A DNA stretch of 54,891 nt. Source: a virus. Location: positions 1 through 54,891 of IMG/VR virus record IMGVR_UViG_3300032173_000007, one strand, 5' to 3'. The translations under genes were made by a program, and so were the position numbers. This document shows positions 1 to 54,891 of this stretch, one piece after another (positions within the stretch are counted from its first letter, which is position 1; each line of letters opens with the position of its first letter). The notes under the pieces were generated by a model, which was given only the letters and a program-made list of their open reading frames with translations, was not told where the DNA came from and searched no databases.

Positions 1-127
1 GGCCGAGGTTCGCCTTTATTTTTTGAGACTATGGTTTTCGGTGGGCCTCTTGATGGGGAGCAAGAAAGATACATGACATGGGAAGAAGCAGAAATTGGTC
101 ATAAACGTATGGTGGAGCGGGTGAGGA
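1..127. repeat. Left copy of 127-bp terminal direct repeat (assembly overlap)
   Basis: Bases 1-127 are identical to 54765-54891. A reading frame that starts at 54609 runs through the right copy and, when the copies are merged, continues without interruption to a stop at 139-141. This is what a circular molecule, or a circularly permuted headful-packaged one, looks like after de Bruijn assembly. 127 is a common maximum k-mer, so an assembly overlap is more likely than a biological terminal repeat. Confidence 0.95.
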
Positions 128-141
128 GCTTAAATGAATGA
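1..141 (+). CDS. 3' part of junction-spanning small hypothetical protein
   Basis: This is the 3' part of the gene that starts at 54609; merging the two 127-bp copies gives a 98-aa protein. The frame is open from base 1 (Gly-Arg-Gly-Ser-Pro-Leu-Phe-Phe-Glu) and ends with TGA at 139-141. The sequence includes a GGPLDGE-type segment and a charged C-terminal helix. I do not recognise a family with certainty; it looks like a small globular phage protein. The stop overlaps the ATG of the next gene at 134, suggesting translational coupling. Confidence 0.85.
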   Translation, partial: GRGSPLFFETMVFGGPLDGEQERYMTWEEAEIGHKRMVERVRSLNE

Positions 142-460
142 TGGCATAATTGCTGTTGACAGTAACTATGGCAAAGAGTTTGGTTTTACCCGGGATAAGT
201 TCACTCGGGACAGTTATCTGTGGAAGTTAGGGGATCGCATAATGGTTTCCTTCATTATATCCCGTCATCCGGGGCAAGGCCACCTTTCTGAACTTTTCGC
301 TGCCATTGAGGAGAAAGGTTTCAGGGTGGCAGTGCCGACTCCATCCGCCCATATGCGGCGGATATTAAAACGTAAGGGGTTCGTCCCACACATGGAAACA
401 GGAGATTTAGGATTGGTGGAGATTTGGGAAAAATCATTAGGGAAATTGAAAAGGAAGTGA
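134..460 (+). CDS. GNAT-like N-acetyltransferase fold protein
   Basis: The 108-aa product has the outline of the C-terminal half of a GNAT acetyltransferase. A strand (IMVSFIISRHPGQGHLSELF, about residues 36-56) carries the RxxGxG-like acetyl-CoA loop and is followed by a helix. A strand-helix-strand ending in LKRKGFVPH (about residues 75-90) resembles the usual 'ekxGF' element. GNATs transfer acetyl groups from acetyl-CoA; the substrate here is unknown. The protein is shorter than a full GNAT (about 140-160 aa), so it may be minimal or inactive. Its ATG overlaps the preceding stop. A second GNAT-like gene lies in the virion block at 21377. Confidence 0.6.
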   Translation: MNDGIIAVDSNYGKEFGFTRDKFTRDSYLWKLGDRIMVSFIISRHPGQGHLSELFAAIEEKGFRVAVPTPSAHMRRILKRKGFVPHMETGDLGLVEIWEKSLGKLKRK

Positions 461-465
461 AACCG

Positions 466-696
466 ATGGCCAGCATTTTAGCGAAAGAAAAAGCAGCACA
501 GGCATGGTGTCAACCTTCTACTCAACATCTTGAAATGATTCCTGAATTGGCTGAAGTCTTTGCAGAGGTTTTGGATGAAGTATGGTCTAAACCTTGGCTC
601 AAAAATGCCACAACACGGGAACTTCTGGATGAACTGGAGGCACGCATCAAGTTAGATGACAACTTAGAAAACAAGAATACCTGGAGTGAAATTTGA
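466..696 (+). CDS. Hypothetical acidic helical protein
   Basis: The 76-aa product starts at ATG 466 rather than at an upstream in-frame ATG (424), because an AAGGAAG Shine-Dalgarno sequence lies 8 bases before 466. It is rich in Glu, Leu and Ala, with helices such as IPELAEVFAEVLDEVW and TRELLDELEARI. No family is recognised. It sits in a tight run of small plus-strand genes. Confidence 0.7.
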   Translation: MASILAKEKAAQAWCQPSTQHLEMIPELAEVFAEVLDEVWSKPWLKNATTRELLDELEARIKLDDNLENKNTWSEI

Positions 697-715
697 ACAT
701 CAAGGAGAACAAATC

Positions 716-1243
716 ATGTGCAGCGAATGCAAAAATAATAGGCAAATAGTTAATGAAATAAGATGTGGAACTTGTAGATCATTTAGAGCGCGTGGAACAA
801 TGCGTGCAACATGTTCTTATCCTGCTGGCTCATGGGGATTCTGTGTTCGATTCCCCCCTTCAGGCCGACACACTCGCGAGACTTGGATATCAGAACATGG
901 TTATTGTGATGAATGGCAAGAAGGGCAGCATAGAAACAAAAGAGAGGTAAAAATGTTTGAATCTAAGTATCTTGAGGGTTCCTTAGAAGGAGCAAAGGCA
1001 GTAAGTCGCCATATTTGGCAAATGCTGGAGGAAAGGGGGCTTACCTATGGTCAAAAAGCACCAACATCAATGGGTGAGGTTTCCCCACACCACGTATTGT
1101 TATATCTGCAAAAAGTCCTGGACAAATATCAGGTTACGGCGATGGTTGGGGAAAGCGGCAGTAATAGGACTTCTGTGCCCTGCATTGGTCCTGGTCGCTT
1201 TAACACCAATAGCGAATCCCCAGAGGGAACACCTGCTGGATAG
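716..1243 (+). CDS. Cys-rich protein with overlapping 3' end
   Basis: The 175-aa frame starts at ATG 716 behind AAGGAG. The N-terminal ~70 residues look genuine: two zinc-knuckle-like CxxC pairs (CSEC, CGTC), further Cys residues, a TRETWIS segment and YCDEW. This pattern is seen in small metal-binding phage proteins. From about residue 111 the frame runs on top of the transglycosylase-like gene that starts at 1047, a 197-base overlap. The shared stretch is better protein in the other frame. The C-terminal third may be read-through of a gene whose own stop was lost, or the next gene may start later (1245). Confidence 0.55.
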   Translation: MCSECKNNRQIVNEIRCGTCRSFRARGTMRATCSYPAGSWGFCVRFPPSGRHTRETWISEHGYCDEWQEGQHRNKREVKMFESKYLEGSLEGAKAVSRHIWQMLEERGLTYGQKAPTSMGEVSPHHVLLYLQKVLDKYQVTAMVGESGSNRTSVPCIGPGRFNTNSESPEGTPAG

Positions 1244-1622
1244 AATGATGATAGCGGCATCCGCCTATGTTTCGATTCCCTTTGCTAAAGAATACTCAAT
1301 CTGGATTATTGATGCTGCTCAAAAGTGGGGGATTAACCCCTGTCTCCTGATGGCTCTGTATATCACCGAAAGTGAGCTCAATCACCGAGCGGTGGGGCCG
1401 GTGGGAAGGGACGGGCATAGATATAAAGGAATTGCCCAGGTGCCGGAGATGATGCCCGCCAGAGACAGCATTGAGAAGGGGGCACGGATTCTCCGTGAAA
1501 AGATGAGAGAGAGCAGAACAGAGGCAGAGGCGGTCTCTAAATACAAAGGTTATTGCGGGAAGATAAATTGGAAGGTAAAGGAAGTATTGAATTTAAGGAA
1601 AAGGTTGGAAGAGAGGATTTAA
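1047..1622 (+). CDS. Membrane-anchored lytic transglycosylase-like protein
   Basis: The 191-aa product has an N-terminal zinc-finger-like patch (HQHQW then YCYIC), one transmembrane segment (about residues 36-56) and a lysozyme-like SLT domain. In that domain WIIDAAQKWGINPCLLMALY is followed by TESELN, which carries the candidate catalytic Glu, then a GxxGxxQ-like segment (KGIAQVP). SLT enzymes cleave peptidoglycan glycan strands. In a phage this could be an endolysin or a local wall-opening enzyme. The start at 1047 has a GGAGGAAAGGGG sequence upstream; an alternative ATG at 1245, directly after the preceding frame's stop, would remove the membrane segment. Confidence 0.65.
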   Translation: MVKKHQHQWVRFPHTTYCYICKKSWTNIRLRRWLGKAAVIGLLCPALVLVALTPIANPQREHLLDRMMIAASAYVSIPFAKEYSIWIIDAAQKWGINPCLLMALYITESELNHRAVGPVGRDGHRYKGIAQVPEMMPARDSIEKGARILREKMRESRTEAEAVSKYKGYCGKINWKVKEVLNLRKRLEERI

Positions 1623-2980
1623 TGGGAGAAATGAGAAATATCATTCTCCAAGGCCATATTTTGGAGGAACTGGCAAAGATATCAGATGAGTCAATCCATT
1701 GTTGCGTTACCTCCCCGCCATACTTTGGTTTGAGGGATTACGGGTTGGAGCCGCAAATATGGGATGAGGGGGATGGATGCGGACATGAATGGGAAGATTG
1801 CCGAATTGTATCAAATTCTGGTGGTGGATGGAATAATCCCGAAACACGGGGTAATTATCCGACAATGCGCCTGAAAAATCCCGAAAAAGAAAATAAATCA
1901 ATGGTGAGCCAAGGTTCTTTCTGTAAACTTTGCGGGGCTTGGCGTGGCTCCTTGGGCCTTGAACCGACACCTGAGCTCTATGTCAAACACATGGTGGAGA
2001 TATTCCGAGAGGTGCGAAGGGCGCTGAGGAAGGACGGCACGTTGTGGCTGAACCTTGGCTCATGCTATGCAGGAAGTGGAAGTCCCGGGGGGGATTTTCG
2101 CAATGGCAAAGGTGGAGATACTTACTTGCGTCCATATAATAGAATGCCTTCTGGTTTTAAGCCGAAAGACCTTATCCCCATTCCTTGGATGGTTGCGATG
2201 GCGCTTCAAGCCAATGGTTGGTATCTCCGCTCTGATATAATTTGGTCGAAGCCTAATCCGATGCCCGAGAGTGTAACAGACAGGCCCACAACGAGTCATG
2301 AGTATATTTTCTTACTGGCAAAAAGCAGACATTACTATTATGATCAGGAGGCGGTGAGGAAACCTAACACTTCGGCGACAGTTGAACGGGCGGAATATCA
2401 TTGGTGTAACCCAGGCACAAAAGCATCTACGTATCAGGAATTGAAAGGCATCAACAGGGATGAACCATATCCCATAAATCCTGCGGGCCGCAATCTCCGT
2501 TCCGTCTGGACTTTCGCCACACAAAATTTTCCCGAGGCCCACTTTGCCACCTTTCCGGAGGAATTGGCCCGCCGTTGCATTTTGGCAGGAACTTCAGCCA
2601 AGGGATGCTGCCCGAAATGCGGGGCGGGGTGGAAGAGGATCGTAGAAAAACAAAATCCGGGGCATACAGGTAAAACCGAATCCATATATCCCGAAGAGAC
2701 AAAGGCGAAGCGCCTTGCCCTATTACGACAAGCCGCGCGGGAAAATGGAGAAGAATATGTTAATCGGTCCACCACTCTTGGCTTTTTCCCCTCCTGCTCT
2801 TGTAATGTTGGCCCTCCTATCCCTTGCATAGTCCTCGATCCTTTCCTTGGCAGTGGAACCACCGCCAAAGTTGCCCGTGATCTCTGCCGCGACTATATCG
2901 GGATTGAACTAAAGAAAGAGTATATTGAAATAGCCGAGCGACGGATTGCCACGGCAAGGCCACAGATGGAGATTTTATAA
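1622..2980 (+). CDS. Site-specific DNA methyltransferase (N4/N6 amino-methyltransferase)
   Basis: The 452-aa enzyme has the circularly permuted (beta-class) order: catalytic motif IV TSPPYFGLRDYG at about residues 30-41, then the AdoMet-binding motif DPFLGSGTT near residue 406, then a DYIGIELKKEYIEIAERRI tail. It methylates an exocyclic amino group of adenine or cytosine in DNA. Two inserted Cys pairs (CKLCGAW and CPKCGAGW) probably bind zinc. No cognate restriction enzyme is seen, so it is probably an orphan methylase that protects phage DNA from host restriction. The start at 1622 overlaps the upstream stop as TAATG. Confidence 0.93.
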   Translation: MGEMRNIILQGHILEELAKISDESIHCCVTSPPYFGLRDYGLEPQIWDEGDGCGHEWEDCRIVSNSGGGWNNPETRGNYPTMRLKNPEKENKSMVSQGSFCKLCGAWRGSLGLEPTPELYVKHMVEIFREVRRALRKDGTLWLNLGSCYAGSGSPGGDFRNGKGGDTYLRPYNRMPSGFKPKDLIPIPWMVAMALQANGWYLRSDIIWSKPNPMPESVTDRPTTSHEYIFLLAKSRHYYYDQEAVRKPNTSATVERAEYHWCNPGTKASTYQELKGINRDEPYPINPAGRNLRSVWTFATQNFPEAHFATFPEELARRCILAGTSAKGCCPKCGAGWKRIVEKQNPGHTGKTESIYPEETKAKRLALLRQAARENGEEYVNRSTTLGFFPSCSCNVGPPIPCIVLDPFLGSGTTAKVARDLCRDYIGIELKKEYIEIAERRIATARPQMEIL

Positions 2981-2992
2981 AGGAGACAAGAG

Positions 2993-3109
2993 ATGAAATG
3001 GGATAGAATCGCAAAAGGGCACTATTATAGTCCAATTGTATTCCTAACCCTGCGGGCGGCTAAGGAAGCAGCTGAAAGAAAATCTCAATGGAGCCCTTTT
3101 AATGTCTAA
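2993..3109 (+). CDS. Small hypothetical protein (38 aa)
   Basis: This short frame has AAAGGAGA 7 bases before ATG 2993 and ends TAA at 3107-3109, overlapping the next ATG (3102) by 8 bases. The product contains an SPIVFLTLRAAKEAAERK helix. No family is recognised; the strong ribosome-binding site and exact tiling between neighbours are the evidence. Confidence 0.6.
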   Translation: MKWDRIAKGHYYSPIVFLTLRAAKEAAERKSQWSPFNV

Positions 3110-3494
3110 GGGACTCTCTCCTACTCAACGCACCCTCCGGGCCCTCCGAGAACGTGGCCTCGTCTGTGCTATCGTTGAGCGATGGAATCCTTTCGGCGGC
3201 CCTATGCGTCCCGATGGATCCGGCAGGGTCGGCAGGCGCAACGACCTATTCGGCATCTTGGATATTATCGCCTTGGACCCCGAGCGTGGCGTGGTAGGCA
3301 TTCAGTCCTGCGGCGGCAATTTTGCCGCTCATCTGCGGAAGATGCAAGAAGAGATGGCGCAGGAAGTTAGCGATTGGCTGAGGACGCCGGGAACAGTATT
3401 GGAACTCTGGGCTTGGCGAAAAATTAAGAAAGCAAGGGGCGGCAAGGCCATGATTTGGGAACCAAGAATCTATTTGTTCCCAAAAACGACTTGA
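3102..3494 (+). CDS. PD-(D/E)XK nuclease-like / Holliday-junction-resolvase-like protein
   Basis: The 130-aa product has the layout of small restriction-fold nucleases. An N-terminal helix (TLRALRERGLVCAIVERWNP) is followed by DLFGILDIIALDPERGVVGIQS and a helix HLRKMQEEM, which fits D...(D/E)xK with Gln at the E position and no clear Lys. A strand LELWAWRKI lies further on. Many phages carry such a protein near the methylase and recombination genes. Loss of a canonical ExK makes activity uncertain; the fold assignment is inference from pattern. Confidence 0.6.
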   Translation: MSKGLSPTQRTLRALRERGLVCAIVERWNPFGGPMRPDGSGRVGRRNDLFGILDIIALDPERGVVGIQSCGGNFAAHLRKMQEEMAQEVSDWLRTPGTVLELWAWRKIKKARGGKAMIWEPRIYLFPKTT

Positions 3495-3523
3495 GTTGGT
3501 TTGATCCAATAAGGAGGCGTGAA

Positions 3524-3733
3524 ATGAGTATTGTTTCTGAACTCCTCCGGGAGATGACAAGTATGTCAGGATATCAGTGTCTGGATTGTGGTCAGTGGGT
3601 TTACCCCGGCGTTACTCATTTTTGTCCACAGCCACCTGTTCGATATGAATATGTAAAAAGTATTGATGAGCAGTTACTATCTGTGTTGGAACGAATTGCG
3701 AAGGCGTTGGAGTTACTGTGCGAAAAGAGGTAA
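3524..3733 (+). CDS. Small zinc-binding protein
   Basis: The 69-aa product starts at ATG 3524 behind AAGGAGG. It carries YQCLDCGQWVYPGVTHFC, a CxxC...HxC metal-binding pattern, followed by a helix (SIDEQLLSVLERIAKALELL). No named family is recognised. It is one of several Cys-rich small proteins in this operon. Confidence 0.75.
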   Translation: MSIVSELLREMTSMSGYQCLDCGQWVYPGVTHFCPQPPVRYEYVKSIDEQLLSVLERIAKALELLCEKR

Positions 3734-3753
3734 GTATCTAAGGCTGGCGGCGT

Positions 3754-3788
3754 CTTGTCAGGTCTCTCAGAGCGCGCCGCCTGACAAG
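3754..3788. repeat. 9-bp inverted repeat between two zinc-finger genes
   Basis: CTTGTCAGG (3754-3762) and CCTGACAAG (3780-3788) are exact inverted repeats separated by 17 bases containing GCGCGC. No run of T follows, so this is not a classical terminator; it may be an operator, a transcript-end hairpin or a processing site. Confidence 0.6.
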
Positions 3789-3810
3789 AAACGGTCGTAA
3801 GGAGGATATT

Positions 3811-4026
3811 ATGAACGACAATCAGCGAATGACTGATCCGCCAGCCTTTATACCTAAAGCGATCTTGCATAATTCTCTCTCCATTCCCTGTCCCGTCTGT
3901 GGACTTCCTAATTATGTGAATGCCCAAGAAGTTATTGTTGAGACGGAAGACTTCAAAAGCTATCGATGTTATTGTTATGCATGTCGCTTAATCTTTGTGC
4001 ATGAGGACTATTCTAAGATTAGTTAA
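3811..4026 (+). CDS. Small zinc-ribbon protein
   Basis: The 71-aa product has a strong AAGGAGG site 8 bases upstream. It has two Cys pairs, CPVC (about residue 27) and CYAC (about residue 56) with RCYCYAC, giving a treble-clef or zinc-ribbon arrangement. Family unknown. It directly precedes an AT-rich methyltransferase gene. Confidence 0.75.
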   Translation: MNDNQRMTDPPAFIPKAILHNSLSIPCPVCGLPNYVNAQEVIVETEDFKSYRCYCYACRLIFVHEDYSKIS

Positions 4027-4038
4027 GGAGTTGAAAAG

Positions 4039-4812
4039 ATGCCCAAGATTAAATTGATACAAGGTGATTGCTTGGAGAAAATGAAAGATATACCTGATAA
4101 GAGTATTGATATGATTCTTTGTGACTTGCCTTATGGAACAACTGCTTGTAAGTGGGATACGATTATACCTTTTGAACCACTATGGGAGCAGTATAAGAGA
4201 ATAATAAAAGACAATGGTGCGATAGTTTTAACAGCTTCACAACCTTTTACCAGTGCTTTGGTGATGAGTAATATCAAGATGTTTAAGTATGAGTGGATAT
4301 GGTTTAAGAACGTTCCGACTGGTATGACACAATCAAGATATTCTCCAATGAAATATCACGAAAGCATATTAGTTTTTTCAAAAAGTCCGATAAAGATATT
4401 TAACAAAATATTTGAAGAAAGGGTTGGAAAGGGAAAAGATTGTTATAATTACGAACATTATTGTGGTGAAAATAATCACGTTAAAATGAAAAAAGTAAAA
4501 GCATTTTATAATGCAAAATTAGTCAATCCAAGTTCTGTTTTACTTTTTAATGTTGCACCAAATAGAAAAGGCAAACTCCACCCCACCCAAAAGCCAGTAG
4601 CCCTGTTTGAATACCTTATCAAAACTTACACCAACGAGGGTGATACTGTTTTAGACAACTGCATGGGCTCAGGAACTGTGGGTGTCGCCTGTAAAAATCT
4701 AAACCGAAACTTTATCGGAATAGAGTTAGAGCCAAAGTATTTCAAAATTGCAGAGAAACGAATAAATGAAAATCTATCTGAAACTACATCTGTCGAATCT
4801 AATGGAATTTAA
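4039..4812 (+). CDS. DNA methyltransferase (adenine-specific type), probably acquired
   Basis: The 257-aa enzyme has motif IV DLPYGTT at about residues 29-35, the TQKPVALFEYLI segment, the AdoMet motif DNCMGSGTVGVAC, and FIGIELEPKYFKIAEKRI near the C-terminus. These are hallmarks of the YhdJ/DNA-methylase N4-N6 family. The gene is visibly more AT-rich (Lys/Asn/Ile codons with A or T) than its neighbours, which suggests recent transfer. AAGGAG precedes the ATG. No partner nuclease is visible, so a role in avoiding host restriction is the simplest inference. Confidence 0.92.
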   Translation: MPKIKLIQGDCLEKMKDIPDKSIDMILCDLPYGTTACKWDTIIPFEPLWEQYKRIIKDNGAIVLTASQPFTSALVMSNIKMFKYEWIWFKNVPTGMTQSRYSPMKYHESILVFSKSPIKIFNKIFEERVGKGKDCYNYEHYCGENNHVKMKKVKAFYNAKLVNPSSVLLFNVAPNRKGKLHPTQKPVALFEYLIKTYTNEGDTVLDNCMGSGTVGVACKNLNRNFIGIELEPKYFKIAEKRINENLSETTSVESNGI

Positions 4813-4833
4813 AAAGGAGGTGATGTGTAGTGT

Positions 4834-4867
4834 ATTGGAATAAAGGCGGTGTCCCGACCATTCCAAT
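4834..4867. repeat. 8-bp inverted repeat in leader of downstream gene
   Basis: ATTGGAAT (4834-4841) and ATTCCAAT (4860-4867) are perfect inverted repeats 18 bases apart, in the 116-base gap after the methyltransferase. An AAGGAGGTGATG just upstream opens only a 7-codon frame. It could be a leader hairpin or a protein-binding site. Confidence 0.5.
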
Positions 4868-4928
4868 TGTGTAGCACCCTAGGGATGCGTGTAGGGGAAA
4901 ACAAGCATTAGCAAAGGAGAAATTGAAA

Positions 4929-5105
4929 ATGTATAATGATTATATTTGCCCAGATTGTGTAAGGTGTGATGTTGAGCATGATTTTTGCACAATTGGCAGA
5001 ATGAGGTATCCCACAGACGGATGTTTTGATTTTGTGCCGAGAAATGAGCCAGACGGAAATAATGCCTTAACCAAGGAATTAAAAGCAATTAAGGAGGGAA
5101 ATTAA
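4929..5105 (+). CDS. Small Cys-rich protein
   Basis: The 58-aa product starts at ATG 4929, 10 bases after AAGGAG; an upstream TTG (4923) is too close to that site. The pattern YICPDCVRCDVEHDFC followed by a C in DGCFDF fits a metal-binding knuckle. Family not recognised. The stop at 5103-5105 abuts the next ATG. Confidence 0.7.
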   Translation: MYNDYICPDCVRCDVEHDFCTIGRMRYPTDGCFDFVPRNEPDGNNALTKELKAIKEGN

Positions 5106-5249
5106 ATGGAAGAGACTATCTGGCGGTTTATCCTACTTTCCTTGCTCACTGGCATTGTGAGCGGCCTGATTGCGGCGGTGGGAATACTGGCGCTTACAAT
5201 GGAGAAACCCAGAAGAAGACGGGGGAAGGTCAAAAGGGAGATGCTATGA
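5106..5249 (+). CDS. Small single-pass membrane protein (47 aa)
   Basis: This frame begins at ATG 5106 directly after the previous stop, with AAGGAGG upstream, and ends TGA at 5247-5249, overlapping the next ATG (ATGA). It encodes one hydrophobic helix (about residues 8-31) followed by a very basic tail (KPRRRRGKVKRE), giving N-out/C-in topology by the positive-inside rule. It could act in the membrane or in lysis; the function is unknown. Confidence 0.75.
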   Translation: MEETIWRFILLSLLTGIVSGLIAAVGILALTMEKPRRRRGKVKREML

Positions 5250-5641
5250 TTAAGATTAGTGATAAGCAAATGCTGACTGAGTCGATGGAGAGAATCGACT
5301 TACTCCAAAGGCATATTGAGGCGGTTGAAAGCGCTACGTCTTACCTGAGTCGTCTTAGACAAACCGTGCCTGTGGGGGTCGATTCTTTGCGCCAAGCATT
5401 GATCGAAGAGGAACTTAAAGAGTGGCGTAATCTATTCTTGTGGGGATTGGTAGTTGACCAAGATACCAGAGATCGAGTCAAGGCAGCAGCACATGATCGT
5501 TTCTTAAGGGATGAAATTGATGTAGGGCATTGGTTGAATCGTGGTAACAGCCCTGGTTCTTGGCTTGTTGCCGATGAAGAAAAGTTTCGGGCTATGGCAA
5601 GAAAGAAATTTGCGCCAATCGATAAAGGAAAGGGGAAATGA
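5246..5641 (+). CDS. Hypothetical protein
   Basis: The 131-aa, mainly helical product is translationally coupled to the upstream membrane peptide by an ATGA overlap. It starts with a coiled-coil-like stretch (about residues 8-40), has EEELKEWRNLFLWG in the middle and ends with a basic tail. No family is recognised. Confidence 0.75.
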   Translation: MIKISDKQMLTESMERIDLLQRHIEAVESATSYLSRLRQTVPVGVDSLRQALIEEELKEWRNLFLWGLVVDQDTRDRVKAAAHDRFLRDEIDVGHWLNRGNSPGSWLVADEEKFRAMARKKFAPIDKGKGK

Positions 5642-5647
5642 GAAATA

Positions 5648-5863
5648 ATGGATGATAATTTAACAATTGGTGTAGGGTGTTCAAGGTGTGGTTCCACTTT
5701 ACCAAACGCTCATTATCCTTATTGCCCAGAATTACAGTCAAAAAGTCAAGGGCCTTATGGTTGGATATGCCCGCTATGCGGGCGTAGTAACTCGCCCTTT
5801 TTGATGGTATGCCCATGTTATCAGCCGAAGTCATACGGGGTCCCCACAACTACCGGAGGATAA
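5648..5863 (+). CDS. Double zinc-ribbon small protein
   Basis: The 71-aa product contains CSRCG, then C in YCPEL, then CPLCGR and CPCYQ, which suggests two zinc knuckles. A ribosome-binding site is weak (GGGGAAATGAGAAATA). Family unknown. It is part of a cluster of small metal-binding proteins between 3.5 and 5.9 kb. Confidence 0.7.
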   Translation: MDDNLTIGVGCSRCGSTLPNAHYPYCPELQSKSQGPYGWICPLCGRSNSPFLMVCPCYQPKSYGVPTTTGG

Positions 5864-5864
5864 A

Positions 5865-5999
5865 ATGAAAAGTTCTACGCTTTGGTTTATTGTTGGTGCA
5901 TCATGGTTTTTAAGCGTTGCTATAAGGATGCTAACAAAACAATGGAGCACGGTGCTAACAGATCTTATGATAGCAATAATATTGTTTTGGATTGCTTAG
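5865..5999 (+). CDS. Small membrane protein (44 aa)
   Basis: ATG 5865 follows GGAGGATAAA. The product has two hydrophobic stretches (about residues 5-20 and 30-44) separated by a short polar loop, consistent with a hairpin membrane peptide. Stop TAG 5997-5999 abuts the next ATG at 6001. No family is recognised. Confidence 0.65.
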   Translation: MKSSTLWFIVGASWFLSVAIRMLTKQWSTVLTDLMIAIILFWIA

Positions 6000-6000
6000 C

Positions 6001-6108
6001 ATGAATGCTAATCTTGCCCCTATCTGTGGTATCTTTCGTGGTATGCTTTGGGGATTGGCCTTGTGGGTGGTGATTGCGTTCGTGGTCGTAATGCTATTAT
6101 GTAGATGA
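6001..6108 (+). CDS. Small membrane protein (35 aa), last plus-strand gene
   Basis: The frame starts at ATG 6001 and ends TGA 6106-6108. The product has one strong transmembrane helix (about residues 14-34). It is the last gene of the plus-strand operon; the convergent late operon ends only 17 bases away at 6126, and no T-rich terminator is visible between them. Confidence 0.55.
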   Translation: MNANLAPICGIFRGMLWGLALWVVIAFVVVMLLCR

Positions 6109-6125
6109 AAGGGAAACGATAGCAG

Positions 6126-6521
6126 TTAGGCTTTCTTAATTTCCAACCTGAACTCATTCACATTTCGTGTCCGTTCCAAAAATTCCGAGAATGCCTTCCC
6201 GCTTGCCAGAACAGCCACCTTGCCTTCCAGTGATTCATATTGTTCCCCCAAGATTATGCATCCGTGGCTGTCTTCCATGATGTTTCCCTTGTGGAAAAGA
6301 ATCGCTGTCCGCCCCGGCACATTGGTAACTTCAAAGGTGTCCCCAAATTTGGGGGAGTTGACCCGCCTGCAAATATATTGCCCAGTCGGGATGCAGCTCT
6401 CGCCTCTCTTGTTGTCAAGCCACGGCCTTTCTACTGTCAGACAAAACGGGGTCCCCTCGTCCAGAAGGACGCCAAATGTCCCGTCTTTGTGCTGAGGCAA
6501 ACGAATCAAAGTTAGGTTCAT
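6126..6521 (-). CDS. DUF5675 family protein (lysis-associated)
   Basis: The 131-aa product matches the DUF5675 pattern: TVERPWLDNKRGESCIPTGQY, then RRVNSPKFGDTFEV, then a core ending with HKGN...DSHGCIILG. The SHGC motif resembles the catalytic signature of L,D-transpeptidases (SxGC). Members lie in phage lysis or tail modules and are thought to act on cell-wall peptides, though a defined reaction is not known to me. The start overlaps the upstream gene (ATGA). It is the last gene of the late operon. Confidence 0.85.
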   Translation of the reverse strand: MNLTLIRLPQHKDGTFGVLLDEGTPFCLTVERPWLDNKRGESCIPTGQYICRRVNSPKFGDTFEVTNVPGRTAILFHKGNIMEDSHGCIILGEQYESLEGKVAVLASGKAFSEFLERTRNVNEFRLEIKKA

Positions 6522-6895
6522 GCTGTTCTCTCCTGTTTATATGCAATGATTCCCTTCAAATGCCAGGGATATTCAGCATTCCGATCATAGTTATCAGGTA
6601 GCCAGAAGCAGCAAAGGCAGCGGGTCATTTCGCTTGACCGGTATAGAAAGACCGTGGCATAGATATATGTCCCTTTCGCTGGCTCAATCCACATCTCCCG
6701 GAAGATAATCAAGTCATAGACCTCAAACTCTGCTTCTGCCTCCTCCCGCCATTCCGAATTAACATAGTTCTCCACCATATCCCGCATCCGATCTGTCCGA
6801 GGACGGTCGGAGGCAAGGGAGAATGAGCAAAGGAGGAGGATTGCCAGAAAAACGGTCAGAGTTGCCCCTAAAATGCTCGATCGTCTCTTGAGCAT
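6518..6895 (-). CDS. Secreted hypothetical protein with signal peptide
   Basis: The 125-aa product starts with a basic n-region, a hydrophobic core (about residues 10-25) and an SLAS-D cleavage-like site, so it is probably exported. The Cys in the core is preceded by Leu-Leu-Leu, not a good lipobox. The mature part is acidic with a CLCC cluster. Its place beside DUF5675 and a holin-like gene suggests a periplasmic lysis or superinfection role (inference). Confidence 0.75.
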   Translation of the reverse strand: MLKRRSSILGATLTVFLAILLLCSFSLASDRPRTDRMRDMVENYVNSEWREEAEAEFEVYDLIIFREMWIEPAKGTYIYATVFLYRSSEMTRCLCCFWLPDNYDRNAEYPWHLKGIIAYKQERTA

Positions 6896-6899
6896 ACTC

Positions 6900-7109
6900 T
6901 TACCTATCCCTTCCCCAGAATGGAATCAGATGTTGGCAGCAATGCGGGCAGATTTCATCCTCCACACTCACCGGTTGCCGGCAATTCGGGCAGAGAACAT
7001 CGGCCCGGCGGGGAGGCAGATAACTCCACCCGCACTCGCATACTTTCACTGAGACAGGATTATTCTTCCCACATTTCCCGCATTTGTAAATCCAACCATT
7101 GACTTCCAT
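6900..7109 (-). CDS. Zinc-ribbon protein
   Basis: The 69-aa product contains two consecutive zinc ribbons: YKCGKCGK...VCECGW and VLCPNCRQ...ICPHCCQH. It resembles the double-zinc-ribbon modules found in many small prokaryotic proteins. It sits between a tiny zinc protein and the exported protein in the lysis block; function unknown. Confidence 0.8.
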   Translation of the reverse strand: MEVNGWIYKCGKCGKNNPVSVKVCECGWSYLPPRRADVLCPNCRQPVSVEDEICPHCCQHLIPFWGRDR

Positions 7110-7115
7110 AGCAAC

Positions 7116-7217
7116 CTATCCGCAATCTGACCATCCACATGATCGGCAATAACAACATCCTCCTTCATAGACCAAGGAAGAACTACCACAGTCCGGGCAA
7201 CAGCCATGCCAAGCCAT
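7116..7217 (-). CDS. Tiny zinc-finger protein (33 aa)
   Basis: A GAAAGGAATT site precedes ATG 7217 on the minus strand. The product reads CCPDCG...CCYCRSCGWSDCG, a classic two-knuckle zinc ribbon of minimal size. A different, longer minus frame over the same bases lacks these features and is a shadow. Confidence 0.75.
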   Translation of the reverse strand: MAWHGCCPDCGSSSLVYEGGCCYCRSCGWSDCG

Positions 7218-7232
7218 AGGAATTCCTTTCTA

Positions 7233-7490
7233 TCAATCCTCGTCCGCATACTTCTTGGTGGCCGCCACCGCCATCTCAATGGCCAGATTGATCAAATTGG
7301 CTCCAGCCTGAATACCCTTGGCTTGCGCCTCCTTGGCAATCTGCTCAAAAGCTTTTTTCCTCTTCTCTTCGTCTGTTATCGAAGCCGGATCCTCCTTGAC
7401 TTTCATCACAGCATCTTTAGCCAGATCAATTAAGACCGGCAGAATGCTGGAGAAGAGGAGCCGCAAAATCAACTTAATAATCCAGTTCAT
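7233..7490 (-). CDS. Holin-like membrane protein (LLH-type)
   Basis: The 85-aa product starts at the ATG behind GGAGGTGAGAAC. It has one N-terminal transmembrane helix (about residues 5-22), an acidic linker and a C-terminal amphipathic segment with KKAFEQIAKEAQAKGI and LINLAIEMAVAATKK. This layout resembles holins of the phage LL-H family, which permeabilise the inner membrane at lysis. Size and position in the lysis block fit; assignment is by pattern only. Confidence 0.6.
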   Translation of the reverse strand: MNWIIKLILRLLFSSILPVLIDLAKDAVMKVKEDPASITDEEKRKKAFEQIAKEAQAKGIQAGANLINLAIEMAVAATKKYADED

Positions 7491-7494
7491 GTTC

Positions 7495-7764
7495 TCACCT
7501 CCTCTCCTGTCTCCGTTCTCTCCCATCCCACCTTTGACCGTTCACTTTCTCGTTAACCTTATCTGGCAATTCCCTGATGCTCTTCTCTAACCGGTCAAGA
7601 TTGGTCTTAAGGTCATCGAACCGTCTTTCAAATTGGGCAAAGGTCTCCTTGTCCAGCTTCTCCCTTTCGACACGGGTAACTCTCCGATCAAGTCCCACTG
7701 CCGCTAAGATTGCGCCTACAAGACCACTCAGCCCGCCGGTTGCTACTGTCTCTATATCAGCCAT
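7495..7764 (-). CDS. Small membrane/coiled-coil protein, lysis block
   Basis: The 89-aa product has an N-terminal glycine-rich hydrophobic segment (about residues 8-24) followed by a long coiled coil (about residues 27-75) and a basic Arg/Gln tail. The start at 7764 was chosen over a longer frame because the upstream extension is Gly/Pro-rich out-of-frame sequence. It could be a second holin-like or i-spanin-like component (inference). Confidence 0.65.
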   Translation of the reverse strand: MADIETVATGGLSGLVGAILAAVGLDRRVTRVEREKLDKETFAQFERRFDDLKTNLDRLEKSIRELPDKVNEKVNGQRWDGRERRQERR

Positions 7765-7769
7765 GATGA

Positions 7770-7934
7770 CTATTCTCCCGTGCTTTGCTTCTCTTCCTGC
7801 TTCTGGGCCTCCGCCTTCTGGGCTTCCACTTTGAGGCTTTCTATCTGCTGTTGAAGGAAGAAGGCTTCCAATTCCTTCCGGCCTAACCACTTAATGAGAA
7901 GGTCAAGGTCAATGTTCAGTTGCTGTCCGTTCAT
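7770..7934 (-). CDS. Small coiled-coil protein (54 aa)
   Basis: ATG 7934 overlaps the upstream stop (ATGA) and the frame ends TAG at 7770-7772. The product has a short N-terminal helix (LNIDLDLLIKWLGRKELEAF) and a Gln/Glu/Lys-rich heptad-like tail with EAQKAEAQK. Family unknown; similar small proteins often lie between fibre and lysis genes. Confidence 0.65.
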   Translation of the reverse strand: MNGQQLNIDLDLLIKWLGRKELEAFFLQQQIESLKVEAQKAEAQKQEEKQSTGE

Positions 7935-8221
7935 AGTGGCTCCTTTGTAGATTCAATTACGGGCGGATTCAGGACAAGGGCTTCCATTTTAGTTTCCAAG
8001 TCCTTTTCATCTATTGCGGACTGAATGGCTTCCGTGATGACAGGCACTTGGGCCGCCCCATAGTGCACTTTGTTGATGCCTAAAACCGTATCCCCGCTCG
8101 GCGTTGCAATGATTTCCTCATACTCGATGTCTGCATTGGCTTCCGGGGACAGTTCCATAATGACTCGCTTGATCTTGCCCTTGCCCGGTATCCCTATGCT
8201 CAGTTTCTGAAGGTCAAACAT
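7931..8221 (-). CDS. Hypothetical tail-associated protein
   Basis: The 96-aa product, directly downstream of a tail-fibre gene and behind a GAAAGGAG site, is beta-rich in its first half and helical in its second (TEAIQSAIDEKDLETKMEALV). No family is recognised. The position suggests a fibre-associated or chaperone-like role (inference). Confidence 0.7.
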   Translation of the reverse strand: MFDLQKLSIGIPGKGKIKRVIMELSPEANADIEYEEIIATPSGDTVLGINKVHYGAAQVPVITEAIQSAIDEKDLETKMEALVLNPPVIESTKEPL

Positions 8222-8233
8222 TTTCTCTCCTTT

Positions 8234-9715
8234 CTATGCGACTTTTCGGTAGCGCAATGTGGAACCGGCTTTTATAGTGATGGTGCCGGTAGTCTCGGCG
8301 GCGAAGCGCAAGACCCAGGTGCCTGCGCTCGCTCCTGTCTTCAGGATGCCATGTAGAATCCCGAAATTGTAAGTAGTAAAGGGGCTTGCGGAAGTCGTGG
8401 TAACTACATCATTGGCATTATATGATGAACTATCCGGCGTCCCGGCCGCTGCATCGCTTACGAAGAAACCAGCATTTATGGCCGGGCTATTCGTTGCCGA
8501 GGCGCTCACCTGGATGCCAACTGAGGTAGCGGAAGAGTTCCACAGTAAGAAAACTTCAATGATATAAGTCGAATTGGCGTCGGCGTTGAAGGTTAAGCCA
8601 GTAGCGTCGGCCAAGGTTGTGGTAGAATTGGCAGTATCCGCTGACTTGACAACAATAATTTCACTTTCTCCGCCCCCAACTGGCGTTTCTCCCACAATGC
8701 TTGTCCCGGATCGCTTGAGATATTGGCCATCTGCCACCGCTCCCAGGGTCAAATTGGTTGGGCCTCCGGTTTCCCTTAACCCCCGCACATCCGGGCTGGT
8801 CGGAGTATTGCCAAGCTGCCCGCCGATTTGCACATGTCCGGAATGGGGGGCGGAGGCTGCCAGATGAGTATCAATTGTTGCATGAGTATTGGTGCCGATG
8901 TCGGTAAGAGAGGTATGGGACTTGGTGGTGATGTCGGCAATGTTGGAGGTTGTCTTGTCAATCTGCGCCCAGGTGCCGATGGTGCCGGAGTGCTTGGCCG
9001 ATCCGTGGGTCTGGGCCGGAGCGTTGCCAGAGGCATCAAAGCCATGCACACTGGCGGTCAGGGCAGCATGAGTGGAGATTGCACTGTCTCTGGCTCCCTT
9101 GGTATCTATATCACCCGATGCACTGGGATCAGCTACTGCGGCCCTTGCCGAAGCATCCCGAATTATAATCCGGTTTGCAGTAGCGGTCGAAACGGCACTA
9201 TGGGCCGTGGTTAGATTGGCATGAGTGTCCACTTTTGCCTGACTGCCAGAAGCACTTTCCACCGTGCTGGCCCCCACTCCGTGGACGCCGGTGGTAAGAG
9301 TGGCGTGGGAATCAACTTTGCTCTGGGAGCCCGAAGTGCTTTCAACACTGCTTCCGCCTACCCCGTGAATGCCGGTAGTCAAGGAGGCATGGGCAGGAAC
9401 CGGATCGGTGGGTGTTCCGTGCGTATGGTCTCCACGGGAATAAGTAGTGGCGGATCCGGCTGCCGAACTTTGGCCGAAACTGGTCTCAGCCGTAACTGTA
9501 TCTGATGGTGTTCCACCGCCCCCTCCTGAAGGCACTTGCCAGGTTTGATCACCACGCAGATATTTGGTATTATCTGCTCCCTCCCCACCCAGATTCACGG
9601 TGGGAACTTTAGCATTGGCATCCAAAGGAGCATAGCCGTTGGCCTGCGCCTTATTCACCAACTGCTCAAAAATTGTCAAGTAATGAAGCTTGTTTCCAAT
9701 CGTGCCATCGCTCAT
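8234..9715 (-). CDS. Tail fibre protein with HxxLTTGxHGVG repeats
   Basis: The 493-aa protein starts with a helical head (about residues 1-25) and a GD-containing segment (KYLRGDQTWQVP) typical of phage fibre proteins. Repeats of the type HASLTTGIHGVG..VES.SGSQ.KVD run over about residues 109-175, followed by more His-rich collagen-like or HTH-T type repeats. A C-terminal beta-sandwich (about residues 355-493) is probably the receptor-binding or trimer-tip domain. Fibres bind the host surface. AAAGGA precedes the ATG. Confidence 0.85.
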   Translation of the reverse strand: MSDGTIGNKLHYLTIFEQLVNKAQANGYAPLDANAKVPTVNLGGEGADNTKYLRGDQTWQVPSGGGGGTPSDTVTAETSFGQSSAAGSATTYSRGDHTHGTPTDPVPAHASLTTGIHGVGGSSVESTSGSQSKVDSHATLTTGVHGVGASTVESASGSQAKVDTHANLTTAHSAVSTATANRIIIRDASARAAVADPSASGDIDTKGARDSAISTHAALTASVHGFDASGNAPAQTHGSAKHSGTIGTWAQIDKTTSNIADITTKSHTSLTDIGTNTHATIDTHLAASAPHSGHVQIGGQLGNTPTSPDVRGLRETGGPTNLTLGAVADGQYLKRSGTSIVGETPVGGGESEIIVVKSADTANSTTTLADATGLTFNADANSTYIIEVFLLWNSSATSVGIQVSASATNSPAINAGFFVSDAAAGTPDSSSYNANDVVTTTSASPFTTYNFGILHGILKTGASAGTWVLRFAAETTGTITIKAGSTLRYRKVA

Positions 9716-9725
9716 GTTTTATCCT

Positions 9726-11378
9726 TTACCATGTCGCCAACTGTCGCCAAGCGGCCTCGCAATACATCTTCAGGGTATTGTCGAAGGTATTAATGCACAT
9801 AAGACCCTCATGCACTTGGGCCGGATCGCCCGTGTCTGTTTTAATCAGCACGCCCGCTATAATGAGCTTTCCTGTCCCTGACTCGGCCATCATATGGAAG
9901 CCGGCCTTGCCTGCAGTAGCATTTATATCCGCCACCCACATCTGCGCCATATCCGCAGGAGCGGTGGTGGGGGCAGTGCCGGAGGCATGGCCGAGGACTT
10001 TGGCGGCGGAGGTGCCAGCGGCTGTGACACTTATGAGAACGTTGCCTGCATTATCGATTCTCATTCTTTCATAATCAGTGCCACCAACTCTTGTCCAAAA
10101 TGAGATACCGCCCACATTATTGGAAGCATTTTGAAATTCAATATAACCTCTTCTGTTGGGAACACTAAAGTTAGAACCGACTCCCAAGAAATTGCCAATT
10201 GTTGTCCCCGCTTCAGCAAACTTGAACCCAGCGTAACTGGTATTGGTAGCAAAATTCACTCCAATATATTTAGCATCGCCATAGACTTCCAAATTATAAA
10301 GTGGACTCGGCGTCCCGATGCTGACCTTCGTCCCATCTGTATATATCGGGGAGTTCGCCAAGCCAGTAGCATCGCTGATGTGGTAGGGGAGATAGCCGTC
10401 GGTGAGGCCAGAAAGTTTGACGGTAACAAAAACGGGAGAGCTGGCCTGCTTCACGGCTTGGTCGAGGTAACTATCAATGGTAGCGTGGGTTAGCGTCCCA
10501 ATGTCGGTAAGATTGGTATGAGAGCGGTTGGTGATCTGAGTGATATTGGTTAAGGTAATGGTATCAGGGATATCTTCATCGCTAAGTGCAGCTGCCGAGA
10601 GTATGCCACCAGTAGCTTTCACAAATCCGCTAAATCCAGTCAGCGTAAGACCGGCAAAAGTGGGAGAGCTGGCCTGCTTCAATGACTGATCAAACCAATC
10701 TCCCAAGGTGGGATTACCAGAGAGAGTAATAATACGGTTGGCTCCGCCAAGGGCAACAGTAAGATCATCTCCACTCGCATCAGTCAGCTTGACGACTTCA
10801 TTGCCGGTCAGGGAAGTGAGTTTTACCCTGCCATAGGTAGCACCATCCAAAATGTTATCAAGCGTCAAGGAAGAATCGTTAATCTTGTAGGTCTGTCCGG
10901 CAGGAATGTTAATCGAACCGGCATCATCAATGGTGGGCAAGCTTCTCTGTATTACCCATCCACTTTCTCCGTCAAAGCGAGCAATAGCATTATCGGCAGG
11001 AACAGCCCCACTAAAAATGATAGCAGTTTCCTGACCCACTTCAATCTTTTCTGTAATCGCAAGTGTCCTATCCGCAGGCAAAGAAACCTTGCAGATTCTC
11101 CTCCTGGTGGCTCCCGATGCCCACTCCACTGTTACCACTACTGTAGCAGTATCCTTATTGTGAATATAGATACTCTTGATTGCCCGCCTGGTAGCAGCCG
11201 CAGGGGGTTCCACAATGGTAACTTCGGTAGTGTTATTTAGAACACCCTCACTCCCACCCTCAGTGAAAGTAGTGGCAGTATGGTCGGCATAAGAGGCCAC
11301 AAATTCCGGCTGATTGGCAGCTACTACTCCAGCCAGATAAGCAACAATACTTTCAGATGTAGAATCAAGGATGATCAT
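9726..11378 (-). CDS. Tail fibre / structural protein
   Basis: The 550-aa product starts at ATG 11378, overlapping the upstream stop as ATGA; a start 13 codons upstream is less likely. The first ~115 residues (LAGVVAANQPEFVASYAD...) match a domain common in uncultured-phage fibre proteins. Middle repeats include DQAVKQASSPxF units. A later region has a trimer-like 'GTxAAKVLGHASGTAPTTAPADMAQMW' arrangement, and the C-terminus is the usual fibre tip. It is likely a virion host-recognition or appendage protein. Confidence 0.82.
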   Translation of the reverse strand: MIILDSTSESIVAYLAGVVAANQPEFVASYADHTATTFTEGGSEGVLNNTTEVTIVEPPAAATRRAIKSIYIHNKDTATVVVTVEWASGATRRRICKVSLPADRTLAITEKIEVGQETAIIFSGAVPADNAIARFDGESGWVIQRSLPTIDDAGSINIPAGQTYKINDSSLTLDNILDGATYGRVKLTSLTGNEVVKLTDASGDDLTVALGGANRIITLSGNPTLGDWFDQSLKQASSPTFAGLTLTGFSGFVKATGGILSAAALSDEDIPDTITLTNITQITNRSHTNLTDIGTLTHATIDSYLDQAVKQASSPVFVTVKLSGLTDGYLPYHISDATGLANSPIYTDGTKVSIGTPSPLYNLEVYGDAKYIGVNFATNTSYAGFKFAEAGTTIGNFLGVGSNFSVPNRRGYIEFQNASNNVGGISFWTRVGGTDYERMRIDNAGNVLISVTAAGTSAAKVLGHASGTAPTTAPADMAQMWVADINATAGKAGFHMMAESGTGKLIIAGVLIKTDTGDPAQVHEGLMCINTFDNTLKMYCEAAWRQLATW

Positions 11379-11578
11379 ATCCCCATCCAGGAAAAAGCCA
11401 AATTTAAAATCATACAAGCATTAACTTTAGTATCCGCTTCCGATTCTGAACAAACAAGTGGATCAAGTTGCGCTAAGGCGATGACCCCATCATCATTGGG
11501 ATCATAAACTGCCTTCAGCATATCTCCTGTCCCGCCGCCACCAACAACAGGTTTATCTAAATGACTTTTATTTAACAT
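11375..11578 (-). CDS. Small fibre-module protein with GDMLKxVYDxNxDG motif
   Basis: The 67-aa protein contains GDMLKAVYDPNDDGVIALAQ, the short motif that recurs at the start of many phage tail-fibre segments, often followed by trimerisation repeats. Here it is a stand-alone gene, translationally coupled (ATGA) to the fibre gene downstream. It may be a detached fibre N-terminus or connector. The last residues (MILNLAFSWMGI) look like read-through of the overlap. Confidence 0.65.
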   Translation of the reverse strand: MLNKSHLDKPVVGGGGTGDMLKAVYDPNDDGVIALAQLDPLVCSESEADTKVNACMILNLAFSWMGI

Positions 11579-11580
11579 GG

Positions 11581-11871
11581 TTACCAAGCCCAAGCCCTGA
11601 TTTTATCACCACCAGTGGTTCCCTTAATAAAAATACTATTTTTGGTCGTAGTGTTTAGCGTCAAAGATTCTCCTGGCTTCAATTCCGCTTCTACTGTAGC
11701 ACCATCCCAGGAAGCTGATACTATATCAGTTGCTGAATCATTAGTTATCGTAATTGAATTTACTCCACCGCCAAAGACCCGCTCTACATAGAGATTGGTT
11801 GTTGTATATTCCTCATAGAAACTGATTGGACCGCCGACAATTTGAAATGGTCTCGATCCATCTTCAAACAT
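11581..11871 (-). CDS. Hypothetical structural protein
   Basis: The 96-aa, beta-rich, Thr/Gly-rich product starts at ATG 11871, which overlaps the upstream TGA (TGATG) and has AAAGAGG upstream. The pattern VERVFGGGVNSITITNDSATDIVSASWDGATVEAELKPGES looks like a small beta-sandwich (immunoglobulin-like or fibre-knob) domain. It is probably a tail-appendage decoration protein. Confidence 0.65.
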   Translation of the reverse strand: MFEDGSRPFQIVGGPISFYEEYTTTNLYVERVFGGGVNSITITNDSATDIVSASWDGATVEAELKPGESLTLNTTTKNSIFIKGTTGGDKIRAWAW

Positions 11872-12422
11872 CAGACAACCTCTTTCCCGCAATTCTGGCA
11901 GATATACCGTGGTTTTACTACATCGACAACTCGTTCTCGGAATTTAGGCCTGTCAACGATTACCTCCCGTTCCACAAGAACAGGTTTGTCAACCTTGACC
12001 TCAATTTCTACTTTTTTTTCAACGGGAACAAGATTTACATCATGAACGATGACTTCTTTTGTTACATATTTCGGCTGTTCGATGATTTTTTCAACGAACT
12101 TCGGAACAATAACCTCTTTGACCACTTCCTTGACTACCAGTTTTTCTACATATTTGGGAACCTCGATGATTTTTTCGATTTCTTTGACAACGACCTTCTC
12201 AACCTCAACTATTTTTTCTACAAAGACAGGCCGTTCAATAATTACATCCTTAAACTTTGGCCTTTCATATATCTTATCGACATATTGAGGCTTTTCAACG
12301 ATGATTTTTTTTTCAATAAAGGATGGTCGTTGAACCTCCACATCAACGAAAGAAGGCACTTCAACCACCCTTTGAATTACTTTGGTTTCCGTATCTACCT
12401 TAATTCCTGTTTCAAATGGCAT
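11871..12422 (-). CDS. Charged VPxY/RPxF repeat protein (alveolin-like) with C-terminal zinc knuckle
   Basis: The 183-aa protein consists almost wholly of about eleven short repeats of [VRKQ]-P-x-[FYL] spaced by Val/Glu/Lys-rich strands, for example EKIIEVPKYVEKLVVKE. It ends in ICQNCGKEVV, a zinc-knuckle-like pair. This composition closely resembles the charged repeat motifs of eukaryotic alveolins, which form filamentous cytoskeletal sheets; here the resemblance is probably convergent. The gene has GGAGATATAAA before its ATG and lies among structural genes, so a filamentous or fibrous virion part is a plausible role (inference). Confidence 0.85.
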   Translation of the reverse strand: MPFETGIKVDTETKVIQRVVEVPSFVDVEVQRPSFIEKKIIVEKPQYVDKIYERPKFKDVIIERPVFVEKIVEVEKVVVKEIEKIIEVPKYVEKLVVKEVVKEVIVPKFVEKIIEQPKYVTKEVIVHDVNLVPVEKKVEIEVKVDKPVLVEREVIVDRPKFRERVVDVVKPRYICQNCGKEVV

Positions 12423-12423
12423 T

Positions 12424-12786
12424 TTATATCTCCTGTCGGAAAATCAGCCGAATGGTTACAGTAGTAGCAGCCACATTAGCTTCAACCACCTTGAATCTTA
12501 TATATTCAGATAAGATCGGGCTATAAGGAACATATCTTCCGGTTGTTACACCCAAAGCTGTGGCAACTATTCCTAAAGCACCCCCAGCAGTATCTACCGG
12601 GTCATACCATGTTTCTCCATCAACGGAGCATTGCTGGCTGACGGTGATAGTGCCCGCCGTGGTGCTAATGATTACCGCCGCACTTCCTGCACATTCACGG
12701 AAAGGCACTGACATAGAATATCTTGTTGCGGCTTTTGCTACTTGTTCGTTCATTACGAGAGGGGTTTTTAAATATCCGCTTGCCAT
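12424..12786 (-). CDS. Minor structural protein (small beta-sandwich)
   Basis: The 120-aa protein has an SVDGETWYDP segment and ends with SEYIRFKVVEANVAATTVTIRLIFRQEI, a pattern often seen in small appendage or fibre-base proteins of uncultured phages, where a beta-sandwich with a discoidin-like topology is likely. AAGGAGG precedes the ATG. It follows the large ejection protein gene. The exact function is unknown. Confidence 0.7.
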   Translation of the reverse strand: MASGYLKTPLVMNEQVAKAATRYSMSVPFRECAGSAAVIISTTAGTITVSQQCSVDGETWYDPVDTAGGALGIVATALGVTTGRYVPYSPILSEYIRFKVVEANVAATTVTIRLIFRQEI

Positions 12787-12803
12787 TTGGTTTGCCTCCT
12801 TGG

Positions 12804-15800
12804 TTATTTTGACTCTTCTAAGAAAAAGGGCCTAATCGACTCCGGTCTCTGTTTCATTTTTTCAAACATCTCCCAAGTCTTCACTTTTTGTTGTTCCTGT
12901 CTCAATCTTCTTTTCTCTTCATCCGTTGGAGCAGCATCTATTTTATTTTCATACCAAAATTTTAAAGTCGTTGGGTCTAATAACTGATTCATAATACGTT
13001 TATCTAATGATTTTTTAACTTCTTCCGTGAGATGTCCACGGTGGAATTCCCATAAATTTTTTGAAATTCTGGCAAAGCTATCAGAGGCGATGTATTCTCC
13101 AGGAGACATTCCTGATTTTATAAAATCTTCTTTAATCTCCAGCAAAATCCCAGCTTCTTGTTGTTCAAGTTGTTTTATTCTTTCAAATTCTTCATAGTTG
13201 ATTTTTCTACCATCAGGTAACACTATTTCCAACTTCTCATTATAATCCCGTATTCCTAATGCAGGGAGCCCAGCAAATTTGTTAAAAACTTCTTTTATCG
13301 CTTGGGGGGGAGGTTTTAATTTGCCTTCTGTCTCACTAATATATCCACTAAGCATAGGCATAATACATTTGGTAAAATAAAGAGTGTCCCGCCATATTTT
13401 TTCTCTTTGTGTCATTTTGGAAACATCCATAAAAGGATAAAGAGGTTGGTTATCCATTGGATCTTTCCTGTCAATGAGACCCCGGAGAAACCTTACAATC
13501 GGACTTGTAAGATAGACAATCCCCTTGACTTCCTTAACTCCCCAATGTTTTATGGTATCTACAGCTGCTTTTTGTAATGTTTTTTCGCCATTGAGATACA
13601 TATTTAGTTGAGCGATAGCAACGGAAAATATTTTCGTTCCTATAAGAGCATCTTGCGGGGTTTGCATGTTCCATGTTCTGATTCTTCCATCATCGGCTCT
13701 ACCTAAGACAACATGGAATCCCTCTCTTACCTCTTCCGGCACTTGCATTTCCATTTTCTTAATTTCATCATTTCTATTATTCAAAAGCATTCCTGCTATT
13801 GGCAAAGTCAATAGACCCCCTACTCCTTTTAAAGGATGTTTCATTGTATATTGCCATATCAATTGTGAGCCTTTGAAATACCATCTCCCAAATGGGAAGA
13901 GAAGACCCCTTATCACTCGATTATAAGTTTTAGAGGTAGCCTCATAATCAATGACTATTTCTCTCGCTATTTGGCCTAAAGCTGCCTCCGTGTTCAATCT
14001 TCCAGTATTGATCCAATCAAAAGATTGTCTTACCTTTTCCCCATTTCCTTTCAGGTTTTCTTCAAATAAATATCTTGCATTGGCGGCTCTCAAAATAGAT
14101 TCTCTAAACTGCGATATTTTTTGTGATTTTTGCAATAACCATTTTAGCGGATTACGAGTTGCTCTGATGTGAGGAAGCTCCCTAATAAAAGTAGCACCTA
14201 AAATATCATTATCAGTTAAGAATTTTGCAAATGCTTTATCATATGCAGTATAGTTTTCAGGTTTCTTTATTAAAAAAAAGAGGGCATCATCGACTTGTGA
14301 CAGCAATTTGAAAGGCTTAGGATGTTGTAAAACTATCATCCAAGTATCCCCTATGAAGTTATTGATATTGTATCTTGGGAATACCGACAGAATCGCAGAG
14401 GATTTAAAATAGGCATTGGCTTTGTTAATGAAATACCATGCCTTAGAACCTCTGGGAGAGAAATTTTCAAAAACATTATAAATTTCCTCTGGTAAGAGAT
14501 AAGTTTTCTTTTCTCTGCCAATTGCCATTTCGCCTTCTTCTGTGGGATATATTTGTCTTGTAAAAGGCTTATCGGGCGAATATGCTCTATATCGTTTGCC
14601 GTCTATGTTATATATTCTACCTGCCTTAGCATAAGGTCTAACTCTTCCGGCTTTATCGACGCCAAAAAGATTTACTTTTTTATCTCTATCAAGAGTAGAT
14701 GTAATATCATATTTTTCGGCTTGCTCCATGATAAAATCTTCTAACATATTATCCGCATCTACTTCGGTCAAATAATCAAGAAGTGATTCAGCATCTTGAC
14801 GATATTCTTTGGTAGTGCCTACGGCCTTTTTAGTATAACCTCTAAATGGCCTTCTTAATTTAGAAGGTATGCCAATGGCGGGAGCCCAGTCCGGTGTATA
14901 ATCAATTACATAATGTCTTGTATAATCCTCAAAAGTATCTTCTGGATCTAATTTCCCTCTCCTGATAAGTTCAGTTTGATATATTTTCGATATTTCTTTC
15001 CATCTGTTAGCAGCTGCAATTTCTTTAGCTGATGCTGTTTTTTCAAGGTTTGCAAGTCTATCTTGCACTTCTTCAAGGGTTACTTCCGGGTTTCCTTTGC
15101 CCAACTTTTGTCTTTCTACTTCACCCCTCATATGAGCAATCGCAGCTGCCTTTGAAATCTCAGCATCATCCATACCTCCAAAAAGGGATATCCTATGTTT
15201 TTCCCTTTCTGCATAGAGTTTCCTTGCACGCCCGATAAGATTCGTTCTTACAGCATTTTGGAACTCAAGGGGGGCTTTCTTATAAAAAGTAAAAGGCTCT
15301 ATGATTGCTTTAAATTTGTCTTCAATCTTTTTAACAAGATTACGAACAAAGCCGATTTCTTTTGGTTTTTGAGCTGGAGGGACTTCTGGCTTGGTCGGTA
15401 ATCTGATAAGACCAGCTTGACCTGCCTGTTTTTCTCTTTCTTGCCCTTCTCTAAAAAGTTCATCAAGTCTTGGTTGCGCCCTTTCTTCCTCCGCCTTTCT
15501 TGTCGCCTCCATTAGAGGCGATTCCTCAAAATCAACACCCCTTCCCTCAATTGGCTCGGTGGGCATCCGACGTTCGGTTTTCAATCCGGTAAGCATGGGT
15601 TCTTCAGCGGTTGCCTTGGCAGCCTCAATTGGCGTCTCTTCTGGTTCCCCGAACCATCCCTTTGTTCCCGCCAACATTTCCTGCCGTTTTTTCCTTCTTT
15701 CTACTGCTTCATGCTGACGGCGAAGTTTTACTTCCTCCAAGGCGGCGTCAACAATTGTTGCTTGTTTCTTGGCAAGTTTCTGGCCCTTGATTGCTTTATC

Positions 15801-18023
15801 AAGAGCTCTGATGACTTCTTTCTGAGTCCATCCTTTATTCTGCATCCATAGAGGATAAGTAGATTTGGTTCGTCTGACAAATTCGCCTTCTTCGGTAAAA
15901 ATATCTCGTGCGGGTTCGCTTACTTCTACTTCGCCAATTAGTTCATTAAGGTAAGCATGATATCTTTCAGGGATATTTTGAGGAGTAATTTCTTCAGTAA
16001 TCGGTTTCACTTCTGGTTCGGGAGGAGTTGCTACTTCAGCTTTTGGCAGTTGCCTTCCCGGCATTCCCTTCACAATATCTCTATTTAGGACTACCCAAGT
16101 AGTAGCATCCCCCTCTTTGAACTTGACCGAATCATATCCTTGCTCTTCAACTAATTTTCTTATGATGGGAAGATTTTTCCCTCGGAATAATTGGTAAATA
16201 AATGCCGGTCGATAACCTTCATCAAAGGAGGTATTACCCGTGATTTCTTCCATGGTTGCATTATCTTTGATGCCGAGTGCTTCAAGAGTCTTGACAATAT
16301 CTCCATAATCCCACAATTCCCCTGACTTACTATACCCAGTAAGATCCAAGGTCTTTTGTGGTGTAATCTCAACCTCTGAAACTCTGGGGGCATAACCTTC
16401 TGGTTTCGGGCCAACCAATATCTCTGGCAATGTTTCTCTTTGCATCGCATATGTAGAAGCCACTTCGGGGGATTCGGATAAAAATAGTAAGTCGGCATTC
16501 GCTTCGGCGATTCTCTTTAGTTCAGCCTTAGTTATTTCTTTTTTGCGTAAATCGTCCAATAACTCTCTGTTCCTCTTAATGTTATAGGATAATTCCTCCC
16601 TATCTACTCTTTTGGTAACAGATAACATGGGGTTCTTTTCTATTTCTTTTTCAAGTGCATTGAGCTGCGAAACCATCTGGGACGTTCTTTTTTCTATATC
16701 TGAAATAATTTTGTCTGGAGTCCAGTCAAGCACATCATAAACGGTTTGTAGCCTGAGTATATTGGGTTTTTCGCCTAATGCACTTACCATATCACCACGG
16801 TATAAAGTAATCGGTTTCGCTTCTGGTTCAGGAAGAGTGGGAGTTATTTCCTCTGGCTCTCTCATAGGACGAGTCTCTGCTGCTTCAATTTCCGTTTTCG
16901 CTTTTGGTTCAACATCAGGTATCTCCCACCCTTTTTCTTCTTTAACAGCACCCAATACTTCTTCTGGACTATAGAAGTTTTCCCCTTCAAAGAGCCTTCT
17001 CGCCATTACATCCAACTGTTTAGGCGTCGCTTGTTTCCCATATGATGTTTCCAAGGTATCTCTTATGGCCTCAAGACCTAACCGTGCTGCACCTTCCGGG
17101 AAAGGAGAAGGCGGGGCCACTTCTACCGGCGGAACAATTGGGGGTGGAGGCGTGACAGCCGCAGGCGGCGCAGGAGTCGGAGGAACAACTTCAGCAGTAG
17201 GAACGGCAGGAGATGGTGTCGGTTTCACTCCAACGGGAGCGACGGGTTCAGCCGCAGAAGGTGTAACCTTCTGGGGTTCTACTGCCGGTTTGACTTCTAA
17301 TGGTTTCTTTGTCGCAGGTGGCCTTTCCAAAACTGGTCTTGCCAACCTTCCCGTTACGGCCTGTACCCCTCTTCCTGCTCCACCCAGAACCATTATGGCA
17401 CTTAAAAAATCCATACCTTCATTGATGACCAGATTTCCTACTTTCCCCCAATCACTTTTGGGAAGTCGATTAAGTTGTTTGTATGCCGGGACAGCCTTGC
17501 TTATTTCCTCTGCTGTCCATTCAGCTATTCGCCGTGGAAAGCCAAGTAGATTTCCTACAAATTCAAGATTTCTTTTAGTCTCCTCAAGATGTGGTTGGGG
17601 AATGATTAGAGGCATTATTTTTTGAAGGACGGCTTCTGTGTCCTTTTTGGCGGTTTCATAACGCTCACCACTGAGCACTCCACCAATGGTCCCGCCTATA
17701 GTTGTTGCAGCTTCAATAGGATATGCCATAAGTCCACCAGCAAAATCTATGGCGGTTTCAGGAATGGCCAAAGCCTCTCGCCCCAATCCTTTTAAGGTCT
17801 CTAAAGCAAGGGGAGCTTTTGCCTTTGGAACCTCTGCTGATTTCATCATCGCCCGCCCAGCCGCTACTTGCTCAGGAGATAAGGGGAATTTGGAAGATTT
17901 TGGCGGCCGTTCATATTCAATATCTTCTTCGGCGATGTCTAATAATTGATGACCTGCCGTTTTCTCCTGGGCCACTGGGGCTGCAAGTTCAATATCTTTG
18001 TCTTCAATATTGACAAGAGGCAT
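12804..18023 (-). CDS. Giant polyvalent ejection protein with ADP-ribosyltransferase-like domain
   Basis: The 1739-aa protein is one of the largest products here. The ATG at 18023 overlaps the upstream stop (TAATG), with AAGGAG 11 bases away. Residues ~235-310 form a Pro/Val/Ala-rich linker. Residues ~405-655 match the ART-type domain of phage polyvalent proteins: LYRGD, then FLSESPEVASTYA, then EQGYDSVKF and TTWVVLNRDIV. Long charged helices (~660-900) follow, then a domain near ~910-1140 and a hydrophobic C-terminal region (~1210-1600) like large polyvalent-associated domains. Such proteins are packaged and injected with DNA and may modify host targets. NAD use and the target are inferred, not shown. 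Confidence 0.85.
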   Translation of the reverse strand: MPLVNIEDKDIELAAPVAQEKTAGHQLLDIAEEDIEYERPPKSSKFPLSPEQVAAGRAMMKSAEVPKAKAPLALETLKGLGREALAIPETAIDFAGGLMAYPIEAATTIGGTIGGVLSGERYETAKKDTEAVLQKIMPLIIPQPHLEETKRNLEFVGNLLGFPRRIAEWTAEEISKAVPAYKQLNRLPKSDWGKVGNLVINEGMDFLSAIMVLGGAGRGVQAVTGRLARPVLERPPATKKPLEVKPAVEPQKVTPSAAEPVAPVGVKPTPSPAVPTAEVVPPTPAPPAAVTPPPPIVPPVEVAPPSPFPEGAARLGLEAIRDTLETSYGKQATPKQLDVMARRLFEGENFYSPEEVLGAVKEEKGWEIPDVEPKAKTEIEAAETRPMREPEEITPTLPEPEAKPITLYRGDMVSALGEKPNILRLQTVYDVLDWTPDKIISDIEKRTSQMVSQLNALEKEIEKNPMLSVTKRVDREELSYNIKRNRELLDDLRKKEITKAELKRIAEANADLLFLSESPEVASTYAMQRETLPEILVGPKPEGYAPRVSEVEITPQKTLDLTGYSKSGELWDYGDIVKTLEALGIKDNATMEEITGNTSFDEGYRPAFIYQLFRGKNLPIIRKLVEEQGYDSVKFKEGDATTWVVLNRDIVKGMPGRQLPKAEVATPPEPEVKPITEEITPQNIPERYHAYLNELIGEVEVSEPARDIFTEEGEFVRRTKSTYPLWMQNKGWTQKEVIRALDKAIKGQKLAKKQATIVDAALEEVKLRRQHEAVERRKKRQEMLAGTKGWFGEPEETPIEAAKATAEEPMLTGLKTERRMPTEPIEGRGVDFEESPLMEATRKAEEERAQPRLDELFREGQEREKQAGQAGLIRLPTKPEVPPAQKPKEIGFVRNLVKKIEDKFKAIIEPFTFYKKAPLEFQNAVRTNLIGRARKLYAEREKHRISLFGGMDDAEISKAAAIAHMRGEVERQKLGKGNPEVTLEEVQDRLANLEKTASAKEIAAANRWKEISKIYQTELIRRGKLDPEDTFEDYTRHYVIDYTPDWAPAIGIPSKLRRPFRGYTKKAVGTTKEYRQDAESLLDYLTEVDADNMLEDFIMEQAEKYDITSTLDRDKKVNLFGVDKAGRVRPYAKAGRIYNIDGKRYRAYSPDKPFTRQIYPTEEGEMAIGREKKTYLLPEEIYNVFENFSPRGSKAWYFINKANAYFKSSAILSVFPRYNINNFIGDTWMIVLQHPKPFKLLSQVDDALFFLIKKPENYTAYDKAFAKFLTDNDILGATFIRELPHIRATRNPLKWLLQKSQKISQFRESILRAANARYLFEENLKGNGEKVRQSFDWINTGRLNTEAALGQIAREIVIDYEATSKTYNRVIRGLLFPFGRWYFKGSQLIWQYTMKHPLKGVGGLLTLPIAGMLLNNRNDEIKKMEMQVPEEVREGFHVVLGRADDGRIRTWNMQTPQDALIGTKIFSVAIAQLNMYLNGEKTLQKAAVDTIKHWGVKEVKGIVYLTSPIVRFLRGLIDRKDPMDNQPLYPFMDVSKMTQREKIWRDTLYFTKCIMPMLSGYISETEGKLKPPPQAIKEVFNKFAGLPALGIRDYNEKLEIVLPDGRKINYEEFERIKQLEQQEAGILLEIKEDFIKSGMSPGEYIASDSFARISKNLWEFHRGHLTEEVKKSLDKRIMNQLLDPTTLKFWYENKIDAAPTDEEKRRLRQEQQKVKTWEMFEKMKQRPESIRPFFLEESK

Positions 18024-19588
18024 TAAGGTCTCCACTCCTTCTTGCTACCATCTGGCAATTGATAGACCGGATTGCCGGTCTTTTTGCTTTTACCAATATA
18101 TTTTGCCCCAGGAGGCAAGACTGTTGCTGGTTGGACTTGACCACTTATGCGTTTTTTGATACCGCCAACTACCTTGCCCACTGCCTCCTTGGCTGCCTTA
18201 CCAAGTTCCTCTGTTGTGGTGGTAACTCCTGTTGGTGGAGCACCCTTAGTTGTCCCGGGAGGTAATGTGAATATTTGTCGTCTTTCCGGAGGAGCTACCT
18301 TCTTTCTGTATTCCTTTGGGGCATACTTTATTACCTCATCTCGTTCAGCTTCAAGGGACACAACGGCTTGATTAACTGCTTCTGGATTTTGGACTTTATT
18401 TATGCCAGCCAACCACGGGAATTGTCTGAGTGATTCAGGATCAACCGCAGTTGAACCCTTCAGGGTTGCTATGGCCTTATTGATTGCCGCTATGCGGGCC
18501 ATTGCTTGCTTTGGGGTATATTCCGGTTTTTCGCCTGCCGATGGTTTTTCTGCAATCTTTACGACATCGCCCCATTGGGGTCTCTTGTTCGCATCTAAAC
18601 CTAAAAAGGCGCCTTCATATTCTTTTCCATCTTTACCTATAAATCTTACCCGTTTCCCTATTGGATATGGTAAACGTTCTTCTGCTTTTGATTTTTTAGA
18701 AATTTCTTCATCGATTGCTTTGATAACAGAACTATCCTCACCATATCTTTCTTTTAATCTCTCTCTGTCTTCTATAAGTTTACCTATATCCGATACTGGT
18801 TTTCCCGCTTGCTCCGTCCAAGGGACTACACCTTCCGGAGGTGTTTCTCCCGGTTTAATCCATGTAATTTGACCGGTCGGGGTAACAAATCGCTGTGGTT
18901 CATATTCTTTAGGCGCCTTGGGAAGCGCCTTTGCTTGATAAAAACCCCTTCTTATTTCTTCAATCGGTTTACCCAATGCTTTTTGCTCTTTATAGTAACT
19001 TTCCCATTCTCCTGGAATCTCTTCTTTAGCTATTTCTTTTTCAAGTTGTCTTCGCCTGAGAATATTCATTGGCTCTTCATATTCTCGTGCCTTCCGTTCC
19101 TGATAAGCCTGCCCGGCAATCTGAGCCAAAACATTTCCTGCTCTGGCCCACGGGGTTTGCAGACCGGTAGGGCCTGTCCCAAAAGCCCCGCCAAGGGCCC
19201 CGGCAATCTGGACAAACTGATCCAGCGGCATTCGACCGAATACCGGCGTTGACCAATAATCCGTTTCTGTTTTTGTAGAGGGGGGAGCCGATTTTTCCAA
19301 AGATACATTTGTTGGAGGGGCAGATGCCGCCGGTGTTGCTGGATTAGGATAAGGAGTGCTTACAGATGCAGGCATAGATGGACGGGAATAAGGATTCCTT
19401 AACAATACATTCTCATAAATATCCGTCTTGCCTTCTTCAGAAGATAATGGTTTGGCTCCCAAACTATAAGGTTGTGTCTTCAATATCTCTTTAATAGCAG
19501 CCAGTATAGCATTTTTAGTATCTTCAGATCCGATAGGGATATTTTCCCCGGGAGTCAATTCTTGTTTCGGTTTTAAAAGTCCATTCAT
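18023..19588 (-). CDS. Internal virion / ejection protein
   Basis: The 521-aa protein is Pro/Lys/Glu-rich with a flexible N-terminus (about residues 60-105) and a glycine-rich hydrophobic patch (VQIAGALGGAFGTGPTGLQ, ~125-145). Helical regions follow, then an SH3-like segment (PYPIGKRVRFIGKDGKEYEGAFLG) and a small beta C-terminal domain. It lies between two glycine-zipper membrane proteins and the 1739-aa protein, where P22-like phages place gp7/gp20/gp16-type ejection proteins. GAGGAGG precedes the ATG. Homology to a named family is not clear. Confidence 0.7.
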   Translation of the reverse strand: MNGLLKPKQELTPGENIPIGSEDTKNAILAAIKEILKTQPYSLGAKPLSSEEGKTDIYENVLLRNPYSRPSMPASVSTPYPNPATPAASAPPTNVSLEKSAPPSTKTETDYWSTPVFGRMPLDQFVQIAGALGGAFGTGPTGLQTPWARAGNVLAQIAGQAYQERKAREYEEPMNILRRRQLEKEIAKEEIPGEWESYYKEQKALGKPIEEIRRGFYQAKALPKAPKEYEPQRFVTPTGQITWIKPGETPPEGVVPWTEQAGKPVSDIGKLIEDRERLKERYGEDSSVIKAIDEEISKKSKAEERLPYPIGKRVRFIGKDGKEYEGAFLGLDANKRPQWGDVVKIAEKPSAGEKPEYTPKQAMARIAAINKAIATLKGSTAVDPESLRQFPWLAGINKVQNPEAVNQAVVSLEAERDEVIKYAPKEYRKKVAPPERRQIFTLPPGTTKGAPPTGVTTTTEELGKAAKEAVGKVVGGIKKRISGQVQPATVLPPGAKYIGKSKKTGNPVYQLPDGSKKEWRP

Positions 19589-19606
19589 TCTATTCGCCTC
19601 CTCGTT

Positions 19607-20473
19607 TTACTCCAGCAATACATAAGCGATACCAATGATACATCCTATGACGGCACCGATTACAGCGCCCCAGACGCCCCCGATTGATGAGCCTATGTAA
19701 AGACCTGAAACAGTATAGCTTGCGATAAGCAATCCTTTAGAGAGTGTTGACCTCTCCCTTTCCATCGTTTTTTCGTAATTTGTAGCACGTTGCAAAGCCC
19801 CCAAGGCGGCTCTTTCAAAATCTAATACTTCAAGCGGCCACAGCTTATCTTTTGTATCAAACTTATAATTGGCCTCATCTACATCCATCTTGGTCATATA
19901 ATAAAGTTTCATCGCTTCAGCGTAATTGGCAACTGTCTTTTTGTTCCAATTTAAGGAATCAACGAATTGCTTCTCGGCTTCGGGGATTGTTTGAAGCTTC
20001 GCATTGGAACTAATCCTTGATAGCGCCTTAAGCCTTGCATTTTCTATCGCAGCCTTTCCCACCACAAAAGAACTGCTTATTACAGAATTCATGTCTCTCA
20101 TTTTAATCTGAAAATCGGGTATGGTTTGCTCTATTATCTTATCATCCAATAATTTCATTTCTTCCGCAATGGTGCTATTTATCGCTGAATCATTTACTAT
20201 GTCTTCAAGACTATAATGCCAGAGCTGTTCAATGTCTAACCCTGCCATGTATTTCCCATACATATCATATAAGCAAGGGAAATTACCTATAGTGTATCCC
20301 ACACAGAAAAAAGCGGCATCTGTGGCAATAGGTATATAGCTACCATACGGAGAATCATTCTTTAAACTTTCCCACAGGTCATGATAGCGGTTAAGAAAAC
20401 GTTCATGCTCTTCTTCGATGTATCCTGCATATCGAATTTCAGTTTTCTGCTTTGAGTTGGTGCTACTGCCCAC
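19607..20473 (-). CDS. Ejection-type membrane protein, paralog B
   Basis: The 288-aa protein starts with GTG behind AGGAGATAATTC. It shares its first ~60 residues (KQKTEIRYAxYIEEEHERFLNRYHDLW) and much of its middle with the adjacent 20485-21375 product, so the two are a tandem duplication. Both have a helical bundle core and end in a hydrophobic glycine-zipper C-terminus (here IGSSIGGVWGAVIGAVIGCIIG), which suits a channel or membrane-insertion role during DNA injection. This is inference from sequence character and neighbours. Confidence 0.7.
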   Translation of the reverse strand: MGSSTNSKQKTEIRYAGYIEEEHERFLNRYHDLWESLKNDSPYGSYIPIATDAAFFCVGYTIGNFPCLYDMYGKYMAGLDIEQLWHYSLEDIVNDSAINSTIAEEMKLLDDKIIEQTIPDFQIKMRDMNSVISSSFVVGKAAIENARLKALSRISSNAKLQTIPEAEKQFVDSLNWNKKTVANYAEAMKLYYMTKMDVDEANYKFDTKDKLWPLEVLDFERAALGALQRATNYEKTMERERSTLSKGLLIASYTVSGLYIGSSIGGVWGAVIGAVIGCIIGIAYVLLE

Positions 20474-20484
20474 CGAATTATCTC

Positions 20485-21375
20485 CTAATAAGTAAGGGCG
20501 GCTGCTATCCCGAGACCTGCACCCACCACCGCACCGGTGCCAGCATAACTGGTGGTTACTCCTGCCGCCGACGTTGTTTTCATAGCAGCTCCCACTTCAG
20601 CCCCCATAGCAGCCCCAGTTAATGCCCCACTTATAACTCTTGCCGCTTTTGATGCCCCGGCAACATCTGTTTTTTGATTACTTGCCCCCTGCAGTGCTCC
20701 AAGGGCAGCCCGTTCATAGTCCAAAATTGTAAATGGCCATAGTTTATCCTTTACGGCCATAGAGTAGTTTATTTCATCTACATCGGTTCTGGCAGAATAA
20801 TAAAATTTCATCAGTTCAGCATATAGCCCCACCACACCTTTATTCCATTCGAGGTGGGTTGCCCATCTTGCCTCAGCAGTTGGAATCAAACGATATTTCA
20901 ATTCTGCGCTGAATTTTGACAGGGCTTTAACCCGAGCATCTTCTATCACCGATTTCCCCACCACAAAGGAACTGGCCACCACAGAATTAATGTCTCTTAA
21001 ACCGGTTTGCAAGCGAGGTAAAGAATTCATGGCAATATCATCATCCATCATGGCGGCTTCAGCACTCACCAGATCATTAACAACAGCGCTATTTACGGTA
21101 TCTTCAAAAATCTGAGAATGCAGGACTTCAATATCCAGTCCTGCCATGAACTTGCCATACATATCATATAGGGAAGGGAAGCTGGTTATAAGATAACCTG
21201 CTCCAAAGAAAGCATCATCAATTGTAATGTTGGTATATCCTGTAAACGGAGAATCATTTTTCAGGGTCTCCCAGAGATCATGATAACGATTAAGGAATCG
21301 TTCGTGCTCCTCCTCAATATACGGCGCATACCTGATTTCTGTTTTCTGCTTTCCGCTACCGCCACCGCTACCCAT
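20485..21375 (-). CDS. Ejection-type membrane protein, paralog A
   Basis: The 296-aa protein starts at ATG 21375 behind GGGAGG; a longer frame overlaps the upstream gene. The core is helical and related to the 19607-20473 product (shared EIRYAPYIEEEHERF and FVVGKSVIEDARVKALS). The C-terminal ~50 residues are Ala/Gly rich (SGALTGAAMGAEVGAAM and GTGAVVGAGLGIAAALTY), a glycine-zipper that can insert in membranes. It probably assists DNA passage through the envelope. Confidence 0.7.
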   Translation of the reverse strand: MGSGGGSGKQKTEIRYAPYIEEEHERFLNRYHDLWETLKNDSPFTGYTNITIDDAFFGAGYLITSFPSLYDMYGKFMAGLDIEVLHSQIFEDTVNSAVVNDLVSAEAAMMDDDIAMNSLPRLQTGLRDINSVVASSFVVGKSVIEDARVKALSKFSAELKYRLIPTAEARWATHLEWNKGVVGLYAELMKFYYSARTDVDEINYSMAVKDKLWPFTILDYERAALGALQGASNQKTDVAGASKAARVISGALTGAAMGAEVGAAMKTTSAAGVTTSYAGTGAVVGAGLGIAAALTY

Positions 21376-21376
21376 T

Positions 21377-21832
21377 TCAGCCTCCCACCACGAAATCAAA
21401 TGTTCTATGCCTTTCTTTGAATCCAAGCTTCTCGGCTATATCCCACAATCTTTTATTGCGTGAATTAAAAGAAATATAAGAACATCCCTCTCTTTTTATA
21501 AAATCTAAAATGAAATTCCAATCCCGTTTCCATACCTCATCTTCAACTGCCTTAAATGAATATAAACATTGCATAAAAAGATATTTCTTCCCGGTAACCT
21601 TGTCTATCATAATCCGGGTAATGAGCAATGCAAGCAGAGTTCTATCTTCGGCTATCCTCATAAAACACTGTGCTTTATCATTCAATAAAGCATGAAGCAA
21701 TTCATTAAAATAATAAGGGAAATCCTCTTTGTTCACTTCATCCGCCTGCGCACAGGCAAATTTTATTACCTCCCACAATTGGGGAATTTGTGTTGGAACA
21801 ATCTTTACAATTATACTGTTTTCAATAGGCAT
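21377..21832 (-). CDS. GNAT-like protein in virion block
   Basis: The 151-aa protein has the GNAT outline: LWEVIKFACAQADE, then FMRIAEDRTLLALLITRIM, then FLQ-like strands. The C-terminal GCSYISFNSRNKRLWDIAEKLGFKERHRTF corresponds to strand-helix 'A..lYxxxGF'. Such a gene between the nozzle and ejection genes suggests an acetyltransferase that modifies virion or host proteins, or a fold reused structurally. GGAG precedes ATG 21832; the start overlaps the nozzle gene by 11 bases. Confidence 0.6.
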   Translation of the reverse strand: MPIENSIIVKIVPTQIPQLWEVIKFACAQADEVNKEDFPYYFNELLHALLNDKAQCFMRIAEDRTLLALLITRIMIDKVTGKKYLFMQCLYSFKAVEDEVWKRDWNFILDFIKREGCSYISFNSRNKRLWDIAEKLGFKERHRTFDFVVGG

Positions 21833-22946
21833 GAACTACTCCATTTATGCGGATGTAGTCGAGTTCAAAATATTCATAGGCAAGTGTTTTTAATCTGAAC
21901 CTGAATTCTCGGCCAAAGGCAGTTATATGAACAGAACCATTGGGGGATACGGCATACCAGGGTGTAGTATCAAAATCCCCGGCAATATCTCTCCGATAAT
22001 CAATCGCCGCATAGAGTCCGGTGCTTAGATCGGTTCCGAATTCAAGAGAAAATATAGTTTTGTTTGCTCTGGTCCCAAAATCATAAATATCAGTGCAAAT
22101 TGCAAAAGGTTCTGTGGTTATGGTAGCAGGAGCTGAGACATATAAGGTTCCATCCTGAGAACCCATGCCGGAGATATTGGCCGGGCATTCGCCGAGGCTC
22201 CCTGCGGCCGGGTTATAAACATAGCCTGAAGAGCCATCACAAATATAAACAAGATTGTTTGGCGCATCATAAGACATTACCAAATTATCATTCATCGGAG
22301 AAAGATATTCAGAAAAATCAAATCTATCAAGGGATTCAATCCCGAGTTTCCATAATTGTCCTGCCCGATCAATAAAAAAATGCCTCTTTTCATCCCCTAC
22401 CACGGCGTTCTTCCCTTTAAGCCCTACCCGATAAAAAGTATCCAATCCAAAATACCTTTCTGAGGGGACAAGAAAAGATACCCCATTTTCTCCATAAACA
22501 ACAACCTTATTGCCAAGTTTTTTGATGGAATAAACATAGCCTTTCCAATCAAGCGGCTTCTCACCAGCTACATTGTCCTTGCCTATGGTAAAATCAAGGC
22601 TGCCGATGTTCGACCACTTGACCCAATTCTTTTTAACATCACTGGCAAAAGGCACAAAGCCATCAAACGCCGTCGCTTGAAAAGTCAGTGTTACTACTAT
22701 CGGACTGGCAGAAATAACAACGGAATTAGCAGAATTACCTGATAGGGAAACATTCACGACAATAGGATCGGCAAAAATTGTTTTATTCAGCCATGTCCCA
22801 TCAATGCTGGTTGTTACTGCCAGCACTCCCTGGTCTTCATTGCCCTGCCGATCCAACCCGTAACAATCAAAAGTTATATCAAGGTCAGGGTTTCGACCTG
22901 CTTGTTCATAATAACCGGGTGGATTCCAGAATGGAAATAGCAACAT
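21822..22946 (-). CDS. gp10-like nozzle protein, C-terminal half
   Basis: The 374-aa protein matches the C-terminal portion of P22 gp10-like 'packaged DNA stabilisation' or nozzle proteins: the propeller-like segments YVYSIKKLGNKVVVYGENGVSFLVP, then YRVGLKGKNAVVGDEKRHFFIDRAGQLWKLG. These proteins close the portal channel. Its N-terminal ~100 residues hold ADPIVV-type repeats, not nozzle sequence. The usual N-terminal half of this family is encoded separately at 26957-27499. AGGATT precedes ATG 22946. Whether the halves assemble together is unknown. Confidence 0.78.
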   Translation of the reverse strand: MLLFPFWNPPGYYEQAGRNPDLDITFDCYGLDRQGNEDQGVLAVTTSIDGTWLNKTIFADPIVVNVSLSGNSANSVVISASPIVVTLTFQATAFDGFVPFASDVKKNWVKWSNIGSLDFTIGKDNVAGEKPLDWKGYVYSIKKLGNKVVVYGENGVSFLVPSERYFGLDTFYRVGLKGKNAVVGDEKRHFFIDRAGQLWKLGIESLDRFDFSEYLSPMNDNLVMSYDAPNNLVYICDGSSGYVYNPAAGSLGECPANISGMGSQDGTLYVSAPATITTEPFAICTDIYDFGTRANKTIFSLEFGTDLSTGLYAAIDYRRDIAGDFDTTPWYAVSPNGSVHITAFGREFRFRLKTLAYEYFELDYIRINGVVHAY

Positions 22947-22959
22947 ATTCTAATCCTCG

Positions 22960-23508
22960 CTAAATAGCTTCAAAATATGTTGCGTTAATTCTCCAGATAG
23001 TTTCAGTTTGTGCAGGAGCCGTAATTGTAACTGCAGTGGCCGCTGCCGCAGCCTTCAAGGGCGTAGTGGGGGTCAGCTTAACAACTTTTACCACTGTTCC
23101 CGCAGCACCGGCGGCCTGTTCAGTAGTCCATGCGGGATTCCCCGGGAGATTGGTAGAGGTAATGATTACTCCCGCCCCGGAAGGTGTTCCTGTAGTAGTA
23201 TACAGCTTAACTACTTCCAAATCCGTGATATGTATAGATAATCCAGCCGCCGGAGCAGGCAAGGTCAAGACCACCTGGGTATTTACTGCCGCTGTGGCAG
23301 TAACCATTTTATTCGAGACCTTTTGCTGAACCGGCAAAGGATATGCTGAGCTGGTATCTCTTGCGTCGCTATCATCGCCATAACAAACTTTTACCCGCTG
23401 AATCTTGACTCCACTTGAAGCGCCACCATTGAGAGTGGCAAGATCATCGGTGGCTATGGTATCACCAGCAGGAAGAGTATTAGGATTGAGTGTCGTATTG
23501 TCAGCCAT
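22960..23508 (-). CDS. Structural protein (beta-rich)
   Basis: The 182-aa protein is Thr/Ala/Val-rich with beta strands such as VLTLPAPAAGLSIHITDLEVVKLY and an ETIWRINATYFEAI ending. This layout is common in appendage and neck-associated proteins of uncultured phages ('MADNTTLN...GxTIAxDDLATLNG'). AAGGAGG precedes the ATG. It lies between the separated nozzle halves. The precise role is unknown. Confidence 0.65.
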   Translation of the reverse strand: MADNTTLNPNTLPAGDTIATDDLATLNGGASSGVKIQRVKVCYGDDSDARDTSSAYPLPVQQKVSNKMVTATAAVNTQVVLTLPAPAAGLSIHITDLEVVKLYTTTGTPSGAGVIITSTNLPGNPAWTTEQAAGAAGTVVKVVKLTPTTPLKAAAAATAVTITAPAQTETIWRINATYFEAI

Positions 23509-23520
23509 AACAGCCTCCTT

Positions 23521-23955
23521 TTAAGCTATCCTGAACTCGACATTGGCAATGGTTGCTACTCCGCCGTCTACCTGGGTTTGGTTGCCCCCGAAATCAATAT
23601 ATCCTATGATCGGATCGGCGGTCGGAGTTGTTACCGTATCATCAAAAACAATAGCGCCAGGGGTGGGCCCTATCGACCCTCCTGTAGCAGTCCAGGTAGG
23701 ATTTGACCAGGTAACTTCCGTTCTATCATCCGTGTCATCTTCAGTTACGACCACCCCGGTAAGAACCTTAGAGTTTTGAGTATATCCGTAACCGGTCGGC
23801 AACTCACTGGCTGATACATCCGCATAGGAATGATGGGTATCTTCATCAAAAATAAAGCCAGTTGCCATAAGAATAATCTTAAAAGAATCGTGTAAAAAAT
23901 CGATTGCCTTAATTGTCAATAAGTATTTGATTTTATTAGACGGATATGATGCCAT
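23521..23955 (-). CDS. Minor structural protein
   Basis: The 144-aa protein has LTIKAIDFLHDSFKIILMATGFIFDEDTH and ASELPTGYGYTQNSKVLTGV, close to the small fibre-base proteins annotated in many phages whose first motif is HDSFKxALY. AAGGAGAAG precedes the ATG. It belongs to the inserted appendage cluster between the nozzle halves. Confidence 0.65.
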   Translation of the reverse strand: MASYPSNKIKYLLTIKAIDFLHDSFKIILMATGFIFDEDTHHSYADVSASELPTGYGYTQNSKVLTGVVVTEDDTDDRTEVTWSNPTWTATGGSIGPTPGAIVFDDTVTTPTADPIIGYIDFGGNQTQVDGGVATIANVEFRIA

Positions 23956-23971
23956 TATTCTTCTCCTTTTA

Positions 23972-25045
23972 TTAAGTTATAGATTCAAAGGGAAATGCTG
24001 CGACTTGATACGGCGAAATATCATCACCTGAACCTATTATTGTCTCCCAGATTGCTGAACCATCTATACTGCTGTATCTTCCTACAATTGCATTGACAAG
24101 GCCCGCACTATAACCACAGGCCAAAAAATCCGTTCCGACATTTGAGATGCCCCACGGATAACCATGAATTAAAGGCCCATCCATATTGGGTATGATAAAA
24201 TTCTCATTTATGTATGCCGACAAATCACTTTTTGCGGTTTTTATTCGGCTATCTCCCCTGTTTCCGATTGCCAAATATCCATCAAGAAAAGCAAGTGTGC
24301 GCTGGTAAGACTCAATAGTAGTGCTTTGAGCAACTATAGGCATGGGATCCGCCCCCTCATAATCATACTTTACGATATCCATGTTTGCGATACATCCTCC
24401 CACATAGACATATTTATTAGAGTCCATAATTAAACCTTGGCCTCCGTATAACCAGGGTTGTTTTGTCTCAATTATTGCTGGATCGCCAGGATTTCTCTTT
24501 ACAATACGTTGATCGAATTCTCCCCACTCCGCCCGACTCTCAAGTGTGTAAACATATCCATCGGCATCTACACATACTGAATAAAACCATTGGCTATTGG
24601 CTTCTCCTATATCAAGTTCGTATAACAAAATACCGCTTTTGTTATAACACCTTAAAAAATTATGGGCACTCCCTACACAATACACATTTAAATCCTTATC
24701 CACAGCCATTACGTTGTTCCAATCACGTAACTCAGGAACCACAAAAGTCCCGATATATTCCCCAGTTAAGGTATTATAAGAATTTATTCGATATTCATCT
24801 GCTCCCCCTTCTCCATACCATATATAGACATACAATATGGATGAAACCTCTGGCGGTGACGGTGGCGGTGGCGGAACATATGCTTTCGTCCAATAACCGC
24901 ATGGATTATGGATAGGGGTTATGGGAGTATTGCTGCCTTCTTCCATCGACCACACCGGATTTGCATAGGTGGCGATATAATCACCTTCATTGATGGAAGG
25001 CTTATTCGGTTGAGGAGTGAATGGCCAGACAGGATTTGTTGGCAT
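23972..25045 (-). CDS. Beta-propeller (NHL/PQQ-like) tail appendage protein
   Basis: The 357-aa protein starts at ATG 25045 behind AGGAGGATTG. After a Pro-rich linker (VPPPPPSPP, about residues 60-70) it has repeated ~40-residue blades such as NNVMAVDKDLNVYCVGS, YSVCVDADGYVYTLES and GLIMDSNKYVYVGGC, the pattern of beta-propellers. Its N-terminal NPVWPF/NPVWSMEEGSN...NPCGYW motif resembles the C-terminus of the adjacent DUF2341 protein. Such proteins may bind host-surface glycans; this is inference. Confidence 0.78.
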   Translation of the reverse strand: MPTNPVWPFTPQPNKPSINEGDYIATYANPVWSMEEGSNTPITPIHNPCGYWTKAYVPPPPPSPPEVSSILYVYIWYGEGGADEYRINSYNTLTGEYIGTFVVPELRDWNNVMAVDKDLNVYCVGSAHNFLRCYNKSGILLYELDIGEANSQWFYSVCVDADGYVYTLESRAEWGEFDQRIVKRNPGDPAIIETKQPWLYGGQGLIMDSNKYVYVGGCIANMDIVKYDYEGADPMPIVAQSTTIESYQRTLAFLDGYLAIGNRGDSRIKTAKSDLSAYINENFIIPNMDGPLIHGYPWGISNVGTDFLACGYSAGLVNAIVGRYSSIDGSAIWETIIGSGDDISPYQVAAFPFESIT

Positions 25046-25047
25046 GA

Positions 25048-26223
25048 TCAATCCTCCTTTATTCTTCTAAACCAGAAGCCACAAGGGGTGTGTTTCTCTT
25101 CAGTCGCAGGTTCTTCAGTCCAATATGGATTATTGATATATCCCAATTTAGAGAATTCATATTCATAGGCACCCGCACCTACTGCTAAACCTATACAGAT
25201 AAGTGATCCGCCACCCAAGATACTTGCACTTCCAAAAGCACTCTTTTTGCCGCTTGCAATTAAGGAGCCGCCACCAGAAATTGAAGCCGTTCCACTAATT
25301 CCTGCTTCTTCGCCTCCCCAAGTTCCCCAAGTTGGTTCGGTAGCTCGATAGTTTCTAACAAAGATTTCATCAACATCTATGGTTCCTGTTTCTTGGAAGC
25401 GACAGCCATATTCATCCATAGCTTGGCTACTGCCATAAATGTTTTTGGCTAAATAAGAATTGCTATCTATCCAATAATCTACTTTGTTGGTATCATAAAC
25501 AAAAATTTTAATTTTATGCCAGTTGGCATTCTCTGTTATCGCATTAAACCAATAAGGACTGTCATTAGTTAAATATTGAAAGGTGGTTGGAGTAGCCGAT
25601 CGTCGAACGGCACACCTATAACCACCTGCGGAATAAAGTATAAATTCACTATTTCCAATATATTTTACCCTTGCTTCAACACAATATTGAGCTCCAGGTG
25701 AGAGAGAACCTCTACTTCCCCTATAAGTAACAGCAGTAGCAATTGATTCAACGCCTTTTCCGGAAAAGCCACCAACTATGGTAAGGGTGCTACCGTTCGT
25801 TGGATTTTCAGCTTCGGTCCATCCAGACGGAATAACCCCCACTGTATCGTCTTCAAAGTTATCGAAAGCCAAGAAGGTATTATCCCCGTTACTATAGGCG
25901 GAAGCTTCGGCATTGCCGTAATACATATAAAAAGTCGTTGCATCCGTTCCAATGGAATCAAATTCAATCCAAACGGTAGCAAGCTGATTGGGAGTGGTGC
26001 CGGTTATGGATTCAATCCAATAATCGAGGAGGGTTGTGCCGTCAGCGGTAGTAAAGCGAAGATCGTCAAAATCAGTTTGGACATGACCGTTGCAATCTAC
26101 ATCTTCGCCTGTGGCTCCCGCAGTTTCTCCAACCAAAAGCTTCATTTGGTAGTTAGTTACGGCACCAGAAGCCCGAGAGAGAGTTATTGCTTTCCTATAA
26201 GACCAACCGGTTAACCAGGCCAT
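25048..26223 (-). CDS. DUF2341/laminin-G-like adhesin protein
   Basis: The 391-aa protein opens with the DUF2341 signature: WSYRKAITLSRASGAVTNYQMKLLV, then DFDDLRFTTADGTTLLDYWIES, then LATVWIEFDSIGTDATTFYMYYGN. A concanavalin/laminin-G-like sheet (about residues 125-295) follows. The Gly-Ser-rich C-terminus has two repeats (ISGTASISGGGSLIASG and FGSASILGGGSLICIG) and ends in NPYWTEEPA...HTPCGFWFRRIKED. This suggests a carbohydrate-binding fibre. It is coupled tightly to the propeller gene. Confidence 0.82.
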   Translation of the reverse strand: MAWLTGWSYRKAITLSRASGAVTNYQMKLLVGETAGATGEDVDCNGHVQTDFDDLRFTTADGTTLLDYWIESITGTTPNQLATVWIEFDSIGTDATTFYMYYGNAEASAYSNGDNTFLAFDNFEDDTVGVIPSGWTEAENPTNGSTLTIVGGFSGKGVESIATAVTYRGSRGSLSPGAQYCVEARVKYIGNSEFILYSAGGYRCAVRRSATPTTFQYLTNDSPYWFNAITENANWHKIKIFVYDTNKVDYWIDSNSYLAKNIYGSSQAMDEYGCRFQETGTIDVDEIFVRNYRATEPTWGTWGGEEAGISGTASISGGGSLIASGKKSAFGSASILGGGSLICIGLAVGAGAYEYEFSKLGYINNPYWTEEPATEEKHTPCGFWFRRIKED

Positions 26224-26241
26224 TTAATTATCCCTGTAAAT

Positions 26242-26595
26242 CTAAGAGTTAAGATCAAGATCTGCATCAGTCAAAGTATAAGTCCCCTGGTTTGCAAAAA
26301 CCTCATCGGTTACATTTGCGGCTCCATAGAAAACCCCCCCCGAGACTAATGACCAGAAGCCAACCCAGGAGACGGTTGTGCCGGCAGGAACATCAAATAT
26401 GGGTTGATTTGAGCTATCTAATGAACCGCCTGAGGCGGCATTCCAAGTTATAGCTTTTCTGGCATAGGCGGGATTGCCTCCAGTAACTTCATTGGCTCCG
26501 TTATCCCCTGGGTCACCAGTATGAAGGGAAGCAAAGCCAATGAGTGCCCCAAGAGCATCCAACATTGCATTCTTTCCTAATGTGCTATATGGCAT
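26242..26595 (-). CDS. Minor structural protein (HTGDPG motif)
   Basis: The 117-aa protein carries ASLHTGDPGDNGANEVTGGNPAYARKAITW, a conserved opening seen in small fibre-base or appendage proteins, and a beta-sandwich with SWVGFWSLVSGGVFYGAANV. AAGAGGTATGTT precedes the ATG. It is in the inserted appendage block. Confidence 0.7.
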   Translation of the reverse strand: MPYSTLGKNAMLDALGALIGFASLHTGDPGDNGANEVTGGNPAYARKAITWNAASGGSLDSSNQPIFDVPAGTTVSWVGFWSLVSGGVFYGAANVTDEVFANQGTYTLTDADLDLNS

Positions 26596-26609
26596 AACAT
26601 ACCTCTTAT

Positions 26610-26966
26610 TTATTTAGGATAATCATGGGGATCGGTAATTCTGGGATTCATCCGGTGTAACCAATGCAACATCTCATGAGAGAGCGTAGCCCAATCCACC
26701 ACAATTCCATCCTCTACCCATTTCCCCTCAATCCAAATTTCTCCCGTCTCTTTGTCCATTCCACCCCTGACATATCCGTCTTCCGTTATTAAGTAATTGC
26801 GAATATGAATGGTCAAAGGAGCACTCATATCCTCCAACACCATTCCTCCCTGCGGAATTGCATCGAAGGAATCATGCAATTGGGCGATTCCCTTCTGGTA
26901 ATAAGGAAGGGGAGCACATCCAACCAAGAAAAATAGAATGATAATAGCTATCTTTTTTATGTCCAT
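26610..26966 (-). CDS. Lipoprotein with HExxH metallopeptidase motif
   Basis: The 118-aa product, started at ATG 26966, has a lipoprotein signal (KKIAIIILFFLVGCAPLP, Cys at about residue 17; LVGC lipobox), a middle beta region and a C-terminal WATLSHEMLHWLHRMNP. HEMLH is the gluzincin-type HExxH zinc-binding motif, followed by DPHDYPK. It is probably a membrane-anchored small metalloprotease-like protein; a distant third zinc ligand cannot be assigned. Lying inside the virion cluster it could act in entry or superinfection exclusion. The start overlaps the 3' end of the nozzle N-half. Confidence 0.68.
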   Translation of the reverse strand: MDIKKIAIIILFFLVGCAPLPYYQKGIAQLHDSFDAIPQGGMVLEDMSAPLTIHIRNYLITEDGYVRGGMDKETGEIWIEGKWVEDGIVVDWATLSHEMLHWLHRMNPRITDPHDYPK

Positions 26967-27499
26967 TCTCCATGCTGTGAGGTTGTCAAAACAATGGGAT
27001 CGGCCTTCAATGTTAAACTTGCACCAGGAGTGGTTGTGTCGGGCGCACCCACTATAACTTGACCCCCAAAATTGCATATCGCTGAAGCAGTGGGTAAAGT
27101 GGTTACGGTAGAATATGTTTTCGATGTTGCATCTCTGATTACAGCAACTCTTCCATTAGATAAATAAACATAGTCATGAAAGTCTGTCAGCGTCCAGGTA
27201 GAGCCGGGGCTGACAGTTAATTTTTCAACCAACGAACCACTTACTAACTCATAAATTTTGGTCTGGCTGCATACGATAATGAGGTTCGTCAAAACAAAAA
27301 GTTGGGGATAAGGGAAAGCATCTGTTATCCCGGTTGTATTTACCCTTGTCAGTCCATCAATTACTTGAAGGACGCCATCCCGTCCAACCGCAGTCTGGCA
27401 TTCAACAAGATAGCGGCTATTCCTTGAAACTCGTTTGGAGGGCCTGAGCCCTCTTGCCAGCTGGGCCCCGCTGATTGTAACCGAGAACTCACGAGGCAT
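26957..27499 (-). CDS. gp10-like nozzle protein, N-terminal half
   Basis: The 180-aa product matches the N-terminal half of the phage nozzle (P22 gp10-like) family: GLRPSKRVSRNSRYLVECQT and GRDGVLQVIDGLTRV, then FPYPQLFVLTNLIIVCSQTKIYELVSG and STVTTLPTASAICNFGGQVIVGAPD, but ends soon after with ADPIVLTTSQHGEWT. The remaining half occurs 4 kb away at 21822-22946. The start overlaps the upstream stop as TAATG. It is either a functional split gene or a recombination break. Confidence 0.75.
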   Translation of the reverse strand: MPREFSVTISGAQLARGLRPSKRVSRNSRYLVECQTAVGRDGVLQVIDGLTRVNTTGITDAFPYPQLFVLTNLIIVCSQTKIYELVSGSLVEKLTVSPGSTWTLTDFHDYVYLSNGRVAVIRDATSKTYSTVTTLPTASAICNFGGQVIVGAPDTTTPGASLTLKADPIVLTTSQHGEWT

Positions 27500-27879
27500 T
27501 AAATTTCTCCATGCTGCTTACTGTCATGGTTTATGTCCAGACTTTGTAAATTTCTATTGGGATTCGAGGTTACAGTATCCATATTCAAATTCTTCATAAC
27601 AAGAAGCCTTTTCCGTATCTCCGGCACCGCCATTTTCATAATGTCTTCCGGTTTGGCTAAGGGGTCTTTTCCTTCGATTCCTTCGACCACTGCGGCGACT
27701 ACATCCTTGTGGTCTTTGAATTCAGGATAATCGGCATAGAATTTAGCATTCATCTTATGAAGCGCAGCATGGCTTACCATGAGATTGCCGATTACTTCAG
27801 GGATCAATAAAAGGGTCTTCTCTACTGCCTTGTTAACCGCTTCTTCTATAATTTCCTGTTTTTCTTTTTCGTCTATCAT
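27499..27879 (-). CDS. Hypothetical helical protein
   Basis: The 126-aa acidic, mostly helical product (DEKEKQEIIEEAVNKAVEKTLLLIPEVIGNL) lies between the adaptor and the nozzle N-half. Its helical C-terminal half (PEDIMKMAVPEIRKRLLVMK) looks like a bundle. No family is recognised. It could be a tail or neck accessory protein. Confidence 0.65.
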   Translation of the reverse strand: MIDEKEKQEIIEEAVNKAVEKTLLLIPEVIGNLMVSHAALHKMNAKFYADYPEFKDHKDVVAAVVEGIEGKDPLAKPEDIMKMAVPEIRKRLLVMKNLNMDTVTSNPNRNLQSLDINHDSKQHGEI

Positions 27880-27882
27880 GGC

Positions 27883-28608
27883 TCACCGATCGGTGTTAAT
27901 GTTATATCTTTTCATATAGCCAATGCTGTAATCGATTGGCAGAAATTGATCTATCGGTATTGTCTCCATTTGATTCGAGGCGTTGAGGGCTACCAGGTCA
28001 TTAAAACTGCTTCTTGCTATCGCTACTGTTTCGGCAGGCACAATGGCCCCAAATTCAGGGGCAATGCGAATTGCCAGGTTATAAACCAAGGCTTCTTCAT
28101 AGTTCAGGGGGAAGGCGATGGTATCCGTAACCAGAGAAAATGAACTTGTTTCAGTAAACGGCTTTAGGCTATCAATCCACATAGTCTCTGCATCCTGGGG
28201 AGTAGGATAGAGATAAATTACGCTCTGTGGGTAAAGGGGATGATAGAATAAATAGCAAGGACGCCCCGTAATTGTCTTAACCTGAATGCTTCGATAAATA
28301 CCTTCAGAGATGATTCCTACCGGATAATCCATCCCCCCGGAATCTCTGACAAATGCTCCCAGAATTTGATGGGGTCGAGTGGTGGTTATGTCCCCGCTAA
28401 CCCCCCAGGTATATGAATTTTTGCCGGAGACCAAAGTGAAACTTTCCTTGGTGGAGCCGAAAACCAATATGCGCTTGGAAGCCCAAGATCTGAGCATTAC
28501 CTGTAATGCCCCCAAGGCTTCCGTCAATCTCGCTGATTCCGGAGTTTCTCCTGAAGAGAGCACGCCTATTTTTCTCATGCTTGCCTTAATCAAATCCTGA
28601 ACAATCAT
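27883..28608 (-). CDS. Head-to-tail adaptor, P22 gp4-like
   Basis: The 241-aa protein has the signature of gp4-type 'tail accessory' proteins: VQDLIKASMRKIGVL at the N-terminus, then a Ser/Gly loop (SGKNSYTWGVSGDITTTRPHQILGAFVRD), then PCYLFYHPLYPQSVIYLYPTPQDA. In P22-like phages such a protein forms the dodecameric adaptor beneath the portal that stabilises packaged DNA. It ends with ATGA coupling from the upstream zinc-finger gene. Confidence 0.85.
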   Translation of the reverse strand: MIVQDLIKASMRKIGVLSSGETPESARLTEALGALQVMLRSWASKRILVFGSTKESFTLVSGKNSYTWGVSGDITTTRPHQILGAFVRDSGGMDYPVGIISEGIYRSIQVKTITGRPCYLFYHPLYPQSVIYLYPTPQDAETMWIDSLKPFTETSSFSLVTDTIAFPLNYEEALVYNLAIRIAPEFGAIVPAETVAIARSSFNDLVALNASNQMETIPIDQFLPIDYSIGYMKRYNINTDR

Positions 28609-29036
28609 TTCTTCTTTCTCTCTCTATGGACTGCTATGCCATGCATATTCAATGCTTTTTCAGAGCTAAATGTTTTGCCACACAAGGTGCAAAGAGATAG
28701 ACCTTTGGGAACCTTAGCCTCTTCATAGGCCTTTCTTTCAGCCTCCAAGTCTATTTCATTTTTAGTTTCAGAAACTATCTCAGCCGATTTGATTGCCCCT
28801 ATCGACTTTTGATAAGCTTCCCATACCTTTTCATGCCCGGGGAGCAATCTCACTTTTCCGGGATGGTCAACCCAACCTTCTTTATCTGCTTGATCAAGCT
28901 CCGCATCGGTCTTGCATACTTTCCCTTCAGGACAACTTATATGAAATCTCCATGCCGGGGCTCGTTTATTAACAACTGCTTTGTGCTCTTCGATGGGAAC
29001 AATCCCCGAACCCAACAGGATATTTTCTGACGGCAT
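28605..29036 (-). CDS. C2H2-type zinc-finger protein
   Basis: The 143-aa product ends in a classic finger, CTLCGKTFSSEKALNMHGIAVHRERKKK (C-x2-C-x12-H-x4-H). The N-terminal half (about residues 25-95) holds WRFHISCPEGKVC and a mixed alpha/beta region. Phage C2H2 fingers usually bind nucleic acid or protein partners. It is coupled (ATGA) to the adaptor gene, with AAAGGAG upstream of its own ATG. Confidence 0.8.
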   Translation of the reverse strand: MPSENILLGSGIVPIEEHKAVVNKRAPAWRFHISCPEGKVCKTDAELDQADKEGWVDHPGKVRLLPGHEKVWEAYQKSIGAIKSAEIVSETKNEIDLEAERKAYEEAKVPKGLSLCTLCGKTFSSEKALNMHGIAVHRERKKK

Positions 29037-29093
29037 ATTTACTCCTTTAAGGAAGGAAATTTGGCCGGTTATAGCGCCGGCCTCGCTTAATTA

Positions 29094-29687
29094 TTATGTT
29101 CCTATAGCAATCCAATCTATGGCGCTCCACGGAGTGGTAGCGGCTATCGGGGTAACGTCACCTGTGGCTGTAGGTTTATATGTTTTAATGTAAATGGAAC
29201 CAGCCGCAGGCGCCCCAGCCTGATTGCCTACATCCGCAGCTACAAACATACAGGTTAGCGTGGGGGCTCCTTTGAAAGATGCCACCGCCGCTACCACCGT
29301 AGTCAATCCGGTTACAACCGTATCGCTTGCGGTTGTTGGGGTTATGGTTCCCCGGGCCACTTTATATCCTGCGGCTACCCCTTGAACCAGCAGGTTAATT
29401 TGCGCTGCGGTGGGGACAATTGAGGTGCCAGCGCCAGCGCCTAACTTCAGGTCCGCTACTGCAATAACATCAACATTCTTGTTCGCACCCAGAACCAGAG
29501 CTTTGCTCGCTACTGCCGTGCCGGCGACCGAACCGTCGATAAGATTAAGTTCGGCTGCTGAAGCAGTAAGGGCTGTGCTCCCCAGAGTAAATGTCCCTCC
29601 AACTGTTACCGAGCTTTGCAGGTTAACCGGATTTGGTATTGCGACCGCTTCTGATGCGTTTTCCAAAACTCTATCGAGATAACTCAT
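29094..29687 (-). CDS. Head decoration or fibre-like protein
   Basis: The 197-aa product has ALTASAAELNLIDGSVAGTAVASKALVLGAN, the 'TASAAELNxIDGs' motif typical of head-decoration or capsid-associated proteins in uncultured phages, followed by a Gly/Val/Thr-rich beta-sandwich. It sits immediately downstream of the coat gene, the usual place for a decoration protein. AGGTGAAAG precedes the ATG. Confidence 0.75.
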   Translation of the reverse strand: MSYLDRVLENASEAVAIPNPVNLQSSVTVGGTFTLGSTALTASAAELNLIDGSVAGTAVASKALVLGANKNVDVIAVADLKLGAGAGTSIVPTAAQINLLVQGVAAGYKVARGTITPTTASDTVVTGLTTVVAAVASFKGAPTLTCMFVAADVGNQAGAPAAGSIYIKTYKPTATGDVTPIAATTPWSAIDWIAIGT

Positions 29688-29716
29688 CTTTCACCTCATT
29701 TTTCTTATTCTTGACC

Positions 29717-29763
29717 CCCTGTGGGTGTGATGTTTTTGATGCGGAAGCAACACACCCACAGGG
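29717..29763 (-). terminator. Strong hairpin between coat and decoration genes
   Basis: CCCTGTGGGTGTG (29717-29729) and CACACCCACAGGG (29751-29763) are exact 13-bp inverted repeats with a 21-base loop, lying in the 97-base gap downstream of the coat gene (minus strand). No T-run follows, so it may be a partial or factor-dependent terminator or a transcript-stability hairpin that keeps coat mRNA abundant. Confidence 0.6.
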
Positions 29764-29784
29764 ATAAAGTCAAGTAAAATCAGC

Positions 29785-30984
29785 TTAGCCAATCAGTCTT
29801 ACAGCCAACTCGGGATACAGGGTCTTAACTCCATAGAGGATATCTAATCTGATGATTTCCTCATCCGCCTCGATATCGTATTGCTTCACGACTCGCATAC
29901 TCAACCCGGCATCAGGATCAGTTTCCCGAGCCCCCCAGACGCCCGAAGGCATTTCCAACGGGACAGTTACTAAGGCAAAGGCGTTGGGATGAAACACAAG
30001 GTTTTGAGGATAAAGGGTATCCTGAGTCCCAACGAAGGTTAAGGCTGCCGTAGTAAGTGGAAGGGCATCCACGTTGCTGTAAGGATCGGTAGCACCGTAA
30101 ACACAGGTTGGTGCAATGGGGATAGTCATATCCGCACCTGAATCGGCAGTATCTGTCCTTACCACCCATCTTTTCAATTCGCCACGGCTTACACCGGACA
30201 TAGGATTAACGGCGTTGGTGGCTGCTACGGTGAAAATATCACCGGCTTTCACGGTATTGCTACCAGACCAACCGTTGGTAACAAAGGAAGTCGCCCCGCT
30301 AGCCGTCGCTCCATTCATCACAGGAGTAGCGCCGGTGGTAAAATGACCGCAAGTATGCCGGGCAACGTTCTGGTCCATATAGATATGAAGGTTGGCAATG
30401 CTTCCCAGATAACCCTTAGTGATAATATCTTCAGCTACATGCTGGGCAAAAGTGCCTTTCAGTCCATCGGCCAGAGCCCAGTTGGCGGCTGGGTTTACAA
30501 TTGCCACCCTCGTATCTGTGGGGGCAGCTTCGTCATCAAGAACCCTCTGCGCCGCTCCAAGGGCGGAATAAGTTGCAGGAGTCGTTCCTGGGGTTCCGGC
30601 ATAATTGAAGACATCGACATATAGAGAGCAAAGATCGGCATCGATCTGGTTCGCAAGAGCTTCGGCCGCTGGCGAGATATATCTGTTGCTATAATCCTCG
30701 ATGGTAGTAGTTAGTTCAGCACTATTGAAAGCCCATGATACATGCGCCTGAGCGGATATCGTAATGGATGTGCTCGGCTCACTGATGTTTGTATTAGAGC
30801 GGGTTGCCGATTTGGTCGCCCGGAATTTATTAGGCTTTCTAATGGTGATTGTAGAACCTACTTTTACAAACTCATTCTTATACGCAGTATGGACATGCTT
30901 TGACATGGCCCTACTGTTGACTAACTGCATCAACGCTTCCTTGGCGATGATAGTTGGGGTTAAAAGCACATTAGTTGAAGCCAT
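29785..30984 (-). CDS. Major capsid (coat) protein, P22-like
   Basis: The 399-aa protein fits the P22-type coat family (HK97 fold). It has an N-terminal MASTNVLLTPTIIAKEALMQL, then FVKVGSTITIRKPNKFRAT, NPMSGVSRGELKRWVVRTDT and ending DPDAGLSMRVVKQYDIEADEEIIRLDILYGVKTLYPELAVRL. It builds the icosahedral shell with the scaffold directly upstream. AGAGGTAAAC precedes the ATG. A 13-bp hairpin follows the gene. Confidence 0.92.
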   Translation of the reverse strand: MASTNVLLTPTIIAKEALMQLVNSRAMSKHVHTAYKNEFVKVGSTITIRKPNKFRATKSATRSNTNISEPSTSITISAQAHVSWAFNSAELTTTIEDYSNRYISPAAEALANQIDADLCSLYVDVFNYAGTPGTTPATYSALGAAQRVLDDEAAPTDTRVAIVNPAANWALADGLKGTFAQHVAEDIITKGYLGSIANLHIYMDQNVARHTCGHFTTGATPVMNGATASGATSFVTNGWSGSNTVKAGDIFTVAATNAVNPMSGVSRGELKRWVVRTDTADSGADMTIPIAPTCVYGATDPYSNVDALPLTTAALTFVGTQDTLYPQNLVFHPNAFALVTVPLEMPSGVWGARETDPDAGLSMRVVKQYDIEADEEIIRLDILYGVKTLYPELAVRLIG

Positions 30985-30990
30985 TTTTGT

Positions 30991-31902
30991 TTACCTCTTT
31001 CTTCTTTCTCTCCATTCCCTATATTCTCTCGGTGTCATCATTTCTGGATTTCTTTCAGTAACTCCAGTAGTTTTCACCGGAGTTATAGGTTCTGGCGCAT
31101 TGGTTGTTTTTTTTCTGGGAGGAGGTGCATTTAGCCTCTCCTCGATCTTACCTAACTCATAAGCAATCCTTACATTGGACTCTAACTCTGCAATATCAGC
31201 AGATTCGTCCGGGTGTCCGCCGAGATAATAGAGGACATCTTCCGCACAATCGCTCAAAAGAATTGCTTCAAGCATGGGCTCAGAAATCTTGAGGTCTTCA
31301 TCAAGAACCAATTCATCAAAATCCTCATATTTCTTGCGCCCTTTATCCATTTTTTTGTCAAGCTCCTGATAAACTTGCTCAATGGTTGTTTTCTCTTCTT
31401 CTGATGCGTTTTCCCGCAAGAATTTTTCTCTTTCTTCCTGAAGCTTACGCTCTACTTTCCATTCAGCGAGAGCTTCTAAATAATCAGCTTCAGTTTCAAA
31501 ATCCTCTATCTTCGGCTTATTTGCTGGAGGAACAGCTTGCTTGGCCTTCCTTAACTCTTCTTCAAGTTCAGCGATCTTTGTATCCTTAAAAGCGCTCTCA
31601 CGTTCAGCGGCTCTAAACTTCGCCGTGATTGCATCAATTCTGCGCTGAACTGAATCTTTAAGTTTCGGTTCAAGCTTTTTTTCGGGCAGAGTTTTTTCGG
31701 AAGTTTTTTCTTCCTTTTCCTCTGATTCGGAAGGGACCGGGGCTTCCGTTTTTTCCTCTTCGGTCTCAGGCAGTTCATCTACCTTTTCTGGCAGCGGTGC
31801 TACTGAGGTCACCGACAGGGCAGAAGCATCATCCGCCTGGTTAAGAACTGTTGGGATAATGTTTACGCCCTTGACTTCTTTTACTTCATTTTCTTTTGCC
31901 AT
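30991..31902 (-). CDS. Scaffold (head assembly) protein
   Basis: The 303-aa acidic, Lys/Glu-rich protein has a disordered N-terminal ~75 residues, a long coiled coil (about residues 80-115 and beyond) and a helical C-terminal domain. It ends in MMTPREYREWRERRKR, a basic tail like the coat-binding tail of scaffolds. It directly precedes the coat gene. The same C-terminal MTxxEYRExR motif recurs in the staple-like protein at 32554. Confidence 0.85.
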   Translation of the reverse strand: MAKENEVKEVKGVNIIPTVLNQADDASALSVTSVAPLPEKVDELPETEEEKTEAPVPSESEEKEEKTSEKTLPEKKLEPKLKDSVQRRIDAITAKFRAAERESAFKDTKIAELEEELRKAKQAVPPANKPKIEDFETEADYLEALAEWKVERKLQEEREKFLRENASEEEKTTIEQVYQELDKKMDKGRKKYEDFDELVLDEDLKISEPMLEAILLSDCAEDVLYYLGGHPDESADIAELESNVRIAYELGKIEERLNAPPPRKKTTNAPEPITPVKTTGVTERNPEMMTPREYREWRERRKR

Positions 31903-31928
31903 GATTCGCAGGCCTCCTCAGCCTGGGC

Positions 31929-31944
31929 CCGGGTTTCTACCCGG
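31929..31944 (-). promoter_or_regulatory. Perfect GC hairpin near scaffold start
   Basis: CCGGGT (31929-31934) pairs exactly with ACCCGG (31939-31944) around a TTCT loop, in the leader of the scaffold gene just upstream of its GAGGAGG site. It could modulate scaffold translation; this is inference. Confidence 0.55.
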
Positions 31945-31966
31945 TAAAGTTAAGATAAATAAAAAA

Positions 31967-31998
31967 GGGCAACTATCCGATCTCTCGAACAATTGCCC
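31967..31998 (-). terminator. Rho-independent-type terminator upstream of scaffold
   Basis: On the minus strand GGGCAA (31998-31993) and TTGCCC (31972-31967) form a stem around a 20-base loop, followed at once by TTTTTTATTTAT. It lies between the small-gene block and the scaffold gene, so it would shorten read-through into scaffold and coat and might act as an attenuator with the tiny frame at 32061-32093. Confidence 0.68.
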
Positions 31999-32060
31999 TC
32001 GTTTTGGGATAAGGCTGCTTATTTAGTTTTTAGAAAGAACGGGAACGATACTCGGTAGCG

Positions 32061-32093
32061 CTACCTCCGAAAGTGCGTTTTCCGTTCCGCCAT
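32061..32093 (-). CDS. Possible leader peptide (10 aa)
   Basis: An AAGGAGGGGTAAC site precedes ATG 32093 and the frame MAERKTHFRR stops after ten residues. The 5' end of the palindrome GGTAGCGCTACC (32054-32065) overlaps its stop. This is followed by a terminator-like hairpin (31967-31998) and then the scaffold gene. The layout resembles a short leader frame with an attenuator; the strong site on so short a frame is the evidence, and function is inferred. Confidence 0.4.
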   Translation of the reverse strand: MAERKTHFRR

Positions 32094-32126
32094 GTTACCC
32101 CTCCTTTTTCGCCACATTATCGGTGT

Positions 32127-32375
32127 TTAATCGCAAATTGCCGCATATCGTGTTGGATTCCAACCCATATTTATTCTTATTTCATGGCGAATCCAATTTA
32201 TCGATATTCTGAGACACAATATATGCCAACCTTTTCTTATTTCATCATAAGATATATCGTATCTTTTGAAATACCATATCCACACCGGAAGGGCGATTGA
32301 TTTTTGGTCTGGCTTTTTTATCTTATGGTTTAGACATGAAAAACCATCTTCTGCTAACCAACGGCACGTATTCAT
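32127..32375 (-). CDS. Small hypothetical protein
   Basis: A near-perfect AAAGGAGGGTAAATA site precedes ATG 32375. The 82-aa product starts MNTCRWLAEDGFSCLNHK with two Cys and is basic and Trp/Ile rich. It has no recognised domain. The other frames here are AT-rich and featureless, so this one is accepted mainly on the ribosome-binding site. Confidence 0.5.
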   Translation of the reverse strand: MNTCRWLAEDGFSCLNHKIKKPDQKSIALPVWIWYFKRYDISYDEIRKGWHILCLRISINWIRHEIRINMGWNPTRYAAICD

Positions 32376-32389
32376 TATTTACCCTCCTT

Positions 32390-32545
32390 TTAAGATAAGG
32401 CAACATCTTCCACCTTGTTTACTTCTACCTTTCTGGGTATCCCATGTGCAAAATGAATAACTACCTTGCCGTGAAATAGTTTATCTATTTCCTTGATAAT
32501 GATAATAGTTTTTCCGTTTTCATTTTGCAATATAATTTTATTCAT
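32390..32545 (-). CDS. DUF2292-like small protein
   Basis: This 51-aa frame starts at ATG 32545 and ends TAA at 32390-32392. IIKEIDKLFHGKVVIHFAHG followed by RKVEVNKVEDV matches the small DUF2292 pattern (a short helix, then two strands '...G.V...h.G....ie..e...'), found in bacteria and phages. Function unknown. Its ribosome-binding site is weak, but it tiles exactly between neighbours. Confidence 0.7.
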   Translation of the reverse strand: MNKIILQNENGKTIIIIKEIDKLFHGKVVIHFAHGIPRKVEVNKVEDVALS

Positions 32546-32553
32546 TTGCCTTA

Positions 32554-32898
32554 TTATTTCTTTTTCATTCGGAATTCTCTATATTCATGGGAGGTCATTT
32601 CTTCTGGCTTTTTCTTTTCTGTCGGTTCAATAGCAATCTTCTCAATCTGAATTTCGACCGTATGATAATCTTCCTTGCCCTTTCTCTCAGACATACTCAT
32701 GGAAGTAATAGAGCCTTCAGCTTGAACAGAGACTCTATCTCCCATTTTCATGTCAGCCACGATGGGTATCTTATCGATCTGTTCCTTCTCAAGACAAAGG
32801 CGAAGGCCATAGGGCCATTCTTCTTGCGGTGGTTCCATGAATTCTTTGAGTTCTTTTTTACTCTTGGGGGGAAGTTTCATATCAATTAAATCTGGCAT
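32554..32898 (-). CDS. Capsid staple-like protein
   Basis: The 114-aa product starts at ATG 32898 behind AAAGGAGG. Its MPDLIDMKLPPKSKKELKEF and WPYGLRLCLEKEQIDKIP, then SVQAEGSITSMSMSERKGK and HTVEIQIEKIAIE match the capsid staple family of phage head proteins, which reinforces shell contacts. The last residues (EEMTSHEYREFRMKKK) resemble the C-terminus of the scaffold. The gene sits in the head module between the portal-side cluster and scaffold. Confidence 0.8.
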   Translation of the reverse strand: MPDLIDMKLPPKSKKELKEFMEPPQEEWPYGLRLCLEKEQIDKIPIVADMKMGDRVSVQAEGSITSMSMSERKGKEDYHTVEIQIEKIAIEPTEKKKPEEMTSHEYREFRMKKK

Positions 32899-32899
32899 C

Positions 32900-33148
32900 C
32901 TATGCCTCCTTTCTTCTTTTTCTTGAACGAGCGACACGGGCAACGGCTCTCGATGAACCCGTAACAGCATTTCTTAAGGCATTACCGGATCGAGCGGGGG
33001 CTCCTGTTGGACGCCACCCATGTTCAACCGCCCGCATCAATCTGACCTGAGCTTCTGCTTTGGCCCTTGTAGTTCCTTTAGCATGAACCCCAGAAGGCCC
33101 GCTTACTGAATATTTCCCACCTTTTACCTTCCGAATAGTGTATGGCAT
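32900..33148 (-). CDS. Basic small protein
   Basis: The 82-aa Arg/Lys/Ala-rich product starts MPYTIRKVKGGKYSVSGPSGVHAKGTT and has a basic tail (RVARSRKRRKEA). The N-terminal part looks like a small beta domain with a repeated GKGTT-type segment typical of phage basic proteins that bind DNA or capsid. GGAGGG precedes the ATG. Function unknown. Confidence 0.7.
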   Translation of the reverse strand: MPYTIRKVKGGKYSVSGPSGVHAKGTTRAKAEAQVRLMRAVEHGWRPTGAPARSGNALRNAVTGSSRAVARVARSRKRRKEA

Positions 33149-33160
33149 ATCAGCCCTCCT

Positions 33161-34420
33161 CTAAAATTCAATCCCCATTGAATTAAGTTTCGCAATTTCT
33201 TCTTCTGCTTGATCTAAGGTTTCAGGAAAAATATCAATAAAGTATCCCTCGATTTGTCTGGCATAATCTTTGACTTTCTCGACTGCCTCTTCACGGCTAT
33301 CGCCTACCGCCACCACTGCGCCGATTTCAGGCAAACCTACACTCTGCGGCACTACATAATACTTTCCATCAATAACCGTCAAATTTCGCAATTTGATATT
33401 ATCCCGAATTTCTTCAGGAAAGCTTATCGCCTGCCAATTTTTATCAGCCCATGCGGAATGAATAAGAAGCTCTGCCGCATGTTTTCCCGCCGGAATCGGC
33501 TCAATACATGTTCCCTCTGCTCCATACCAAAAAATATCCGGTAAATTGGTAAACATAACTTGCTGAACTTCATTGGGGGGACTGCCAGCCCGACAGCATG
33601 GATCTATGACATAACCAATCTCTTCTCTGGTAATTCGCATCTCCGGGCTTATAAAATTCTTGTATCCGTAGGCTTGTAAAGTGGGAGCCAATTTCTCATT
33701 TACGCTGCTGATTTCCTTGAGCAATTCGTTTTTTTCTTCAATGACTCCAAGGTAGCCCTTGTCTTTAATCTCCAATCCCACCATAGCAAGATCGGGGAAT
33801 ACTCCATCTACACAATAACCATCATAAGAAATCTCTACCGCATCATCTATGCTATCTTCTACAATGAATTCCATGATTTTGCTTTTGGCGCCGAGGACAT
33901 GCTCCAGCTCATCCAGTTTGGGTTCAACCAGATCATAGGAAGGGGAATGGAAAGACTCCATATCTCCTCTGGTGCAACTGATTTTAACCCATTGATTACC
34001 ATGATTTCTGAGATAAGCCCGGAGAGCCGGAAGTCCGACTACAACTTTGTAATTACCAATGGGGATTCCCAATCTTTTCATATATTCTTTGGATTCTCGG
34101 CGGCATAGCTCCAATTCCTCTCCTTTTCTGCTTCCCCAGACTCTTTTCCCCATTGCTTCCAACTGAAGTTGGAGTCCCCCGAAATAGACATCGGGGAAGC
34201 AAAAAAGGTCCACTTCCTCAATAATGCTGGAAAAATCATCTACTCTGGTAATGCCTTCAACTCCCTTTCCTATCAAATTCTGGTTTGATCGTGGAAATTG
34301 CGACTCCCACGGGGAGTAATAATAGGTTTTCCCAAAATATTTTGATAATGTTACAGCTATTTCCACGAATAAACCATTATCGTGAACTGCACAGCACTTA
34401 TTTGAATAATCTTGAACCAT
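33161..34420 (-). CDS. ATP-grasp (PurD-like) ligase domain protein
   Basis: The 419-aa protein has an ATP-grasp arrangement resembling phosphoribosylamine-glycine ligase: an N-terminal domain (about residues 1-110), then RRESKEYMKRLGIPIGNYKVVV, a lid-like segment (NQWVKISCTRGDMESF) and later FPDLAMVGLEIKDKGYLGVIEE and ISPEMRITREEIGYVIDPCCRAG. ATP-grasp enzymes form carboxylate-amine bonds using ATP. Purine synthesis seems unlikely because the gene is embedded in the head module. A peptide/ligand conjugation to a virion or host target is possible (inference). The start overlaps the upstream stop (TAATG). Confidence 0.72.
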   Translation of the reverse strand: MVQDYSNKCCAVHDNGLFVEIAVTLSKYFGKTYYYSPWESQFPRSNQNLIGKGVEGITRVDDFSSIIEEVDLFCFPDVYFGGLQLQLEAMGKRVWGSRKGEELELCRRESKEYMKRLGIPIGNYKVVVGLPALRAYLRNHGNQWVKISCTRGDMESFHSPSYDLVEPKLDELEHVLGAKSKIMEFIVEDSIDDAVEISYDGYCVDGVFPDLAMVGLEIKDKGYLGVIEEKNELLKEISSVNEKLAPTLQAYGYKNFISPEMRITREEIGYVIDPCCRAGSPPNEVQQVMFTNLPDIFWYGAEGTCIEPIPAGKHAAELLIHSAWADKNWQAISFPEEIRDNIKLRNLTVIDGKYYVVPQSVGLPEIGAVVAVGDSREEAVEKVKDYARQIEGYFIDIFPETLDQAEEEIAKLNSMGIEF

Positions 34421-34791
34421 TAAAGCTCCATATCATCCAAACTCAGTCCTTCGCTCAATGTTTTAATAATTTTTAAGCCTGCGGACTTGAGTATTTTGGT
34501 TATTGATGCCACCCAGAACAATTTACAGGAACAAATGATTAAATATCCGCCTTCCATATCTTCCCATACATCCCAGGCGATAAAGGACTCAGTAATCGGT
34601 TGGATAAAGGTAAATCCCTTACCTCCTCTGCCTTTATAAGGGTATTCATAAGTTACTTGGCCGGGGACAAGATTTAATCCAATTTCGTCCACGATCTTTT
34701 TTACGATGCTTTCGCATAAATCATAAGAAATTTTCCCTTTAACCACAAAAGTCGCCAGCAATACTCTCGCCCCGAGCTTATCCATTTTCAT
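34420..34791 (-). CDS. S-adenosylmethionine decarboxylase (SpeH)-like fold protein
   Basis: The 123-aa product has the SpeH-type layout: a first strand and helix (about residues 4-30), GFTFIQPITESFIAWDVWED (residues ~60-80) and then LIICSCKLF...ILKSAGL. In active SpeH the core reads TESH...TWPE and autocleavage at Ser makes the pyruvoyl group; here the Ser is kept but the His is Phe. That would argue for a changed or lost activity. It is directly coupled to the ATP-grasp gene. The start at 34791 follows GGAGAG; ATG 34785 is also possible. Confidence 0.55.
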   Translation of the reverse strand: MKMDKLGARVLLATFVVKGKISYDLCESIVKKIVDEIGLNLVPGQVTYEYPYKGRGGKGFTFIQPITESFIAWDVWEDMEGGYLIICSCKLFWVASITKILKSAGLKIIKTLSEGLSLDDMEL

Positions 34792-35122
34792 ACTCTCTCC
34801 AATCAATGCCAAGATTAGCGCACAACAACATTTCTATCCCCTTAGCAATCAGGTGAGCCATTTTATAGGGAGAATCAGGATGTTCACCCGGTTCCCGACA
34901 ATCATTATGAGAAAGATCAAAAGCAGTAATCGCTTCAGAGGATATTCCTTTAGCCTCAGAAAGTATCTGTTCAACTAAAGCATGAACCAACATAATCCTG
35001 GTATATACATCGTTCTGAGAGCCGACAATGTCAAAGACAAGGGTATCATCTTTTATGTAGTAATCGTCATATGTATTATATGGCATTTCTTCTTTCTTCT
35101 TAATATTGACGGCAATTTTCAT
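34778..35122 (-). CDS. Conserved phage hypothetical protein
   Basis: The 114-aa product has FDLSHNDCREPGEHPDSPYKMAHLIAKGIEMLLCANLGIDWREYE, which recalls a family of uncharacterised proteins that end in a helix plus 'GxDWxxYE'. The first half is a mixed alpha/beta segment. Start and stop overlap both neighbours, so it forms part of the ATP-grasp/SpeH-like cluster. Function unknown. Confidence 0.7.
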   Translation of the reverse strand: MKIAVNIKKKEEMPYNTYDDYYIKDDTLVFDIVGSQNDVYTRIMLVHALVEQILSEAKGISSEAITAFDLSHNDCREPGEHPDSPYKMAHLIAKGIEMLLCANLGIDWREYENG

Positions 35123-35289
35123 GGAACTCTGGAATGTTTTGGTTTCCTATAGAAAATATTAGGTTCTGGTTCCTTTGAAACTTTTGGCTCTTCTATATTC
35201 GGAGTCGAAGGAATTCTTAGCTCTTCTGATTTTTTAAACTCAGGCCAGGGAGTAAATTCATCTGCATTTTCAGGAATATCAGTTTTCAT
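35119..35289 (-). CDS. Small Pro/Lys-rich protein (56 aa)
   Basis: The frame starts at ATG 35289, overlapping the portal stop (ATGA), and ends at TGA 35119-35121, overlapping the next gene's ATG. The product is Pro/Glu/Lys-rich and probably unstructured. It may be a tail-like extension of the portal assembly, encoded separately. Tiling on both sides by 4-base overlaps is the support. Confidence 0.6.
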   Translation of the reverse strand: MKTDIPENADEFTPWPEFKKSEELRIPSTPNIEEPKVSKEPEPNIFYRKPKHSRVP

Positions 35290-37646
35290 TTCAGGATAGT
35301 GAATCGATTATAAGGGTTAGTGATAATTACTTTCTTCTCTTCCGGCAAATTTAAAATTGCCTCTGGTTCATACTTATTGAAATAATCCCTTAATTCCCAA
35401 GGAGGATGCAGAGACAAAACAAAATCAGAAGGGGTATATACCCATTTACCCATTTCATTTCTTTCCCGGTGGCCTCCTGGCGTTTCTGGAGTCGAATAGA
35501 TGCTCTCATCGGAGAAGGTAATATGGTGCGGCAACTTGAATTCATCCGATAAATGCTCGCCTTTTGATTGATCGGGAAGATTACCATACTTAGCAATATA
35601 GCTTTCATAGTCATAATCGCCGGGAATGATGGTCCCGGTAGTCTGGGGCACCATTACCTCCGGCCCTTCTTCTCCCACCACATAAGGTTGGCCTTCCTGA
35701 ACCGGGCCACCCTCAGCCCTTGCTGGTATTTTTGTGGCAATTTGCTCTCCTTTGACAGCTTTTAATTGATTATCCAGCTGCAAACCTTCTAACCTGACCT
35801 TCTCTTGCTCAACCTGAATGCTTAATTCCTGCAATTTCAATTGCGCTTCCATAATTTTGGCTTCCAGCAAAGGGTCAGGAGGGGGAGCAGGGGCGGCAGG
35901 AGGGGGTGGAGGAGGTGTTCCCTTATTTTGGGCCCTTTCCGCTATTTTCTTTTCCCGTATCTCGGGTGGAAGCAAATATTCCAATCTTTCCGCCATTTCA
36001 TCGGCACCAGGCCAATCCATAGACTTAGCATACAAATCTCCGATTAAAGGTGCGGCCTGCGGATAGTATTGGATAAATTCACTCATAGATTGTCTTGCTT
36101 CGGTTCTCTGAGTGGTGAAGGAAGGTCCTACGGTAACCACCACATCATAGGTGCCCACAGATAGGTTGTGCAAAATCGGGCCGTCAGGGGTTGTTTCAAC
36201 ATTCACTGCTTCAAACTTTTGCAATCCACCTTCCAATCCCAACCGGATAATTCTTTCTGTGTCCAGAATTCCCGGCGCTACATCCACCAGAACCCGGCCC
36301 AGATGCTCTATGGAACGGGCAAGATTGTCAATAAAAGCAAAAGTCCCGACATCACCTTCCTGTTTCCGTTCCCGAATAGCAAGACCTGAGCGCTCATTGC
36401 TCGGCATACCGAGAGAGGCTCTGTGCAATCCTATGGTATCCCGGATTTCCTGGTCTGTTTCTCTCTTCATCTCTACCATAGCAGAAGAGACCTGGGGCGG
36501 TATCTCCCGTTTAGGGAATCCGGGAGCTTGTTCATCAGAATTGACCAACAAATAAGGAAAGTTCTTGCGGTGGGCTTCTTTCCATTGAGTTTCATGACCG
36601 GCTATTTGTTTCGGGGTGGCAAGATAGGGGGCTTTGGGAGCTAAGGCTACCATTTCAGTATCTGCCGATTGCCAGAAATTATACATTCGTTGGGGGTCTT
36701 TGGCGTTTCTAATCAATCCTCTTACTTTTCGTCTGCCGCCGATATTCAGTTCTTTCCCCCATACGGGGATGACCGGGATATATTTCTTCCCCACCCATTC
36801 TTTTTCATCCAGAATTTTGTTGCCGGACAATAGATACCACTTGATTTTGTAGCTTTTGACTTCGCGCTTCTTCGCTACAACCATCCACGGTTCCAATTTT
36901 TCTACGACAATGCCATCATCCAATTGATAGATGGTTTTAGTCGTCGGTTCCTTAACAAAATATTCAGCAACTCTGACTGTGTTGGCGCTGCACCAACCTT
37001 CTATATAGCGGCTATCGGCTTGGTTGAAGGGCATGGGTTCTTCACCATAGGTTTCCCTGAACTCATCTCTGTCCATGTCGGTAATGATGAAGCAATACTG
37101 GGCGTCGGAGCAATCATATTCAGAGTGCTTTCCCCAGAAGACGGCCAGGGCATTATCAATCTTCTGAATGCGGGCATCCTGTTCAAAAGAATCATCGCTT
37201 ACAAACTCTGTAACCACCCTCATAGCCCCATATCCGCAAGCTACGGCATGTTCAAAGGCATGATCTATGGCGGTATCAGCTTTTGATATTTGCTCAACAT
37301 GTTTAATCCAACCTCCCAGGATTTCAGCTATGGCAGGATCGGCTTTTGAATCTACCGGAATAACTTTGATTGAGGGGCGGTTCATGCGCTGATCACCAAC
37401 GACCTGATCAATGAAAATTGGCATCTTGTTAATACTGATGCAGGGCCTTCCATCCGCTTCTCGCTCCGCCCGGATGTTGGCCGGCCATTGAGCACCTTCA
37501 ATCCCGATAAATTCCAAATCCTCCAAGGCCAATCTGCGGTTTTCATAATCCTCATCCATTGCTTTTTTTAAGCGATCTCTGGCCTCCATGAGGATTTTTT
37601 CTTCATGGCTCAATCCGGCATCTATAGTTTTTATTTTTTTTGCCAT
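35286..37646 (-). CDS. Portal protein (P22-like)
   Basis: The 786-aa protein starts at ATG 37646; a TTG two codons upstream is rejected. Its first ~520 residues match P22-type portals: RRLALEDLEFIGIEGAQWP, INKMPIFIDQVVGDQRMNRPSIKVIP, a wing/stem region and a long helical barrel region. The C-terminal ~150 residues form an extra part with EGQPYVVGEEGPEVMVPQTTG and a beta-like domain. Portals are dodecameric channels through which DNA enters and leaves the head. A hairpin terminator lies directly upstream. Confidence 0.92.
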   Translation of the reverse strand: MAKKIKTIDAGLSHEEKILMEARDRLKKAMDEDYENRRLALEDLEFIGIEGAQWPANIRAEREADGRPCISINKMPIFIDQVVGDQRMNRPSIKVIPVDSKADPAIAEILGGWIKHVEQISKADTAIDHAFEHAVACGYGAMRVVTEFVSDDSFEQDARIQKIDNALAVFWGKHSEYDCSDAQYCFIITDMDRDEFRETYGEEPMPFNQADSRYIEGWCSANTVRVAEYFVKEPTTKTIYQLDDGIVVEKLEPWMVVAKKREVKSYKIKWYLLSGNKILDEKEWVGKKYIPVIPVWGKELNIGGRRKVRGLIRNAKDPQRMYNFWQSADTEMVALAPKAPYLATPKQIAGHETQWKEAHRKNFPYLLVNSDEQAPGFPKREIPPQVSSAMVEMKRETDQEIRDTIGLHRASLGMPSNERSGLAIRERKQEGDVGTFAFIDNLARSIEHLGRVLVDVAPGILDTERIIRLGLEGGLQKFEAVNVETTPDGPILHNLSVGTYDVVVTVGPSFTTQRTEARQSMSEFIQYYPQAAPLIGDLYAKSMDWPGADEMAERLEYLLPPEIREKKIAERAQNKGTPPPPPPAAPAPPPDPLLEAKIMEAQLKLQELSIQVEQEKVRLEGLQLDNQLKAVKGEQIATKIPARAEGGPVQEGQPYVVGEEGPEVMVPQTTGTIIPGDYDYESYIAKYGNLPDQSKGEHLSDEFKLPHHITFSDESIYSTPETPGGHRERNEMGKWVYTPSDFVLSLHPPWELRDYFNKYEPEAILNLPEEKKVIITNPYNRFTILK

Positions 37647-37664
37647 CTCCAATCCCCAAAAAGA

Positions 37665-37698
37665 AAAGGCCGACCTTAAGATGATAAGATCGGCCTTT
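37665..37698 (-). terminator. Terminator upstream of the portal gene
   Basis: A 14-bp stem with one mismatch (37665-37678 with 37685-37698) around GATGAT is followed on the minus strand by TTTTCTTTTTGGGG. It would end transcripts between the terminase block and the portal gene or reduce read-through in the late operon. Confidence 0.75.
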
Positions 37699-37707
37699 GT
37701 CCTCGTA

Positions 37708-37734
37708 AAGACTCCCTTGCGGGGTTGTCTTTTT
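37708..37734 (+). terminator. Second hairpin, plus-strand terminator-like
   Basis: AAGAC/GTCTT outer arms and CCC/GGG inner arms around TTGC (37708-37731) are followed by TTTT on the plus strand. There is no plus-strand gene just upstream, so it may act on antisense transcripts. It stands beside the portal-side terminator. Confidence 0.4.
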
Positions 37735-37761
37735 AATCTGTCTTGAGGTTTAGGCGTTAAT

Positions 37762-37923
37762 CTACTTCAACTTTTTTTGTAATTTCCTTTGAATCCCTTT
37801 TAATGCTTTTAATAAATCAATAATAACTTTTTCGGGAACTTCAACAGTCTTTATATCCTTTTTTTCGATTTTGTCAAGAGTTTTTTTATTACATTCCGAG
37901 ATAGGCGAGACCATCGGAAACAT
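37762..37923 (-). CDS. Small hypothetical protein after terminase
   Basis: The 53-aa product (ATG 37923 behind CGGAGAGATT) overlaps the end of the large terminase by 35 bases. It is helical and basic at the end (LKGIQRKLQKKLK) and has EKKDIKTVEVPEKVIIDLLKAL in the middle. No family is recognised. It is probably a genuine small gene in the DNA-packaging block. Confidence 0.5.
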   Translation of the reverse strand: MFPMVSPISECNKKTLDKIEKKDIKTVEVPEKVIIDLLKALKGIQRKLQKKLK

Positions 37924-39361
37924 TATAATCTCTCCGAATTTTTTCAAAGGGCATGGTTTGGATTTTCGCTTGATAGCCAACGGCAAAACATCTCATCATA
38001 TCTGCCCCATGCACGGCAAAGTTTTGCAATGGTTTATTGTCCAGCTTCTGGTTTTCCTCATCCCATTCCGAGCGATAAGATTCCAGAGCCAGAATTAGCT
38101 TTGCACACTTTCGTTCGTCGAACACACATTGCCCGAGAATATTTCTAACTGCCTCAATACCGTTTAGGACTGCCTGAGTATCCCTTGCTCTTTTTACAAT
38201 TATGATAGGAGCAATACCAAGATTTTCCGCTGTTTCCTTACGAGAGAGAGCAACATCCGTATCTCCACCCAACTCTCTTTTCGCTGCATCATGGGGCATA
38301 TAATGGTCGCCGTATATATAGCCTTTTTCTTTCAAAACTTTTGCATAATGAGAAAGCCCCATGCCATAATTTTCATAATAGTCGATAAATCGGTATTCCC
38401 GGCCTATTTGCTGCATAAAGCCTATGGAGGTGGAGTCGTCAACCCCCAGATCCCAGAAGGTATAAACTTCATGGCCCTGAGAATAGGGAACCGAGCATAT
38501 GCGGCCTGCTTTCCTTGCCTCCGTCATCTGTCTGGCATAATAAACCCCCTTAATGTTGCGGTCGGTAATGGCTTCTTCCTCAGACGCCGGATAATTCTCA
38601 TTGATGTCCTGTTCGGTCATACCGGCCGCCACCATTTGCTCTCTGAAATCCTTGGGCCGGTAAGGATGGGCGGAATAAGGAAGAAAAATTCGCTTAAAAT
38701 TATTCAAACCCCTCATGGTTGCAATGTAAAGGTCCCGGGTCCAATACCATCCAGCCCCCTCCTTAATGGCATTGCTGATGACGATGACCTGACCTTTAGC
38801 CTGCTCGATGCCCGGATAAGAGGCATTGAAAATCGCTTTGGCTAAACGGTTTTTGCAAGTTTCATCCATGATGAGCAAATTGGGGGTTTTGGACTGCGCT
38901 CCCATTTCGGTGGTGGGAAGGCTTTTGATGGTAGAAGTGAGACCATTCTGGTGTTGGAACTCTAAAACTTGTTTGGTGCGGGTTTTGATGGGAGGTAGTA
39001 ACCAAGCAGGGAGGCGATCCATGATGAAATAAACTCGCTCTAAGAACTCAATACTTAACTCTTCGGTTACGGAAATGACAACCGCAAGATAGAGCGGATT
39101 TGTCATAATTTGCCATAGCACATATATGGCGACTATCCAGGTCAAGCCAAGTTGGCGGGCCTTCAAGATGATAAGCAGATTTGATTCGACCAGGGTAGGA
39201 ATGATTTTTCTCTGCTCAGGCCAGAGGCTCATTTTGATTGCCGTCTTGGTCTCTTTGTCCTCGATAAAAACATATTTATCGATAAAATATCGGAGGGATT
39301 TGATAACCTTTTTGCATTCACGAACCTTTTGTTCAAGGCTCAAATTATTCTTCTGTAGCAT
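37889..39361 (-). CDS. Large terminase subunit (terL)
   Basis: The 490-aa protein has the ATPase adenine/Walker A-type KARQLGLTW at about residues 67-75, Walker B LLIMDE at ~162-167, and a nuclease-domain core with FWDLGVDDSTSIGF at ~303-316 and HGADMMRCFA near the C-terminus. It packages DNA into the prohead and cuts it by headful or at a cos/pac site. The start at 39361 was chosen over 39385 because GGAG is correctly spaced. It overlaps the KTSC-domain gene. Confidence 0.93.
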   Translation of the reverse strand: MLQKNNLSLEQKVRECKKVIKSLRYFIDKYVFIEDKETKTAIKMSLWPEQRKIIPTLVESNLLIILKARQLGLTWIVAIYVLWQIMTNPLYLAVVISVTEELSIEFLERVYFIMDRLPAWLLPPIKTRTKQVLEFQHQNGLTSTIKSLPTTEMGAQSKTPNLLIMDETCKNRLAKAIFNASYPGIEQAKGQVIVISNAIKEGAGWYWTRDLYIATMRGLNNFKRIFLPYSAHPYRPKDFREQMVAAGMTEQDINENYPASEEEAITDRNIKGVYYARQMTEARKAGRICSVPYSQGHEVYTFWDLGVDDSTSIGFMQQIGREYRFIDYYENYGMGLSHYAKVLKEKGYIYGDHYMPHDAAKRELGGDTDVALSRKETAENLGIAPIIIVKRARDTQAVLNGIEAVRNILGQCVFDERKCAKLILALESYRSEWDEENQKLDNKPLQNFAVHGADMMRCFAVGYQAKIQTMPFEKIRRDYNVSDGLAYLGM

Positions 39362-39566
39362 CAATCCGCTCCGCCTCAAATCCACCGTTGACGATTTCGT
39401 TTTTCACCGCCCTTCCTTTTGAATCGGCAGCCATAATAGACTCATAAAGGTCGGGTGGAACGCCATTATAGCGATAAACTTTACCGCTCATAAAGGTTAC
39501 TTCAAGAACTTCATTTTCATAGCCGATAGACTCAACATAGCTGGACTTAACGGGAATTCTTTCCAT
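39345..39566 (-). CDS. KTSC domain protein
   Basis: The 73-aa product matches the KTSC pattern: VKSSYVESIGYENEVLEVTFMSGKVYRYNGVPPDLYESIMAADSKGRAV, with the hallmark SS..I..IGY and YxYxxVP elements. KTSC proteins bind nucleic acid or other ligands by prediction; no tested role is known to me. It ends inside the terminase gene. Its ribosome-binding site is GAGAGTC-like. Confidence 0.85.
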   Translation of the reverse strand: MERIPVKSSYVESIGYENEVLEVTFMSGKVYRYNGVPPDLYESIMAADSKGRAVKNEIVNGGFEAERIDATEE

Positions 39567-39924
39567 CCGACTCTCCTTTCAGAACATTTTCCGGTATGAC
39601 ATTGACAACTCTGCTCTCCGGTGTATCCTTGCAGACTTTGCATCCTCTTAGATTGGTGAAGCGAATACTATCTCTTATCACTGAATTGGGAGCATCGCAA
39701 TCGAAATTAACCACTCTGTTTTCTGCCACCGCCTGATTAATAGCATTTTCAAGGCTGATGATGGTTTGTATCCGTTTCTTCAAGTTTTCTCCTCCTTTCT
39801 CTAATGAGCTAAGAATATCAAGAGAAGTTTGTAGCCGGGCAAGATTAGTTTTAATTTCCCTCATATTGGCGAGAATATCTGATTGAAGTTTCTCGATCTC
39901 CTGTCTCGCTTGCCGGTCTTTCAT
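39547..39924 (-). CDS. Hypothetical coiled-coil protein with CxxC
   Basis: The 125-aa product, from ATG 39924 behind GAGGAGACA, has an N-terminal coiled coil (about residues 5-70, LQSDILANMREIKTNLARLQTSLDIL) and a Cys pair CKVC near residue 96. No family is recognised. It may be a terminase accessory; it lies just upstream of terL. Confidence 0.65.
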   Translation of the reverse strand: MKDRQARQEIEKLQSDILANMREIKTNLARLQTSLDILSSLEKGGENLKKRIQTIISLENAINQAVAENRVVNFDCDAPNSVIRDSIRFTNLRGCKVCKDTPESRVVNVIPENVLKGESDGKNSR

Positions 39925-40063
39925 CTTCTGTCTCCTCATCGTCAAAATACATATCAATCCCGCATTCGCATCGATAGAGCCTCCCGTATTTAGAATGTTT
40001 AATGAATCTTTTATCGGTGGGTTGCATCAGGCGCCCGCACCAGCACCGAGGAAGAGACGTCAT
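39851..40063 (-). CDS. Small zinc-ribbon protein
   Basis: The 70-aa product has CWCGRLM and CECGIDMY, forming a treble-clef-like zinc pair near residues 7-34, and an acidic tail. The ATG has GGAGGGGAAAA upstream. It overlaps the neighbouring gene by 74 bases, which is common in this late operon. Function unknown. Confidence 0.65.
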   Translation of the reverse strand: MTSLPRCWCGRLMQPTDKRFIKHSKYGRLYRCECGIDMYFDDEETEDERPASETGDRETSIRYSRQYEGN

Positions 40064-40202
40064 TTTTCCCCTCCCAGAATTTGCACCCTTTGTCCACTAT
40101 GGTGGGAGGAATTTGCTTTCCTTTCTCACCAAACCAGGTGCAGAAGCCGAGGAAGGTGTCAGAACTATTGATGTTCTGGAATCGGCAGGTCCAGCAATTC
40201 AT
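40011..40202 (-). CDS. Small Cys-rich protein
   Basis: The 63-aa product, MNCWTCRFQ...FCTWF...GCKFWEG, has the pattern of small zinc-binding proteins near recombination or terminase genes. It starts at ATG 40202 instead of the TTG 40208 because ATG is more usual. Function unknown. Confidence 0.6.
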   Translation of the reverse strand: MNCWTCRFQNINSSDTFLGFCTWFGEKGKQIPPTIVDKGCKFWEGKNDVSSSVLVRAPDATHR

Positions 40203-40509
40203 CGTCAAAGTGTAGATGGTTATCCCGTAGAACCTGAAAGAGTCCCTCCGCCAACTGGTCTATTGCGGTATCGGCTAAACTGGTTTCAAGGTAGCGATAA
40301 GTAATGTGGTGGAGAATCTCATGAAGAAAAGTTGTTGCCAGGTCAGATTCCGTTCTGAATCTCTTGTCTGTGGTAAGGCGGCTGAGTTCGATAATCCCGG
40401 CACCGCCAATAGAGAGCCCGGCAACGAAGTCATTATTCAGAATACAGGTATCGATAACTCGAATGTCTATCCAATGTCCGGCAATTTTGATTCTATCGGG
40501 AATCCTCAT
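40165..40509 (-). CDS. Metallopeptidase-like (HExxH) protein
   Basis: The 114-aa product carries ATTFLHEILHHITYRY, an HExxH with a following His (HEILHH), in the middle. The rest has an alpha/beta core (DIRVIDTCILNNDFVAGLSIGGAGIIELSR). Such compact HExxH proteins in phage terminase regions may be gluzincin-like prohead maturation or host-target proteases, though this is inference. It is coupled (ATGA) to the next gene. Confidence 0.65.
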   Translation of the reverse strand: MRIPDRIKIAGHWIDIRVIDTCILNNDFVAGLSIGGAGIIELSRLTTDKRFRTESDLATTFLHEILHHITYRYLETSLADTAIDQLAEGLFQVLRDNHLHFDDELLDLPIPEHQ

Positions 40510-40709
40510 AGGTCTCCTTCCATTACCAAAAGGTCAGGCCATCGGGCCAGAATGGACTCTGCTTCCTGGGGAGTAGTAGCTTGCTCAAGCAAGTCTTCAA
40601 GTTCGTCCATCAGTTTCTCCTCTTCAGGAGAAGGTTGACGGAAGATGACAGCTTTTGGGGCTTTGATATTCCCACCAGCGGGCGACCAAACAACGTCATC
40701 GATGGACAT
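40506..40709 (-). CDS. Small acidic hypothetical protein
   Basis: The 67-aa product is coupled by TAATG to the upstream gene, and its own stop overlaps the next start (ATGA). It is helical (SPEEEKLMDELEDLLEQATTPQEAESILARWPDLL). No family is recognised. Confidence 0.6.
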   Translation of the reverse strand: MSIDDVVWSPAGGNIKAPKAVIFRQPSPEEEKLMDELEDLLEQATTPQEAESILARWPDLLVMEGDL

Positions 40710-40906
40710 TATTTCCACGGCGACCTCCCATAGAACATTTTACGTGAAAAGGCATCAAAAATGCGCTCAAAAAGTGATGCCTGAGTGGGATTCATTGTTG
40801 CCGGGTCCTGCCCTGATTCATCCGGGTGAATCTTTTTAACGGCTCTTACCATATCTTCATAGAACAATTTACCTGCTTCGGCAGGCGTCAAAAAGCGGTT
40901 TGGCAT
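40709..40906 (-). CDS. Small hypothetical protein
   Basis: The 65-aa product begins at ATG 40906 behind AGGAGG. It has a helical N-terminus (LTPAEAGKLFYEDMVRAVKKI) and a C-terminal helix (SLFERIFDAFSRKMF). Overlaps at both ends (18 bases upstream and TAATG downstream). Family unknown. Confidence 0.6.
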   Translation of the reverse strand: MPNRFLTPAEAGKLFYEDMVRAVKKIHPDESGQDPATMNPTQASLFERIFDAFSRKMFYGRSPWK

Positions 40907-41172
40907 AAGATAAACCTCCTCAACCAATGTAAACCTTGGTATTCTAATTGGTAAATTCGCACTGGAGTAACCTCATTACTATCGGCTAATTGGCGCACGC
41001 TCATGCCATAAGCTCTGGACATTAGAATTCCATAAAGTCTTGGTTGTTCTTCTTCTAATCGCAACAAAGCTGGAGGAAGGTTAAGTTTATCGTAGTGAAA
41101 ATCGATTCTTGAGTGTTTTTTAGTAATAACCCAATCAACCATTTTTTCTATGTCTTCGTCTTGTAGGCTCAT
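40888..41172 (-). CDS. Helix-turn-helix (sigma region 4-like) protein
   Basis: The 94-aa product ends with YGMSVRQLADSNEVTPVRIYQLEYQGLHWLRRFI, a strong sigma-70 region 4-type HTH: helix, turn, recognition helix and 'L..LR'. It is probably a late-gene regulator or an activator-like protein. The ATG is preceded by GGAGGGTAACTC, and the GC-rich segment lies upstream. It precedes the terminase block. Confidence 0.75.
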   Translation of the reverse strand: MSLQDEDIEKMVDWVITKKHSRIDFHYDKLNLPPALLRLEEEQPRLYGILMSRAYGMSVRQLADSNEVTPVRIYQLEYQGLHWLRRFILCQTAF

Positions 41173-41234
41173 GAGTTACCCTCCATTTTGTTGAAAATTT
41201 GTAAGTGAGGTCATTGGGAATCTAAAAATAATAA

Positions 41235-41560
41235 TTCGAGCGGGGGGGGATATGAAAATTTTTCCAAGGGCTTCGCCTGGCCCCCATACCCCCGGGGGCC
41301 CCTCGCACGCACGCCCTCGTTCCTTTTCTCCCCGCCCCACCCCCCGCCTTCCGCCCCCGTCGCTTCCCACCTTGACCCCCCGGGCCCCTTGGGCCTTAGC
41401 CATTTGCTTCTATGATCCAGCCTCGGCCTCGGAACTTGACCCCAAGTCCCGATCCGGGGCCAAGTCTTGATCCGGGGCGAAGTCCCGACCTCCCTCACGA
41501 CCTCCGACCTCCCTGCCGACTTCCCGATCCCGCTCTCTCGCACAAAACGGCCCCAAATTG
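41235..41560. other. GC-rich, low-complexity stretch between TerS and TerL (candidate packaging region)
   Basis: About 300 bases show long C or G runs, including the palindrome CCCCCGGGGG (41289-41298), an inverted pair GGCCCCC/GGGGGCC, and on the minus strand G-runs at 41330-41358 (GGGG, GGGG, GGGGGG and GGGGG) that could form a quadruplex. Open minus frames here (41176-41403, 41211-41564) are Gly/Arg-rich and not convincing. Location beside the terminase small subunit fits a pac or cos region. Confidence 0.45.
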
Positions 41561-41727
41561 CCACGATCTCTTGGGGGGTAATGGTTATGTATTACCTCCA
41601 ACCAATCCCGCCTAAAAAGGGCCGTTCTGTTCATTTTGCCGATCCACATTATCATGTTCCTGTAATACTTATTATGTAATGGGTTATCATAACCCCTTGA
41701 TTTTACTGCTTCTGCTGTTTCACTCAT
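41410..41727 (-). CDS. Hypothetical protein with Asp/Arg-repeat tail
   Basis: The 105-aa product starts at ATG 41727 behind CAAGGAG. Its first ~60 residues (SETAEAVKSRGYDNPLHNKYYRNMIMWIGKMNRTALFRRDWLEVIHNHYP) look like a small globular domain. The last ~40 residues are low-complexity Arg/Glu/Gly/Asp repeats that run into the GC-rich region; the true end is uncertain. It lies between the small and large terminase genes, like other small packaging-associated proteins. Confidence 0.55.
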   Translation of the reverse strand: MSETAEAVKSRGYDNPLHNKYYRNMIMWIGKMNRTALFRRDWLEVIHNHYPPRDRGNLGPFCARERDREVGREVGGREGGRDFAPDQDLAPDRDLGSSSEAEAGS

Positions 41728-41832
41728 AATAGCTCCTTGTGGATAACTTGGGGATATCGGTAAGTGGGACGGAATCATTATTACTCACCCCACTATCGCC
41801 TAAACCCTTAATTCTAAAGGCCGGCTTGTCTC

Positions 41833-42363
41833 TTATTGCTCTATCTCTATCTCATCTTCTTCCGCTTCCGTTTCCCGGATCGCACTCACCACCATCGCCA
41901 TGATGCCCACGTTGATGTCTACCTGGGACTGCTCCTTGAGGTGCCCCTTAAGCTTAGCGGCAAGCTCCAAAGTTTTGCGTTGGGTTTCCAATGCGGGGGC
42001 TTGGCGCTCCAGGATGACCGGCTGACCGTCCTGGCTGGTGGAGAAAAAGTGGGTAGCCTGAGCGTCGAGGAGGGCGCGAACCTTGTCGGCTAAAAAATCG
42101 TCCGTGATGCCTTTTTCATGCAAAGTAGTGATAAATGGCTTTATATGCTGAGGATTCCTGAGCAGCGCACAATTCCCACTCCTCGCTACCGTTTCAGCAT
42201 ATCCCGCCTCTCGCAGCGCTTCGCTTTGGCTTTTCCCAGCCAGCAGGGCAGCCGTAAATCTACGAGCCCTTGTTTTTATACCAAATGCATTTTTGGGTAA
42301 GTGGTGAGTCGGCTGATTTCCCCCCGCCTTATTACTCTTCTTGCTCCCGCCCTTCTTACTCAT
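41833..42363 (-). CDS. Small terminase subunit-like protein (terS)
   Basis: The 176-aa protein has an N-terminal Lys/Gly-rich tail, then a HTH-like region (RRFTAALLAGKSQSEALREAGYAETVARSGNCALL), a helical core with FLADKVRALLDAQATHFF and LETQRKTLELAAKLKGHL and an acidic C-terminus. This matches phage small terminase proteins, which bind the packaging site and feed terL. The start at 42363 was chosen over 42390, which lacks a Shine-Dalgarno sequence. Confidence 0.82.
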   Translation of the reverse strand: MSKKGGSKKSNKAGGNQPTHHLPKNAFGIKTRARRFTAALLAGKSQSEALREAGYAETVARSGNCALLRNPQHIKPFITTLHEKGITDDFLADKVRALLDAQATHFFSTSQDGQPVILERQAPALETQRKTLELAAKLKGHLKEQSQVDINVGIMAMVVSAIRETEAEEDEIEIEQ

Positions 42364-42449
42364 TCCTACCCCTACACTACTAGTATTCATACTTTTGCTT
42401 ACTATAAGCTAGATCTTAGCTAAAAGCAAGACTCTCCTCCTATCCTTCC

Positions 42450-42668
42450 TTAAGGTTTCCTTTCCCCCCCTCCCTCCTCTCCTTGCTCTTTGTCTTCTAT
42501 GTAGAATATCCAATGATTTTTCTTTTTAACTTCCACCAAGATCACCTTATTTCCTTTTTTGCAAACAAAGGACGGCCAGTTCTGTTTATCGATGATCCAA
42601 TCGTGTGCCTCGGCCGCTTGGCAAAAAGTTTCCTCTGCTTTGAATTTTTCACATTTTTTCGGATCCAT
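42450..42668 (-). CDS. Small nuclease-fold-like protein
   Basis: The 72-aa product has WIIDKQNWPSFVCKKGNKVILVEVKKKN, which looks like a compact PD-(D/E)XK core: a Pro-Ser at the first strand and EVK at the second (usual PD...EVK). It is too short for a complete nuclease, so it is a truncated or accessory form. Its acidic C-terminus is repetitive. It is the first late-operon gene, behind promoter-like sequence. Confidence 0.5.
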   Translation of the reverse strand: MDPKKCEKFKAEETFCQAAEAHDWIIDKQNWPSFVCKKGNKVILVEVKKKNHWIFYIEDKEQGEEGGGERKP

Positions 42669-42676
42669 CGCCTTCT

Positions 42677-42705
42677 CTTCTAATCTAGGTCTTCTATCTT
42701 GTCAA
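42677..42705 (-). promoter_or_regulatory. Leftward sigma-70-like promoter for the late operon
   Basis: On the minus strand TTGACA (42705-42700) is followed 17 bases later by TAGAAG (42682-42677), an imperfect -10. It sits just upstream of the first late gene at 42668. The -35 matches fully; the -10 is weak. Confidence 0.5.
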
Positions 42706-42839
42706 GCATTTTTTCTTATCCAACATCTTACTACCCCTCATAGTAAATGAGGAAAATCAAGGACTTAGCAGCCTGGCATAGGCCTTGCATGTTATATCAA
42801 GCTGTGATAAAGATCAAGCAAGGTCAGATAGCTCATTTT

Positions 42840-42983
42840 CCACCACTTTTTGACAAATTGGCAGATGCCCATAGAAAGGCCTCCATCAAGGCTTTTGAAG
42901 CTTTTCATCTTGCGGGGCCCTGTTTTTTACCTTCTAACCTCTCGATTTCAAAGGGATTTGACATCTTGTCAAAAAAGTGGTGA
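42840..42983. repeat. Long-spaced inverted repeat CCACCACTTTTTGACAA
   Basis: CCACCACTTTTTGACAA (42840-42856) and its near-complement TTGTCAAAAAAGTGGTGA (42966-42983) face each other across 109 bases. The motif includes a TTGACA. A DNA-binding protein could bridge or bind both to regulate the divergent operons. Confidence 0.6.
42957..42973. promoter_or_regulatory. Palindromic operator-like site
   Basis: TTTGACA-TCT-TGTCAAA is a perfect 7-3-7 palindrome inside the right arm of the long inverted repeat and about 85 bases before the sigma-54 site. It looks like a dimeric repressor or activator site. Confidence 0.5.
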
Positions 42984-43056
42984 TTTTCAACAGTTTTTCT
43001 GCACGCAAGACTTATGCCAACCCTTAAAAATCAAGTATTTACGATTTTGGACACAA

Positions 43057-43074
43057 TTGGCACGGGGATTGCAT
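43057..43074 (+). promoter_or_regulatory. Sigma-54 (RpoN) promoter, perfect consensus
   Basis: TTGGCACGGGGATTGCAT matches YTGGCACGRNNNTTGCW at every fixed base, with GG (43059-43060) and GC (43071-43072) exactly 10 bases apart. TATAAT overlaps at 43074-43079, but its -35 is poor. Transcription would begin near 43084, 30 bases before an AAAAAAGGAGAGCG site. Sigma-54 promoters need an enhancer-binding activator; the palindrome upstream could be its site. Confidence 0.7.
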
Positions 43075-43199
43075 ATAATAGAAGGCAGGCAGTTAACCAA
43101 AAAAGGAGAGCGAAAATGAGAAACGGTTTAGGAACTGAATGGGTAACCCCCGGGCTTGAGCCGCATGCGTTGTATTCATTAACTAAATTCAAGATAACC

Positions 43200-43225
43200 G
43201 GGGGCCGAAGGGCCCCCAAGGAGGG
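43200..43225 (+). repeat. Hairpin-SD cassette 1
   Basis: GGGGGCC (43200-43206), loop GAAG, GGCCCCC (43211-43217), then AAGGAGGG, 5 bases before ATG 43230. First of six such units; the loop is GAAG here and GNRA in most of the others. It differs from the rest because no stop codon separates it from the upstream frame. Confidence 0.85.
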
Positions 43226-43229
43226 AAAG

Positions 43230-43430
43230 ATGGAAAGAAAGTTAATGGTCAAGCAGTTGGTGGGCAAAATTCAAATCAAATACGGGCTTGCTCATCTTTA
43301 CGAGAGTGGTGAGCCGGGTTGGGTTGTAATTCGGCCCCTCTTGCCTTCCGGCTGCGAGGGGGGCTTAGAATTTGCATATAAACGAACAGATTTTAAGCCC
43401 GGAGCTTTGCGCAAGGCTTTACGAGTATGA
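43230..43430 (+). CDS. Small hypothetical protein, hairpin operon gene 1
   Basis: The 66-aa product begins after cassette 1: MERKLMVKQLVGKIQIKYGL, then EPGWVVIRPLLPSGCEGGLEFAYKRTDF, a mixed alpha/beta fold with no known family. An upstream ATG at 43116, behind its own AAAAAAGGAGAG site, is in the same frame with no stop and would add 38 residues, with the hairpin inside the coding region; that alternative start cannot be excluded. Confidence 0.6.
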   Translation: MERKLMVKQLVGKIQIKYGLAHLYESGEPGWVVIRPLLPSGCEGGLEFAYKRTDFKPGALRKALRV

Positions 43431-43444
43431 ATTAACCTTAACTC

Positions 43445-43468
43445 GGGGCCGCAAGGCCCCAAGGAGGG
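43445..43468 (+). repeat. Hairpin-SD cassette 2
   Basis: GGGGCC (43445-43450), GCAA tetraloop, GGCCCC (43455-43460), then AAGGAGGG. ATG follows at 43472. The GCAA loop is a GNRA tetraloop. Confidence 0.85.
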
Positions 43469-43471
43469 ATC

Positions 43472-43834
43472 ATGAGCAACTATAGAGAAAAAGAGTTTTG
43501 TTCTGATTCTGGTCTAACATTTCCCGAAGCTTACCAACTACACAAGAAGTTGTGGAGTTGGCTGGCAGAAAATCCCGGTTGCTGTAAACGAGATTGGCCG
43601 GGATGGGCAGAAAACGGCGGTGATGCGCCACCCGTCTTGAATCATTGTTTTGCTTGCGAGATCGCTCAAGCTGCTAAACGGGGAGATTGTACTTTGTGTC
43701 CGATCGAATGGCCGGGCGGGTATTGTGCAAATGAGCAGAGTCCGTTTTCCAAGTTTTGTAATGCCCCTGATATTCCTAAGCGGGTGGCTGCTGCTCAGGA
43801 AATAGCCACACTTCCTTGGCGAAAACGCAGTTAA
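43472..43834 (+). CDS. Cys-rich protein, hairpin operon gene 2 (paralog of 49706)
   Basis: The 120-aa product has LHKKLWSWLAENPGCCKRDWPGWAENGG, CFAC and CTLCPIEWPGGYC, then a basic EIATLPW ending. The same order of motifs occurs in the 49706-50107 product (LHQKLWNWLTENP...KDWPEWIENGG, CFAC, CPIKWPNGYC, AAREIATLPW), so the two are paralogs. Zinc binding is likely through the Cys pairs. Function unknown. Confidence 0.8.
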   Translation: MSNYREKEFCSDSGLTFPEAYQLHKKLWSWLAENPGCCKRDWPGWAENGGDAPPVLNHCFACEIAQAAKRGDCTLCPIEWPGGYCANEQSPFSKFCNAPDIPKRVAAAQEIATLPWRKRS

Positions 43835-43841
43835 CTAACCG

Positions 43842-43864
43842 GGGGCCGAAAGGGCCCCAAGGAG
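43842..43864 (+). repeat. Hairpin-SD cassette 3
   Basis: GGGGCC (43842-43847), loop GAAAG, GGCCCC (43853-43858), then AAGGAG. ATG 43872 follows. The upstream stop (TAA) and TTAACTAACC precede the hairpin, as in cassettes 2 and 4. Confidence 0.8.
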
Positions 43865-43871
43865 AAAGAAA

Positions 43872-44156
43872 ATGGTATATTACTACATTGGGGATGGGAA
43901 AAAGTTTGACACAAATGCCCATCAAGTCATCTACGCGGATGGGCATTACTCCTCTCGCGGAGTGAGATACTATCTCACCCGCGAAGGAAGGATAGTGTGC
44001 GAACAATGGTCTCGTTGGCAAGGTGAACACGACCATGCCAGGGAGATTACCGTCGAAGAGTTTCTACATGACATGTTCCTTTCTCCGCATCCTGACCGGG
44101 CGGAGAGGGCGATTCGGATCGCGGGCTTGCAGACTCGCGTTCCGGATTTCAAATAG
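43872..44156 (+). CDS. Hypothetical protein, hairpin operon gene 3
   Basis: The 94-aa product begins MVYYYIGDGKKFDTNAHQVIYADGHYSSRGVRYYLTREGRIVCEQWSRWQGEHDHAREITVEEF and ends with a helix. It looks like a small alpha/beta protein of unknown family. It lies between cassettes 3 and 4. Confidence 0.72.
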   Translation: MVYYYIGDGKKFDTNAHQVIYADGHYSSRGVRYYLTREGRIVCEQWSRWQGEHDHAREITVEEFLHDMFLSPHPDRAERAIRIAGLQTRVPDFK

Positions 44157-44179
44157 AGAGAGTGACAATTAACTAACCC

Positions 44180-44206
44180 GGGGGCCGAAAGGCCCCCAAG
44201 GAGGGG
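44180..44206 (+). repeat. Hairpin-SD cassette 4
   Basis: GGGGGCC (44180-44186), GAAA tetraloop, GGCCCCC (44191-44197), then AAGGAGGGG. ATG 44210 follows. This is the cleanest copy: a 7-bp perfect stem with a GAAA loop next to the Shine-Dalgarno sequence. Confidence 0.9.
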
Positions 44207-44209
44207 AAA

Positions 44210-44416
44210 ATGGACGAGGGGCTTAAAAGCTTCTTAAAAGAATTGGACGAAAGACTCCGCCAAACAGGTGTTTGTCCGAATTGTGGGAAGCCACGCTCTG
44301 GCATCCTACGGCCGAAAGGAAATTATCGGGCCCGAGGATTCCGGGGCAACGCTTACTACGAACCGGAGGGGAGAGAAGAAGCTGGAATGTGCACTTGCAA
44401 AATAAAAGAAAAATAA
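44210..44416 (+). CDS. Small zinc-ribbon protein, hairpin operon gene 4
   Basis: The 68-aa product has VCPNCGKPRSG and later MCTCKIKEK, giving a CxxC...CxC zinc pattern, with an N-terminal helix (GLKSFLKELDERLRQTG). Family unknown. Confidence 0.72.
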   Translation: MDEGLKSFLKELDERLRQTGVCPNCGKPRSGILRPKGNYRARGFRGNAYYEPEGREEAGMCTCKIKEK

Positions 44417-44424
44417 TCAAAAGA

Positions 44425-44444
44425 GGCCGCAAGGCCCAAGGAGG
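44425..44444 (+). repeat. Hairpin-SD cassette 5 (degenerate)
   Basis: GGCC (44425-44428), GCAA loop, GGCC (44433-44436), then CAAGGAGGA. The stem is only 4 bp, shorter than the others, but loop and Shine-Dalgarno are the same. ATG 44450 follows. Confidence 0.7.
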
Positions 44445-44449
44445 AAGTC

Positions 44450-45034
44450 ATGATTAGAATTATATCTCACGATCTCTCAAACTCTTGTTCGGTTGCCCGG
44501 CACGGCCGGCAAACTTGGCTTGTCGGGCGGGAAGGACAGCAAATCTTCGCTGTCCGCATTCGAGCAAAAAAAATAAAAACATTGGACGAAGCACTTGCCT
44601 GGCTTCGCCCGGAGGATGTGCCACACTATGCCCTCCGGCAAGGGGATTTATATTTCGTCCCCCTGCCGGGTTGGAGTCCGCCACTTTTGACAACCAACCT
44701 CACCCGCCCCGATTTCTCGGACGCGATAGAGTTCAATCAGCCGCCGCCTCGGACCTGGCGACGGACTTGCTGTCAAGAGTTTTCCCGTTTGCCTGCCCAT
44801 TCTCACCGCCTCGAGCAACCGGGGCGGGTAGTATGGGACGAAGGGGAAACTGCCTTCGTCGGGCGAAAAGGCGTAAGGTCACACCCTTGGAGAGGCCGTC
44901 CGCGTTATTTCGTTCGCGGACGCATAACCCACCCCGAGCACGGAATGCTCGACGTGGGTTATATTTGGCACGAAGTTGTGCCAAACAGGGCCGTCGGCCC
45001 GTGGCGGGTCGACCAAAGGTGGCAAGGAGATTGA
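44450..45034 (+). CDS. Conserved hypothetical protein, hairpin operon gene 5
   Basis: The 194-aa protein has the pattern seen in a widespread phage/archaeal family: WLVGREGQQIFAVR, then LDEALAWLRPEDVPHYALRQGDLYFVPLPG, then HSHRLEQPG..., a central VGRKG... and THPEHGMLDVGYIWHEVVPNRAVGPW. The role of this family is not known to me. It is GC-rich. An overlapping frame at 44485 is rejected because this one has the cassette and family-like features. Confidence 0.78.
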   Translation: MIRIISHDLSNSCSVARHGRQTWLVGREGQQIFAVRIRAKKIKTLDEALAWLRPEDVPHYALRQGDLYFVPLPGWSPPLLTTNLTRPDFSDAIEFNQPPPRTWRRTCCQEFSRLPAHSHRLEQPGRVVWDEGETAFVGRKGVRSHPWRGRPRYFVRGRITHPEHGMLDVGYIWHEVVPNRAVGPWRVDQRWQGD

Positions 45035-45038
45035 GAGC

Positions 45039-45064
45039 GGGGCCCGCAAGGGCCCCAAGGAGGG
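45039..45064 (+). repeat. Hairpin-SD cassette 6
   Basis: GGGGCCC (45039-45045), GCAA loop, GGGCCCC (45050-45056), then AAGGAGGG. ATG 45068 follows. A perfect 7-bp stem. Confidence 0.87.
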
Positions 45065-45067
45065 ATC

Positions 45068-45517
45068 ATGTATTCTCTACAAACCTATCGTATTCAGTTG
45101 CAAGCAAGAGAAGCAAGAGAAAATTTAGGCACGGCATGTAATCCGAAGAGCGTAGTAGCCATTGCTGAAGCGCTCTTTCAAGATTTAGATGCCGATCGGG
45201 AGCATTTTGTGCTCTTGTGTGCTGATACGAAGAACAGGATTTACGCTTATAAAGTCCTGTTTTCAGGCACTCAAGACAGCACAATGGTGGGAATCAAAGA
45301 AACCCTGCGAGCAGCTCTGCTCCTTGGCGCAGCAGCGATCATCATTGTGCACAACCACCCAAGCGGTGATCCCACTCCCTCCGAGAACGATAAAACAACA
45401 ACCCGGAACGTTGGGCGGGGATGTCGAGAGATTGATCTAAGATTTATAGATAGCATTATCCTTGGCGAAGAAAATTACTTTTCTTTCGCCGAAGGAGGTA
45501 AGTTAAATTCCTTATAG
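45068..45517 (+). CDS. radC: RadC-like JAB/MPN (JAMM) domain protein
   Basis: The 149-aa protein has the RadC/JAMM core: HFVLLCADTKNRI, and the catalytic motif HNHPSGDPTPSENDK at about residues 95-109 (H95, H97 and D108), with an ILGEENYFSFAEGG ending. It lacks the N-terminal HhH region of host RadC, like many phage or plasmid versions. RadC proteins resemble deubiquitinating metalloproteases, and the phage function is unclear. It is the last gene of the hairpin operon and is followed by a terminator. Confidence 0.9.
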   Translation: MYSLQTYRIQLQAREARENLGTACNPKSVVAIAEALFQDLDADREHFVLLCADTKNRIYAYKVLFSGTQDSTMVGIKETLRAALLLGAAAIIIVHNHPSGDPTPSENDKTTTRNVGRGCREIDLRFIDSIILGEENYFSFAEGGKLNSL

Positions 45518-45536
45518 GGATAATGCTTGAACGAAA

Positions 45537-45564
45537 AGAGGGGCTGAAAAGTCCCTCTTTTTTT
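45537..45564 (+). terminator. Rho-independent terminator after radC-like gene
   Basis: AGAGGGGCT (45537-45545), GAAA loop, AGTCCCTCT (45550-45558), then TTTTTT. This 9-bp stem with a GNRA loop and T-run is a textbook terminator for the hairpin operon. Confidence 0.92.
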
Positions 45565-45608
45565 ATGCCTTACTCATACCGCTCGATTTATCCGCTTCCC
45601 AGTTTGGA

Positions 45609-45650
45609 ATATCTGGTATGCGGCGGTCTTGGGATATCTGGTATGCGGCG
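45609..45650. repeat. 17-bp direct repeat, period 25
   Basis: ATATCTGGTATGCGGCG occurs at 45609-45625 and again at 45634-45650, in the gap between the terminator and the convergent zinc-finger gene. It might be an iteron-like or regulatory repeat. Confidence 0.75.
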
Positions 45651-45660
45651 CAATCTGGAA

Positions 45661-46029
45661 TCAGGCCAAATCGTGGCAGGCGCAGTAAGCCGTCTTGTTC
45701 CACTTCCCTAACTTTTTCCCGCACAACTTACACTTACCATTCCGGAGACGATTACCCAACCTTGGCATTGCTAAAGTCTTGTCAACACGCTTCTCTTTGA
45801 TTGGCTTGATAAATATTGCAAGCTTCAGGCCCTCATCCCCTTGGTGGCTGATAACCAAAGGCTCCAATCTTGGGTCTCCAGCAATCCTGTCCTTTTCTAA
45901 CCTAATCCAATCCTTCCCTTTAACCAAGCCTTCTGAAGTTGCAATCCAACCACCCGAGCTAATCCATAGTGTTAGTTGGTGATAACCCTTCGGCACTTTA
46001 GGTTTCGACATCTTTAGCCCCATTTGCAT
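45661..46029 (-). CDS. Zinc-finger protein beside replication ATPase
   Basis: The 122-aa product has an N-terminal beta-rich region (YHQLTLWISSGGWIATSEGLV) and ends with CKLCGKKLGKWNKTAYCACHD, a CxxC...CxC zinc pattern. Start at ATG 46029 follows AAAAGG; the downstream ATGs at 46023 and 46011 are possible. It may act in replication, given the adjacent AT-rich segment and fusion ATPase. Confidence 0.65.
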   Translation of the reverse strand: MQMGLKMSKPKVPKGYHQLTLWISSGGWIATSEGLVKGKDWIRLEKDRIAGDPRLEPLVISHQGDEGLKLAIFIKPIKEKRVDKTLAMPRLGNRLRNGKCKLCGKKLGKWNKTAYCACHDLA

Positions 46030-46050
46030 GCCCTACCTTTTCTCCAATCT

Positions 46051-46247
46051 GTAGCCTGAAATGTAGCCAACCTAATGAACATTGCTAAGTATTTAATTTT
46101 ACTAAAGAATATTTATATAAAATATAATATAATAGGGGTTATAGTATTTTTCTTGTTTTTTCATCTCTCTTTTATAGAGGTTTTTCATTCCGCTTTGCAA
46201 CGATGGGCATTGGCGGACAAATCGAGCCTGGCTACGGGTTTGGCTAC
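46051..46247. repeat. Inverted paired GTAGCC boxes flanking AT-rich DNA (possible origin)
   Basis: GTAGCC at 46051-46056 and 46063-46068 (12-base period) and the inverse GGCTAC at 46230-46235 and 46242-46247 (12-base period) frame about 160 bases, including a very AT-rich stretch (about 46080-46165). AATGTAGCCAA and TTGGCTACATT are 11-base inverted repeats. The arrangement resembles initiator-binding iterons flanking a DNA-unwinding element. Confidence 0.6.
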
Positions 46248-47698
46248 ATTCGGCTCTTATGTGAAGGGATATACCAGGTGTCTCTCTTCTTATCGTAGCG
46301 GACTTCACCTTCCTTCAAGAGGTTTTCTTTTGCTGCATTGAACAAGAAAATACCATAGCGATCGGCGTGGGCATATTGCCTCAGTTCTCGGGAGTTAAAG
46401 TTGCGCTTCATCAGCATTCGCCTGATTTGATCCTCAATCTTGGCGACAATATTCTCGCAGCCAACCGGATCGTATTCCCCGCGGATCTCTCTTTGCCAAA
46501 GCAGCAGCTTGATGACTCGCTCAGCTATATCTTTACTAATCTCCTCAACCTCTTCATTAGCCGCAAAGATTAGCATCAGCCGGAGGCCATAAGTATCAAG
46601 CCGCTTGGAGTGAATACCACGGGCGTCATCTGACATATACCAGGTCTCATAAAGAGATAAAGCCTCCGAGGTCATGGGGATGGTAGTCTCTTCACGATAA
46701 TGATAGAGACAGGCATTAACCCGGGCGGCAAGGGCTGATTGTCGCTCATAAGGCACTTCCTCCGGGACAGCAAAGCGTCTTATGGCCCGGTCAGCGGTTA
46801 GCCAAAGCCGATTGATAAATCCGATGTCCGTGAATATCGGGGAAAACATTTTAGTAAAAGTATCGACGGTTGAAGCAGCCAGGATGGAAAGTGAGCCCTC
46901 CTCAATGTTAATCGCATGGGTTTTGGTAATTGACTGAAAACGAATGTCTTCAAAGAGCGTATTAACTGCGGGAAGAAGAATAGCGGCTTCAATATTAGAT
47001 TTGGAAACAAAGGTCTTGAACTCATCGAATACTAACAGCACTTTCCGATCTTCTTTGAGCTTTTCGGCCAGTCCTTCAGCGCTGCCTACACCATAACACA
47101 GTCCCAGATCTTCCAACAAGCCAAAACGCCTGAAAAAATGGACTGTTTGTTTTATCGCTTCAGATTTACGGTCATCCGCAGACTCTCCTAAGATGACCGA
47201 ATAAAGCCGAGGTTGGGTAGTAAGCGATGATTTCAATCTCAGCTTATCACACAACAAGGCTCCTAAGATGGTTAAAAATGATATTGCCCAGAAGCTCCAA
47301 GGGGCTTCCAAGCGGGACGCAAATAAATCAGCAAACTGCTCGGCCAGACCTCGAATCAGGAGCTGATCAAGCGGAGGTTTGCTCTCGGCGGTTTTTTCCG
47401 GGGGAATTCGTGCTGCCAATTCCTCAAGGGCGGTGGTGATATCCCCTGGGTCCCCCAATGATGCGATATCCCAGGCGTATGTGCAGGTTATCTTGCCTCC
47501 GCCATTGCCTTCCATGATAGCCTCTGCTATCATTTTTAAATCGACTCTTTGGCCACCCGATAGTTTCCAACATAGTTCATACAAAGCTCGGTGGCGGGGG
47601 TCATTGAAACAGTCGGGCGAGAGGATGGGGCCTATAACACGGATTGACTCATGACTATTGAGAATCTTAGCCAGCACAACTTGTTCCAAGTCGTCCAC
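46244..47698 (-). CDS. DnaB-N/DUF3987-like replication ATPase fusion
   Basis: The 484-aa protein starts with GTG behind GGGGTGAGAG. Residues ~3-90 match the DnaB N-terminal domain (EQVVLAKILNSHESIRVIGPILSPDCFNDPRHRALYEL). The middle resembles the DUF3987 ATPase of phage replication proteins, with LYSVILGESADDRKSEAI in place of a classical GxxxxGKS and a Walker B-like VLLVFDEF. The C-terminal region looks like a winged helix with NSRELRQYAHADRYG. No separate DNA polymerase or primase is seen, so this protein is the main replication candidate. Confidence 0.82.
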   Translation of the reverse strand: MDDLEQVVLAKILNSHESIRVIGPILSPDCFNDPRHRALYELCWKLSGGQRVDLKMIAEAIMEGNGGGKITCTYAWDIASLGDPGDITTALEELAARIPPEKTAESKPPLDQLLIRGLAEQFADLFASRLEAPWSFWAISFLTILGALLCDKLRLKSSLTTQPRLYSVILGESADDRKSEAIKQTVHFFRRFGLLEDLGLCYGVGSAEGLAEKLKEDRKVLLVFDEFKTFVSKSNIEAAILLPAVNTLFEDIRFQSITKTHAINIEEGSLSILAASTVDTFTKMFSPIFTDIGFINRLWLTADRAIRRFAVPEEVPYERQSALAARVNACLYHYREETTIPMTSEALSLYETWYMSDDARGIHSKRLDTYGLRLMLIFAANEEVEEISKDIAERVIKLLLWQREIRGEYDPVGCENIVAKIEDQIRRMLMKRNFNSRELRQYAHADRYGIFLFNAAKENLLKEGEVRYDKKRDTWYIPSHKSRM

Positions 47699-47701
47699 CT
47701 C

Positions 47702-47842
47702 TCACCCCACTTTCGCTAAAAACTTCTTGAGACGCCGATATTCTATCAGTTCCTGCCGGATGCGGTCTCGATACTTCTTCCGCCACCTTTGGGCGGCCTT
47801 CAGGCGCTCTTCTTCTGTATGATAAAGTCTTTTCCTTCCCAT
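47702..47842 (-). CDS. Small basic protein (46 aa)
   Basis: AAAGGAGGGTTGGTAT precedes ATG 47842. The product is a basic helix (GRKRLYHTEEERLKAAQRWRKKYRDRIRQELIEYRRLKKFLAKV), typical of small phage DNA-binding or regulatory proteins. It lies behind the leftward promoter and before the replication ATPase. Confidence 0.7.
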   Translation of the reverse strand: MGRKRLYHTEEERLKAAQRWRKKYRDRIRQELIEYRRLKKFLAKVG

Positions 47843-47865
47843 ATACCAACCCTCCTTTCCCCCCT

Positions 47866-47893
47866 ATTATCCATAGTTTTCTGCTGTTGTCAA
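47866..47893 (-). promoter_or_regulatory. Leftward sigma-70 promoter (replication operon)
   Basis: On the minus strand TTGACA (47893-47888), 16 bases, GATAAT (47871-47866), 24 bases before ATG 47842. A good consensus match. Confidence 0.78.
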
Positions 47894-47923
47894 TCTTTTT
47901 TTAGCCTCCTGTGTTTTTTTGTC

Positions 47924-47952
47924 TTGACATGCTGCAAATGCTATGCTATAAA
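47924..47952 (+). promoter_or_regulatory. Rightward sigma-70 promoter
   Basis: TTGACA (47924-47929), 17 bases, TATAAA (47947-47952), a near-consensus pair. It faces the leftward promoter 30 bases away, so the two may share regulators. It drives the operon from 48016 onward. Confidence 0.85.
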
Positions 47953-48015
47953 GGAATTGCAGACTAAGGTCAAGTTAATGGGTTATGGGAGTTATTAACA
48001 AAGGAGAAACTTATC

Positions 48016-48711
48016 ATGAAACTCTATAAGCTGACCGATAGCAATGATCGGACGTATGGCGGTTGTCAGTGGGGCGAAAATATAACCCATGAAACTTCCG
48101 GTCAGAGTGAGATTTGCGGCCCCGGTTGGACTCATTGGTATAGCGACCCTTGGGTTGCCGTTTTCCTTAACCCAGTTCACGGAGAGTTCGACCTGAAAAC
48201 TGCTCACCTGTGGGAAGGTGAGGGAGAGATGGTAATTCATGATTGTGAACTCAAAATAGGTTGCACCAAAGCCACAACGCTGAAACGAATTCCACTCCCT
48301 GTCCTGACACCTGAACAAAGGATAGAAATTGCTATTCGCTGCGTCCTTCTGGTGTATGAAGAACCAATATTTGTGCAGTGGGCACAAAAATGGCTGTCTG
48401 GTGAAGATAGATCAATGGAGGTAATTAAAAGAGTGAAAGAGATAGCATGCTCAAGAGAGGAAATAGCTTGGGTAGGCAAGGCAACAGAGGCGTGGTGGTC
48501 CGCCAGGGCAGCGGAGCGAGCGACGGCGGCTGCGATAATTTTCACAAATTTACAAAAAGATATATGGGCATACTATCGAGAAAAAGGAGAATTGCAAGTC
48601 GCAAAAGCAGCAGCCCAAGCAGCAGAAACAGCAACATGGACAAAAGGTAGCAAAGTCAACTTACGGTCTGTTATCTACGAAGTGGTAAAAGATGGCAAAG
48701 AAGAATTCTGA
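48016..48711 (+). CDS. DUF7666-like protein
   Basis: The 231-aa protein begins YKLTDSNDRTYGGCQWGENITHETSG...CGPGWTHWYSDPWVAVFLNPVHGEFD, the pattern of the DUF7666 family, a phage family with Ala-rich repeat tails. Its middle (IRCVLLVYEE and WAQKWLSGEDRS) is followed by a helical Ala-rich tail (ATAAAIIFTNLQ, AAAQAAETATW). Function unknown. AAAGGAG precedes the ATG, 64 bases downstream of the rightward promoter. Confidence 0.85.
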   Translation: MKLYKLTDSNDRTYGGCQWGENITHETSGQSEICGPGWTHWYSDPWVAVFLNPVHGEFDLKTAHLWEGEGEMVIHDCELKIGCTKATTLKRIPLPVLTPEQRIEIAIRCVLLVYEEPIFVQWAQKWLSGEDRSMEVIKRVKEIACSREEIAWVGKATEAWWSARAAERATAAAIIFTNLQKDIWAYYREKGELQVAKAAAQAAETATWTKGSKVNLRSVIYEVVKDGKEEF

Positions 48712-48812
48712 TTTGCAACAGAAAGAGGCAAATATGCAACACCGTGGGATTGCTAACCATCTAATTTTATTGCATTGTGAATTCGGCACAGATATTGCAT
48801 GTTTATAAGAAC

Positions 48813-49571
48813 ATGAAAATACTCAAAAAAGGCCACTTATCAATCTATGATGACTCCCCTTGGATTCCTGGCGTTTGGCGGGAGGAACCCAATGCACCTA
48901 TCAATGGGGAATCTTGTGGGGTAGGTTATCACTCAATTATCTGCGGTGATCCTCTCAAAGCGCCGGTCTTCGCCTGGCCCTGCGAGGTATGGGAGGATGA
49001 AGTAGAGGGAGAGTGTGGACGGGATGAGATTAAAGCCCGTTATCGGAGACAGCGAATTATTAAGGAGATTACGGATCAATTCCCAGCAATTGTCGCGGTT
49101 AATCGGTTTATTACCGAGACTATTCCGGCGGTGAAATGGTTTGTGCCTCAACCACCAGAAGAGTGGATGATCGTAGAAGAGTTTGACAGTATAGATACCG
49201 CTTGGAATGCTGCTTGGGATAGCCCTTGGAATACTACTTTCTTTTCCATTTGGGATAGTGTTCCTTATCATGATTTTCAGAAGCTTACTTTAAAAGCTCC
49301 TGCCAGAGCTGCGGAAGTTATTGCGAGAGATGCCATTACGCATGTCATAGAAAGTATTATTAAAGAGAATGTTGGTCACGATCTCTTTATTCGTGTAGCT
49401 GCCGCTGGATATATCTATACCCTATTGGGTTATGATTATAAGTTTGATCTTACTTGGCATTATCGTTGGTGGCGGGCTTGGGAACTGGGATATTATCCCA
49501 TTAGGCAGGAAGGAGACAAGCTGGTGGTTGGCAAGATTAAGGAGCAGAATGAACACAATTTATCAGATTAA
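48813..49571 (+). CDS. Hypothetical Trp-rich protein, possibly DUF7666-related
   Basis: The 252-aa product shares with the upstream DUF7666-like gene a GVGYHSIICG.PLKAPVFAWPCEV segment near its N-terminus, then RRQRIIKEI. It has a tandem Trp patch (AWNAAWDSPWNTTFFSIWDSV) at about residues 137-160 and a C-terminal WWRAWELGYY. No strong ribosome-binding site precedes ATG 48813; a GTG at 48777 is an alternative. Confidence 0.62.
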   Translation: MKILKKGHLSIYDDSPWIPGVWREEPNAPINGESCGVGYHSIICGDPLKAPVFAWPCEVWEDEVEGECGRDEIKARYRRQRIIKEITDQFPAIVAVNRFITETIPAVKWFVPQPPEEWMIVEEFDSIDTAWNAAWDSPWNTTFFSIWDSVPYHDFQKLTLKAPARAAEVIARDAITHVIESIIKENVGHDLFIRVAAAGYIYTLLGYDYKFDLTWHYRWWRAWELGYYPIRQEGDKLVVGKIKEQNEHNLSD

Positions 49572-49725
49572 CTTTCGGGCAGCTGGTATCGATTACACCT
49601 GGTATCGATTCGGAAAGGATGCGCTCAATGCCGCTATTGACGAAATCCGACGTGTCTCACCGGATGCGGTCATTACTTTTAAAACAATTTCAGAGGAGGA
49701 ATGGAATGAACTTAAAAGAAGCTAA
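49549..49725 (+). CDS. Small hypothetical protein
   Basis: The 58-aa product starts at ATG 49549 behind TAAGGAGCAG, overlapping the upstream gene by 23 bases. It has a small alpha/beta pattern (NFRAAGIDYTWYRFGKDALNAAIDEIRRVSPDAVITFKTI). Family unknown. Confidence 0.7.
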   Translation: MNTIYQINFRAAGIDYTWYRFGKDALNAAIDEIRRVSPDAVITFKTISEEEWNELKRS

Positions 49726-50107
49726 GGAACTTCACCAAAAGCTGTGGAACTGGTTAACGGAAAATCCAAGGAATAGCAAGAAAGACTGGCCTGAGTGGAT
49801 AGAGAATGGAGGCACCGTGCAGTCTGTTACGAATTACTGTTTCGCTTGCAAGATGTCTCTACCCAGACGATCATCATCCGGCTGTGGCTGTCCAATAAAA
49901 TGGCCAAACGGATATTGCGGAGATGAGAGTAGTCCATATACAAGGTGGCGTGATGCCACCGATCCTGAAGAGCGGATGGCTGCTGCTCGGGAGATTGCTA
50001 CCCTACCTTGGATAGAAGAGGAGGAATTGATCAAAATAAAGAATGGAGGGAACTATGTCAAAATCATGGGAGATAGGTATCCTTATGGATTGTTTCTTGA
50101 ATTATGA
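49706..50107 (+). CDS. Cys-rich protein (paralog of 43472)
   Basis: The 133-aa product starts at ATG 49706 behind AGAGGAGG. Its motifs (LHQKLWNWLTENP, KDWPEWIENGG, CFAC, CPIKWPNGYC, ATLPW) match the hairpin-operon gene 43472-43834 in order, so they are duplicates. A further ~35 residues after ATLPW partly overlap the next gene. Likely zinc binding; function unknown. Confidence 0.75.
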   Translation: MNLKEAKELHQKLWNWLTENPRNSKKDWPEWIENGGTVQSVTNYCFACKMSLPRRSSSGCGCPIKWPNGYCGDESSPYTRWRDATDPEERMAAAREIATLPWIEEEELIKIKNGGNYVKIMGDRYPYGLFLEL

Positions 50108-50384
50108 AACTTCGGCAGAATATCTTCGTCTCAAAGGGGAGGATGCTTCCTTCAAGGAGGCCGTTGTGGAAGGAATTGCCCGACGCCTTGAGGCGTTGGG
50201 AGTTAATAGTTCAGAGATAGATCGCTTGGAAAGCCAGGCCCATGCCGAGGCCGAAGCAAGAATGGATCAAACTCGCCTCTGGGCCATTGAGGACGCCCAA
50301 GATGATCTGGCCAAAGAGACGGCCAGACAAATCAGGGATGATATGATTTATGAGGAAGAAAGGGAAAGGAGGTCAGGACAATGA
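50055..50384 (+). CDS. Hypothetical acidic helical protein
   Basis: The 109-aa product begins at ATG 50055 behind GGAGGG, overlapping the upstream gene by 53 bases. It is an acidic helix-rich protein (EIDRLESQAHAEAEARMDQTRLWAIEDAQDDLAKETARQIRDDM). No family is recognised. Confidence 0.65.
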   Translation: MSKSWEIGILMDCFLNYETSAEYLRLKGEDASFKEAVVEGIARRLEALGVNSSEIDRLESQAHAEAEARMDQTRLWAIEDAQDDLAKETARQIRDDMIYEEERERRSGQ

Positions 50385-50614
50385 AAGCGTTGTTAATTAA
50401 CCGAGCCGCTTGCATTCGGCACATCAAAACGCAGGCGCCGCACATCAAGTCCGTCAGCAAGGATTTTTGGCCCGTCTTGGATCGGCGAATCGCCGCCATT
50501 TTGGATGGGGCGGTAGCAAACAATCTTCATCACACTCGCCTGACAGCCGGTGAGCTGAATGGAGTCAAACCCGGCTTGTTCGGCCGATTGGTCAAAGCAG
50601 TGAGGGGAACATGA
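50381..50614 (+). CDS. Possible histone-fold protein
   Basis: The 77-aa product has VSKDFWPVLDRRIAAILDGAVANNLHHTRLTAGEL, close to the helix-strand-helix pattern of single-domain histones and bacterial DUF1931/histone-like proteins (variable N-helix, central helix 'LD..I..ll..A', then '.r.Ta.dL'). It starts with a basic INRAACIRHIKTQ segment. It could bind DNA. Only the pattern supports this; assignment is moderate. Overlap ATGA with upstream gene. Confidence 0.5.
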   Translation: MKALLINRAACIRHIKTQAPHIKSVSKDFWPVLDRRIAAILDGAVANNLHHTRLTAGELNGVKPGLFGRLVKAVRGT

Positions 50615-50844
50615 TCTGGACGAAAGATAGGCCAAAATTATCAGGATGGTATTGGACGAGAAGAAAGAATGGAAGAATTCACCCTATCTATGTAGCAGAC
50701 CCACAACAAGGCTTTGTCGCCGATAGCTTAGGTGGTGAATTATTCCATTGGGTGTGGCTGGATGGTATTCATGGAGAACGAGTGGAGTGGTCTGATTGCC
50801 CGATTCCACTTTCACAGGAAAGCAAATCTGAGGAAAAACAATGA
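50611..50844 (+). CDS. Small hypothetical (DUF551-like)
   Basis: The 77-aa product (KDRPKLSGWYWTRRKNGRIHPIYVAD...FHWVWLDGIHGERVEWSDCPIP) follows the outline of small DUF551-type phage proteins, where 'W...P..sGwYw' and a trailing 'W..cPIP' are typical. Function unknown. Confidence 0.6.
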   Translation: MIWTKDRPKLSGWYWTRRKNGRIHPIYVADPQQGFVADSLGGELFHWVWLDGIHGERVEWSDCPIPLSQESKSEEKQ

Positions 50845-51050
50845 AAGACTGGAAAGCTCTTGATCGTCGAGTTTTGGTAGTTGCCAGCGTCAATGAGATT
50901 CTCGGTGATTGGACGGTTTACATCGGTGCCGTGCCGGGCATAGATCATGAGAAAGAATGGCAAGAGGTTGCACAGTATGGAACTAAATTGCCGAAAGAAG
51001 TGGGGGAGATACTTTTCCCAGGACTTAAGGCATTGAAATGGAGATATTAA
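50841..51050 (+). CDS. Small hypothetical protein
   Basis: The 69-aa product overlaps the upstream gene by ATGA. It starts [33 protein letters not shown], suggesting a short alpha/beta fold. Family unknown. Confidence 0.7.
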
Positions 51051-51072
51051 CAGCAAAGGAAGGAGAAAAATA

Positions 51073-51933
51073 ATGGCTGATATTGTAATACAAAATGAAG
51101 GCTCTACAGTATCCAGTTTGGCTTTGAACACAGAACAAGTCGAACTCATCAAGCGAACCATCGCTAAGGGAGCAACGGATGACGAGCTGCGCTTGTTCCT
51201 CTATCAATGCCGACGGACTGGTCTTGATCCCTTAGCCCGTCAAGCCTATGCGGTCAAAAGATGGGATCGGGGATTAGGGCGAGAAGTTATGGCAATTCAA
51301 ACCTCAATAGACGGTTTTCGTCTTATTGCTGAACGAACGGGGAAATATCAAGGACAACTTGGACCTTGGTGGTGCGGTAAAGATGGAGTGTGGCAAGACG
51401 TATGGGTTAGCGATGATCCACCTTATGCTGCCAAGGTTGGCGTAATCCGGTCAGATTTTCAAGAACCGCTTTACGCTACGGCCAGATATGGGGCCTATGT
51501 CCAAAGGACAAAGGAAGGAACCCCCACACAGATGTGGACTCAAATGCCGGATTTAATGTTGGCTAAATGCGCCGAAGCGTTAGCTCTACGAAAGGCTTTT
51601 CCCCAAGAACTATCAGGCATTTATACGGGAGACGAAATGGCGCAAGCGGATAATGTTAGCGGGGTAAAGATTAAAATGGAACCCCCCAAGGCCAAGGAAG
51701 AAGTCAGGCCAATGGTGTTGAAGGAAGAGAGCAAAATCACTCCCCAGCAAGCCAAGGCAATTTTTGGTATTGCCCGTTCGCTCGGCATTGAGGGGGATGC
51801 TGAAGTAGGTAAGGTTGTGGCTGATGTCCTTCAACTTCCCGAAGTTGAAACGGTGATGATTCTTACTAAGGCTCAAGCTTCTGAGGCCATTAAGGGCCTG
51901 CAGGCTATGCAAAAGGACGAGGCGGCACAGTGA
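51073..51933 (+). CDS. bet: RecT/Bet-type single-strand annealing protein
   Basis: The 286-aa protein matches phage Bet/RecT annealases: [26 protein letters not shown], then [23 protein letters not shown] and [24 protein letters not shown]. It anneals complementary single-stranded DNA during phage recombination and repair. It is coupled directly to a 5'-3' exonuclease-like gene (GTGA overlap), the expected partner. AAGGAGAAAAATA precedes the ATG. Confidence 0.93.
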
Positions 51934-52508
51934 GCGAAATTCTACATCTTGACCCTGTAAGTCATGCTTATACGCTGGGAAATCGAATACTTCCCAGCGT
52001 AACCGAGATTATCCGGACTGCTGGGCTCATGGGGGAGTGGGGCCAGAATGATGAAGAATCGATGCTATTGGGTCGCTTTGTCCATGAAGCTGCCCATCTT
52101 CTCGATACTGGCAATTATGACCATGAGTCGGGAGAGAACCAACCTTGGAAACTGCATCTGGAGCAATATGAAAGGTTCAAAGCAGATACGGGTTTTAAGG
52201 TGAAAAAAAGCGAGTTGTCGGTTTACCATCCACAATTTTTCTATGCGGGCACCTTGGATAAAATCGGGATGCTCAATGATTGCATAGTCATACTTGATTT
52301 GAAGACAGGGGCCCGGATGCCCTGGCATGATATCCAAGTGGCGGCGTATGCAAACGTGTATCGGGCGGAATCTATCGCTAAATGCTTTCAGCTTTATCTG
52401 ACTCCCTTCAACTATTACCTCCGAGAAGTCAGCGGGCTCTATGCGGCATTTCAAGTTTTTCTGGCAGCGCTATCAATCTACCGATGGAAGGAGGAACATA
52501 ATGGATGA
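51930..52508 (+). CDS. RecB/Cas4-type PD-(D/E)XK exonuclease
   Basis: The 192-aa product starts with GTG (GTGA overlap). It has an N-terminal '[22 protein letters not shown]' seen in phage RecB-like nucleases, then a [16 protein letters not shown] segment and the PD-(D/E)XK core [40 protein letters not shown]. Paired with Bet, it should make the single-stranded ends for recombination. Confidence 0.88.
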
Positions 52509-53160
52509 GATGGTTGAAGTCAAAAACATGGCCCTGACTTGGGCCGAACGGGCAAAAACAGTAACTATTACCGATCCTGAGTCTCTGCTAGATGCTGACT
52601 TTATGTCCCAGGGCATCCGCAATTTGCGCAAGCGGATTGCGGAGCTTTTTGACCCGCTGATTGCCAAGGCACATGAGGCCCACAAGGCAATCATAGCGGC
52701 ACGGAAGGAAACAGAAGCTCCTTTGATAGAGGCCGAGGCCGTGCTGAATCCCAAAATTGCCTCCTATCTGGCAGAGCAAGAAAAAATCCGCAGGGCCGAA
52801 GAGGCTCGGTTGCGGGAAGAAGCCAGAAAAGTAGCAGAGGAAGCCGCGTTGGAGGCGGCTGCGGAGTTGGAAGCTAATGGAATGCCGGAGGCGGCTCAAG
52901 CGGTTCTTGAATCACCGGTAATCGTGCCTAAGGTCAAGGTAGAAGCCCCCAAATTGGAGGGAACCCATACTCGGGAAGAGTGGTCAGCTAAGGTCTATGA
53001 TTTTATGGCTTTGGTAAAGGCCGTGGCGGTAGGCCAAGCACCTGCCATAATGCTGATACCAAATCAGACTGCCCTTAACCAACAGGCCCGTTCTCTTCGG
53101 GGAGAGATGAGAATACCTGGAGTAAGGGCGGAGAAGCAAATTATACTGGTAAGAAAATAA
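52501..53160 (+). CDS. Coiled-coil protein of the recombination cluster
   Basis: The 219-aa product starts at ATG 52501 behind GAAGGAGGAAC. A long helical region (about residues 35-140, with ALEAAAELEANG and similar repeats) is typical of phage proteins often found beside Bet/SSB-type genes. The C-terminal region has a small beta pattern (LVKAVAVGQAPAIMLIPNQTALNQQARSLRGEMRIPGVRAEKQIILVRK). No tested function is known to me. Confidence 0.78.
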   Translation: MDEMVEVKNMALTWAERAKTVTITDPESLLDADFMSQGIRNLRKRIAELFDPLIAKAHEAHKAIIAARKETEAPLIEAEAVLNPKIASYLAEQEKIRRAEEARLREEARKVAEEAALEAAAELEANGMPEAAQAVLESPVIVPKVKVEAPKLEGTHTREEWSAKVYDFMALVKAVAVGQAPAIMLIPNQTALNQQARSLRGEMRIPGVRAEKQIILVRK

Positions 53161-53165
53161 AATAA

Positions 53166-53254
53166 GGGGGTGGGGTGCATAAGCACGGTTGTTATGGAAC
53201 CGCTGAGGAAGGCAAAAACACATACCTAATGCTGAATCAGCCTCGCCCCCACCA
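53166..53254 (+). ncRNA. tRNA-like structured segment
   Basis: GGGGGTG (53166-53172) pairs with CGCCCCC (53244-53250) with one U-G wobble, and ACCA (53251-53254) follows like a tRNA 3' end. Internal elements: GTGC-ATAA-GCAC (53175-53186) and CGGTT-(7-base GTTATGG loop)-AACCG (53186-53202). The D-like loop is too short, the two stems share C53186, and no standard T-arm is visible, so a normal tRNA is unlikely. It could be a tRNA mimic or an unrelated structured RNA. Confidence 0.45.
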
Positions 53255-53278
53255 TAAACTAAGAAAGGAAGCATAAAG

Positions 53279-53377
53279 ATGAAAGACATAGAGAAAGTGG
53301 GTTATTTTGTTATCATTTTGGCTACGCTTAATGCCATAGTGATAACAATACTATTCGTGATTCGTTGTTTTCGATAA
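53279..53377 (+). CDS. Tiny membrane peptide A (32 aa)
   Basis: AAAGGAAGCATAAAG precedes ATG 53279. The product MKDIEKVGYFVIILATLN... has one hydrophobic helix and ends IRCFR. It closely resembles the neighbouring tiny peptide (53400-53498), sharing MKD, F, TLN and the CFR/LFR ending. Confidence 0.7.
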   Translation: MKDIEKVGYFVIILATLNAIVITILFVIRCFR

Positions 53378-53399
53378 ACAATGAAAGGAGGCTATGGAG

Positions 53400-53498
53400 A
53401 TGAAAGACCTTGACAAAATGGATTGCTTTGTTTATGGCGTGGTCACGCTTAATATAATGCTGATAATAATAGCATTCTTAATCCATCTTTTTCGATAA
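53400..53498 (+). CDS. Tiny membrane peptide B (32 aa)
   Basis: AAAGGAGGCTATGGAG precedes ATG 53400. The product MKDLDKMDCFVYGVVTLN... ends AFLIHLFR. Same length and pattern as peptide A, so a tandem duplication. The two may work together in the membrane. Confidence 0.7.
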   Translation: MKDLDKMDCFVYGVVTLNIMLIIIAFLIHLFR

Positions 53499-53517
53499 AG
53501 AATGAGGTGCACAAGCG

Positions 53518-53745
53518 ATGAAAGACTTTATACTTAAAACTATTGTTGCGACAATAATGGGTTTGATGGTTGGAGGAATTGTCGCCCTATCTATTATTTA
53601 TTTTTTCCATCCTGCGCCACCATGGGCTTTTCTAAATGGTTTTTACTGTATGGAGTGGTATATGTATTGCAAGATTTGTAAAAATCTCGCCTTGGAGGCG
53701 GCTGCGGAGGAAAAGAATAAATTGGCCTGCCTTCATCAAATCTAA
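53518..53745 (+). CDS. Small membrane protein
   Basis: The 75-aa product starts at ATG 53518 behind GAGGTGCACAAGCG and has an N-terminal hydrophobic helix (about residues 8-30), a middle CKIC pair and a short ALEAAAE segment that is also in the upstream coiled-coil gene. Another frame over the same region (53636-53854) extends into the structured RNA but lacks a start signal. Confidence 0.62.
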   Translation: MKDFILKTIVATIMGLMVGGIVALSIIYFFHPAPPWAFLNGFYCMEWYMYCKICKNLALEAAAEEKNKLACLHQI

Positions 53746-53747
53746 AC

Positions 53748-53888
53748 TGTCAGCGGGCAGAATTGCTCAGAAGAATGCGGAGGCGACTTATCATAATAGC
53801 GCGCTAAAAGATAAGTGGGAAGTCATCCAGAAAAAACGCTTAAGATCAATATGACAACCTGTTGAAGGGTCGATTCTGCCCGCTGACA
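53748..53888 (+). ncRNA. Structured intergenic segment with 16-bp inverted repeat
   Basis: TGTCAGCGGGCAGAAT (53748-53763) and ATTCTGCCCGCTGACA (53873-53888) are perfect 16-bp inverted repeats 109 bases apart, beginning right after the stop of the small membrane gene. Within the loop ACTTATC pairs with GATAAGT around TAGCGCGCTA. A T-run (53895-53899) follows. It looks like a long stem-loop RNA or a processing/terminator element. Confidence 0.65.
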
Positions 53889-53914
53889 TAAAGACCTTTT
53901 TGAGAGGAGACAAA

Positions 53915-54106
53915 ATGACAAAAATGTTCGATATGCGAGATAATGCAATTAAGGCCGTAAAGAACTATCTTATTGAACTTTTGGTATATGACGAGTTCTG
54001 CCAAGCAAAGCAAGTTGGGGTAGCGTTAAAACTCCTTTTAAACACAGCAGTAATGGAGATGCCGATAGAAGACCGAATAGAAAAATTATCGGAGCAAATA
54101 AAGTAA
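53915..54106 (+). CDS. Small helical protein
   Basis: The 63-aa product starts at ATG 53915 behind GAGAGGAGA. It is helical (NAIKAVKNYLIELLVYDEFCQAKQVGVALKLLLNTAVMEMPIEDRIEKLSEQI). Family unknown. Confidence 0.72.
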   Translation: MTKMFDMRDNAIKAVKNYLIELLVYDEFCQAKQVGVALKLLLNTAVMEMPIEDRIEKLSEQIK

Positions 54107-54110
54107 CTCC

Positions 54111-54234
54111 CCCTTGCCCCGTTCCTCCTTCGACCGGCATAGTTCCACCCCACCCGGCCATCTCCATGCGCATCAGGGGCCCTGTCGGGGGGCAAGGGAT
54201 TCTCTCATGACGGCAGGGTCCCGGCGGTGGAGAA
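54111..54234 (+). ncRNA. Structured GC-rich intergenic segment
   Basis: CCCTTGCCCC (54111-54120) and GGGGCAAGGG (54189-54198) are perfect 10-bp inverted repeats. Further stems exist: a GGCCCTGTCG/CGGCAGGGTC pair (about 54178-54219) and ATTCTC/GAGAAT (54199-54234), some mutually exclusive. It has no gene. Alternative folds suggest a switch or packaging/replication signal, but no T-run is present. Confidence 0.5.
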
Positions 54235-54266
54235 TTTACTCTAATGAAAGTTAAAGGAGAACAAAA

Positions 54267-54566
54267 ATGTCTGGCCCCATTTGGAATGCGGATAATTTCA
54301 ATGAAGAGTCTCGCAGAATGCATCATATCGCATGGATAGACAATATTGCCCGAATCCGAAGTCAAGTTTGCAAGATAGAAGATTTAGCTGATGAAATCAA
54401 ACAGGGATTCAAGAATTCTGTTGCTACTGTTGCCGAGAAAAAAATTTCTCCTCCCCCTGTTCAATTATCCCTCGCTGACTTCCTTGCATTGGAAGGTAAG
54501 GAATTGGCTGAGTTGGCGGAGCGGTTAGAAAAAGCTCGAGCTTCAATTCAGGCATCCCTATTCTAA
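54267..54566 (+). CDS. Hypothetical protein
   Basis: The 99-aa product starts at ATG 54267 behind AAAGGAGAACAA. It is helical, with a Pro-rich link (EKKISPPPVQLSLADF) and a leucine/Ala-rich end (ELAELAERLEKARASIQASLF). No family is recognised. Confidence 0.72.
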   Translation: MSGPIWNADNFNEESRRMHHIAWIDNIARIRSQVCKIEDLADEIKQGFKNSVATVAEKKISPPPVQLSLADFLALEGKELAELAERLEKARASIQASLF

Positions 54567-54608
54567 GGGTTGACGGTGGGGAAGATTATGGAAAGAAAGG
54601 AAAACATA

Positions 54609-54891
54609 ATGTTTGACTATTATATTCTTGATGGACATCAACCAATAAAAACCGATCTTGCAACTTGGGCTAAATGGATTGAGACAACAAAAAAATATGT
54701 CGTTGATGAATTAGTAGGAGGCGTTCAGATTAGCACAGTCTTCGTTGGATTAGATCATTCTTTCGGCCGAGGTTCGCCTTTATTTTTTGAGACTATGGTT
54801 TTCGGTGGGCCTCTTGATGGGGAGCAAGAAAGATACATGACATGGGAAGAAGCAGAAATTGGTCATAAACGTATGGTGGAGCGGGTGAGGA
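54609..54891 (+). CDS. 5' part of junction-spanning small hypothetical protein
   Basis: The frame starts at ATG 54609 behind AAAGAAAGGAAAACATA and runs off the right end; with the 127-bp copies merged it ends at 141, giving 98 aa. Early residues FDYYILDGHQPIKTDLATWAKWIETTKKYVVDE suggest a small alpha/beta protein. An in-frame ATG at 54588 is possible but has a weaker site. Confidence 0.82.
   Translation, partial: MFDYYILDGHQPIKTDLATWAKWIETTKKYVVDELVGGVQISTVFVGLDHSFGRGSPLFFETMVFGGPLDGEQERYMTWEEAEIGHKRMVERVR
54765..54891. repeat. Right copy of 127-bp terminal direct repeat
   Basis: Identical to 1-127; see the left copy. It proves the contig joins to itself and should be counted once. Confidence 0.95.

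Follow-up and report, generated by a model that had tools for sequence, protein, structure and literature searches.

An alveolin-like repeat protein with motifs at even-numbered spacings, encoded beside fiber genes in environmental phages

Alveolin-type repeat proteins shape malaria parasites and their relatives, where they belong to a filament beneath the alveolate cell membrane (the subpellicular network of apicomplexans), and the alveolin models in the literature examined are predictions. Their repeat arrays are about 140 residues long, and motifs in the described Plasmodium alveolins recur every 12 residues. Some alveolins also carry cysteines near an end, as three closely spaced residues arranged as one plus two (PMC5223771). 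Single alveolin chains are predicted to be unstructured, a twisted beta-ribbon being predicted only for specific pairs (PMC12465100). The other comparable group comprises the epiplastins and articulins of Euglena, cryptophytes, and Caulobacter, for which the published ABD criteria are a valine content of 25 ± 7%, isoleucine of 9 ± 4%, charged residues of 35 ± 6%, near absence of glycine and alanine, and a net charge that is near neutral or negative (PMC6212826). The main text of that paper makes no mention of phages, and no description of alveolin- or articulin-type proteins in phages was found in the open-access papers searched.

The window analyzed in this study is a 54.9-kb IMG/VR virus record, taken at its full length, in which a minus-strand gene encodes a charged repeat protein (Table 1). 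The gene runs from an ATG at 12422 to a stop codon at 11873-11871, is preceded by a Shine-Dalgarno sequence (AGGAG, 12434-12430) located 7 bases ahead of the ATG, and has a stop codon that overlaps the start of the downstream gene (TGATG). A preliminary description of this DNA had given the coordinates 11871-12422 and a length of 183 aa, both of which were right, and the open reading frame (ORF) list places the gene on the minus strand. A plus-strand ORF across the repeat gene (212 aa, rich in F, D, and N) was discarded as an antisense shadow.

Compared to alveolins (IMCp, PF12314), the phage family contains near-exact EKIVEVP heptads, and it shares repeats built of V, P, E, and K and a single chain that is predicted to be unstructured. 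The repeat arrays of its family span 118-152 residues, a range that includes the alveolin value, and cysteines near an end are common to the phage protein and some alveolins. In contrast to the alveolin pattern, the phage motifs are mostly 10 or 12 residues apart, with an even number in all but 2 of 260 spacings, the terminal cysteines form a CxxCG cap, and the protein is short, without long flanking domains. The settings also differ, since the phage protein is encoded in a virion block within a fiber cassette and alveolins belong to a filament under the membrane of an alveolate cell.

Table 1. Positions of the repeat gene, its parts, and neighboring genes in the window
Feature	Position	Strand	Basis
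Charged beta-repeat protein, 183 aa	11871..12422	-	ORF; AGGAG Shine-Dalgarno; about 40 homologous loci
N-terminal tag MPFETG..., M-[GPSA]-F-x-x-G, common to next gene product	12387..12422	-	
Repeat array, residues 19-172, 11 P-x-[FYL] motifs at even-numbered spacings, single unbroken two-residue phase	11907..12368	-	
C-terminal cap, residues 165-183, ending VVKPRYICQNCGKEVV, conserved	11874..11930	-	Cys175/Cys178 invariant; CxxC cap in 27/27 cassettes
Lone CxxC pair, putative half of a Cys4 zinc site	11889..11900	-	Sequence; no other Cys in protein
Upstream cassette gene, 120 aa	12424..12786	-	19-relative cluster adjoining repeat gene; phrog_28213 weak, 1.5e-4
Downstream cassette gene, ~97-aa jelly-roll/beta-sandwich protein	11581..11871	-	AF2; structure matches; 18 loci
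Short ORF with NKSHLDKP, like fiber-protein starts in related loci	11375..11593	-	
563-aa fiber-like protein	9726..11417	-	Position and repeats; no significant PHROG match
493-aa fiber-like protein	8234..9715	-	SHTSLTDIGTNTHATIDTH-type repeats; no family match

Motif Parity and the Proposed Rod

The window protein contains exactly eleven [VRKQ]P-x-[FYL] motifs, in agreement with the approximately eleven noted beforehand, whereas 2000 shuffled versions contained a mean of 0.5 and a maximum of 4. Its most abundant residues are V (25%), E (15%), K (15%), and I (10%), with P at 7%. Tandem Repeats Finder detected no tandem duplication in the gene at the DNA level, and the repeat units are therefore old and diverged. 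Among 31 relatives, the spacing between successive P-x-hydrophobic motifs was even in 258 of 260 cases, most often 10 (116 cases) or 12 residues (47 cases), compared to 259 of 564 (46%) in the other proteins encoded at the same loci. Even spacing was also found in 150 of 152 cases in 18 sequences below 50% identity and in all 88 cases from ten loci that were recovered later through a neighbor-gene search, none of which had been used to find the rule.

A single two-residue phase extends through residues 13-183 of the window protein without a slip, and the two phases differ sharply in composition. On the proline phase versus the other phase there are 25 versus 2 Glu, 12 versus 1 Pro, 11 versus 35 Val, 3 versus 24 Lys, and 0 versus 9 Arg, while 11 of the 12 Phe/Tyr residues occur on the proline phase. 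Family-wide, 90% of Glu lies on the proline phase and 85% of Lys on the opposite phase. The length of the array, counted from the first repeat proline to the CxxC, is even in 23 of 24 proteins (the lone odd value arises where an N-terminal extension holds the first motif) and mostly ranges from 118 to 152 residues in even steps, which indicates that insertions and deletions preserved the phase. Beyond the effect of the two faces, opposite charges were most enriched at lags of 5 and 7 residues (5-7 best, not 1), and strict in-register pairing was unsupported by this test.

In beta geometry, the face and the hydrogen-bonding edge alternate with every residue, so that prolines confined to one phase leave one edge of the chain without required hydrogen bonds, and each chain would have a single partner. 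The parity rule points to a single long, extended rod that probably consists of two paired chains. With prolines facing outward, antiparallel pairing would bring like faces together (Glu beside Glu, Lys beside Lys), and a hairpin within one chain would turn prolines inward on one arm or pair like charges. Parallel pairing, in contrast, would set each proline-phase residue beside one of the opposite phase, with Glu beside Lys, Arg, or Val; among two-stranded arrangements, it alone would be compatible with both the proline-edge and charge constraints. The best overall explanation, to which we assign a probability of roughly 45%, is that two parallel chains form an extended beta-ribbon rod in the adsorption apparatus, with their C-termini clamped by a shared zinc site. 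Each chain would form a single extended beta-strand over about 150 residues, and the two chains would hydrogen-bond along the Val/Lys/Arg edge with prolines on the free edge, so that the neighbor of each Glu in the partner chain would be Lys, Arg, or Val, and Glu-Glu contacts would not occur. With about 0.33 nm per residue, 118-152 fully extended residues would give a rod of about 40-50 nm; we know of no free-standing parallel two-stranded ribbon of this length. The triple beta-spiral shafts of adenovirus fibers similarly use short, proline-containing beta repeats to make a long viral rod, but their repeats are about 15 residues long with conserved Gly/Pro turns, whereas those of the proposed phage rod are 10 or 12 residues, contain almost no Gly, and maintain a continuous two-residue phase.

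The last residues of the window protein are CQNCGKEVV, and the whole chain contains just two cysteines and a single histidine. The zinc knuckle named in the preliminary description is thus half right, because the terminal CxxCG pair, with only two cysteines in the chain, represents half of a zinc site rather than a complete knuckle with four ligands in one chain. Parallel pairing would bring the C-terminal CxxC pairs of the two chains together, and the two motifs could then bind one zinc through four cysteines and clamp the end of the rod. In Rad50-type zinc hooks and CxxCG zinc-ribbon half-sites, each chain likewise contributes one CxxC and the partner chain completes the site, although the Rad50 hook is located at a coiled-coil apex and the phage motif at the C-terminus of a beta-repeat chain. 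All 16 aligned members retain Cys175 and Cys178, and in this alignment the C-terminal end is more conserved than the middle. The CxxC is absent in 7 of 31 relatives (L003, L019, L020, L023-L025, and L027), and zinc is therefore not essential family-wide. A parallel zinc-clamped dimer is a tentative assignment, with odds somewhat below even.

There are other ways in which such chains could assemble. Antiparallel pairing, a trimer, or a multi-stranded sheet would give a fiber or mesh instead of a two-chain parallel ribbon, and one of these arrangements is possible, if on balance doubtful. Phage fibers are commonly trimeric. In addition, a coiled-coil-like insert in the arrays of two relatives (L023 and L024) could trimerize, and alveolins form networks (PMC12465100). 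However, topology suggests that antiparallel pairing with outward prolines would place Glu beside Glu, and that a sheet would need both edges of the chain, while in 98% of cases the prolines keep to a single phase. Of the fiber or sheet suggested in the preliminary description, the fiber is favored by the even-spacing rule and the fixed place beside fiber genes, and the sheet is less likely because prolines would block one hydrogen-bonding edge. The low-confidence AF2 model of the repeat-protein monomer contained no globular domain or other fold (pLDDT 51), leaving the preliminary description standing in this respect; the model is neutral on the dimer and silent on pairing. For repeats, AF2 is reported to yield unrealistic beta-solenoids (PMC11795689).

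The Fiber Cassette and Its Neighborhood

The repeat gene is located within a block of virion genes, as had been suggested, with genes for P22-type portal, coat, and scaffold proteins (PF16510, 9e-183; PF11651, 7e-45; phrog_8865) upstream and fiber-like genes downstream. The gene order in the window is a 1743-aa gene, the 120-aa gene, the repeat gene, the ~97-aa gene, and the fiber-like genes. The 1743-aa protein (12804-18035) has no clear family match and, judging by its position, is possibly an injected internal virion protein. A 391-aa protein within the virion block (25048-26223) contains a DUF2341 domain (1.7e-18).

The repeat gene forms part of a fixed cassette, consisting of a ~120-aa beta protein, the repeat protein, and a ~100-aa jelly-roll protein, that is usually followed by fiber genes. 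This order was observed at 18 loci, where the ~120-aa protein was not always detected and the head and terminase genes fall into several unrelated clusters. When the ~100-aa neighbor was used as the query, providing a non-circular test of linkage, 27 loci were recovered, and all 27 had, directly upstream, a gene for a charged repeat protein with a C-terminal CxxC. No relatives were confirmed when the 120-aa upstream protein served as the only query, and its family was assembled from the neighborhoods.

The ~97-aa downstream protein was predicted by AF2 to be all beta (pLDDT 85), and structure matches indicate a resemblance to jelly-roll and small phage beta-proteins. A match to an Ena-type pilus (Z 8.9, rmsd 6.3) was set aside as reflecting a common jelly-roll arrangement only. 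The ~100-aa cassette protein is C-terminally fused to other beta modules in L038 (8453-9061), L041 (8435-8917), and L042 (5985-6590), and the module fused in L041 (DYIxLxY...GGSGGSTVATLTLAY) also exists on its own in small proteins of L003, L019, and L032. An N-terminal M-[GPSA]-F-x-x-G tag was present in 13 of 18 repeat proteins and 12 of 18 downstream ~100-aa proteins, compared to 8 of 316 other ORFs (Fisher 2e-14 and 6e-13, respectively, values that are optimistic because the loci are related). The tags of the window lie at 12422-12387 in the repeat protein and 11871-11845 in the ~97-aa protein, and tags also occur in L011-L049, as if the proteins docked on the same site. In the proposed rod, this M-x-F-x-x-G tag would dock the repeat protein and its jelly-roll neighbor on the same virion site, and the fiber and the small beta-proteins would be connected or held apart by the rod.

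In L030, L034, and L049, the next large genes match tail fiber or tail spike families; in L044, the match is to a virion structural protein. Starts resembling NKSxLDKP follow the cassette in L030 (8773), L033 (8929), L040 (6933), and L049 (7522). The motif opens a 1398-aa tail-fiber protein in L030, while in the window and L049 it is found on a separate short ORF ahead of a larger fiber-like ORF. Based on position and the appearance of their repeats, the 563- and 493-aa genes of the window are likely to be fiber-like. The neighborhood with fiber genes is thus conserved in both the 18 loci and the reverse search, and the repeat protein, which is kept in phages whose head genes differ, would be an apparently undescribed part of the adsorption module. 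It probably serves as a structural rod in this adsorption (tail-fiber) module.

A second potential explanation is that the repeat protein is a non-virion assembly factor, acting as a chaperone or oligomerization helper for the neighboring tail fiber. Small genes beside fiber genes often encode proteins of this kind, the repeat gene adjoins genes for small beta-proteins and is usually upstream of fiber genes, and its product is disordered as a monomer in the AF2 model. Nevertheless, this role is unlikely, since a load-bearing rod better explains the even-step lengths and the beta pattern, which holds strictly to two faces over 150 residues, and the N-terminal tag is common to the neighboring beta-sandwich protein.

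Family Distribution and Relation to Alveolins

The approximately 40 homologous loci were obtained from viral-contig scans (~30 loci) and one contig of a Nitrospirae metagenome-assembled genome (MAG), with ten loci found later through the neighbor gene. A search of 11 longer virus records placed the repeat gene at a single site in every one, and the repeat pattern is kept in all 31 clustered relatives, as the preliminary description would lead one to expect. In L023 (4944-5534) and L024 (4971-5534), a helical-looking, coiled-coil-like insert of ~40 residues interrupts the array and is bordered by normal repeats in the same phase. Most relatives lacking the CxxC cap have a small beta-like protein on each side with no sequence kinship to the flanking proteins of the main cassette, and hhalign found no homology among the differing small flanking proteins of the outlying subfamilies. 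The genome collection yielded a single match, L049 (CAJVYE010000014.1), on a phage-like contig in the Nitrospirae MAG, and no more family matches were found in 77 genomes searched as the phylum of L049. This 11-kb contig carries a terminase, the cassette, a fiber gene, and a possible M15-type endolysin. No PHROG family was found for 16 members, and tblastn searches of GenBank phages with the repeat protein, its C-terminus, two relatives, and both neighbors gave no match, a result that is weak for the repeat protein because the low-complexity filter masks it. The repeats had been called unusual in a virus, which holds for cultured phages as represented by PHROGs and GenBank (with the masking caveat) but not for environmental phages, in which the family recurs.

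The sole Pfam match of the window protein was IMCp (PF12314; 16.7 bits, E 0.0096), below the gathering cut-off of 21.1. IMCp was matched by 12 of 16 relatives (best E 1.3e-8), and individual scans of two relatives gave scores above the cut-off (25.2 and 24.4 bits). No IMCp match was obtained for controls derived from one relative (two full shuffles, three face-preserving shuffles, and a reversed copy), indicating that the match exceeds composition. Near-exact EKIVEVP heptads number 22 family-wide, with 1 in the window protein, and the spacing of the P-x-hydrophobic motifs is not uniformly 12. The core of the family agrees with the ABD composition (V 23.8%, I 11.5%, charged 39.0%, G 0.2%, A 0.8%, net charge +0.7), and the proportions of V, I, E, D, R, G, A, S, and T are within or close to the published epiplastin ranges. 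Lysine, at 15.5%, is higher than the 9 ± 4% of epiplastins (PMC6212826). The window array has 20 acid-base dyads in 154 residues, flanked by V/I with short strings between them, as described for the ABD. A near-neutral charge is common to the phage family and epiplastins, whereas the strict motif spacing of the phage family differs from epiplastins, for which no general motif preference was reported (PMC6212826). The alveolin-like character proposed at the outset was therefore supported. At the level of sequence pattern the resemblance to alveolins is real, and the repeat protein looks like, and may work like, an alveolin repeat, although membership in that family is not claimed.

It is improbable that the repeat protein is a true alveolin/epiplastin homolog, whether through transfer between eukaryotes and phages or as a form ancestral to both. 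Homology would be consistent with the best IMCp score and its absence from the shuffles, with the same heptad recurring in the family, and with the IMCp-type match also seen in Caulobacter (PMC6212826). However, a shared structural demand could produce a low-complexity pattern of this kind, the score of the window protein is below the IMCp cut-off, the spacing is mostly 10 rather than the 12 of described Plasmodium alveolins, and the CxxCG cap differs from the one-plus-two cysteines of alveolins (PMC5223771). A charged spacer that is disordered and lacks a defined fold (an entropic bristle) would agree with the unstructured AF2 monomer and the very high charge but is highly improbable, given that parity is kept through insertions and deletions, Glu and Lys occupy opposite phases, and V+I, at 35%, greatly exceeds what a bristle would contain.

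No solved structure matched the phage repeat family by sequence, with nothing credible returned for the repeat protein, its profile, or both neighbors. As a small, single-domain protein with strict parity and defined ends, the phage protein is a far easier structure target than alveolins, and it makes the pairing of alveolin-type repeats directly testable. It is a speculative suggestion, with odds well short of even, that a zinc-capped parallel two-stranded beta-ribbon rod constitutes a new phage architecture and that the parity code is also the hidden rule of alveolin/epiplastin acid-base dyads. If true, the zinc-capped ribbon rod would be a phage fiber architecture not yet known, and the parity code would bear on the unsolved alveolin/epiplastin fold.

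Follow-up and report, generated by a model that had tools for sequence, protein, structure and literature searches.

Introduction

The CUUCGG intercistronic hairpins of T4 and other phages are extraordinarily stable and lie mostly between genes (Tuerk et al. 1988, as cited in PMC8948821), and a hairpin in the T4 gene 32 leader, cited in that source as well, stabilises its mRNA. T4-like phages also carry promoter-early-stem-loop (PeSL) cassettes, with stem-loops at the boundaries of small early genes, which are reported to shuffle genes (PMC4503421). Start Associated Sequences (SAS) and extended SAS (ESAS) elements occur in cluster K mycobacteriophages and cluster EF Microbacterium phages, and according to the authors there is no support for RNA pairing of the ESAS inverted repeats (PMC3203893, PMC7302621). 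Finally, the standby module of bacterial 5' UTRs consists of a distal single strand, a hairpin and a proximal site; ribosomes accommodate such hairpins, which are tolerated if a single-stranded surface is available beside them (PMC3936740).

The sequence-only reading of the locus described here knew of no equivalent for its hairpin cassettes. This was wrong in kind, as the T4 CUUCGG hairpins (PMC8948821), the SAS (PMC3203893, PMC7302621) and the standby modules (PMC3936740) are described. The module is a GNRA-capped variant of the known phage intercistronic hairpins that abuts the Shine-Dalgarno (SD) and has a leader, and not an unprecedented device. The unusual part is the presence of six consecutive cassettes within one operon.

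Results

The operon and its genes

The window, by which we mean the whole stretch of DNA analysed, is the complete 54,891-bp record of a virus of microbes. The minus strand carries tailed-phage structural genes, including terminase and portal, and the plus strand early genes, among them recT with others around it (48.0-53.2 kb). A plus-strand operon of six small genes occupies 43.2-45.5 kb:

43230..43430, plus strand: gene 1, 66 aa, no family match
43472..43834, plus strand: gene 2, 120 aa, Cys-rich, distant relatives in four phage or archaeal-virus records
43872..44156, plus strand: gene 3, 94 aa, relatives not found
44210..44416, plus strand: gene 4, 68 aa, CxxC and CxC motifs, no family match
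44450..45034, plus strand: gene 5, 194 aa, relatives not found
45068..45517, plus strand: gene 6, RadC-like JAB domain protein (Pfam RadC, E 1.7e-35)
45534..45565, plus strand: putative terminator-like hairpin with U-run at the operon end, as read from the sequence

In the family search only gene 6 (RadC) was matched and genes 1-5 were not, and homologue searches with the operon genes returned none or distant ones only. The RadC query found relatives at 41-43% only, all without cassettes, and the starts of three gene 2 homologues that we inspected were without such a hairpin. Gene 2 has its distant kin among the proteins of gut phages and of two archaeal viruses, one of Methanofastidiosa and one of Methanosarcina, a kinship that may hint at an anaerobic habitat. 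The hairpin at 45534..45565 aligns with the STnc420 terminator stem, with a score below the STnc420 threshold.

Cassettes before six consecutive genes

Each gene of the operon is preceded by a GC-rich hairpin, an SD and a start codon, arranged as follows:

43200..43224, plus strand: cassette 1, GGGGGCC(GAAG)GGCCCCC at 43200-43217, 7 bp; AAGGAGG at 43218-43224; ATG at 43230
43445..43467, plus strand: cassette 2, GGGGCC(GCAA)GGCCCC at 43445-43460, 6 bp; AAGGAGG at 43461-43467; ATG at 43472
43842..43864, plus strand: cassette 3, GGGGCC(GAAAG)GGCCCC at 43842-43858; AAGGAG at 43859-43864; ATG at 43872
44180..44204, plus strand: cassette 4, GGGGGCC(GAAA)GGCCCCC at 44180-44197, 7 bp; AAGGAGG at 44198-44204; ATG at 44210
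44425..44444, plus strand: cassette 5, the weakest, GGCC(GCAA)GGCC at 44425-44436, 4 bp; AAGGAGG at 44438-44444; ATG at 44450
45039..45063, plus strand: cassette 6, GGGGCCC(GCAA)GGGCCCC at 45039-45056, 7 bp; AAGGAGG at 45057-45063; ATG at 45068

That six consecutive genes carry the cassette, as the sequence-only reading had proposed, was confirmed with the pattern GGCC-N2-8-GGCC-N0-6-AAGGAG. It matched exactly six times in the window, always on the plus strand (43203, 43447, 43844, 44183, 44425 and 45041) and nowhere outside these cassettes, versus a mean of 0.02 expected from shuffled windows. Five of the hairpins lie between consecutive genes and the first precedes gene 1. All GNRA-looped hairpins of the window with at least 6 bp and at least 5 G/C pairs belong to these cassettes, again on the plus strand. 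A structure scan lists five of the stems, the 4-bp copy at 44425 being absent from its listing, and in single-strand folding each of the six is present in the minimum-energy structure. No comparable GC hairpin was found at the other gene starts of the window, including those around recT (48.0-53.2 kb).

The loops had been described as mostly GNRA, which holds strictly for only three or four of the six (GAAG, GCAA, GAAA(G), GAAA, GCAA and GCAA in order). Cassette 3 can be drawn either with 6 bp and the pentaloop GAAAG, or with 4+2 bp, a G.G mismatch and the loop GAAA; its arms are unequal (GGGGGCC with GGGCCCC) and mismatched relative to cassettes 4 and 6.

Two further observations concern starts in the window. 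The frame of gene 1 is open upstream to an ATG at 43116, in frame with the ATG at 43230, and passes through cassette 1. The ATG at 43116 has an AAGGAG and a TTAACCA leader of its own, with the hairpin absent. From this arrangement, gene 1 may be started at two sites; alternatively, an original start may have had the cassette inserted after it. At 53361-53395 on the plus strand, an AT-rich 10-bp hairpin, TTCGTTGTTT(TCGAT)AAACAATGAA, abuts AGGAG-GCT-ATG.

The stems were correctly said not to be terminators: on the coding strand no T-run follows, and AAGGAG stands directly after the stem in all six copies. An intrinsic terminator was also rejected by the terminator scan, in which no plus-strand cassette appeared. 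In Rfam nothing reached the gathering threshold, and the radC RNA motif had no match even at E 10.

Position of the hairpin relative to start and stop

Stem and AAGGAG are directly adjacent (0 nt) in five of the six cassettes, the copy at 44425 having a gap of 1 nt, and the end of the stem lies 11-13 nt from the ATG. The distance between the hairpin and the upstream stop codon, on the other hand, varies from 4 to 23 nt. With its distance to SD and ATG nearly constant and that to the upstream stop variable, the hairpin belongs to the start.

The same distances bear on a possible but less probable explanation, namely processing and end protection. A host or phage endonuclease would cut the A/C-rich intergenic stretch, the hairpin would become the new 5' end and also a 3' barrier for the upstream message, and the operon would be converted into stable single-gene mRNAs. 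Exonucleases are well blocked by hairpins that have 6-7 G/C pairs and a GNRA or UNCG loop, and a G-poor single-stranded stretch followed by a stable hairpin is found at most junctions. The stabilisation of T4 gene 32 mRNA by a 5' hairpin, as cited in PMC8948821, is in keeping with it as well. However, the stems are too short for RNase III, and it is the spacing from the SD that is constant, at 0-1 nt in the window and 0-3 nt in most copies elsewhere, not the 4-23 nt to the stop; this links the hairpin with initiation and not with the gene junction.

Comparison with described systems

With the T4 CUUCGG hairpins the cassettes share a stable tetraloop hairpin between phage genes. They differ in their loops, which are GAAG, GCAA and GAAA(G) and never C(UUCG)G (UNCG was seen only in a related module of phage G010, see below), and in architecture, as the stem here abuts the SD, is often preceded by an A/C-rich leader and occurs once per operon gene. 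Like the SAS, the cassettes recur in numerous, nearly identical copies where the ribosome binds ahead of small non-structural phage genes, and the inverted repeat added just upstream in the cluster K ESAS is a further likeness. The SAS, however, is a fixed 13-bp GGGATAGGAGCCC-type sequence, whereas the cassette has a hairpin and AAGGAG at its ribosome-binding site and lacks the SAS consensus; unlike SAS and ESAS, the cassettes keep their structure while the letters change.

PeSLs (PMC4503421) are likewise repeated regulatory cassettes with a stem-loop at small-gene boundaries. They are composite promoter-terminators, whereas here promoter and U-run were not seen and the hairpin is part of the ribosome-binding site. 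No sigma70-like promoter was found at any cassette; a promoter specific to the phage may still be present. If the leader is taken as the distal single strand, standby-site modules would have the same anatomy, but they describe any hairpin-containing 5' UTR biophysically, whereas the cassette is repeated and nearly fixed.

The upstream leader

A TTAACTAACC-like stretch had been noted ahead of most copies. It is exact in two of the six, is replaced by a looser TTAAC in two, and is absent from the remaining two. The exact copies are:

43831..43840, plus strand: TTAACTAACC, leader of cassette 3, overlapping the stop codon of the upstream gene
44169..44178, plus strand: TTAACTAACC, leader of cassette 4

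TTAACTAACC is one instance of a general A/C-rich, G-poor leader. Over 24 cassettes, the 20 nt upstream of the hairpin contain 1.96 G, versus 4.33+/-0.43 in matched starts, and 14.1 A+C, versus 10.5+/-0.49. None of 20000 contig-matched draws was as extreme, and the effect size is approximate given that the controls include non-intergenic sequence. Examples are CTAACCAAACCAAACCAGAC, CCACCAACTAACCAACCACA and TTAACTAACCC. Pairing is likewise lower in the nearest 15 nt upstream than in other start regions (0.66 versus 0.48 unpaired, p 2e-6).

In a standby-site module the distal site is single-stranded and the hairpin stays clear of the 16S pairing site. In the cassettes the leader is less paired than controls overall, yet the window copies have D of 0-5 nt and a low to middling surface-area score (As 6-11), in part because of possible pairing between the GG of the SD and the CC that directly precedes the stem.

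Pairing within the window

Among the six window copies, lengths change in a matched way, one G-C pair is exchanged for C-G (cassette 6) and one copy is mismatched (cassette 3); by themselves they offer modest evidence for pairing. In the six-sequence alignment A2 there were no double-sided changes; MAFFT had split the stem, which makes this alignment uninformative for covariation. Among eight aligned cassettes, three pairs changed on both sides, a number reached by 3 of 500 shuffles, with two of these three changes coming from another phage, G009. The pair count of the eight has a clear maximum at the true register.

The right flank GGGATCATG is common to cassettes 2 and 6, and cassettes 3 and 4 have their left flank in common. 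The copies are therefore at least partly duplicates of each other, and cassette 3, as judged from its letters, resembles a recombinant of two sub-types. These features are also what one would look for if the short GC repeats at gene boundaries were shuffling handles that recombine, so that small genes are gained, lost or swapped with their own start signal, as likewise proposed for the T4 PeSLs. Cassette 3 combines a cassette 4-type 5' arm with a cassette 6-type 3' arm and is mismatched, as expected of a recombinant, and the operon genes are missing from phages with 74-79% terminase identity. An identical cassette occurs in an unrelated phage (G006) whose metagenome is shared with the relative G004. 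Shuffling would account for the copying, but not for the fixed placement at the SD, nor for pairing that is kept with different letters in unrelated phages, and we consider it improbable as the explanation of the cassettes.

The module in other viruses

Five contigs with 74-79% terminase identity also have the structural module of the window. These terminase relatives, which are fragment contigs, are without homologues of the operon genes and without cassettes, and by this comparison the operon seems to be accessory or to change fast.

The cassette was found again in unrelated phages. In G006, GGGGCC-GCAA-GGCCCC-AAGGAGG-ATG is present letter for letter before a small gene, and G009 has two cassettes whose stems differ. 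As a control for the GGGGCC-stem pattern, reversal of the SD letters lowered the number of matches from 12 to 3. A second stem pattern, GGGGGCGNAAGCCCCCN0-2AAGGAG, was matched in 12 viral contigs (about nine independent cases, as there are near-identical pairs among them), with an ATG just downstream at normal distance in 12/12. The ORFs that follow these matches are mostly of 42-121 aa, and the GC content of the contigs is 0.33-0.60.

Both pattern families were chosen by sequence, and only structure-only finds are unbiased. When these contigs were scanned for structure alone, 14 additional GNRA/UNCG hairpins came up, 4 of which lie directly against an SD with a start, versus 0.5% expected at random positions (p 6e-7). 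Among these finds are the second of two modules with UNCG loops in G010 and a stem of reversed polarity in G015. Between 60634 and 64507 of the contig, one strand of G015 (IMGVR_UViG_3300030107_006047) contains GGGGGC(GCAA)GCCCCC twice and GCCCCCC(GAAA)GGGGGGC once; the opposite strand has a fourth copy, farther from its SD. Each of the G015 copies follows an AAC-rich leader, and the GCCCCCC(GAAA)GGGGGGC stem is of reversed polarity. In most copies from other phages the SD is 0-3 nt from the stem, and most phages with the module have a single copy, usually before a small gene.

Searches elsewhere gave little. In 257 Gb of cellular genomes there were 13 scattered GGGCC-type cassettes, most without a following start codon; no GGGGGC-type cassette was present in 398 Pseudomonadota genomes, a count that at the rate seen in viruses is uninformative, and the plasmid search returned chance matches only. 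Bare-hairpin matches in cultured phages were mostly without an SD downstream, the exceptions, each with a single hairpin-SD-start module, being Pantoea phage Phynn gene 83 and Enterobacter phage phiT5282EW gene 131. As named phages, Phynn and phiT5282EW are usable for experiments in laboratory hosts.

A different arrangement was observed in Streptomyces phage BillNye (NC_042105, 60000-109999), which has thirty hairpins with varied stems, each directly followed by AAGCT(T) and with GAAA, GCAA, UUCG or other loops. They are mostly located 10-25 nt before the SD and start, with 30 on the coding strand versus 3 on the other. The series resembles an independent, strongly covarying series of start-linked or processing hairpins, and we know of no AAGCT(T) hairpin series of this type in the literature.

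What the recurrence says about the hairpin

Across phages the letters and polarity of the stem change, while pairing, tetraloop class and position stay, and this is the best evidence for RNA structure. The earlier statement that the stems vary yet stay paired is thus upheld by the different and reversed stems of other phages, but is weak for the six window copies, which are partly duplicated. That the structure acts at the RNA level and is tied to translation starts is borne out by its recurrence before starts in unrelated phages, with stems that are different or polarity-reversed. As a class, the module is real and RNA-structured, and it is more widespread than could be known from the window by itself.

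Repeated short palindromes in phages are typical of DNA sites, such as the 17-bp repeats of cluster O (PMC4351075), and the cassettes might be read as a DNA-level element of this kind, that is, an operator or a replication or transcription signal that appears as a palindrome. We regard this as very improbable, given that half-site spacing shifts by 1-2 nt (cassettes 3 and 6), that loop orientation is constant relative to the gene, that stems can reverse polarity, and that every copy is on the coding strand at a start.

The sequence-only reading had also suggested a site for an RNA-binding protein. A phage or host protein that binds a GNRA-like hairpin near the SD could set or shut off the translation of all six genes together, and there are six near-identical sites in one operon, with loops that are all G[AC]A[AG] and always in sense orientation. 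SD-adjacent operators are known, an example being the hairpin operator of T4 gp43 (PMC3014915). Across phages, however, stem letters and polarity vary and loops switch to UNCG, so that a common recognition sequence is lost, and most phages have a single copy. A regulatory site is therefore quite unlikely; as stem and loop are exchangeable across phages, this applies to a sequence-specific site in particular, even though the window loops are uniform. Overall, a generic and very stable RNA hairpin agrees better with the evidence than a terminator, a DNA operator or a sequence-specific protein site.

Discussion

We infer that the cassette is a module that insulates and stabilises each translation start, with a probability of roughly 0.5. 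What the analysis shows is the placement of the cassette, its pairing, its recurrence ahead of starts and the make-up of the leader; insulation, stabilisation and independent translation are our reading of these. Its parts would be an A/C-rich, G-poor, unpaired leader, a very stable GC tetraloop hairpin, a strong SD flush with it, and the start codon. Once the SD has paired with 16S rRNA, the stem would begin where the duplex ends, at the mRNA exit of the 30S subunit, as suggested by ribosome anatomy. In the initiation complex the hairpin would thus sit just outside the SD/anti-SD duplex and be accommodated without unfolding, and the leader could supply the single-stranded surface beside it for the ribosome. 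The hairpin would separate the start from the upstream mRNA and the end of the preceding gene and would stop exonucleases, whereby every gene of the operon would be initiated, translated and stabilised independently.

It had been suggested that the hairpin keeps the SD free. Folding with the hairpin forbidden barely changes the predicted accessibility of the SD, and on these calculations the hairpin neither sequesters nor frees the SD by folding.

The recurrence in unrelated phages probably reflects a portable translation-start or mRNA-protecting device, kin to the T4 hairpins, with this function being a prediction. Such a generic module, with exchangeable stem and loop, would travel with small accessory phage genes or be copied between them. 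Phages constantly gain small genes that need immediate expression in a new context. More tentatively, at less than even odds, a portable leader-hairpin-SD cassette may let many unrelated phages express new small genes wherever these have landed, and here may serve a whole accessory operon.

Engineers use insulated ribosome-binding sites, and a structural start module with changing letters would be their equivalent in nature. The module also makes it testable whether a hairpin flush with the SD is neutral, helpful or regulatory for initiation. Any phage collection can be screened with its definition, namely the leader composition, a stem, a tetraloop, AAGGAG after 0-3 nt and then an ATG, and the matches would point to small-gene start codons overlooked by annotation.
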